This document shows positions 1 through 35,512 of a stretch of DNA of 35,512 nt, in pieces (positions within the stretch are counted from its first letter, which is position 1; the number at the start of each line of letters is the position of its first letter). The position numbers and the translations under genes are program-made. Below the pieces are notes generated by a model. That model was not told where the DNA came from. It was given only the letters and a program-made list of their open reading frames with translations, and made no database searches. Source of the stretch: Pseudoalteromonas prydzensis (GTDB taxonomy: Bacteria; Pseudomonadota; Gammaproteobacteria; Enterobacterales; Alteromonadaceae). The stretch is from assembly GCF_011050055.1 (NCBI RefSeq), contig NZ_DRGM01000005.1, positions 1 to 35,512 on the forward strand, read 5' to 3'.

Positions 1-19
1 AGATGTGTATAAGAGACAG
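1..19 (+). other. Nextera/Tn5 mosaic-end sequencing adapter remnant
   Basis: The first 19 bases, AGATGTGTATAAGAGACAG, are exactly the Tn5 transposase mosaic end used in Nextera libraries. This is a library artefact and not genomic DNA. It happens to continue the glyQ reading frame, giving a false N-terminus MYKRQ. Genomic sequence starts at base 20. Confidence 0.97.
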
Positions 20-811
20 GGTACATTCCACCCACAAACATTTTTAAAGTCGATTGGCCCAGAGCCGATGTCGAGCGCGTATGTGCAACCATGTCGTCGT
101 CCTACCGATGGCCGTTATGGTGAAAATCCAAATCGCTTACAACATTACTACCAATTCCAAGTAGTATTAAAACCATCGCCAGATAACATTCAGGAGCTCT
201 ATTTAGGCTCGTTAGCGGCTGTTGGCATTGATACCCTGACTGACGAAGTACGCTTTGTAGAAGACAACTGGGAATCACCTACGCTAGGTGCCTGGGGTCT
301 TGGTTGGGAGATCTGGTTAAACGGTATGGAAGTAACCCAGTTTACCTACTTCCAACAAGTAGGTGGCTTAGAATGCTCACCAGTTACTGGCGAAATCACT
401 TACGGTCTTGAGCGTTTAGCTATGTACATTCAAGGCGTAGATAGCATCTACGATCTAGTCTGGGCTGATGGCCCAATGGGCCGTGTTACTTACGGTGACG
501 TATTCCATCAGAACGAAGTTGAGCAATCAACTTATAACTTTGAACATGCAAATGTTGAAGACTTATTCGCCCAGTTTGATAAATGCGAAGCCGAGAGCGA
601 AAAGCTAATTGCAGTAAGCCTACCATTACCAGCCTATGAGCAAGTGATGAAAGCATCACACGCATTTAACTTATTAGATGCACGTCACGCGATTTCAGTG
701 ACAGAGCGCCAACGTTATATCTTGCGCGTTCGTGCGCTATCTAAAGCGTGTGCACAAAGTTATTATGATAAACGTGAAGCGCTTGGTTTCCCGCTGTGTA
801 AGGATAAGTAA
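20..811 (+). CDS. glyQ: Glycyl-tRNA synthetase alpha subunit, 5'-truncated
   Basis: GlyQ is the catalytic alpha subunit of the cytoplasmic alpha2beta2 bacterial glycyl-tRNA synthetase, which charges tRNA-Gly with glycine. The visible part starts at a sequence equivalent to E. coli residue about 38 (GT-HP) and runs through [44 protein letters not shown] and [19 protein letters not shown], all typical of the family. About 37 N-terminal residues are missing because the contig ends here. The in-frame ATG at base 5 lies inside the adapter and is not a real start. The stop is 2 bases before the glyS start, so the two subunits are co-transcribed and probably translationally coupled. Identity is certain; only the N-terminus is lost. 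Confidence 0.96.
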
Positions 812-813
812 GC

Positions 814-2883
814 ATGTCAGCAGAAAATTTATTAGTAGAAATTGGCACCGAAGAGTTGCCACCAAAATCATTGCGCAAACTTGCTGAGGCTTTTGCTGCA
901 AACTTAACTGCAGAGCTTGAGAGTTTAGAGTTGAATCACCAAGGCGTAAGCTGGTATGCATCTCCTCGTCGTTTAGGTTTACAAGTAACAGCACTTGAAG
1001 CTCAGCAACAAGACAAAGAAGTTGAAAAACGTGGCCCAGCAACCAAAGCCGCATTTGATGCCGATGGCAAGCCAACCAAAGCTGCTATGGGTTGGGCACG
1101 TGGTTGTGGTATTGAAGTCAGTGAAGCGCAAACACTTGAAACCGACAAAGGCGCATGGTTGTTACACATAGCTAAAGTCGCAGGGCAACAGACTACCGCC
1201 TTAATGACTGATGCGGTAAATAAAGCGTTAGCTAAACTTCCTATTCCTAAACCAATGCGTTGGGGCGCGAATAAAACACAATTTATTCGTCCAGTTCATA
1301 CCGCAACTATCTTGTTTGGCGATCAGCTAATTGAAGGCGAAGTCCTTGGTAAGGCAGTGGGTAACCAACTGCAAGGTCACCGTTTTCATCATCCAGAAAA
1401 AATCACCATCAAACATGCTGATGATGTTTTTGAGGTGCTTAAATCTGCGCATGTTGTTGCTGATTACGAGCAGCGTAAAGCACAAATTCGTAGTCAAATT
1501 GAAGCCGCAGCAACAGCCGTTAATGCCGTAGTTGCGATGGATGAAGATTTACTTGAAGAAGTAACCTCATTGGTTGAATGGCCAGTAACGCTAACTGCAA
1601 CATTTGAAGAAGCGTTTTTAGATGTACCAGCTGAAGCGCTGATCTACACTATGAAAGACGATCAAAAATACTTTCCGTTACTTGATCAAGACGGCAAGCT
1701 ACTTAACAAGTTTTTGTTTGTTTCAAACATTGAAAGCAAAAACCCAAGTGTGGTAATTGCTGGTAACGAGAAAGTTGTACGTCCACGTTTAGCGGATGCA
1801 CAGTTCTTCTTTGAAACAGATAAAAAGAAAACCCTTGAAAGCCGCTTAGAATCACTGAATAGCGTATTGTTCCAACAGCAATTGGGCACCCTAAAAGATA
1901 AGTCTGAACGTATCAGTGAACTAGCAGGTTACATTGCCGAGCAGTTAGGTGCCGATAAAGCGCTGGCTGAGCGAGCTGGCTTGTTAAGCAAAACCGACTT
2001 AATGACCGAAATGGTGATGGAGTTTACCGACGTACAAGGTGTGATGGGGATGCATTACGCTCGCCATGACGGTGAAGCCGAAGATGTTGCCATTGCCCAA
2101 AACGAGCAATACATGCCACGCTTTGCTGGTGACAGCTTACCAACAAACCTGATCAGCTGCGCAGTAGCGATTGCCGATAAGTTTGACACACTGGTTGGTA
2201 TTTTTGGTATTGGCCAAGCACCAAAAGGTGATAAAGACCCATTTGCGCTTCGTCGTGCTGCCATTGGTGCATTGCGTATCATGGTTGAAAAAGAGCTACA
2301 ACTTGATATTTTAGATCTCGTTGCTAAATCACAAACACTGTTTGCTGACAAGTTAACTAACTTAAATGTATCAGCAGATGTATTTGAATTCATGCTCGGT
2401 CGCTTCCGCGCTTGGTATCAAGACGAAGGTATTGAAGTAGACGTTATTCAAGCGGTACTTGCACGTCGTCCAACGAAACCTGTTGATTTTGACCGTCGTG
2501 TTAAAGCGGTAAGTCACTTCCGTACATTAGACGCCGCAGAAGCGCTTGCAGCAGCTAATAAACGGGTAAGTAATATTCTGGCTAAAAATGACATTACAAC
2601 GCAAGGCACTGTTGACGAGAGCTTGTTAAGCGATGATGCTGAAAAGGTATTAGCGGCACAAGTTGCTAAGTTTGCCACTGAATTAGCGCCGTTATACGTG
2701 GCTGGCGACTATCAAGAAGCGCTAGCCCAATTAGCGGGTATTCGTGAAAGTGTTGATAACTTCTTCGACAACGTGATGGTAATGGCTGACGATGAAGCTG
2801 TGAAGCAAAACCGTTTAGCATTACTAAGCCAGCTTAGTGGCCTATTTTTAGATATCGCTGATATTTCTGTACTACAGAAATAA
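814..2883 (+). CDS. glyS: Glycyl-tRNA synthetase beta subunit
   Basis: GlyS is the beta subunit of glycyl-tRNA synthetase and supplies tRNA recognition to the GlyQ catalytic subunit. The product is 689 residues, the usual family length. It opens with the characteristic [15 protein letters not shown] and carries [15 protein letters not shown] and the HD-like segment around [11 protein letters not shown], followed by a C-terminal anticodon-binding region containing DPFALRRAA and ending near [20 protein letters not shown]. The ATG at 814 follows the glyQ stop by 2 bases. A strong intrinsic terminator lies 20 bases past the stop, so glyQS is probably a complete two-gene operon. Confidence 0.97.
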
Positions 2884-2902
2884 GATCAATTCAGCTTAGC
2901 TT

Positions 2903-2931
2903 AAAAAGCCAGCAGCTACGCTGGCTTTTTT
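2903..2931 (+). terminator. Intrinsic terminator of glyQS
   Basis: The arms AAAAAGCCAGC (2903-2913) and GCTGGCTTTTT (2920-2930) pair perfectly around a 6-base loop, and the T-run is built into the right arm. This is a textbook rho-independent terminator directly after glyS. Only about 16 bases separate it from the start codon of the next gene. Confidence 0.9.
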
Positions 2932-2947
2932 GTACAAGGGATAACCG

Positions 2948-3397
2948 ATGAAACGTATATTAACAGTGGCTATGGTTGCATTATTAAGTGCTTGTTCGAG
3001 CCAAATACAATTGCCAGATATTAGCGACGTACTACCAAACCAAGAGCTTGACCGCAGCATGTACTTACGTGGTGATTTCAATTTATGGGATGCTGAAACA
3101 CAATACGAATTTGCTCAAGTTGCTCCTGAGCTATACCAAGCACAGGTAAAGTTTTCAACACCGGGTAAAGTGTATGAATTTAAAATAGCTGATATGGATT
3201 GGAGCGCAGGTTATAACTGCGGATTCAGTGAACAAGATCCAACTGGCCAAGCACTGACGTTAGGGCAAAGCGTTACTGCCGATTGTGACACTACCTATAA
3301 TTACTTTAGCTTCACCCCGGCAATAAAAGGCAGCTACATCGTCAGCATTGATTATCGAAATTACGATGAGCCGAAAGTGACGATAACTAAGAAATAA
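2948..3397 (+). CDS. Small lipoprotein with a carbohydrate-binding-like (CBM48/early-set-like) domain
   Basis: The 149-residue product begins with a short signal peptide and a clear lipobox, L13-S14-A15-C16, so Cys16 should be lipidated. Ser at +2 suggests outer-membrane sorting. The mature part has MYLRGDFNLWDA near residues 38-49, like the RGDFNxW start of glycogen-binding/early-set beta-sandwich domains of the CBM48 or pullulanase N-terminal type. It continues with alternating beta-strand-like segments to a lysine-rich end. Two cysteines, in NCGFS and DCDTT, could form a disulfide. No enzyme motif is visible. A good AAGGGA ribosome-binding site precedes the ATG. The terminator just upstream leaves almost no room for a separate promoter, so expression may rely on read-through from glyS. 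The binding role is inferred from a weak resemblance. Confidence 0.7.
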   Translation: MKRILTVAMVALLSACSSQIQLPDISDVLPNQELDRSMYLRGDFNLWDAETQYEFAQVAPELYQAQVKFSTPGKVYEFKIADMDWSAGYNCGFSEQDPTGQALTLGQSVTADCDTTYNYFSFTPAIKGSYIVSIDYRNYDEPKVTITKK

Positions 3398-3398
3398 G

Positions 3399-3433
3399 AG
3401 CTGTAAGCTATAAGCCGTCAGCTTTCAGTTGCC
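3399..3433 (+). repeat. Degenerate AGCTNNN heptamer tract, left flank of the KAP gene
   Basis: Starting 1 base after the lipoprotein stop codon are consecutive 7-bp units in one register: AGCTGTA (3399), AGCTATA (3406), AGCCGTC (3413), AGCTTTC (3420), and a decayed AGTTGCC (3427). They share the AGCTNNN pattern and period of the perfect array on the other side of the KAP gene (5087-5156). Confidence 0.75.
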
Positions 3434-3469
3434 CGAGTGAATTGATAGATTTGTGACAAGGACGTTAGA

Positions 3470-5095
3470 ATGAATACTAAGCAGTGGAATGAAGAAGTAA
3501 AAATTGATGGTGTTACTTATCCTGCAGATCAGTTAAATAGAAAGCAAGATGCTGAACTTCTGACTAAAATTCTTGTTCGCCGCTCAAACTCAAATAGGGA
3601 CAAGCCTAATAAATCCTCTTATGTAATTAACATAAATGCTGAATGGGGCGCAGGTAAAACTTACTTTGTAAAGCGCTGGGCTGAGGACTTAAAATATGAG
3701 CATCCAGTTGTCTATATAGATGCTTGGTCAAATGACTTTATGGATTCACCCATTATTACCGTTCTTGCTGAAATTCAAGAGCAACTATTAGAAACAATTA
3801 ACAAAAGTCATTTAACTCAAGCCAAAAGAAAAAGCTTTAAGAATATTGGCATATCAGTATTACCTAAAATTCTAGCAGCGTTAGTTAAACGCTATGGTGG
3901 ATTTGATATTGAAGATTTATTTGTTGATGAAAGCTCTGACACAGAAGTTACGCCATCATCACAAAATAATAAATCATTAGATTTATCCGCAGCAATGGAA
4001 GCTATGACGACCCAAGCATTCAAAGAGCATAGAGATTATAAAAAAGGCGTAAAAGAACTAAAAGCTACAATTAAAGAGTTAGTTAAATACTCTATTGAAA
4101 AACCTAAAAATGGACTGCAAGCAACAGCTCGTGATTATCCTGCATTCATTTTTATTGATGAGTTAGATCGCTGCCGCCCAACTTATGCAGTAGAAATGCT
4201 TGAAGCCATAAAGCATATCTTCGATATTGAAGGGTTAGTGATAGTTGTTTCAACACACACGGAAGAGCTGCAGCACACAATAAAAGCTTTATACGGGAGT
4301 GATTTTAATGCAAATGACTATCTTAAGCGATTTTTTGATACTAAGTATCACCTTGACGTAAGCGTGTCTGCAAACTTATTAAAAGCCAATTGTGATATTT
4401 CAATACTTAACGATTGTGGATTGAGTAGTCGAGGGATAATTTTATTTCCTTATGTTTTTAATGATAATAATGAATTGAAAGAAAAGGTACTGCTTTTAAT
4501 TGCCTCCATTGCTAGCTGGCAAGAGCTGTCTCCGCGAACTGCAATTCAATTTGCTGAACGATTACTCACTTCAATAGAGCTAGTAGAGAGCCATAAAACT
4601 ATAGATATTGTACTTTTATCTGTTCTGTTGTGCCTTTACGTAACTAGCAACCCAGAATATGATTATGTTATTGACCAATTAAAAATGGATAATCCTAATT
4701 TTAATATACAAACTACGAACTCGAAGTTACGCCTAGCTGGGCAGAACTTCGGTTTAGAAAACTCACTAAATAGCCTTATCATAAACCGTGAAAAAATAAG
4801 CAGATTTGAGCAACAGTTCAATTTATCAGAGTATGAAACTAATACATTTAAGAGTAAAAGAGCTAGCTATAAAGATTTTAACTTTCTGTTATATATAAAA
4901 GTAATTAAGAGAGTTTTAAATCGTAAAGAAATTAATAATACTGGCTACTTAACAAATTTTGGTTATAAAGGTCAAAGTACAATTGATAAGAATCAGTTAT
5001 TAGAAGCCTATATGACATATTACGGTTTAAATAAAAGCAGTATTACTTATTACTTGAACTTAATAAGCTTAACCAATAAATTTTCTGATAGCTGA
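3470..5095 (+). CDS. KAP-family P-loop NTPase, possible defence protein
   Basis: This 541-residue protein has the hallmarks of the KAP NTPase family. The Walker A is A57-E-W-G-A-G-K63-T64, with Ala where the first P-loop Gly usually sits. It is followed by VVYIDAWSND, a typical KAP motif after strand 2. The Walker B is FIFIDELDRCRP at 226-237, with D230 and E231 as the acidic pair, then the family motif EMLEAIKHIFDIEGLVIVVSTH and a sensor region YLKRFFDTKY. I see no convincing membrane helices, unlike many KAP proteins. The C-terminal ~200 residues are Asn/Lys-rich and unrecognised. The ATG has AAGGA 7 bases upstream. The gene looks more AT-rich than its core neighbours and sits alone between two heptamer-repeat tracts; its last two codons and stop are made from the right-hand repeat. 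KAP NTPases recur in anti-phage loci; that role here is inference. Confidence 0.85.
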   Translation: MNTKQWNEEVKIDGVTYPADQLNRKQDAELLTKILVRRSNSNRDKPNKSSYVININAEWGAGKTYFVKRWAEDLKYEHPVVYIDAWSNDFMDSPIITVLAEIQEQLLETINKSHLTQAKRKSFKNIGISVLPKILAALVKRYGGFDIEDLFVDESSDTEVTPSSQNNKSLDLSAAMEAMTTQAFKEHRDYKKGVKELKATIKELVKYSIEKPKNGLQATARDYPAFIFIDELDRCRPTYAVEMLEAIKHIFDIEGLVIVVSTHTEELQHTIKALYGSDFNANDYLKRFFDTKYHLDVSVSANLLKANCDISILNDCGLSSRGIILFPYVFNDNNELKEKVLLLIASIASWQELSPRTAIQFAERLLTSIELVESHKTIDIVLLSVLLCLYVTSNPEYDYVIDQLKMDNPNFNIQTTNSKLRLAGQNFGLENSLNSLIINREKISRFEQQFNLSEYETNTFKSKRASYKDFNFLLYIKVIKRVLNRKEINNTGYLTNFGYKGQSTIDKNQLLEAYMTYYGLNKSSITYYLNLISLTNKFSDS

Positions 5096-5156
5096 TAGCT
5101 GATAGCTGATAGCTGATAGCTGATAGCTGATAGCTGATAGCTGATAGCTGATAGCT
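5087..5156 (+). repeat. Ten perfect tandem copies of the heptamer GATAGCT
   Basis: Ten uninterrupted GATAGCT units start at 5087 and end at 5156. The tract supplies the last two codons and the TGA stop of the KAP gene and ends 1 base before the stop of the convergent tusA. Period 7 is coprime to 3, so TGA and TAG fall in all three plus-strand frames. The complement (AGCTATC)n is open in every frame and would translate as repeated SYQLSAI. There are no spacers, so it is not a CRISPR. Confidence 0.97.
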
Positions 5157-5157
5157 C

Positions 5158-5397
5158 TTACAACCCTTTCTTTACTAAGTACCGATAAGGTACGGCATCG
5201 ACTTCTTTGGCGACTAAGGTGTGATCCATAAAGCGGCAGAAGCTGGGGATGTCGCGGGTGGTGGAGGGGTCGTCGGCAATAATTAATAAAGTTTCGCCAT
5301 TTTCCATTTTGCGTACCGCGCTTCGGATCATCATTACAGGCTCCGGGCAGCGTAGGCCGATGGCGTCTAATTGGTGATCGGGGTTCTCAAAACTCAT
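5158..5397 (-). CDS. tusA: TusA/SirA-family sulfur carrier protein
   Basis: TusA is a small cytoplasmic sulfur-transfer protein that accepts persulfide from IscS and feeds tRNA 2-thiouridine synthesis and other sulfur pathways. The 79-residue product has the family signature [13 protein letters not shown] with the persulfide-bearing cysteine at C17, followed by the beta-alpha-beta-alpha-beta-beta pattern expected ([24 protein letters not shown]). Length is typical of E. coli TusA (81 residues). It is convergent with the KAP gene, the two stops being separated only by the heptamer tract. A 9-bp direct repeat, GTTTAACGA (5422-5430 and 5448-5456), lies in its upstream region. A terminator separates it from fadA, so it is probably monocistronic. 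Confidence 0.93.
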
Positions 5398-5529
5398 GGC
5401 GTAACCTTTACTGTTATTAGCGTTTAACGATTAATTTAAGGTTGCTAGTTTAACGACCTCGGCCTGATAAATAAAGTCACTTCATTTGTGCGTATAAAGC
5501 GGCAAAGCTTAACGGCAAAAATTAATCAT

Positions 5530-5564
5530 AAAAAAGCCGCGTTGATTTAATCAACGCGGCTTTT
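5530..5564 (-). terminator. Intrinsic terminator of fadBA
   Basis: Arms AAAAGCCGCGTTGATT (5532-5547) and AATCAACGCGGCTTTT (5549-5564) are perfectly complementary around a single base. On the minus strand the hairpin is followed by six T residues, so it terminates fadBA before tusA. Confidence 0.9.
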
Positions 5565-5589
5565 ATCACCGAGGTTTTAATGCGTTCTA

Positions 5590-8923
<3,334 letters not shown>

Positions 8924-8951
8924 TATTATTCTCCCTAGTTAGTGAACTAAG

Positions 8952-8966
8952 ACTGGTACGATGAGT
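8952..8966 (-). promoter_or_regulatory. FadR-like operator upstream of fadBA
   Basis: ACTGGTACGATGAGT matches 13 of 15 bases of the FadR-type palindrome ACTGGTACGACCAGT as I remember it. It sits 29-43 bases upstream of the fadB start. A TTGAAA hexamer on the minus strand (8972-8977) could be the -35, placing the site over the core promoter. The regulator gene is not in the window, and some Alteromonadales may use PsrA instead, so this is inference from motif similarity. Confidence 0.5.
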
Positions 8967-9117
8967 TTGCATTTCAATCAGTGTGCTTGCTTTAAATTAA
9001 AAATGCAACGAAAAATTTACTGTGGTGTCTTACTACTGGTTAAAATATAGCTTGTTTGGTGCTAAGGTGTAGGCGAAGTGTTTGTCTTTTATTTACCTTT
9101 GAATATTTAAGGTCATC

Positions 9118-11004
9118 ATGAAAAAACAATTTTTAAGTGTAACGGCAGCAGCATTATTATTTCCTTTATTTTCTGCCTACGCTAATACGGAACATGACGC
9201 ATTTTTAGATGCTGAAAAAAAAGTTAAATATGCTAGTTATCAAAAGTTTAAAGAAATTACGGCACAGCTAGACCATCCATTAAAGCCTTATGTGGAACAA
9301 GTCTATTGGCAGCGCCATCCTGATATTGAGCACCAATCTGAAATTGAGCGCTATTTAACTATTTATGAAAATACGCCTTTAGAGTGGCCAGTGCGTAAAG
9401 CATGGTTACAACGTTTGCAAAAGCAAAACCGTAAGGCCGCTTTTATTAATAATTATCGAGAGACTACAAATAGTGAGCTGACTTGCACTTACCTGCAGTA
9501 TCAGCTTGATTTAGGAGCGCCGGAACAAGCGATAATGAGTCAAGTAACAAATTTATGGACTGTCGGGAAATCACAGCCAGAAGAATGCGACTCACTGTTC
9601 AATACTTGGCGTAAAAAAGGTTATATGAGCCAAGAGCAAATATGGCAACGCATTACGTTATCGGCACAAGGGGGATCACAAAGCTTACTGCCATACTTAA
9701 AAACCTTATTACCGAAAAATGAGCAATACTTGGCTGACTTTTACCGAAAAGTTCGCAGCGATCCAAGTGCCGCTGCGGGAATGTATCGCTATAAAAATAA
9801 AACAGTTAAAGAAAGTGAAATTGCTCATTACGGCATTAAACGGCTAATTTGGCGAGATAAAACCTTGGCACTCAAGGCATGGGAAAAGTTAGATAAAATG
9901 TTTAACTATTCTGACGAGCAAAAGGCTGATGTTTATTATAGTTTTGCTTTAGCGCTGGCATCGAGTGGCCACCCCGAGGCGCGTTTTTGGTTGAGTAAAG
10001 TACCGAAAGATCGCCAAGACCGTAAACTTATGCAGTGGCAATTGGGTAATATGTTGAAAACCCAAGATTGGTCAGGCATCGTGGCATTTTTTACCGGTAA
10101 AGAAAACCTCAGTCTGGGTCAACAATATTGGTTGGCGTACAGTTTAGCGCAACGCGGTGACAACGAGCGTGCTAAAGTAATTTGGCAAACCGTCGCGAAA
10201 GAGCGTGATTATTATGGCTTTTTAGCCGCTGCACGGTTGGGTTTACCGGTTGAGCTTAATAACCAACCATTACTTGTTAGTGATAAGTTAGTGGCAGACG
10301 TAGCGCAGGCACCCGGTTTTAAACGAGCAAAAGCTTTTTATGAACTTGAGCGTTTTACTTCAGCGCGCAGAGAGTGGAACTACTTAACGGGTACCTCGAG
10401 TGATGAAGAAAAGTTAGCCGCATCAAAACTAGCGGCAGAATTAGATTGGTACGACAGTACAATTTATACCTTGGCGCAAATTAAAGCATGGGACTATGTG
10501 GAACTGCGATTTCCATTTGCTTTTCAAGATTTATTTGAGCGCTACAGTAAACGCAATCATATTGATGTAACGTGGAGCATTGCTATTTCGCGCCGTGAAA
10601 GTTCTTTTGCTCCCGATGCGCGCTCTCATGCCAATGCGCGTGGTTTAATGCAGTTGCTGCCAAGTACAGCAAAATATGTAAATAAAGGCACTGTTTCTGG
10701 GGCGCGTTTAAATCAAGCGAACACGAATATTCGCTTAGGCACTGAGTATTTAGAGTATTTAAAAAAGAAAAATCGGGGTAATGAGGTCCTTGCAACCGCG
10801 TCGTATAACGCGGGTTACCATCGCATAAAAAAATGGTTACCTGATGAGGCTATGCCCGCTGAGTTATGGATAGAACTGATCCCGTACCGTGAAACGCGAG
10901 AATACGTAAAAAATGTCTATGCTTATCGGCAGGTTTACCACACGCGGTTGGGTCGAGAGGGGAATATATTGGCACCAATATTGGATATGAAAATGGGTGG
11001 CTAA
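9118..11004 (+). CDS. slt: Soluble lytic murein transglycosylase
   Basis: This is a periplasmic peptidoglycan lytic transglycosylase of the Slt70 type, cleaving the MurNAc-GlcNAc bond to form 1,6-anhydro-muropeptides. The 628-residue product has an N-terminal signal peptide ending near SAYA-NTE (about residue 22). A long alpha-superhelical U and L region follows, then a C-terminal SLT domain with WSIAISRRESSFAPDARS, where the catalytic acid is E494. ARGLMQLLPSTAKYV and ATASYNAGYHRIKKWLP complete the lysozyme-like fold. The length is close to E. coli Slt (645). It is divergent from fadBA and precedes pepQ by 88 bp. Confidence 0.94.
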   Translation: MKKQFLSVTAAALLFPLFSAYANTEHDAFLDAEKKVKYASYQKFKEITAQLDHPLKPYVEQVYWQRHPDIEHQSEIERYLTIYENTPLEWPVRKAWLQRLQKQNRKAAFINNYRETTNSELTCTYLQYQLDLGAPEQAIMSQVTNLWTVGKSQPEECDSLFNTWRKKGYMSQEQIWQRITLSAQGGSQSLLPYLKTLLPKNEQYLADFYRKVRSDPSAAAGMYRYKNKTVKESEIAHYGIKRLIWRDKTLALKAWEKLDKMFNYSDEQKADVYYSFALALASSGHPEARFWLSKVPKDRQDRKLMQWQLGNMLKTQDWSGIVAFFTGKENLSLGQQYWLAYSLAQRGDNERAKVIWQTVAKERDYYGFLAAARLGLPVELNNQPLLVSDKLVADVAQAPGFKRAKAFYELERFTSARREWNYLTGTSSDEEKLAASKLAAELDWYDSTIYTLAQIKAWDYVELRFPFAFQDLFERYSKRNHIDVTWSIAISRRESSFAPDARSHANARGLMQLLPSTAKYVNKGTVSGARLNQANTNIRLGTEYLEYLKKKNRGNEVLATASYNAGYHRIKKWLPDEAMPAELWIELIPYRETREYVKNVYAYRQVYHTRLGREGNILAPILDMKMGG

Positions 11005-11062
11005 GGCGCAAGTGCTTTAGCGCATCTGCATTGGGGTTAAACAGGGTCTATGTTAGACTTGA

Positions 11063-12415
<1,353 letters not shown>

Positions 12416-12435
12416 TCGTTTGTCAGGGTTAGAAT

Positions 12436-12458
12436 TGGGGCCTGTCGGCCCCATTTTT
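12436..12458 (+). terminator. Intrinsic terminator of pepQ
   Basis: TGGGGCC (12436-12442) pairs with GGCCCCA (12447-12453) around a 4-base TGTC loop and is followed by five T residues. It lies 20 bases past the pepQ stop and 18 bases before the yigZ start, so yigZ needs its own promoter or read-through. Confidence 0.88.
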
Positions 12459-12476
12459 GTATAAGTACATAAAATA

Positions 12477-13091
12477 ATGTCTGAATATAATTACCCCGCA
12501 GCGCCCGTTTTTTATCAAGAAGAGATAAAAAAAAGCACTTTTATTGTACACATTGCACATACGCCAGATTTAGCATCAGCAAAAGCGTTTATTGGTGAAA
12601 TTGCAAATAAATACAGTGATGCTCGTCATAATTGCTGGGCACATGTCGCCGGTAATCCTGGCGGCAGCCATGTTTATGGCTTTTCTGATGATGGCGAACC
12701 GAACGGTACCGCAGGTAAACCTATGCTCAACGTGTTAGTTGGTTCTGGGCTTGGGGAAATTACCGCAGTGGTAACTCGTTACTTTGGCGGTATAAAACTG
12801 GGCACTGGTGGCCTAGTTAGAGCATATGGCGGATCGTTGAATAATGCTTTGACGCATTTAACAACGACAGTAAAGGTACCGAGTGTTGAGCTGATTGGCT
12901 ATAGTGATTACAGTATTCAAGGCGCAATCGAGCAGTTATTAAAGACACAATACCAAGTTCTTACTATAGAAAAGCAATTTACTGCTAATATTGAATGGGT
13001 TATCACGATTGATAGCCGTCAAGCTGTGCAAGCGATTAAAGATATTTATGATTTGAGCCATGGCGCGGTTGAGTTAAGTATTAAACAGTAA
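12477..13091 (+). CDS. yigZ: YigZ/IMPACT-family protein
   Basis: The 204-residue protein belongs to the UPF0029/IMPACT family. The N-terminal domain has the conserved block DARHNCWAHVAG, then GFSDDGEPNGTAGKPML and VVTRYFGGIKLGTGGLVRAYGG, followed by a C-terminal ferredoxin-like domain. The eukaryotic homologue IMPACT modulates GCN2 signalling. The bacterial role is not established and may involve ribosome or RNA binding. Its place between pepQ and trkH is the conserved gammaproteobacterial order. The start at 12477 aligns with the family N-terminus (MSEYNYPA). Confidence 0.93.
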   Translation: MSEYNYPAAPVFYQEEIKKSTFIVHIAHTPDLASAKAFIGEIANKYSDARHNCWAHVAGNPGGSHVYGFSDDGEPNGTAGKPMLNVLVGSGLGEITAVVTRYFGGIKLGTGGLVRAYGGSLNNALTHLTTTVKVPSVELIGYSDYSIQGAIEQLLKTQYQVLTIEKQFTANIEWVITIDSRQAVQAIKDIYDLSHGAVELSIKQ

Positions 13092-13142
13092 GACAATAAC
13101 AATCCATCAGAACGATTAACTAATAATAAAAGCGATAGCTAC

Positions 13143-14594
13143 ATGCAATTTCGTACCATCATTAAAATTCTCGGCCAACTGGTTGTTCTATTTAGTATTA
13201 CTATGGTGCCGCCGGCAATTGTATCGCTAATTTATAAAGATGGTGGCGGTGTACCTTTTGTATTGGCGTTTATCTTTAGTGTGATTATTGGCTTAGCTGC
13301 TTATTACCCTAATCGTCAAGAACACGGTAATTTAAAAGCGCAAGAAGGCTTTTTAATCGTGGTGTTATTTTGGCTGGTTCTGGGAGCGTTCGCATCACTG
13401 CCACTTATTTTCCTACAAGAGCCTAACTTATCCTTAGCCGATGCGGTCTTTGAAGCCTTCTCTGGCTTAACCACAACGGGTGCCACAGTACTTACCGGTA
13501 TTGAATATTTACCAAAATCTGTGCTGTTTTATCGCCAGCAACTGCAATGGTTTGGCGGTATGGGGATCATCGTACTTGCCGTGGCAGTACTGCCAATGCT
13601 GGGTGTTGGTGGTATGCAGCTATACCGAGCTGAAATTCCAGGTCCGGTAAAAGACTCGAAAATGACACCACGTATTGCCGATACCGCTAAACATCTTTGG
13701 TATATTTATGTGTCGCTCACCATTGCTTGTGCGTTGGCATATTGGGCTGCTGGAATGAACTGGTTTGATGCAATTTGCCATTCATTTTCTACTGTTGCGA
13801 TCGGTGGATTCTCTACATACGATGCTTCTATGGGGCACTTTGACAGTCCATTAATTAACTTTATTTGCGTGATATTTTTACTTATCGCTGCCGCTAATTT
13901 CACCTTGCATTATGCGGCCGTTTCTAGTCGAAATCTCAGAGTGTACATACGCGACCCTGAGTTTAAAGTATTTTTGTTTATTCAACTGGTGCTAGTTGTG
14001 GTGTGCTTTGCTGTGCTGTCATCGAATAACATTTATGCTAATGGCGATGAAACACTTGATCAGGCACTGTTTCAGGCTGTATCAATTAGCACAACCGCAG
14101 GCTTTGCTACGGATAACTTTTCAGCTTGGCCGCTGTTCCTGCCAATACTGTTGATATTTTCTAGCTTTATAGGCGGCTGTGCGAGTTCCACTGGTGGTGG
14201 GATGAAAGTAGTGCGGGTATTTTTACTTTATCTACAAGGGGTGCGTGAGCTTAACCGCCTTGTGCATCCTCGTGCTATTTACTCAATAAAATTGGGACGT
14301 AAGGCGTTACCAGATAAAGTAGTTGAAGCTGTTTGGGGGTTTTTCTCTGCCTACGCGTTGGTGTTTGTGATCATCATGCTGGCATTAATGGGCACGGGGA
14401 TGGATAACATAACGGCATTTTCTGCCACCGCAGCCTGTTTAAATAATTTAGGCCCAGGCTTAGGCGACGTTGCTGCACACTATGGTGCAATTAGTGATGG
14501 TGCTAAATGGTTATTAGCCATTGCTATGGTATTTGGGCGATTAGAGATATTTACGTTATTAGTGTTGTTTACACCGACATTCTGGCGCGGTTAA
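13143..14594 (+). CDS. trkH: Trk potassium uptake channel subunit TrkH
   Basis: TrkH is the inner-membrane potassium-translocating subunit of the Trk system, working with the NAD-binding regulator TrkA encoded at 22139-23515. The 483-residue product is strongly hydrophobic, with four M1-P-M2 repeats. Pore-loop, filter-like segments are visible in FEAFSGLTTTGATVLTG, CHSFSTVAIGGFSTYD, AVSISTTAGFATDN and ATAACLNNLGPGLG. FIGGCASSTGGGMKVVR and MVFGRLEIFTLLVLFTPTFWRG at the C-terminus are hallmarks. The length equals E. coli TrkH. It follows yigZ by 51 bp, so the two may be co-transcribed. Confidence 0.96.
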   Translation: MQFRTIIKILGQLVVLFSITMVPPAIVSLIYKDGGGVPFVLAFIFSVIIGLAAYYPNRQEHGNLKAQEGFLIVVLFWLVLGAFASLPLIFLQEPNLSLADAVFEAFSGLTTTGATVLTGIEYLPKSVLFYRQQLQWFGGMGIIVLAVAVLPMLGVGGMQLYRAEIPGPVKDSKMTPRIADTAKHLWYIYVSLTIACALAYWAAGMNWFDAICHSFSTVAIGGFSTYDASMGHFDSPLINFICVIFLLIAAANFTLHYAAVSSRNLRVYIRDPEFKVFLFIQLVLVVVCFAVLSSNNIYANGDETLDQALFQAVSISTTAGFATDNFSAWPLFLPILLIFSSFIGGCASSTGGGMKVVRVFLLYLQGVRELNRLVHPRAIYSIKLGRKALPDKVVEAVWGFFSAYALVFVIIMLALMGTGMDNITAFSATAACLNNLGPGLGDVAAHYGAISDGAKWLLAIAMVFGRLEIFTLLVLFTPTFWRG

Positions 14595-14665
14595 TCAGTC
14601 GTTAGGTTTAAACACTGTACAGGTTGTTATTTGTTCTTAATTAATTATGTGTAGTTGGAAAGTAA

Positions 14666-15346
14666 ATGCCAAAAACAAGACAACAATTAAATTTAGAAAA
14701 TCTCGCGCTGATCACTGCCGGTAGTATTGTTGATGTTGAAATATTAACACCAACAACCAGTAAACGTATTAAAACGGAGTTTGTTGGCTTACTGCATGAC
14801 CGTTTTGTGATTTTAAATTACCCAACTGCAAAGCGTTTAAGTAATGCTATTGAGTACCTTAAAGATGGTGTGGTGGTAATTGTCAGAGCAGTGCTTGAAA
14901 GTGGTGGCGGGCAAGTTATCGCATTTCGTCAGCAAATTATGTCGGTATCATCTCACCCAGCTCGACTTATTTATTTAAACTTCCCAACTCAAGTGCAATT
15001 ATTTAGTTTACGGTCAGAAACCCGCATTCCCACTTTGTTAGCTGCCAAAATAAAGCTCTGTGATGAACGCGAGCTACATGGCGTAATTAAAGATATCTCC
15101 GTAACTGGGGTGATGTTTGATGTAAAAGGCCTGGATGATCTTAGTGAATTAAAAAATACCCAGTGTAATATTGTGCTCGATGAAAAAAATAAAGGCATTA
15201 CTGAGTTTAGCGGGCAAATATGCAGTATTAAAAGTCGAGCTGCGGGCGCGCAGTTTGGAATTCAATTAACTGCCAGCGAAGACGAAATGAAAGCCTTTAT
15301 GAAAGATCACTTGATTGACCTCTCAGTGCTCGCGCCACTAGTCTAA
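14666..15346 (+). CDS. PilZ-domain protein, probable c-di-GMP receptor
   Basis: The 226-residue cytoplasmic protein has two domains. Residues 1-110 resemble a YcgR-N/PilZN-type beta-barrel (VDVEILTPTTSKRIKTEFVGLLHDRFVILNYP). Residues 112-215 form a PilZ domain with the RXXXR motif at R116-R120 (RSETR) and the D/NxSxxG motif at D143-G148 (DISVTG). Together these bind cyclic di-GMP. YcgR-type proteins slow flagellar motors or affect adhesion; the specific target cannot be told from sequence. It has its own 71-bp upstream gap after trkH and ends in a very strong hairpin with no T-run. It is the last recognisable core-like gene before the EF-hand array. Confidence 0.85.
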   Translation: MPKTRQQLNLENLALITAGSIVDVEILTPTTSKRIKTEFVGLLHDRFVILNYPTAKRLSNAIEYLKDGVVVIVRAVLESGGGQVIAFRQQIMSVSSHPARLIYLNFPTQVQLFSLRSETRIPTLLAAKIKLCDERELHGVIKDISVTGVMFDVKGLDDLSELKNTQCNIVLDEKNKGITEFSGQICSIKSRAAGAQFGIQLTASEDEMKAFMKDHLIDLSVLAPLV

Positions 15347-15697
15347 ATCTGCTGATATTCGCTATTTTGCAACAAAATAGCGAATATCGCGCACTTCAAC
15401 TTAATTCCCGCTAATTTATTTTTATTGTCATTTCTTATCAATTACTTAACTTTATTTACTTGTTTCTATTGTTACTTTTTGGCGTGTTAATTCCGCTACT
15501 TGTTGCTTTGTTTGCGTGTAATAAAATGCACTTTACTTAATTTGCGTCTTTTTTATTGTTTTTAATTCATTGATTTTTAATGTGAAAACTTTTAACTCAT
15601 ATTCTGTGTTGCTAAATAGCAACAAAAAACCGTGAAAAACCCTTATAAGAAGCAAGTTTTAATTTTAACTTGCTGATTTTAAATCGTTTTTAAAATG
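15347..15697. other. AT-rich intergenic region without genes
   Basis: I see no gene in this stretch. It contains a 16-bp perfect hairpin at the left end (15354-15388), a T-rich centre, a small GTTGCT-AAAT-AGCAAC hairpin at 15608-15623, and an inverted repeat GCAAGTT (15652-15658)/AACTTGC (15667-15673). The last part leads into the conserved EF-hand leader. Confidence 0.6.
15354..15388 (+). terminator. Long perfect hairpin after the PilZ gene
   Basis: GATATTCGCTATTTTG (15354-15369) and its exact complement at 15373-15388 enclose a 3-base CAA loop, 7 bases after the PilZ-gene stop. No T-run follows, so it may be a rho-assisted terminator or an mRNA 3'-end stabiliser and not a classical intrinsic terminator. 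Confidence 0.6.
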
Positions 15698-15788
15698 TGG
15701 CACTGAAGTTGTAATAGTCTAGTTGTACTGAACGAAAAGGTGATTATCACTAACGTTCGAAACCATAAGCATTGAAGGAATATTAATT
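15698..15788 (+). promoter_or_regulatory. EF-hand array leader, copy 1
   Basis: From 15698 to the ATG of the first EF-hand gene, about 81 of 94 bases match the leader of the fifth EF-hand gene (19124-19217) with no gaps. It starts with TGGCACTGAAGTTGTA, which fits a sigma-54 -24/-12 element except for T where the -12 C is expected. Within it, GTGATTATCAC (15740-15750) is a perfect 11-bp palindrome nested in GAACG...CGTTC arms. The end, GAAGGAATATTAATT, provides the ribosome-binding site. Sigma-54 use is a guess; conservation of the element is seen directly. Confidence 0.6.
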
Positions 15789-16001
15789 ATGAACACATTA
15801 AATAAAACATTAGCACTTATCGCACTAGCATCTTCATCAGTGGCATTTGCTGGTACTGACTTTGACACATTAGATGTTGATGGCAGCGGCACTATCAGCC
15901 AAAGCGAAGCGTCAGTAGATGCAGAGCTAATGAGCAAATTTGCAGAGCTTGATACTGACGGCAACGGTGAGCTTTCAAGAGAAGAGTTCTCTAAAGCGTA
16001 A
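15789..16001 (+). CDS. Secreted EF-hand-pair micro-protein, paralog 1
   Basis: The 70-residue product has a 21-residue Sec signal peptide ending AFA, with predicted cleavage before G22, leaving an acidic 49-residue mature protein. That protein is essentially two calcium-binding EF-hand loops: DVDGSGTISQSE (29-40) and DTDGNGELSREE (55-66). Both have acidic or polar ligands at positions 1, 3, 5 and Glu at 12. It differs from paralog 2 at only 8 of 213 bases (V18A, S33N, T35A, R64K), implying recent duplication or gene conversion. It heads the first block of four genes and has the full leader upstream. Location should be periplasmic or secreted. Function is unknown; calcium buffering or sensing is inference. 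Confidence 0.9.
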   Translation: MNTLNKTLALIALASSSVAFAGTDFDTLDVDGSGTISQSEASVDAELMSKFAELDTDGNGELSREEFSKA

Positions 16002-16021
16002 TTTAGGCAGCAGTTTCACAA

Positions 16022-16041
16022 CAGGGATCCCTGAAAAGGAC
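16022..16041 (+). repeat. Intergenic palindrome motif, copy after EF paralog 1
   Basis: CAGGGATCCCTG (16022-16033) is a perfect 12-bp palindrome followed by AAAAGGAC. Related copies follow EF paralogs 2 (16302), 4 (degenerate, 16961) and 5 (19444). It lies between the stop of one gene and the ribosome-binding site of the next, so it could act in RNA processing, partial termination or recombination. Confidence 0.65.
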
Positions 16042-16075
16042 TTCCACTCTTAATTGATTTGTAAGGAATATAATT

Positions 16076-16288
16076 ATGAACACATTAAATAAAACATTAG
16101 CACTTATCGCACTAGCATCTTCATCAGCGGCATTTGCTGGTACTGACTTTGACACATTAGATGTTGATGGCAACGGCGCAATCAGCCAAAGCGAAGCATC
16201 AGTAGATGCAGAGCTAATGAGCAAATTTGCAGAGCTTGATACTGACGGCAACGGTGAGCTTTCAAAAGAAGAGTTTTCAAAAGCGTAA
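16076..16288 (+). CDS. Secreted EF-hand-pair micro-protein, paralog 2
   Basis: This is a 70-residue paralog with the same signal peptide pattern (cleavage after AFA at 21) and two canonical loops, DVDGNGAISQSE (29-40) and DTDGNGELSKEE (55-66). It lies 74 bases after paralog 1. Its ribosome-binding site is GTAAGGAATATAATT, close to that of paralog 1. The mature parts of paralogs 1 and 2 differ at three residues. The upstream gap has no leader copy, so it is probably expressed from the paralog 1 promoter. The same sequence in the antisense direction is open but looks like a shadow. Confidence 0.9.
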   Translation: MNTLNKTLALIALASSSAAFAGTDFDTLDVDGNGAISQSEASVDAELMSKFAELDTDGNGELSKEEFSKA

Positions 16289-16301
16289 TACAGCTTTGTG
16301 A

Positions 16302-16320
16302 CAGGGAACCGTGAAAGGGA
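16302..16320 (+). repeat. Intergenic palindrome motif, copy after EF paralog 2
   Basis: CAGGGAACCGTG followed by AAAGGGA is a decayed version of the CAGGGATCCCTG-AAAAGGA motif seen after paralogs 1 and 5, in the same position relative to the stop codon. Confidence 0.5.
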
Positions 16321-16365
16321 TTTCATAGCACCACATTCATTATCTCAGGTACAAGGAGAAAAATT

Positions 16366-16584
16366 ATGAACGCACTAAGTAAAGCGGTAGTGCTCATTGC
16401 ATTAACCTCTTCATCAGCAGCATTTGCTTTTGAAGCGTTAGACTTCGATACGCTTGATGTTGATGAAAATGGTGTGATCAGTCAAGTTGAAGCATCAGAA
16501 GATGCTGAGCTTTTAAATAGCTTTGCAGAACGTGATACTGACCAAAACGGTGAGTTATCAAAAGAAGAGTTTTCAAAAGCTTAA
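16366..16584 (+). CDS. Secreted EF-hand-pair micro-protein, paralog 3
   Basis: The 72-residue product is the most diverged of the first block. It has a signal peptide of about 21 residues ending AFA, then FEALDFDTLD, two residues longer than its siblings. The loops are DVDENGVISQVE (31-42) and DTDQNGELSKEE (57-68), both canonical for calcium binding. The interhelix segment ASEDAELLNSFAERD differs from the others, with Arg before the second loop. A good ACAAGGAGAAAAATT ribosome-binding site precedes the ATG, 78 bases after paralog 2. Its divergence and retained loops suggest selection on calcium binding. Confidence 0.88.
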   Translation: MNALSKAVVLIALTSSSAAFAFEALDFDTLDVDENGVISQVEASEDAELLNSFAERDTDQNGELSKEEFSKA

Positions 16585-16732
16585 TAACCTAATACTGAGT
16601 TTATCCTGAGTTGCCAAAGACAACCTAAGTAGGAAAGGAACCTATGATAGAGGATAACAAGGAAGGCTTTGCTCGCGTTGAAAATCAGTATTGAAACCAA
16701 TTTTTTGATAGTACATTGAAGGAATATTAATT

Positions 16733-16945
16733 ATGAACAAATTAAATAAAACATTAGCACTAATTGCACTAGCATCTTCATCAGCGGCGTTTGCTGCTAC
16801 CGATTTTGATACGCTAGATGTTGATGGTAACGGCGCAATCAGCCAAAGCGAAGCATCAGTAGATGCAGAGCTTATGAGTAAATTTGCTGAGCTTGATACT
16901 GACGGCAACGGTGAGCTTTCAAAAGAAGAGTTCGCAAACGCGTAA
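16733..16945 (+). CDS. Secreted EF-hand-pair micro-protein, paralog 4
   Basis: The 70-residue product has the family signal peptide (cleavage after AFA, then ATDFD) and loops DVDGNGAISQSE (29-40) and DTDGNGELSKEE (55-66). The 23 bases before the ATG (16710-16732) match those of paralog 1, although most of the rest of the leader is not preserved. This suggests it once headed a block or was copied from a block head. A 148-bp gap separates it from paralog 3. An intrinsic terminator follows 51 bases after the stop, closing the first block. Confidence 0.9.
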   Translation: MNKLNKTLALIALASSSAAFAATDFDTLDVDGNGAISQSEASVDAELMSKFAELDTDGNGELSKEEFANA

Positions 16946-16996
16946 TTAAAGCTTCGCGCACAAGGAATCTAAAAGGATTTTACATTGATTACGTTC

Positions 16997-17029
16997 AAAA
17001 GCAGCCAATACCCCCGGGCTGCTTTTTTT
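16997..17029 (+). terminator. Intrinsic terminator of the first EF-hand block
   Basis: AAAAGCAGCC (16997-17006) pairs with GGCTGCTTTT (17017-17026) and the T-run continues to 17029. It lies between EF paralog 4 and the DUF998-like gene and marks the end of the four-gene block. Confidence 0.88.
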
Positions 17030-17122
17030 CTGTCTGGGTATTACGCATAACAAGGCATCTAGTTTACAGTTTAACTAAATCAGCTTATTATCAAGCTCTT
17101 AATTCAAGCATGGACGTTGATT

Positions 17123-17716
17123 ATGTTAAGTTACCTTGGCTTATACTCTGCATTAATTGCCAGTATCTGGATTGCTGTTGGGGTGTATATCGCTGGTAGG
17201 TGTTATCCAAACTATAGCCATGCAAAGCAATTTTGCAGCGAGCTCGGCGCTGTTGGCAGTCCCACAGAAAAACTCTCTCCTATTATTAATAACTACCCAC
17301 TTGGTTTATTGTTTTGTTTATTTGGCTGGTATGTATTGCAGCTGGAAAATGCCCCTCTATTAATTGCGTTGGTCGGTTGGTTAACCATAAGCCACGGTGT
17401 CGCTACTTGGTTTGCTGGGTACTTCCCAATGGATGGCGATCCTCAAACAAAAACACCGACTTTGAGTTGTCGAATTCACTCTTGGGCTGGCTTGGTAATG
17501 CTGATGTCTTTGCTGATTGCGCCAATTCTTGTTGCTGTAAGTTCATATACCAGTATTTCATTTCGGCTTTTTTCAATTTTGTGTGTGTGTATTACCTGTT
17601 ACTTTTTAGTTTTGTTGACGCAAGCATTTAAGCAAAAAGGCAGTGTAGGCACTTATCAACGATTATCTTATGGTGTTCAGTTGTTGTGGTTGAGTGCATT
17701 TTCGTTGGTGCTTTAA
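17123..17716 (+). CDS. DUF998-like multi-pass membrane protein
   Basis: The product (197 residues from the ATG at 17123) has about six hydrophobic segments and resembles DUF998 proteins. Conserved-looking points are CSELGAVGSPTEKLSPIINNYPLGLLF near the first loop, and the motif FAGYFPMDGDP...RIHSWAGLV, where the FP-D and the later His are typical. A TTG two codons upstream (17117) is in frame, but the ATG has GGA 8 bases before it and is preferred. The function of DUF998 proteins is not established. The gene lies inside the gap between the two EF-hand blocks. Confidence 0.72.
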   Translation: MLSYLGLYSALIASIWIAVGVYIAGRCYPNYSHAKQFCSELGAVGSPTEKLSPIINNYPLGLLFCLFGWYVLQLENAPLLIALVGWLTISHGVATWFAGYFPMDGDPQTKTPTLSCRIHSWAGLVMLMSLLIAPILVAVSSYTSISFRLFSILCVCITCYFLVLLTQAFKQKGSVGTYQRLSYGVQLLWLSAFSLVL

Positions 17717-17804
17717 TTTAATGTTAGATTTCAACAGTAAGTGTTGCTTTGTAAAACGCTTAAGCAAAGGTGAATCAAATATTGAATGACGGAGATTAGG
17801 CTTA

Positions 17805-18224
17805 GTGAAAAGTGTTAGCTATAACGTGGAACTGAGATGTCCATCTTTAGAAGAATTTTGTTTATTAAGAGAGAAGGTCGGTTGGGGTAAAGTCAACGCT
17901 GATCTGGCAAATACTAGTTTAAACAACTCGTTATTTCATGTAGTGATCCGACAGGAGGGGCTACTTGTTGGTATGGGTCGTGTAATAGGTGATGGTGGTT
18001 TATTTTTTTATATCCAAGATGTTGTTGTCGATCCTGACTTTCAAAGGCAAGGTATTGGTGCGTTGATTATGGATAATATAGAAATGTATTTGGCTGGGGC
18101 AGCAAAAAAAGGTGCAACCATCGGACTACTCTCAGCTAAAGGTAAAGAATCTTTTTATGCTCGTTACGGATATTTTAGTAGGCCGGATAAAATGTTGGGC
18201 TGTGGGATGTGTAAATTTACTTAG
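17805..18224 (+). CDS. GNAT-family N-acetyltransferase
   Basis: The 139-residue protein has a GNAT fold: an N-terminal beta-alpha region, strand LVGMGRVIGDGGLFFYIQDVVVDPDFQRQGIG, in which QRQGIG is the acetyl-CoA pyrophosphate-binding motif A, and a C-terminal FYARYGYFSRPDKMLGCGM typical of small-molecule GNATs. The start is a GTG with TAGG just upstream. The substrate cannot be told. It is followed 14 bases later by the OsmC-family gene, so the two are probably co-transcribed. Confidence 0.88.
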   Translation: MKSVSYNVELRCPSLEEFCLLREKVGWGKVNADLANTSLNNSLFHVVIRQEGLLVGMGRVIGDGGLFFYIQDVVVDPDFQRQGIGALIMDNIEMYLAGAAKKGATIGLLSAKGKESFYARYGYFSRPDKMLGCGMCKFT

Positions 18225-18238
18225 GATGAAAAATTTCA

Positions 18239-18709
18239 ATGTCTGAATATGTAGCAAGTGTTGTCTGGTCTCGCCAAGCAGAAGAGTTGTTTATTGATAA
18301 TAAATATAGCCGAGCTCACCAGTGGCAGTTTGATGGCGGGGCAAGGGTTGCTGCATCTTCTTCTCCCGATATAGTGCCATTACCGTATTCGGTTGCCGCA
18401 AATGTTGATCCAGAAGAAGCGTTTATTGCTTCGCTATCTAGCTGTCATATGCTGTTCTTTTTATCGATTGCGGCAAAAAATAAATTTACGGTTGATAGCT
18501 ATCAAGATGACGCGGTTGGTTTGATGCAGCGCGCAAGTGATGGGCGTATGTCGATGACTCAAGTAACTTTAAAGCCCTGTGTGAAGTTTGCTAGTAATGA
18601 GCAACCGAGTGCAGAGCAATTAGAAGAAATGCACCATCAGGCTCATGAGTTATGTTTTATCGCCAATTCGGTGAAAACAGAGATTGTGATTGAGATTGTT
18701 GGTGCTTAA
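18239..18709 (+). CDS. OsmC-family peroxiredoxin-like protein
   Basis: The 156-residue product fits the OsmC/Ohr/YhfA superfamily of thiol-dependent hydroperoxide reductases. It has the DPEEAFIASLSSCHMLFFLSIAAK helix with C69, and HELCFIANSVKTEIVIEI with C139; these are the paired catalytic cysteines. Compared with Ohr, the SSPDIVPLPYSVAANVDPEE segment matches the general OsmC subgroup. It likely detoxifies organic peroxides in the cytoplasm. It follows the GNAT gene closely, and a hairpin without T-run is found 42 bases after the stop. Confidence 0.88.
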   Translation: MSEYVASVVWSRQAEELFIDNKYSRAHQWQFDGGARVAASSSPDIVPLPYSVAANVDPEEAFIASLSSCHMLFFLSIAAKNKFTVDSYQDDAVGLMQRASDGRMSMTQVTLKPCVKFASNEQPSAEQLEEMHHQAHELCFIANSVKTEIVIEIVGA

Positions 18710-19123
18710 TTAAATTGTAAGCATACCCAGAGCGTTAAAACTGCAATGTCGTTGCTATTGTTTCGCACAATGGCAACAAAACACGAATTTTCAAAAACTA
18801 ACTGCGTTTTTATTTTTTACTTACCAAAATAAATTTAATTTTCCCTTACAATTCAGATTGTTAATTTATGAAAAATATTTAGCTTTTATCAGTTAAAATA
18901 TCTGTTCAGTTGCGGTTAGGGAGGTCGTCTTTGAAAAAGCCGCTATTATCAGCATTATTTCTTGAGTTGTGTCATTTTTATAATGTTTAACCATTTGATT
19001 TATATGAGCTTATAAATTAACGCGTAAAGTGTGTTGTTAAACTGCAACAGAATATTCCTTCTAAATTCCTCGAAAACATCAAAAGCTAGTGTAACATTAT
19101 GATTTTTAATGGTAATAAATTGT
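18710..19123. other. AT-rich intergenic region without genes
   Basis: No gene is visible. At the left is a hairpin GTTGCTATTG (18751-18760)/CAATGGCAAC (18768-18777) with one G-T wobble, a possible terminator for the GNAT-OsmC pair though it has no T-run. The rest is AT-rich and resembles the region upstream of EF paralog 1 in composition, including a TTG...CAA-type hairpin near 19031-19046. It runs into the second leader copy. Confidence 0.55.
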
Positions 19124-19214
19124 TGGCATCGAAGTTGTAATACTCTAGTTGTCTTGAACGAAACGGTGATTATCACTTAAGTTCACAACCATAAACTTTG
19201 AAGGAATATTTATT
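19124..19214 (+). promoter_or_regulatory. EF-hand array leader, copy 2
   Basis: This is the second copy of the 94-bp leader, ungapped against 15698-15791 with about 13 differences. It begins TGGCATCGAAGTTGTA and keeps the same 75-base distance from this element to the ATG. The palindrome GTGATTATCAC is intact at 19166-19176, and the outer arms have become GAAC...GTTC. Retention of the palindrome while nearby bases drift suggests an operator or structured 5' UTR. Confidence 0.6.
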
Positions 19215-19427
19215 ATGAACACATTAAATAAAACATTAGCACTTATCGCATTGGCATCTTCTTCTGCAGCATTTGCTGGTACTGAATTTGATACATTAGA
19301 TGTTGATGGCAATGGCGCAATTAGCCAGCAAGAAGCATCTGTTGATGCCGCTATTTCGGCTAAATTTACTGAACTTGATACTGACCAAAATGGTGAGTTA
19401 TCAAAAGAAGAATTTTCAAAAGCGTAA
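19215..19427 (+). CDS. Secreted EF-hand-pair micro-protein, paralog 5
   Basis: This 70-residue protein heads the second block and has the full leader. The signal peptide is identical to that of paralog 2 (cleavage after AFA). Loops are DVDGNGAISQQE (29-40) and DTDQNGELSKEE (55-66). The linker ASVDAAISAKFTELD differs from paralogs 1, 2 and 4, while the second loop shares DQNG with paralog 3. The mature protein is about 49 acidic residues, presumably exported through Sec. Confidence 0.9.
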   Translation: MNTLNKTLALIALASSSAAFAGTEFDTLDVDGNGAISQQEASVDAAISAKFTELDTDQNGELSKEEFSKA

Positions 19428-19443
19428 TTTCAGTTTCCACAAA

Positions 19444-19462
19444 CAGGGATCTCTGAAAAGGA
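19444..19462 (+). repeat. Intergenic palindrome motif, copy after EF paralog 5
   Basis: CAGGGATCTCTG (19444-19455) followed by AAAAGGA differs by one base from the perfect palindrome after paralog 1 and occupies the same place between stop and next ribosome-binding site. Confidence 0.6.
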
Positions 19463-19495
19463 TTTCTCTCATTTTAAATTATTAGGAATAACACT

Positions 19496-19711
19496 ATGAA
19501 ACATATTAATACAGCACTTGCCATTATTGCCCTAGCGGCTTCATCAACTGCGTTTGCTGCAGTTAGCTTTGATACTTTTGATACCAATGGTGATGGCGTG
19601 ATCAGCCAAAAAGAAGCATCAGTGAATGCACAGCTAGTTGAAATATTTGCTGATTTAGATACGGATAGCAACGGTGAATTATCAAAAGAAGAGTTTGCCA
19701 AAGTACAATAA
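19496..19711 (+). CDS. Secreted EF-hand-pair micro-protein, paralog 6
   Basis: The 71-residue product is the most diverged paralog. It starts MKHINTALAI, has a signal peptide ending TAFA and loops DTNGDGVISQKE (29-40) and DTDSNGELSKEE (55-66), both canonical. It ends KVQ instead of SKA. It lies 68 bases after paralog 5, has an AGGAATAACACT ribosome-binding region and is closed by a palindromic terminator 25 bases after its stop. Co-transcription with paralog 5 is likely. Confidence 0.88.
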   Translation: MKHINTALAIIALAASSTAFAAVSFDTFDTNGDGVISQKEASVNAQLVEIFADLDTDSNGELSKEEFAKVQ

Positions 19712-19736
19712 ACGGATAGCAATAATACTCCTCCAC

Positions 19737-19766
19737 AAAAAAGCAGCTTAATTAAGCTGCTTTTTT
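19737..19766 (+). terminator. Bidirectional palindromic terminator between EF paralog 6 and the TonB receptor gene
   Basis: The 30 bases are a perfect palindrome: A-run, GCAGC, central TTAATTAA, GCTGC, T-run. It has a T-run on both strands and lies between two convergent genes, so it can terminate both. Confidence 0.88.
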
Positions 19767-19787
19767 GGTTAACTTGACTGTGGCTGG

Positions 19788-21938
19788 TTATAAACTGTAG
19801 TCAAACTGCAGTGACAATTTTCGCGGGCTGCCGTAGCGATACTGGTTGTAAAAACCGATTTGGCTGTAATACGTTTTATCAAATAAGTTATCGACATTTA
19901 AGCTCACGGCCATTTGCTGATTAATCTGATAGCTTGCCATTAAACTGGCTACACCATAAGCTTTTTGTGCAACTTCAACCGTGCCAAATACGGGGTTTTT
20001 TACCTCATCGTAGCTGCGACTTTGCCAGCGATAACCACCGCCGATTGTTACTCCCTGTAAGCTATCGCTTAATTGATAACTGGTGAATAATTTAAACTGA
20101 TCTTTTGGATTGGTGGTATTTAAAGGTGTGCCATCGGGTTGCTCACCTTCACTGTGGGTATAACCGAAATAAGCATTCCAAGCATCGCTTAATGCGCCAT
20201 TGAGCTCGAACTCAAAGCCTTCAGTAACCGTGCCGTCAATCGGTTGGTAAATTGCCTGTAAAGTATCTGCAATGGTTTCACCAGTATATTCCCCCCAGTT
20301 ATCTTGATGGATTTCAAAACCAGACAATGACAGCTCTAAGCGCTCATTTAGCAGTGAAGCCTTGAGCCCCACTTCATAATTTTTACCTTGAATTGGCGCT
20401 AAGTAATTGCCATTTTCGTCAACACGGCTTTGTGGTGTGAATATATCAGTGTAATTGCCGTACAGCGCCCAACTTTGATTAATCGCATACGTGATGCCGA
20501 GGTAATTAGTCAGTTCATTATCTAACTCATAATCATGCACGCTACCAAAGTTATCTTGTGCCGTTTGCCATTGGTTTAAGCGGCTACCTAAAATAACCGA
20601 TAAATCATTGGTTAAGTTAAGCTGAGTGGCAAAGTAAAGGGCACTTTGCTGCGTGGTACCATATGAGCCAAAGGCTGGCGTGGCTTGCCAGTTAGGTTTT
20701 GGATAGTCGTAATTTGCTGCGCTAAAGTCACCAATAACAGTGGCTTGTTGTTGCGCAGCAAAATAGGGCGTTGAGAAATCTTGCTGTTGATCATTGTATC
20801 CAAAAAGTACTTGGTGGTTTTGCCCAAACCAATTAAATTGGCCTGTTAACTCTATTTCATAGGTGCGTTGTATGCGTTTAGCGTCAATATAGTTTAACGA
20901 GCCAGGCACCATGCCGATATTTGTTTGTGAGTCAGGGTTACCAGTAGCCCAAAATACATCGTAATCTAAGTCGTTATTACCATAGATGTAGCTTGCACTT
21001 AGCTGCCAATTAGGATTGAAGTAGTGCTCAATCTTCATAAAGCTATTTAATGCTTGAGTTTTGGATGATGACCAACTTGGCGCGGTAGATGCCTCTCTGG
21101 CGTAGTTGGTGCGGCTGCCATCACTATAAAAAATAGGCAATCCGCCAGACATAGTGCCTTTTGGAGTGGTTGTTTGCGTATCAAGGGCGAAAGTAAATAG
21201 GGTATTATCGGTTAAATCTGCTTCAATAATGCCATATAAAGTACTGCGACTTTGCGAGAAACGATCTTGGTATGACTGTTGATCTTGGTAGGCGGCCACG
21301 GCACGACCACGCACACTTTCGCTGTCATTTAAGCTGCCGGATAGATCAATTACACCGCGATAATTTTGCCAAGAGCCCACTGATGCACTGAATTTCACTT
21401 GGTTTTGTACGGTTGGGCGCTTGCGTATTAAATTAATTGCCGCGGAGGGATTACCTGCACCAAGCATTAACCCTGTGGCACCGCGAACAATTTCAATTCG
21501 CTCATAAATCGCGGTATCTGTTAAGTTATCGCCGTAATTAAATCGGGTATCATAGGTTGTTGCTATGCCATCATATAAAATACTGGTAACGCTAATTCCC
21601 CGGGCTGAAATTGAATATTTACCGTTGTCGGCTTCTCGAGCGTTGATGCCTGTTACGCTGGTGATGGCTTCAATAGCGCTATTTAATTGTTGATCGGCCA
21701 TAAATTCACTGGTGATCGCGATAACCGATTGCGGAGTTTGTAGGTGAGACAAATCTAGTCCCGTAGCTGAGCTCATTGAGCTGACCTTATAGCCGCTATT
21801 TTGCTCGCCAACAATGGTGAGTTTTTCAATGTCTGTTTTTGCTTCGGCATGTGCATTAGCCGAGAGTCCACACAAAAGAATACTAATAACGCTGCAATAT
21901 GTAGCAGAAAGAGGCGTGTTTAAAGCTGGGTGCATCAT
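19788..21938 (-). CDS. TonB-dependent ferric-siderophore receptor
   Basis: This 716-residue outer-membrane receptor takes up ferric siderophores using TonB energy. It has a signal peptide of about 31 residues (ending NAHA), a TonB-box-like IEKLTIVG near residue 38, then a plug domain with LQTPQSVIAITSEFMADQQ, ARGISVTSILYDG and YERIEIVRGATGLMLGAGNPSAAINLIRKRPT, closest to the FhuE/FpvA/FoxA hydroxamate-type receptors. A 22-strand barrel follows and ends NLFDKTYYSQIGFYNQYRYGSPRKLSLQFDYSL. The exact siderophore cannot be told. A Fur-box-like site lies about 117-131 bp upstream. No siderophore biosynthesis genes are nearby, so it may scavenge a foreign siderophore. Confidence 0.92.
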   Translation of the reverse strand: MMHPALNTPLSATYCSVISILLCGLSANAHAEAKTDIEKLTIVGEQNSGYKVSSMSSATGLDLSHLQTPQSVIAITSEFMADQQLNSAIEAITSVTGINAREADNGKYSISARGISVTSILYDGIATTYDTRFNYGDNLTDTAIYERIEIVRGATGLMLGAGNPSAAINLIRKRPTVQNQVKFSASVGSWQNYRGVIDLSGSLNDSESVRGRAVAAYQDQQSYQDRFSQSRSTLYGIIEADLTDNTLFTFALDTQTTTPKGTMSGGLPIFYSDGSRTNYAREASTAPSWSSSKTQALNSFMKIEHYFNPNWQLSASYIYGNNDLDYDVFWATGNPDSQTNIGMVPGSLNYIDAKRIQRTYEIELTGQFNWFGQNHQVLFGYNDQQQDFSTPYFAAQQQATVIGDFSAANYDYPKPNWQATPAFGSYGTTQQSALYFATQLNLTNDLSVILGSRLNQWQTAQDNFGSVHDYELDNELTNYLGITYAINQSWALYGNYTDIFTPQSRVDENGNYLAPIQGKNYEVGLKASLLNERLELSLSGFEIHQDNWGEYTGETIADTLQAIYQPIDGTVTEGFEFELNGALSDAWNAYFGYTHSEGEQPDGTPLNTTNPKDQFKLFTSYQLSDSLQGVTIGGGYRWQSRSYDEVKNPVFGTVEVAQKAYGVASLMASYQINQQMAVSLNVDNLFDKTYYSQIGFYNQYRYGSPRKLSLQFDYSL

Positions 21939-22054
21939 CTGAGGAAATCCATTTAATGTTAAATAAGGTGAAATTAACTTTTCACAGAAAGAGTTGCTGC
22001 TTGATTATCAAACAGCAGCAGGGTAATGGATTTAGGTACGGAAGTAAATGCTTT

Positions 22055-22069
22055 TGATATTGATTTTCA
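22055..22069 (-). promoter_or_regulatory. Fur-box-like site upstream of the TonB receptor
   Basis: TGATATTGATTTTCA matches 12 of the 14 specified bases of the 7-1-7 Fur consensus TGATAAT-N-ATTATCA. It lies upstream of a siderophore receptor gene, where iron repression is expected. Assignment is by motif and context. Confidence 0.6.
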
Positions 22070-22092
22070 TTTGCATGCTTGGGGTGGGAATT

Positions 22093-22127
22093 CACCTTTC
22101 GATACTTTAACCTTGTTTCGAAAGGTG
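22093..22127 (-). other. Inverted repeat downstream of trkA
   Basis: CACCTTTCGA (22093-22102) and TCGAAAGGTG (22118-22127) are perfect 10-bp arms with a 15-base loop. It begins 12 bases beyond the trkA stop. There is no T-run on the minus strand, so it is either a rho-type 3' hairpin or an operator for the receptor gene on its other side. Confidence 0.55.
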
Positions 22128-22138
22128 AGTAGTGGCTT

Positions 22139-23515
22139 TTATAAAAAGATAGCGCTAACTTGGAATAGTTTTTCAACGACATTAATATGTTTTTTATCGA
22201 TCAAAAACATAATAACGTGGTCGCCCGAGTGAATAACCGTATCATCGTGAGCAATGAGTACATCATCGTTACGAACAATCGCGCCAATAGTGGTACCTGC
22301 TGGCAGCTTAATATCAGCAATTGCCCGACCCACTACTTTTGAGGTGTGTTCATCGCCATGGGCCACCGCTTCAATGGCTTCTGCTGCGCCTTTACGCAAT
22401 GAATACACATTAACAATATCGCCACGGCGAACATGTGTTAACAAGGCTGAAATAGTCGCTTGTTGTGGTGAAATCGCAATATCAATTTCGCCACCTTGCA
22501 CTAAATCAACATATGCACCGCGCTGAATAAGTACCATGGTTTTTTGCGCACCCATGCGTTTGGCCAGCATGGCAGACATGATATTTGCTTCATCATCATT
22601 GGTAACGGCAATGAATACATCAACTTGTTCAATATGCTCTTCTGATAGCAACTCTTGATCAGACGCATCACCACAAAACACTACTGTGTTATCAAGTACT
22701 TCTGATAATTGTTCGGCGCGTTCTTTATTACGTTCAAGTAATTTTACACTGTGGTTTCTCTCAAGGGAGCGAGCAAGCCCTGCACCGATGTTACCGCCAC
22801 CTGCAATCATAATTTTTTTGTATGAACGTTCTAGTTTTTGTAGTTCGTTCATTACTGCGCGAATATGTTTGGTGGCCGCAAGGAAAAATACTTCATCATC
22901 TGCTTCAATGACTGTGGTACCTAGCGGCTTGATGGCTTTACCTTGGCGATAAATCGCAGCAACGCGGGTTTCAACGTTGGGTATGTGCTCTTTTAATGCA
23001 GATAGTGCATAACCTACCAGTAAGCCGCCGTAGTAGGCTTTAACGGCTACAAGCGAGAGCATACCATCACCGAATTCCAATACTTGTAATGCGCCGGGAT
23101 AATCAATCAAACGACGAATATACTTAGTCACTAATTGCTCTGGTGCAATGTAGTGATCAACAGGTAAATCATCGTTTTGAAAGAGCTTTTCGCGGTACTT
23201 TAAGTATTGCTCTGAGCGAATTCGGGCAATTTTAGTTGGTGTATTAAAAATACTATAAGCGACTTGGCAAGCGACCATGTTCACTTCATCTGAACTGGTC
23301 ACTGCGATGATCATATCGGCGTCTTCCGCACCGGCGCGGCGTAATACATCAGGGTGAGCACTGTGGCCTGTGACCCCCTGTAGATCGTATTTATCTTGTA
23401 ACTCACGTAATCGGTTGCCATCAATATCTACAACTGTGATTTCGTTTTGTTCACCTACCAGGTTTTCAGCGAGTGTACCGCCTACTTGCCCTGCACCGAG
23501 TATGATTATTTTCAT
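22139..23515 (-). CDS. trkA: Trk potassium uptake regulatory subunit TrkA
   Basis: TrkA is the peripheral, cytoplasmic NAD(H)-binding subunit that gates TrkH. The 458-residue protein has the full duplicated architecture: RCK-N1 from [19 protein letters not shown], TrkA-C1, RCK-N2 from [20 protein letters not shown] (about 232) and TrkA-C2 ending with [24 protein letters not shown]. Length equals E. coli TrkA. It is the last gene of def-fmt-rsmB-trkA, 17 bp after rsmB, the conserved gammaproteobacterial order. Its partner trkH is about 8 kb away on the other strand. Confidence 0.96.
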
Positions 23516-23532
23516 GGTTTACTAAAAGCTTC

Positions 23533-24822
23533 TTATGAGTGTGTTTTTACAAGCTTGGCATAATAAAATCCGTCACTCTCGCCTGGCAGCAACTGCAGCC
23601 CAGGGTTGCTTGGGGTATCGTTATCATGAAGCGGAATATGTTCTACATCGTTATTATTTGCTAAAAACTTAGCTACTTGCAGCTGGTTTTCTTGCGGTAA
23701 TACTGAGCAGGTTGCATAAATTAGCGTGCCGCCTGGTTTTAATAAAGGCCAAATGCTATTTAAAATATCGCCTTGTAATGTCGCTAGATCATTAATATCA
23801 GACGCACGACGTAGCCATTTTATATCTGGATGACGACGAATTACACCCGTTGCCGAGCAGGGCACATCTAGTAATATACGGTCAAACTGACGCTCATCCC
23901 ACCATTTATGTGGTTGTGACGCATCGGCACACTGTAAATCGGCACCTAAACCAATACGTACCAAGTTTTGCTTAACGCGTTCAAGGCGAGTGGCATCACT
24001 ATCCAATGCCAGTACATCGGCATCTGCGAGCTCTAAAATATGACACGTTTTACCGCCAGGTGCTGCGCAGGCATCTAAAATATGCTCGTCGGCTTTTGGC
24101 TCTAAAAAGCGTGCTGCAAGTTGCGCTGCGGCATCTTGTACTGAACATGCGCCGCTGTCGAATTCTGGCAACGAGAATACATCACGTGGCTTATCTAATT
24201 TAATACCATCTGGAAAATCAGGGTTTAGTGTATGTTCAATGTCATTAGCCGTGAGCATTTCGCTATATTCAGCGGTGCTATATTGCGCCTGATTAACTCG
24301 CAACCACATGGGTGCTTGTTGCTGATTGGCTTCTAGCAGTGCTTGCCAAGAATCAGGATAAGCGTCTGTTACTTGTTTGATAAACCAGTTTGGGTGGTTG
24401 TATAAACACACTGGTATTTGCTTGGCTTGTTCTTCTAGCTCTGCTTGTTGGCGTTGAAAACTACGTAAAATAGCGTTGATCAAACCTTTTAAACCTAATG
24501 CACGCAATTGCTCTAAGGCATTAACGGTTTCGCTGATGGCAGCATGCGGTGGAACCCGCATATGTTGTAGTTGGTAAATACCAACATACAGCAAGAACTG
24601 GAAAATACGGCGCTTGCCTTTAAGCGGTTGCTCAACTAAGTGTTGGCAATAGTTATCTAAACTTGGTAAATAACGCAATACGCCATAGCAAATTTGTTGC
24701 AAAAGGGCTTTATCTTTAGGCGATAAACCTTGGCTTGCAAACGGTAGCTCTTGATTGAGTGACGCGCCTTTATCAACCACGTTATATAAAGTTTCGGCGG
24801 CCAGCGCCCTGACATTACTCAT
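23533..24822 (-). CDS. rsmB: 16S rRNA m5C967 methyltransferase
   Basis: RsmB methylates C967 of 16S rRNA using S-adenosylmethionine. The 429-residue protein has an N-terminal NusB-like RNA-binding domain ([34 protein letters not shown]) and a C-terminal Rossmann methyltransferase. The latter has the SAM motif [17 protein letters not shown], the catalytic-motif region [21 protein letters not shown] and a second Cys in [14 protein letters not shown]. Its start overlaps the fmt stop by 8 bases, indicating translational coupling. Confidence 0.95.
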
Positions 24823-25768
24823 TGTGTTCGCCTATTAGTGTGCCAGGGGTTACCCAGTCTGCTCGACCATTTAAAAAGTCAGTAATGGCCATTGGCTTTT
24901 TGCCTTGTGGCTGTAGTTGAGTGATATTCAGTGCATTAGTCCCGCAGGCAATCACAATACCGTGTTTATCACTTTGTAGCACAGTACCGGCATTACCTTG
25001 TTGTTCAACAACATTGGCTTGATAGATTTTAACCGTGTTGTCGCCCATTTGTGTAAAGCACACTGGCCAAGGATTGAATGAGCGGATATTACGCTCTATT
25101 TGCGCCGCGTCCATCGACCAATCAATATTTGCTTCTTCTTTCGATAGTTTTTTAGCGTAATTGGCAAGTGCGTCATTTTGTACTTGCGGGGTAATTTCGC
25201 CATTGGCTAGTTTAGCAATGGTGTCGATTAATGCACCCGGGCCCAAATCGGCAAGCTTAGTGTATAAACTAGCGCTGGTCTCAGCGGCATCAATAGGGCA
25301 GCGGCTGATGTGTAACATATCGCCGGTATCTAAGCCTTCATCCATTTGCATGATAGTGACGCCGGTCTCTTCATCGCCCGCCCAAATTGCGCGTTGAATC
25401 GGTGCGGCGCCACGCCAGCGTGGTAAAATTGAGCCATGTACATTTAAACAACCAAGCCGTGGCGCATCTAAAATAGCTTTAGGCAGTAACAGGCCATAGG
25501 CGACCACAATCATGATGTCGGCATTTAAGCTGCTTAATTCGCTAAGTGCGTCGTCGCTTTTTAATGATGCGGGTTGGAAAACGGGTAAATCGTGCTGTAA
25601 AGCAAGTTCTTTTACTTCACTGGCTTTGAGTTTTTTACCGCGCCCAGCGGGACGATCTGGTTGGCTGTAAACACCAACTATTTGATGCTCTGAATCAATT
25701 AGAGCCTGTAAATGGCGGGCAGCAAAATCGGGCGTACCGGCAAAAATAATGCGTAATGGTTGTGTCAC
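24815..25768 (-). CDS. fmt: Methionyl-tRNA formyltransferase
   Basis: Fmt formylates initiator Met-tRNA using 10-formyl-tetrahydrofolate. The 317-residue product has [15 protein letters not shown] at the N-terminus, the folate-site block [20 protein letters not shown] with catalytic N and [12 protein letters not shown], and a C-terminal OB-fold domain ([21 protein letters not shown]). Length matches E. coli Fmt (315). It follows def by 26 bp and overlaps rsmB. Confidence 0.97.
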
Positions 25769-25794
25769 TGAAATTCCTAATTATTACTAAGGTA

Positions 25795-26301
25795 TTATTG
25801 CGCTGCTAACTTAGCTTCTTTTTCAAGCTTTTTACGGATACGTTGGCGCTTTAGTGGCGATAAATAATCGATAAATAATGTGCCTTTTAAGTGATCTAAT
25901 TCGTGTTGAATACAAATCGCTAATAACTCATCGGCATCTAAGCTGAACTCTTCGCCCTGTTCGTTCAGTGCGGTCACAGTGACGGTTTCTGCACGGTCAA
26001 CTTTTGCATAAGAGTGAGGTACCGATAAACAGCCTTCTTCACTTACGGTGTTACCATCTTGTTTAGTGATAGTAGGATTGATCAGTACTAATGGCTCATT
26101 ACGTTCTTCAGAGACATCAATAACCACAATTCGTTGATGAATATCGACTTGTGTGGCAGCTAACCCAATGCCGTTTTCATCATACATAGTTTCCAGCATG
26201 TCTTTAACAATTTGGCGAACTTGATCGTCAACTTGAGTGACTTCTTTTGCTATAGTACGTAAACGCTCATCTGGAAATCTTAAAACTTCTAACCTAGCCA
26301 T
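25795..26301 (-). CDS. def: Peptide deformylase
   Basis: Def removes the N-formyl group from new proteins, using a metal held by Cys and two His. From the ATG at 26301 the product is 168 residues, starting [15 protein letters not shown] as in E. coli. The three motifs are present: G44-I-G-L-A-A49, E89-G-C91-L-S and H133-E-L-D-H137. An in-frame ATG five codons upstream (26316) is less likely, because AAAGG lies properly spaced before 26301. It is the first gene of def-fmt-rsmB-trkA and is divergent from the LysM gene. Confidence 0.96.
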
Positions 26302-26419
26302 AGTAACCTTTTTCACTTGTGCTTAATTTAGGGTATTGTATGCTCTTATTTTAGCCATTCGCGTTCACCTTTAACAGGTTTTGGTTGATAATAATGAAAA
26401 AACACCACAAGGAAGCTCA

Positions 26420-27541
26420 ATGAAATACCCATTATTTGCGACAATGTTGGCATTAAGTGTAACTTTTCCATCGTTAGCTGATGTATTAACAATAAAAAAA
26501 GATGCGCCTAAACAATACGTTGTAAAAAAAGGCGATACATTATGGGATATTTCAGGAATTTATTTGCAAGAGCCGTGGCAATGGCCTGAACTTTGGCAAA
26601 TGAACCCACAAATTAACAACCCGCACCTGATTTATCCGGGGGATGCGCTATCTTTGATCTATGATGAGCATGGCAATCCGCGTTTGGTGGTTAATTCTGG
26701 CTATAAAAAGCTTTCTCCACATGGTCGTATTACACCAAAAGGTAAAAATGCGATCCCTACGTTACCACTTGAATTATTGCGCCCTTACCTGACCTACGAG
26801 CAGGCAATTGATGCAAAAGAAATTGCAGAGAAACCGTATATTCTAGGTGCCAATGTTAATACTAAAATGAACACTGAAGGGCATATTGTTTACGTTAAAG
26901 GTGATTTAGAACTTCACGAGGCATACGCAATTTATCGTAAGGGCCAAGAGTTTATTGATCCAAAAACGAATGCAGTGCTCGCCAATAATACGCAGTTGGT
27001 GGCTGTGGGTCGCGTATTTAGAAAGGGTGACGTAGCTAATGGTGTGCCTGCTTCAGTTAAACTTGAACAGGTTAAGCAAGAAATTAAACCGGCCGATTTT
27101 TTAATGCCCGCAATGGATGGGCAGTTATTACCAGCCTATTTTAATATCCATCGTCCTGAGCAACGAGTAAACGGAACAATCATAGCATCAGTAAGTGGTT
27201 TGCGAGAATTCAGCACAATGGACATTGTAGTGCTAAACTTAGGGTCAGAGCAGGCAATTAAAGAAGGCCATATTTTAGATATTGAGCGTCAATCACCGAC
27301 GGTTTTTGATGGTCGTAATGGTCCGCGTTATAAAGAAGATTCAAATAGCCTTGAAAAATTAGTGACAGATACCAACGAATTTTTTGGCGTTGAAGCAGAT
27401 GAAGACACGCAAGTGTGGCATATGCCAAAAGAAAAGGTCGGTGAGTTAATGGTATTTAAAGTTTATAACAACGTTAGCTACGCTTTAATCGTAAAAAACC
27501 AGCACCCAATCCGAGTCGGTGATTTTGCAGTTATAAATTAA
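26420..27541 (+). CDS. LysM-domain periplasmic protein
   Basis: The product (373 residues from the ATG at 26420) has a signal peptide ending about residue 20 (SLA-DVL) and a LysM peptidoglycan-binding module at about 32-80 (YVVKKGDTLWDISGIYLQEPWQWPELWQMNPQINNPHLIYPGD). The rest is an uncharacterised beta-rich region found in proteins encoded next to dprA in marine gammaproteobacteria. A TTG start at 26381 is in frame, but AAGGAA stands just before the ATG at 26420 and the signal peptide begins there. It probably binds cell-wall peptidoglycan. It lies 29 bp before dprA. Confidence 0.85.
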   Translation: MKYPLFATMLALSVTFPSLADVLTIKKDAPKQYVVKKGDTLWDISGIYLQEPWQWPELWQMNPQINNPHLIYPGDALSLIYDEHGNPRLVVNSGYKKLSPHGRITPKGKNAIPTLPLELLRPYLTYEQAIDAKEIAEKPYILGANVNTKMNTEGHIVYVKGDLELHEAYAIYRKGQEFIDPKTNAVLANNTQLVAVGRVFRKGDVANGVPASVKLEQVKQEIKPADFLMPAMDGQLLPAYFNIHRPEQRVNGTIIASVSGLREFSTMDIVVLNLGSEQAIKEGHILDIERQSPTVFDGRNGPRYKEDSNSLEKLVTDTNEFFGVEADEDTQVWHMPKEKVGELMVFKVYNNVSYALIVKNQHPIRVGDFAVIN

Positions 27542-27570
27542 TTCAGGTTTGAGTGCTCTAAGGAGGGAGC

Positions 27571-28653
27571 ATGAAAGATTCATCAGGCAAGCTAAGCCAT
27601 TCGCTTGCCTTTTATTTATGCAAAGGTTTAGGGGTGAAAACCCTACTCGCATTAGCGCAAAAGCAGCCACTTGATACTCTATTTAAGTTGTCTCATAAGC
27701 AACTTATAGAATGTGGTTTAAGTCCGCAGGTAGCCAGTAATTTACTCGCCACTGATTGGCGGCAGGTGGACTATTACCAAACGCTAATTAACCAATCACA
27801 GATAACCGCAATTGATTATTTTGATCCACTGTATCCGCCTTTACTGAAAGAAATTGCCGCCGCGCCCTTATTATTGTTCTGCCGTGGCAATGTGGAGTTA
27901 CTACATAGCCCGCAAATTGCGATTGTTGGCAGTCGCAATGCGACGCCCATCGGGCTGGAAATTGCAGCTGAATTCGCTCATCAACTGACTCTAGCTGGGC
28001 TCACGGTTACTTCTGGAATGGCACTAGGTATAGATGGTGCCGCTCACAAGGGGGCGTTGGCAGGCAGTGGCAATACCATTGCTGTGTTAGGGACCGGTGT
28101 GGATGTTGATTATCCTAAACGGCATAAATTACTCACCGAGCAAGTTTGTGAGCGGGGGTTATTGGTGAGTGAGTTTTTGCCCGGCACGGCCGCAAATGCT
28201 AATAACTTTCCACGGCGCAACCGTATAATATCTGGTTTATCGCTTGGGGTATTAATTGTTGAGGCGCAAATCAAAAGTGGATCGCTGATCACTGTGCGCT
28301 ATGCGTTGGAGCAAAATAAAGAAGTGTTTGCCGTACCTGGCTCAATAAAAAACCCACTCTCCGAAGCCAGTCACTTTTTAATTAAACAAGGAGCAAAGTT
28401 GGTGGAAAATGTCAGTGATATTCTCGATGAAGTGAGCTTTTTTTGTGAAAACAGTCTATATAATATAGAAGAGCTAACAGTTGATGAAGTTGACTGCCAA
28501 GTACTCAACAGTGTTGGTTATGAAGTGACAGCAGTCGATTTAATTGCTCAACGTAGTCAGTGGTCAATAGATAAAGTACAAGCTCGTTTGCTTGATCTTG
28601 AGCTAGAAGATCGGGTAGAACGTGTATTAGATGGCTATATTAGAATTCGATAA
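27571..28653 (+). CDS. dprA: DNA-processing protein DprA (Smf)
   Basis: DprA loads RecA onto single-stranded DNA during natural transformation. The 360-residue protein has a helical N-terminal SAM-like domain, a Rossmann domain with IAIVGSRNATPIGLEIA, VTSGMALGIDGAAHKGAL, AVLGTGVDVDYPKRHK and FPRRNRIISGLSLGVLIVEA, and a C-terminal winged-helix DML1-like domain from about 300 (VGYEVTAVDLIAQRSQWSIDKVQARLLDLELEDRVER). A very strong AAGGAGGGAGC ribosome-binding site precedes the ATG. The dprA-smg-yrdD-tsaC order is conserved. Confidence 0.96.
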   Translation: MKDSSGKLSHSLAFYLCKGLGVKTLLALAQKQPLDTLFKLSHKQLIECGLSPQVASNLLATDWRQVDYYQTLINQSQITAIDYFDPLYPPLLKEIAAAPLLLFCRGNVELLHSPQIAIVGSRNATPIGLEIAAEFAHQLTLAGLTVTSGMALGIDGAAHKGALAGSGNTIAVLGTGVDVDYPKRHKLLTEQVCERGLLVSEFLPGTAANANNFPRRNRIISGLSLGVLIVEAQIKSGSLITVRYALEQNKEVFAVPGSIKNPLSEASHFLIKQGAKLVENVSDILDEVSFFCENSLYNIEELTVDEVDCQVLNSVGYEVTAVDLIAQRSQWSIDKVQARLLDLELEDRVERVLDGYIRIR

Positions 28654-28684
28654 GCTTTAGTGTACTAGTTTGGAGGAAAGTAAT

Positions 28685-29158
28685 ATGTTCGATATCCTCA
28701 TGTATTTGTTTGAAAACTATATTCACAGCGAAGCAGAAATCTTTGTTGAGCACAATGAACTGACTGACGAGTTATTACGGGCTGGCTTTAATAAGCCCGA
28801 AATATATAAAGCGCTTGATTGGCTTGAGCAGCTTGCTGACTTACAGCACAGTGATGAATTTCCTTACTTAAATGCCCATCCACAGCATGCAGTACGCATT
28901 TTTACTGATAGCGAATGCCAGATGCTCAGTACTGAGTGTCGCGGTTTTTTAATGTTTGTTGAGCAAGTTGGAGTGATCAATAGCGCCACCCGTGAGATGG
29001 TGATGGACCGTTTATCCGCGTTAGACAAGCCTTATATATCACTTGATGATCTTAAATGGGTCGTACTAATGGTATTGTTTAATGTGCCAGGATCGGAGCA
29101 GGCTTACGCGCAAATGGAAGAGCTTATTTTTGATGAGCCAGCAGAGGTGCTACATTAA
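28685..29158 (+). CDS. smg: Smg family protein (DUF494)
   Basis: The 157-residue protein starts [21 protein letters not shown], matching E. coli Smg. The downstream helical part [12 protein letters not shown] and [30 protein letters not shown] is typical of DUF494. The function is unknown. An in-frame TTG at 28670 would put the ribosome-binding site GGAGG (28672-28676) inside the gene, so the ATG at 28685 is the real start. The last codons and stop lie in a 9-bp inverted repeat, CAGCAGAGG (29139-29147)/CCTCTGCTG (29160-29168), which may form a 3' hairpin. Confidence 0.93.
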
Positions 29159-29231
29159 GCCTCTGCTGCGCTTGTATCTTTAATTAGTTTGGGTATATTA
29201 GGCGAAAATTAGCCAGCTGCTTAGGAAACAC

Positions 29232-29804
29232 ATGAGTAAAATCGACCAATCGCTTTTCTCTGCAAACCAACATGCCTTAGAAAAAGAATACGAAGTCTGC
29301 CCGCAATGTGGATCAGAGCTTGTAATTCGTAATAGTAAGTCAGGTCCTTTCCTTGGTTGTGCAAGTTACCCTAAATGTGACTTTATTCGCTCGCTTGCCC
29401 AGCATGATAATCACCAAATTAAAGTGCTAGAGGATAGCCCATGCCCAGAGTGCGGCAATCCATTAGTGGTTAAAAGTGGTCGTTATGGCATGTTTATCGG
29501 CTGTACGGATTATCCCAATTGTCACTATATTGCGCATGATGAGCCCGAGCCTAATGAAGAAGTCCTGCCTGCTTGCCCTAAATGTAAAAAAGGCCAGTTG
29601 GTCGCGCGTAGTAATAAATTTGGTAAAACCTTTTATTCATGCAACAGCTACCCAAGTTGCAAATATACGTTGAACTTCAAACCCATTGCACATACTTGCC
29701 CAGCATGTCAGTGGCCGGTGATGATGCAAAAGCAAATGACCAATCGTGTTGTGTTACAATGCCCGCAGAAAAGTTGTTCGCATAAACTCACTGTCGATCA
29801 ATAA
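29232..29804 (+). CDS. yrdD: YrdD-like topoisomerase-type zinc-finger protein
   Basis: The 190-residue protein consists of four C4 zinc ribbons like those at the C-terminus of topoisomerase I: C23/C26/C43/C49, C71/C74/C91/C97, C115/C118/C137/C143 and a shorter fourth C156/C159/C177/C182. Repeated GxFxGCxxYPxC blocks are characteristic. Such proteins bind single-stranded DNA; a precise role is not established. It sits between smg and tsaC, as in E. coli, where it is called topA-like or yrdD. Confidence 0.92.
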   Translation: MSKIDQSLFSANQHALEKEYEVCPQCGSELVIRNSKSGPFLGCASYPKCDFIRSLAQHDNHQIKVLEDSPCPECGNPLVVKSGRYGMFIGCTDYPNCHYIAHDEPEPNEEVLPACPKCKKGQLVARSNKFGKTFYSCNSYPSCKYTLNFKPIAHTCPACQWPVMMQKQMTNRVVLQCPQKSCSHKLTVDQ

Positions 29805-29837
29805 TTACCCGCTTATTATTAGTATTGGAGATTTTTT

Positions 29838-31324
<1,487 letters not shown>

Positions 31325-31333
31325 AAAGCAGTG

Positions 31334-31364
31334 TGCCAGTCAATATCTGCTTTATTGACTGGCA
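31334..31364 (+). terminator. Hairpin between convergent hemF and chemoreceptor genes
   Basis: TGCCAGTCAA (31334-31343) and TTGACTGGCA (31355-31364) are perfect 10-bp arms with an 11-base loop. There is no proper T-run on either side, so termination may be rho-assisted; position between two convergent stops supports a terminator role. Confidence 0.6.
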
Positions 31365-31374
31365 ACTTTAAGTA

Positions 31375-32982
31375 TTACATCAATTTAAAGCTTCTTACTT
31401 GCTCATCCAGTGAACGCGCTAGATTTAACAGCTCCTCACTTACTTTTTGGTTATCGTTAGCATCCACTAATGACCGCTCAGCGTTATCACTAATACCAAT
31501 AACACTCCTATTTATTTCCTCTGCGGCTAAGTTTTGCTGTTCTGTTGCGTCGGCTATTTGAATATTAAGTTGATTTATTTCATTCATCTGCATAGAAATA
31601 TCTTTTAAAGCTTGAGCAACATTTTTTACTTGTTGCGCTCTAGCATCAGCTTCCTCACACGATTCACCCATGGTTTTAACCGTTTGCGCTGCTTCGGATT
31701 GTAGCTTGTCGATTGTGCGACGAATTTCATCAGTGGATGCATGGGTACGAGTTGCCAACGTACGTACTTCATCAGCCACCACAGCAAAGCCCCGCCCAGC
31801 TTCACCTGCGCGTGCGGCTTCAATCGCAGCATTAAGAGCTAACAAATTGGTCTGTTCAGCAATACTGCTAATCACTTCGAGTACTTTTCCTACCTCAAGT
31901 GTTTGTACTTGTAGTTGACTTACTTGCGCTGCAGCTTGGCGAACATCGTCTGCCAATTGATTAATACTGAGTTCGGTTTGTTCAGCAACATGCATACTTT
32001 GTTGTGCCAGTTCATTACTGTTCTCTGATTTTTCAGAGGCAAAGTGGGTGGTGTTTTTTACTTCATTAGAGGAGCTCTCTAGTTCATTTATAGCTGCAGC
32101 TACGGAGTCTGTATTTTTCTTTTGCTCTAAAATAGCGCGCTCAGTAGCATCCGCTGAGGTATAAATTTTTTCTGCAGAGTGGATCAATACTTTTGATGAA
32201 TGGGATACTTGAGCAATATTATCTTTAAAGGTGGCGATCATCTTATTAAAGCTGGTGGCGAGCCAACCCAGTTCATCTTCCGCGCTATCGTCAATTCGCA
32301 GGCTCAAATCTTTGTTGGTTGTAGCTAAATGCATAGCATGACCAAGCTTTTTAAGGCGGACAATAAAAATTTGTCTAAACATAATGCCCAGTAATACAAA
32401 GGCAATAATAAAAATAATAGAGAGTAATGCGGTATTTACTAGGGTGTTGTAAGTCACAGTGTTATCAATATCAGCTAATGAGTAACTAATTTTAACTACG
32501 CCGAGTACATCACCTTCTTGTACTTGATGACAGCCAAGGCAATTAGTGCCTTTATAATCGCTACTGGCAAACATCGGGCGTAGGTAAGTCATGCTGCGGC
32601 TGTTATTTTGCTGATCAATCAGCAATGTTTCCTTGCCTTTTAAGGCCTCGCGTTCGATATCGTTGCTGGGTGCTTGATTTTTATTGCCAGGCCCATAAAG
32701 TTTATTAACAAGTGGGGAGCGAATAATATGCGCATCTTCAATATTTGGGTGTTTGCGTAGCTTTTGGCTTAATAGCTCTCTATTTGCCATGGTGCCTGTG
32801 AGCATTAAAGTGTTAATAGAGTCAAAGTAGTTATCAGCAAGAAGCTTAATATTTTCTGCAACTGTGTCTTGCGCAAGCGTTCGTTGTTGGCTTGAGCTAC
32901 TAAGAATACTGGCAATTAACACAATAATGCCTGTTAGGGCTAATAGGGCATAAATTTTATGTTGGATTGATTTCACACGCAC
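31375..32982 (-). CDS. Methyl-accepting chemotaxis protein with a periplasmic CXXCH haem-c motif
   Basis: The 535-residue transducer has TM1 at about 11-30, a periplasmic domain at 31-185, TM2 at about 186-207 ([17 protein letters not shown]), a HAMP linker, and a methyl-accepting domain with the conserved hairpin tip [42 protein letters not shown]. The periplasmic domain contains C148-L-G-C151-H152, a CXXCH c-type haem-binding motif, followed by [17 protein letters not shown]. This suggests redox, O2, NO or CO sensing. Related haem-c sensor domains exist in bacterial chemoreceptors; assignment to a named family is not possible here. There is no C-terminal receptor pentapeptide. The start is a GTG at 32982; a second GTG at 32976 is equally possible, and neither has a good ribosome-binding site. 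Confidence 0.9.
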
Positions 32983-33075
32983 GACGCTTTTTCTAAATAT
33001 TTGATCACGTATTATCTATATTTAAAAAAAGGTCGTTTTGACTTAGCGCAAATAGCGTGCAGTTAAAGAGCCGTG

Positions 33076-33504
33076 CTAGGACTGATTGATCATATGACTG
33101 GCAAGTTGCGCCAAAGATTTACGTAACCCTTCTCGTAATAAGGGATTATCAATTTCCACATCTAACGCTTTATTCATGCAGTACATCCATTGATCACGTA
33201 AGTCCTGATCGATCGGAAATGGCATATGGCGTTTACGCAGCATAGGGTGACCATGTTTTTCAACAAACAAGTCTGGGCCGCCTAACCAGCCAGATAAAAA
33301 CTCAAAAAACACTTGGCGAATACGATCCAATGGTTGAGGATGCATATCATATAACGGTTTGGCGTATTCATCGCTTGCCATTATGTCGTAGAATCTATTG
33401 GCTAGGGCGCGCGCGCCTTGTTCGCCACCCATAATTTGGTATGGGGTTTTTTCTGGTGTTGGTGCTTCTGGTTGTTTCGATTTTGAGAAAAGTCGTTTAA
33501 TCAT
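33076..33504 (-). CDS. Group II truncated haemoglobin
   Basis: From the ATG at 33504 the product is 142 residues: a short basic N-terminus with linker (KRLFSKSKQPEAPTPEKTPYQIMGGEQGARALANRFYDIM) and a 2-on-2 globin. Visible are the E-helix region FFEFLSGWLGGPDLFVEKHGHPMLRKRHMPFPID, with the proximal His of the F helix, and QWMYCMNKALD with the G-helix Trp typical of group II (TrHbO). Such proteins bind O2 or NO. The longer open frame reaching 33609 overlaps the divergent aroE start and has no homology. The ribosome-binding site is weak. Confidence 0.88.
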   Translation of the reverse strand: MIKRLFSKSKQPEAPTPEKTPYQIMGGEQGARALANRFYDIMASDEYAKPLYDMHPQPLDRIRQVFFEFLSGWLGGPDLFVEKHGHPMLRKRHMPFPIDQDLRDQWMYCMNKALDVEIDNPLLREGLRKSLAQLASHMINQS

Positions 33505-33570
33505 AAAGTTATCATCGTTAATAAGCAGTAATGTACGAGGTAGATTACTGCACAAAGAGGTTGCTCGAAT

Positions 33571-34395
33571 ATGGACAAATATGCGGTTTTTGGAAATCCC
33601 ATCAAACACTCAAAATCACCCGCGATACATACGCAATTTGCAACCTCACTAGGTGAACAAATTGAATACAGCGCAATATTAGCACCGATTGATGACTTTA
33701 AAAAAGCGCTGACTGAGTTTTTTGCCAACGGCGGGAAAGGGGCTAATGTTACAGTGCCATTTAAAGAGCAAGCATTTGATCTCGTTGCTGAGCGCACCGA
33801 ATTGGCAACCATTGCAGGGGCTGTGAATACAATAAAGTTATTAGACGATGGCCGTTTATTGGGTGATAACACCGATGGTATTGGCTTTGTGAATGATTTA
33901 CTTGCAAATAACGTGACTATAAAAGATAAGCGAATTTTACTTATCGGTGCTGGTGGTGCTGCGCGTGGTGTTGTACTCCCTTTGTTGGCGCAACAACCCC
34001 TTGAAATAATTATAGTTAACCGCACAGCAGCAAAAGCAAAAGCATTAGCTCAGCTGTTTGCACAATATGGCGAAGTGACAGGTTTTGGATTTGATGATTT
34101 ACCAGTAAGTGATTACTCACTAATTATTAATTCAACATCTAGCAGCATGCTCGGAGAGTTACCGGCATTAAAACAACAGCACTTAGATAGCTGTAATTAC
34201 GTTTATGATATGTTTTACTCACAGCAAAACACACTGTTTATGCAATGGGCGCAGGATTATAAAGCGGATATTAAAGTATTAGATGGTAGCGGTATGCTAG
34301 TGGGCCAAGCAGCACAAGCCTATTTTGTATGGCGCAACAAAATGCCTGAAATTCTGCCCGTGGTTAAAGCATTAAAATCAGGAGAGCTGAAATGA
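33571..34395 (+). CDS. aroE: Shikimate dehydrogenase
   Basis: AroE reduces 3-dehydroshikimate to shikimate with NADPH. The 274-residue protein has the shikimate-binding block [21 protein letters not shown], the catalytic Lys in [26 protein letters not shown], and the NADP-binding motif [13 protein letters not shown] with NRTAAKA. The C-terminal [18 protein letters not shown] is standard. It overlaps yrdB by 4 bases (ATGA). The order aroE-yrdB-yrdA is as in E. coli, while tsaC is separated from it here by hemF, the chemoreceptor and the globin. Confidence 0.97.
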
Positions 34396-34646
34396 ACCAA
34401 GCGATTCAATTTATAGATCGCATGGAGTTTAATGCGCAAGCTCAGCTTTTAACCTTTTACGCGCAAGTGAACGGTTTAATGGTGGAATGCATTATTGATA
34501 CGCAAAGCTTAGCTATTTCAGATATTGAATCAGCAAAGCAGCATTTTGACATGCTGCGCTTTGATTATGAAGAACTTGCCGAGCAACAAATCGAAGATGA
34601 AGCGTATAACTCGGCAGGACAAATCATTGTTTCAGTGCTGAGTTAA
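34392..34646 (+). CDS. yrdB: YrdB-like DUF1488 protein
   Basis: The 84-residue protein resembles the DUF1488 family (YrdB in E. coli), with [32 protein letters not shown] and a C-terminal helix. The function is unknown. It overlaps aroE at ATGA. Its stop codon is shared out of register with that of yrdA: the bases TTAA at 34643-34646 contain both stops, one on each strand. Confidence 0.88.
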
Positions 34647-35176
34647 TCCTCAGCTAAATATTCATCTTTAAGCTCAACATAATTAGTTGCTGATATTTTT
34701 AAAAAGCTAAGCTCTTGCTCTGTTAAGGGTCTAGCTTGTTTTACTGGGCTGCCAACGTATAAAAAACCAGATTCTAAACGTTTATTAGGTGGCACAAGAG
34801 AACCTCCACCGATGATCACATCATCTTCTACAATAGCGTTATCCATCACTATGGCACCCATACCTACTAATATACGGTTCCCTAAGCGACAACCATGTAG
34901 CATCACTTTATGCCCTACGGTTACATCGTCACCAATAATTAATGGATAGCCATCGGGATTACTTTTACTGGCACGAGTTAGATGCAATACGCTGCCATCC
35001 TGTATATTTGTACGCTCTCCAATTCGTATATAGTTAACATCACCACGGGCAGCAACTAGAGGCCATACACTACTGTTGTCTCCCAAAGTAATATTACCGA
35101 CTAAAACGGCAGACTCATCAACATAGACTGATTGATTAAAGGTAGGAGTCATTCCTTTATAAGAGCGGATTGTCAT
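34643..35176 (-). CDS. yrdA: Gamma-class carbonic anhydrase family protein
   Basis: The 177-residue protein forms a left-handed beta-helix of hexapeptide repeats (VLVGNITLGDNSSVWPLVAARGD; IRIGERTNIQDGSVLH). The three potential zinc ligands of gamma-carbonic anhydrases are present: H65, H89 and H94 (GHKVMLHG). A C-terminal helix follows. It belongs to the YrdA/CaiE group, whose physiological substrate is uncertain. It is convergent with yrdB and divergent from the rRNA promoter region, the same neighbourhood as E. coli rrnD. Confidence 0.94.
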   Translation of the reverse strand: MTIRSYKGMTPTFNQSVYVDESAVLVGNITLGDNSSVWPLVAARGDVNYIRIGERTNIQDGSVLHLTRASKSNPDGYPLIIGDDVTVGHKVMLHGCRLGNRILVGMGAIVMDNAIVEDDVIIGGGSLVPPNKRLESGFLYVGSPVKQARPLTEQELSFLKISATNYVELKDEYLAED

Positions 35177-35338
35177 TCGAGCACCTAAAAATATTGGAGT
35201 AAGTAATACGAGTGTACCAGCAGAGCCTATAAAATGGCCAGAGGGGAGCTGCTTTGTTCAGAAAATTATCGCTTTTGATGCCTTTAGCTCGTAAAACAGA
35301 CGAACAGCACTTTATTTGAAGTTTTCTTCAAAAAACGC

Positions 35339-35375
35339 TTGCGTAAAATCCGCCGCGCCCTATAATGCGACCCCA
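35339..35375 (+). promoter_or_regulatory. rRNA operon P1-type promoter
   Basis: TTGCGT (35339-35344), a 16-bp spacer, TATAAT (35361-35366) and a GC-rich discriminator GCGACCCC precede the likely start A at 35375. From CCC before the -10 to ACGG at 35384, the sequence is nearly identical to E. coli rrn P1 as I remember it, including CACTGAGACGG against CACTGACACGG. The 16-bp spacer and GC-rich discriminator are typical of stringently controlled rRNA promoters. Confidence 0.88.
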
Positions 35376-35472
35376 CTGAGACGGCAGAGCGCAACGCATA
35401 GCGGGGCATCAGCTACTTAGTAAGTCGAGTAAAACTTGAGTTTAGATTTTTTAGAAAGTTTAAATTTAAGTG

Positions 35473-35510
35473 TTGACAAAAAAATAGGAAAGCGTAATAT
35501 GCGCAGCCCT
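35473..35510 (+). promoter_or_regulatory. rRNA operon second promoter
   Basis: TTGACA (35473-35478), a 16-bp spacer, TAATAT (35495-35500) and GC-rich GCGCAGCCCT follow an A/T-rich tract (35443-35470) that could serve as an UP element. The 16S rRNA gene presumably starts beyond the window. Confidence 0.8.
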
Positions 35511-35512
35511 AG

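Follow-up and report, generated by a model that had tools for sequence, protein, structure and literature searches.

EF-hand microproteins of Pseudoalteromonas prydzensis as a probable output of a GlrR-like envelope system

The six EF-hand microprotein genes in the window (the whole stretch of 35,512 nucleotides of P. prydzensis DNA that was analysed) probably encode proteins that bind calcium, likely in the periplasm, as the sigma54-driven output of an envelope three-component system with a GlrR-like regulator. This reading is preferred because both promoters of the genes resemble the sigma54 promoters driven by GlrR (QseF) and IHF. The best-supported partner of the array appears, from sequence comparison, to be a GlrR-like three-component system encoded elsewhere in the genome. 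Many bacterial EF-hand proteins are not known to belong to any pathway, and a link between EF-hand microproteins and the GlrR envelope regulator was not found in the literature searched. For this microprotein family a regulator, a promoter and a sensor can now be predicted, and the linkage is seen in four bacterial families. The gene next to the GlrR/QseF operon encodes a small RNA in E. coli, and in marine relatives it may encode a calcium protein.

As a preliminary description of this DNA had claimed, six EF-hand microproteins of 70-72 residues lie in two blocks; the ORFs, the Pfam profile comparison and the loop pattern agree. All six genes are on the plus strand. Block 1 holds genes 1 to 4 (15789-16001, 70 aa; 16076-16288, 70 aa; 16366-16584, 72 aa; 16733-16945, 70 aa), and block 2 holds genes 5 and 6 (19215-19427, 70 aa; 19496-19711, 71 aa). 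The two blocks are present as claimed, but they are really one array, which is split in this clade by a cassette of DUF998, GNAT and OsmC-like genes (17117-18709, plus strand). The cassette lies outside the system and is found, whole or partial, only in some relatives, and interrupts one array. Both blocks likely end in a plus-strand terminator that is missing from the terminator-scan list: block 1 in a hairpin with a T-run, placed by eye (17000-17029), and block 2 in a perfect 16-bp inverted repeat with a T-run (19736-19767).

Every one of the six proteins exceeds the Pfam cut-off of one or more EF-hand models. It was also confirmed that the calcium ligands are kept, as all 12 loops match the canonical 12-residue pattern with its ligand positions. 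This pattern is confined to the six proteins among the 95 ORFs of the window (ATG start, at least 40 aa), and when the residues of the mature parts were shuffled 600 times, at least one loop arose in 4 shuffles and two loops in none. The mature parts, whose ends were placed by eye with cleavage after AFA, are 49-51 residues long, contain 11-16 D/E versus 2-3 K/R, and have no cysteine. A Sec-type export signal is likely for all six on sequence grounds, and the loops predict that these two-EF-hand proteins likely bind calcium. The spacing between the two loops is exactly 14 residues in 194 of 194 EF-hand genes. In the AlphaFold2 model of the mature part of paralog 2 (pLDDT 95.1), a strand bridge links a helix-loop-helix pair, each loop contributes strand residues, and the two loops pair with each other. 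The shortened EF-hand pair is predicted, in the model of this one paralog, to fold as one closed unit.

Both blocks have their own sigma54-like promoter with a TGT-N12-ACA site upstream and IHF-like sites, all on the plus strand. Upstream of block 1 lie a distal IHF-like site (15563-15575; its reverse complement matches WATCARNNNNTTR), a predicted GlrR-type upstream activating site (15607-15624), a proximal IHF-like site that lies between this site and the promoter (15666-15678), and a sigma54-like -24/-12 element (15698-15713; TGGCACTGAAGTTGTA). The activator site is a palindrome, TGTTGC-N6-GCAACA, which contains TGT-N12-ACA and is the sole exact copy within the 5.1 Mb genome. Block 2 has a consensus-like distal IHF-like site (18988-19000), a predicted GlrR-type site that is an imperfect palindrome (19032-19049; TGTTGTTAAACTGCAACA), and a sigma54-like -24/-12 element (19124-19139; TGGCATCGAAGTTGTA). 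The sigma54-like element conserves TGGCA and the spacing, and its -12 part reads TTGT (or TTGA, TTGG). The canonical -12 element of sigma54 promoters is TTGC.

Is this layout specific to the arrays? The sigma54-like element together with TGT-N12-ACA was found at the first genes of arrays of types 1 and 2 (28/35), of type 3 (14/18) and of other clades (8/9). At internal genes the pair was absent (0/63, 0/52 and 0/28, respectively), and shuffled sequences gave 3/3500, 0/1800 and 0/900. The first genes that failed this site-plus-promoter test number 7/35, 4/18 and 1/9. A strict IHF consensus between site and promoter is present in 10/35, 12/18 and 6/9. A strict composite pattern matched 33 times across 20 Pseudoalteromonas genomes (control 0); an EF-hand gene lies downstream at all 30 loci fetched, and the remaining 3 matches are directly upstream of EF-hand genes. 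In the genome of the window, block 1 is the only strict match. Block 2 and a second array, on contig 133, were found by a looser pattern only, which also matches 4 other places in the genome (control 1). In E. coli, QseF, together with IHF, is reported to bind TGT-N12-ACA sites, the consensus published for QseF/GlrR, at the sigma54 promoter of glmY (PMC6075780). Sequence inspection of that promoter revealed three such sites; a distance of 63 bp separates two of these, and an IHF-like site falls within it. In the nine listed EF-hand promoters with two sites the distance is 65-68 bp, and four of the nine have an IHF-like site in the interval. Binding of GlrR and IHF at the array promoters is predicted from these motifs.

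The preliminary description saw no partner beside the array. This is true of the window locus, but the paralogous contig-133 array, of four diverged EF-hand copies, is divergent from a gene set comprising a sensor kinase, a QseG-like protein and a GlrR-like regulator. The regulator and E. coli GlrR share 54% identity, and both have RNRxxFYKL in the C-terminal helix. NCBIfam GlrR (NF011695) is by far its best family (597.4 bits; next 420.5), and it is called GlrR-like because the score is below the curated cut-off of 763. The kinase is 29% identical to its E. coli counterpart, and the QseG-like neighbour, which matched no Pfam family, shares only 23% identity with E. coli QseG. The divergent arrangement of EF-hand array and gene set occurs in 18/18 glrR-type Pseudoalteromonas loci; in one further locus of the genus (L156), the GlrR-like set is present but an EF-hand gene is not. 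Among 108 Pseudoalteromonas genomes, 87 have both EF-hand and GlrR-like genes, 19 have neither, 2 have only the EF-hand gene and none has only the GlrR-like gene, so presence is concordant in 106/108, a pattern confounded by shared descent. At the order level the co-occurrence is loose (247 genomes: both 28, GlrR-like only 26, EF-hand only 44, neither 149). Where both places are listed (26 genomes), 19, representing four families, have an EF-hand match no more than 5 kb from the GlrR-like gene, and the other 7 have no listed EF-hand match near it.

At eight loci in other genera, a single EF-hand gene directly precedes the kinase gene on the same strand. Six of the eight EF-hand genes are without both motifs and one has the promoter element alone, and five have a gene of about 700 aa on the same strand 163-298 bases further upstream. 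Thus, the EF-hand gene may or may not lead an operon here. The same proteins may be governed by a different sigma54 activator, or a different promoter type may read the sites; this is unlikely but deserves weight. The six same-strand genes are in its favour, as are the non-canonical -12 element and the EF-hand matches in 44/247 genomes of the order that have no GlrR-like gene. However, the TGT-N12-ACA motif and the two-site spacing indicate the GlrR-like regulator, as do the linkage and the joint absence within the genus.

A biofilm role was also proposed: the proteins would be secreted to buffer calcium or to cross-link the matrix, with the adjoining PilZ gene as the link to biofilm. PilZ is indeed present in 23/24 trkH-trkA loci, and the proteins are acidic and in several copies. 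The link is not supported, as the other two array types, copA-type and glrR-type, have the same promoter layout as the window array without PilZ. In the window, PilZ and the array are set apart by a hairpin (15354-15388), and the array is served by a promoter of its own. Genes for secretion or for a matrix were not seen beside the arrays, and the main text of a P. tunicata biofilm proteome paper (PMC12153261) does not contain "EF-hand" or "calmodulin". The biofilm role is therefore improbable.

It is very improbable that the true ligand is another metal such as a lanthanide, as for lanmodulin. The short loop spacing and a weak match to the lanmodulin model are in line with it; against it are two loops rather than four, a spacing of 14 rather than 12-13, the lack of proline at loop position 2 (0/12 loops), and the predicted model, in which the loops pair with one another.

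The preliminary description had inferred multi-copy, likely exported proteins, and this is supported, with the loops under purifying selection. The dN/dS was 0.20 among the six paralogs and about 0.07 among 21 orthologues of the terminal gene, where synonymous sites are near saturation. Paralog 6 belongs to this conserved terminal-gene subfamily; in a tree of 85 genes it is in a separate clade, and the terminal genes of type-1 arrays (17 genes) form a monophyletic group. Between paralogs 1 and 2, 8/213 bases are different, as previously counted. The array was said to be duplicated or converted: duplication is recent in some relatives, whose neighbouring copies differ at 3/213 and 1/222 bases, but ongoing conversion is weakly supported because same-genome copies are joined in just 2/26 cherries of the tree. 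Passive tandem amplification without selected function is hardly credible, since the recent tandem copies and the wide range of 1-13 EF-hand matches per genome (among genomes having a match) would suit it but the dN/dS of about 0.07-0.20, the 14-residue loop spacing in all 194 genes and the conserved promoters would not.

How might a GlrR-like system use such proteins? Once the envelope-stress sensor fires, the regulator would be phosphorylated and would activate the three EF-hand transcription units of the genome together. After export, the proteins would bind periplasmic calcium and may then act as small stabilising or chaperone-like effectors; additional gene copies would raise the dose. 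They may, in addition, give feedback to the sensor, as zinc-binding ZraP does for ZraSR. Seawater is calcium-rich, and therefore a tight calcium site would always be loaded, which counts against this explanation. A bolder version, possible but rather doubtful, is that the microprotein is a fourth component of the GlrR-type sensor: a periplasmic receptor that would tell the kinase and the lipoprotein the envelope calcium level, making GlrR/sigma54 a calcium switch, with the receptor multiplied into dispersed, co-regulated arrays in Pseudoalteromonas.

Among the nearest solved folds is the calmodulin-type EF-hand pair (calmodulin lobe, polcalcin), compared with which the microproteins are about 10 residues shorter between the loops in alignments and have an export signal. 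Export and EF-hand loops at short spacing are shared with lanmodulin, which is described as having four EF hands, adjacent ones 12-13 residues apart, with a position-2 loop proline in at least one hand (PMC10232371). Membership in the lanmodulin family failed on loop number, spacing, this proline and the NCBIfam cut-off (19.1-27.5 versus 135 bits). CaBP of Caulobacter (periplasmic, 133 aa, three EF motifs) and EfhP of Pseudomonas aeruginosa are likewise described as EF-hand proteins linked to stress or to calcium responses; their abstracts mention neither arrays nor GlrR, and the likeness is one of description.

With E. coli GlrK-QseG-GlrR (QseEGF), the system shares the gene order of kinase, middle gene and regulator, and with glmY the TGT-N12-ACA sites, the IHF-like site and the sigma54-type element. 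In both, a gene under its control, which here is predicted, adjoins the operon; in E. coli it is the glmY small RNA, whereas here it encodes a likely exported EF-hand protein. A search with Rfam GlmY recovered the E. coli gene but gave no hit in three EF-bearing loci (L058, L138, L096). ZraP of Salmonella and E. coli is reported to be a small periplasmic metal-binding protein that binds zinc, its gene divergent from the kinase/sigma54-activator pair ZraSR, which controls it (PMC4987338). The glrR-type EF-hand arrays are likewise divergent from a kinase/activator set at all 18 loci, while the window locus is not. The likeness is one of arrangement, and the microproteins differ from the zinc-binding ZraP in having calcium loops and many copies at several loci. 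By this analogy, the microproteins most likely work as ZraP does beside ZraSR, as an effector and perhaps a feedback part of an envelope sensor.

Six microprotein ORFs are present in the window as given in the preliminary description; paralogs 1 and 2 are identical except at 8 of 213 bases, and all 12 calcium loops of the six paralogs are canonical. Each of the six proteins exceeds a Pfam EF-hand cut-off. Since all of them lack cysteine and begin with a hydrophobic stretch that ends in AFA, the claimed Sec signal is a fair reading by eye. The source genome is a 5.1 Mb Pseudoalteromonas draft (completeness 93.8%, contamination 8.6%). The first window ORF (5-811) starts with MYKRQ, commonly an artefact of assembly or adapters where the contigs of draft genomes begin.

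For the six genes, dN/dS was 0.20 overall, 0.31 in the linker and about 0.18 in both loops. It was about 0.07 for 21 orthologues of the terminal gene, where synonymous differences are near saturation; among the four copies on contig 133 of the same genome they are saturated and yield no ratio. The terminal genes (17) form their own clade in an 85-gene tree. The array had been described as being duplicated or converted. Fresh tandem copies do exist, but homogenisation is not the rule, because only 2 of 26 tree cherries fall within one genome. A 128-aa metagenomic protein (P0023) resembles two EF microproteins fused via part of a second signal peptide, as would result from unequal crossing-over.

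In scans permitting 8-30 and 10-18 residues between loops, the loop-to-loop distance was exactly 14 residues in all 194 Pseudoalteromonas genes (102 + 92). PMC10232371 gives spacings of ~25 for usual calcium EF-hand proteins and 12-13 for lanmodulin. The AlphaFold2 model of mature paralog 2 (pLDDT 95.1, pTM 0.76; alignment of 67 sequences) has predicted strand residues at 15-16 and 41-42, one pair per loop, and may be read as a closed EF pair. Among solved folds, calmodulin lobes, polcalcin and similar ones come closest to it; in alignments, calmodulin and a second EF-hand protein have about ten more residues between loops than the microprotein. Bead proteins of other genera are single, likely exported proteins with up to about 18 EF loops by pattern scan, spaced by 12 residues inside a pair and mostly 18-27 from pair to pair. 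Multiplication of one compact EF-hand pair seems to take two routes, gene arrays and bead proteins. The bead proteins at six loci (L088, L089, L090, L091, L092, L105) measure 380-551 aa and consist of repeated compact EF-hand pairs behind a signal-like N-terminus.

EF-hand microprotein matches (E <= 0.001) were found in 89 of 108 Pseudoalteromonas genomes, 1 to 13 apiece, and, in the order sample, in 72 of 247 genomes and 25 of 87 genera. One incomplete copy (P0013), from a contig of 235 bases assigned to Streptomyces, is probably mislabelled or contaminating. Three array types were found. The first, that of the window, has trkH-PilZ on one side and trkA on the other and numbers 2-7 copies (24 loci sampled; no PilZ ORF was seen in one trkH-trkA locus, L064). 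A DUF998/GNAT/OsmC cassette, whole or partial, interrupts this type in some relatives, and such a split accounts for the two blocks of the window (15789-16945 and 19215-19711). The second lies downstream of genes for MerR, a CopA-like ATPase and a cupredoxin-like protein, named by eye from the sequences; at L072, L074, L023 and L024, arrays following the MerR regulator, CopA-like copper ATPase and cupredoxin-like gene have the same promoter layout as other EF arrays. The third is the contig 133 array of four diverged copies. At L135:5671-8031, ten tandem EF microprotein genes, five of them near-identical copies at 232-base spacing, adjoin a GlrR-like operon.

TGGCA was found in 33 of 34 aligned upstream regions (all except L023_g2), mostly as TGGCA[CT]nGAAGTTG[TA]AATA. 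This sigma54-like element is upstream of the start codon, mostly by 75-101 bases for types 1 and 2 and by 47-64 for type 3. In 17 EF promoters, counting from the -24 element where the site is present, the nearer TGT-N12-ACA site begins at -90 to -92, the second at -155 to -160, and IHF-like sites lie at -31/-32 and -134 to -138. The exact block 1 palindrome (15607-15624) occurs at a single place in the window genome on both strands (control 0). A composite promoter pattern gave 9 matches in 6 of 8 genomes in a first trial (control 0) and 33 in 20 genomes (control 0), all 33 upstream of EF-hand genes (30 by fetched loci, 3 by gene coordinates). The pattern was built from these EF promoters themselves; thus, its exclusivity, not its presence, counts as the finding. 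In the window genome it finds block 1 only, and block 2 and contig 133 need a looser pattern. Another palindrome-like site, TGTGTGGATTTCCGCACAC or similar, lies upstream of TGGCA-N6-TTG at G000:C134:7741-7845 and G048:C1:749413-749515, and is possibly the site of another sigma54 activator.

The contig 133 array is divergent from three genes: one for a histidine kinase, one in the QseG position whose product has 206 aa, and one for a sigma54 response regulator. By far the best NCBIfam family of the regulator is GlrR, at 597 bits, below the cut-off of 763 (next family, 420). Kinase, QseG-like and GlrR-like genes adjoin the EF array in 18 of 18 Pseudoalteromonas glrR-type loci sampled, which were selected by their EF genes and not by the regulator. 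The linkage also occurs in more distant Pseudoalteromonas (L093, L135, L136, L155, L157) and another genus (L096), with regulators 53-68% identical. A single EF gene lies just upstream of the kinase on the same strand (gap 21-169 bases) in eight loci from other genera (L138-L141, L144, L145, L147, L148); in five of these loci a ~700-aa gene lies 163-298 bases further upstream, also on that strand. The EF gene is divergent, with a loop gap of 14-16, at L142, L143, L146, L149 and L152, and 3′ of the regulator gene at L150. An ORF scan of the locus found no EF gene at L153, L154 and L156, nor at L151, where the order-wide search lists a match. Across the 247 genomes of the order, with GlrR-like genes called at E <= 1e-120, 28 have both, 26 GlrR-like only, 44 EF only and 149 neither; the EF match is within 5 kb of the GlrR-like gene in 19 of the 26 (of 28) genomes with both places listed. 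In Pseudoalteromonas, 87 genomes have both, 19 neither (G104 by elimination), none GlrR-like only and two EF only, each of the two with a single match (E 4.5e-4 and 3.6e-7).

The window microproteins are probably exported and metal-binding, and would be under the control of an envelope sensor/sigma54 pair. Since the arrangement resembles that of ZraP with ZraSR, an effector role combined with feedback is the preferred inference, ahead of a passive buffer or matrix role such as the secreted calcium buffer or matrix cross-linker proposed before. Seawater is high in calcium, so tight sites would stay loaded, which counts against simple sensing.

With E. coli GlrR, the contig 133 regulator shares 54% identity and the motif RNRxxFYKL in the C-terminal helix; identity is 29% for the kinase and 23% for the QseG-like protein. 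As described in PMC6075780, E. coli QseF, with the help of IHF, binds TGT-N12-ACA and fires glmY, directly upstream of qseEGF, from a sigma54 promoter; the site is given as TGTC-N10-GACA in PMC8745638 and PMC4987338. The E. coli glmY promoter sequence has three TGT-N12-ACA sites and, between two of them, an IHF-like TAACTCATTGATT close to TAATTCATTGATT of the window. For ZraP, a repressor role appears in the title of a work cited in PMC4987338, which itself describes a zinc-dependent periplasmic chaperone expressed from a divergent sigma54 promoter. The EF microproteins, probably driven by an envelope sensor/sigma54 pair and, in the glrR-type arrays, encoded beside it, resemble ZraP with ZraSR.
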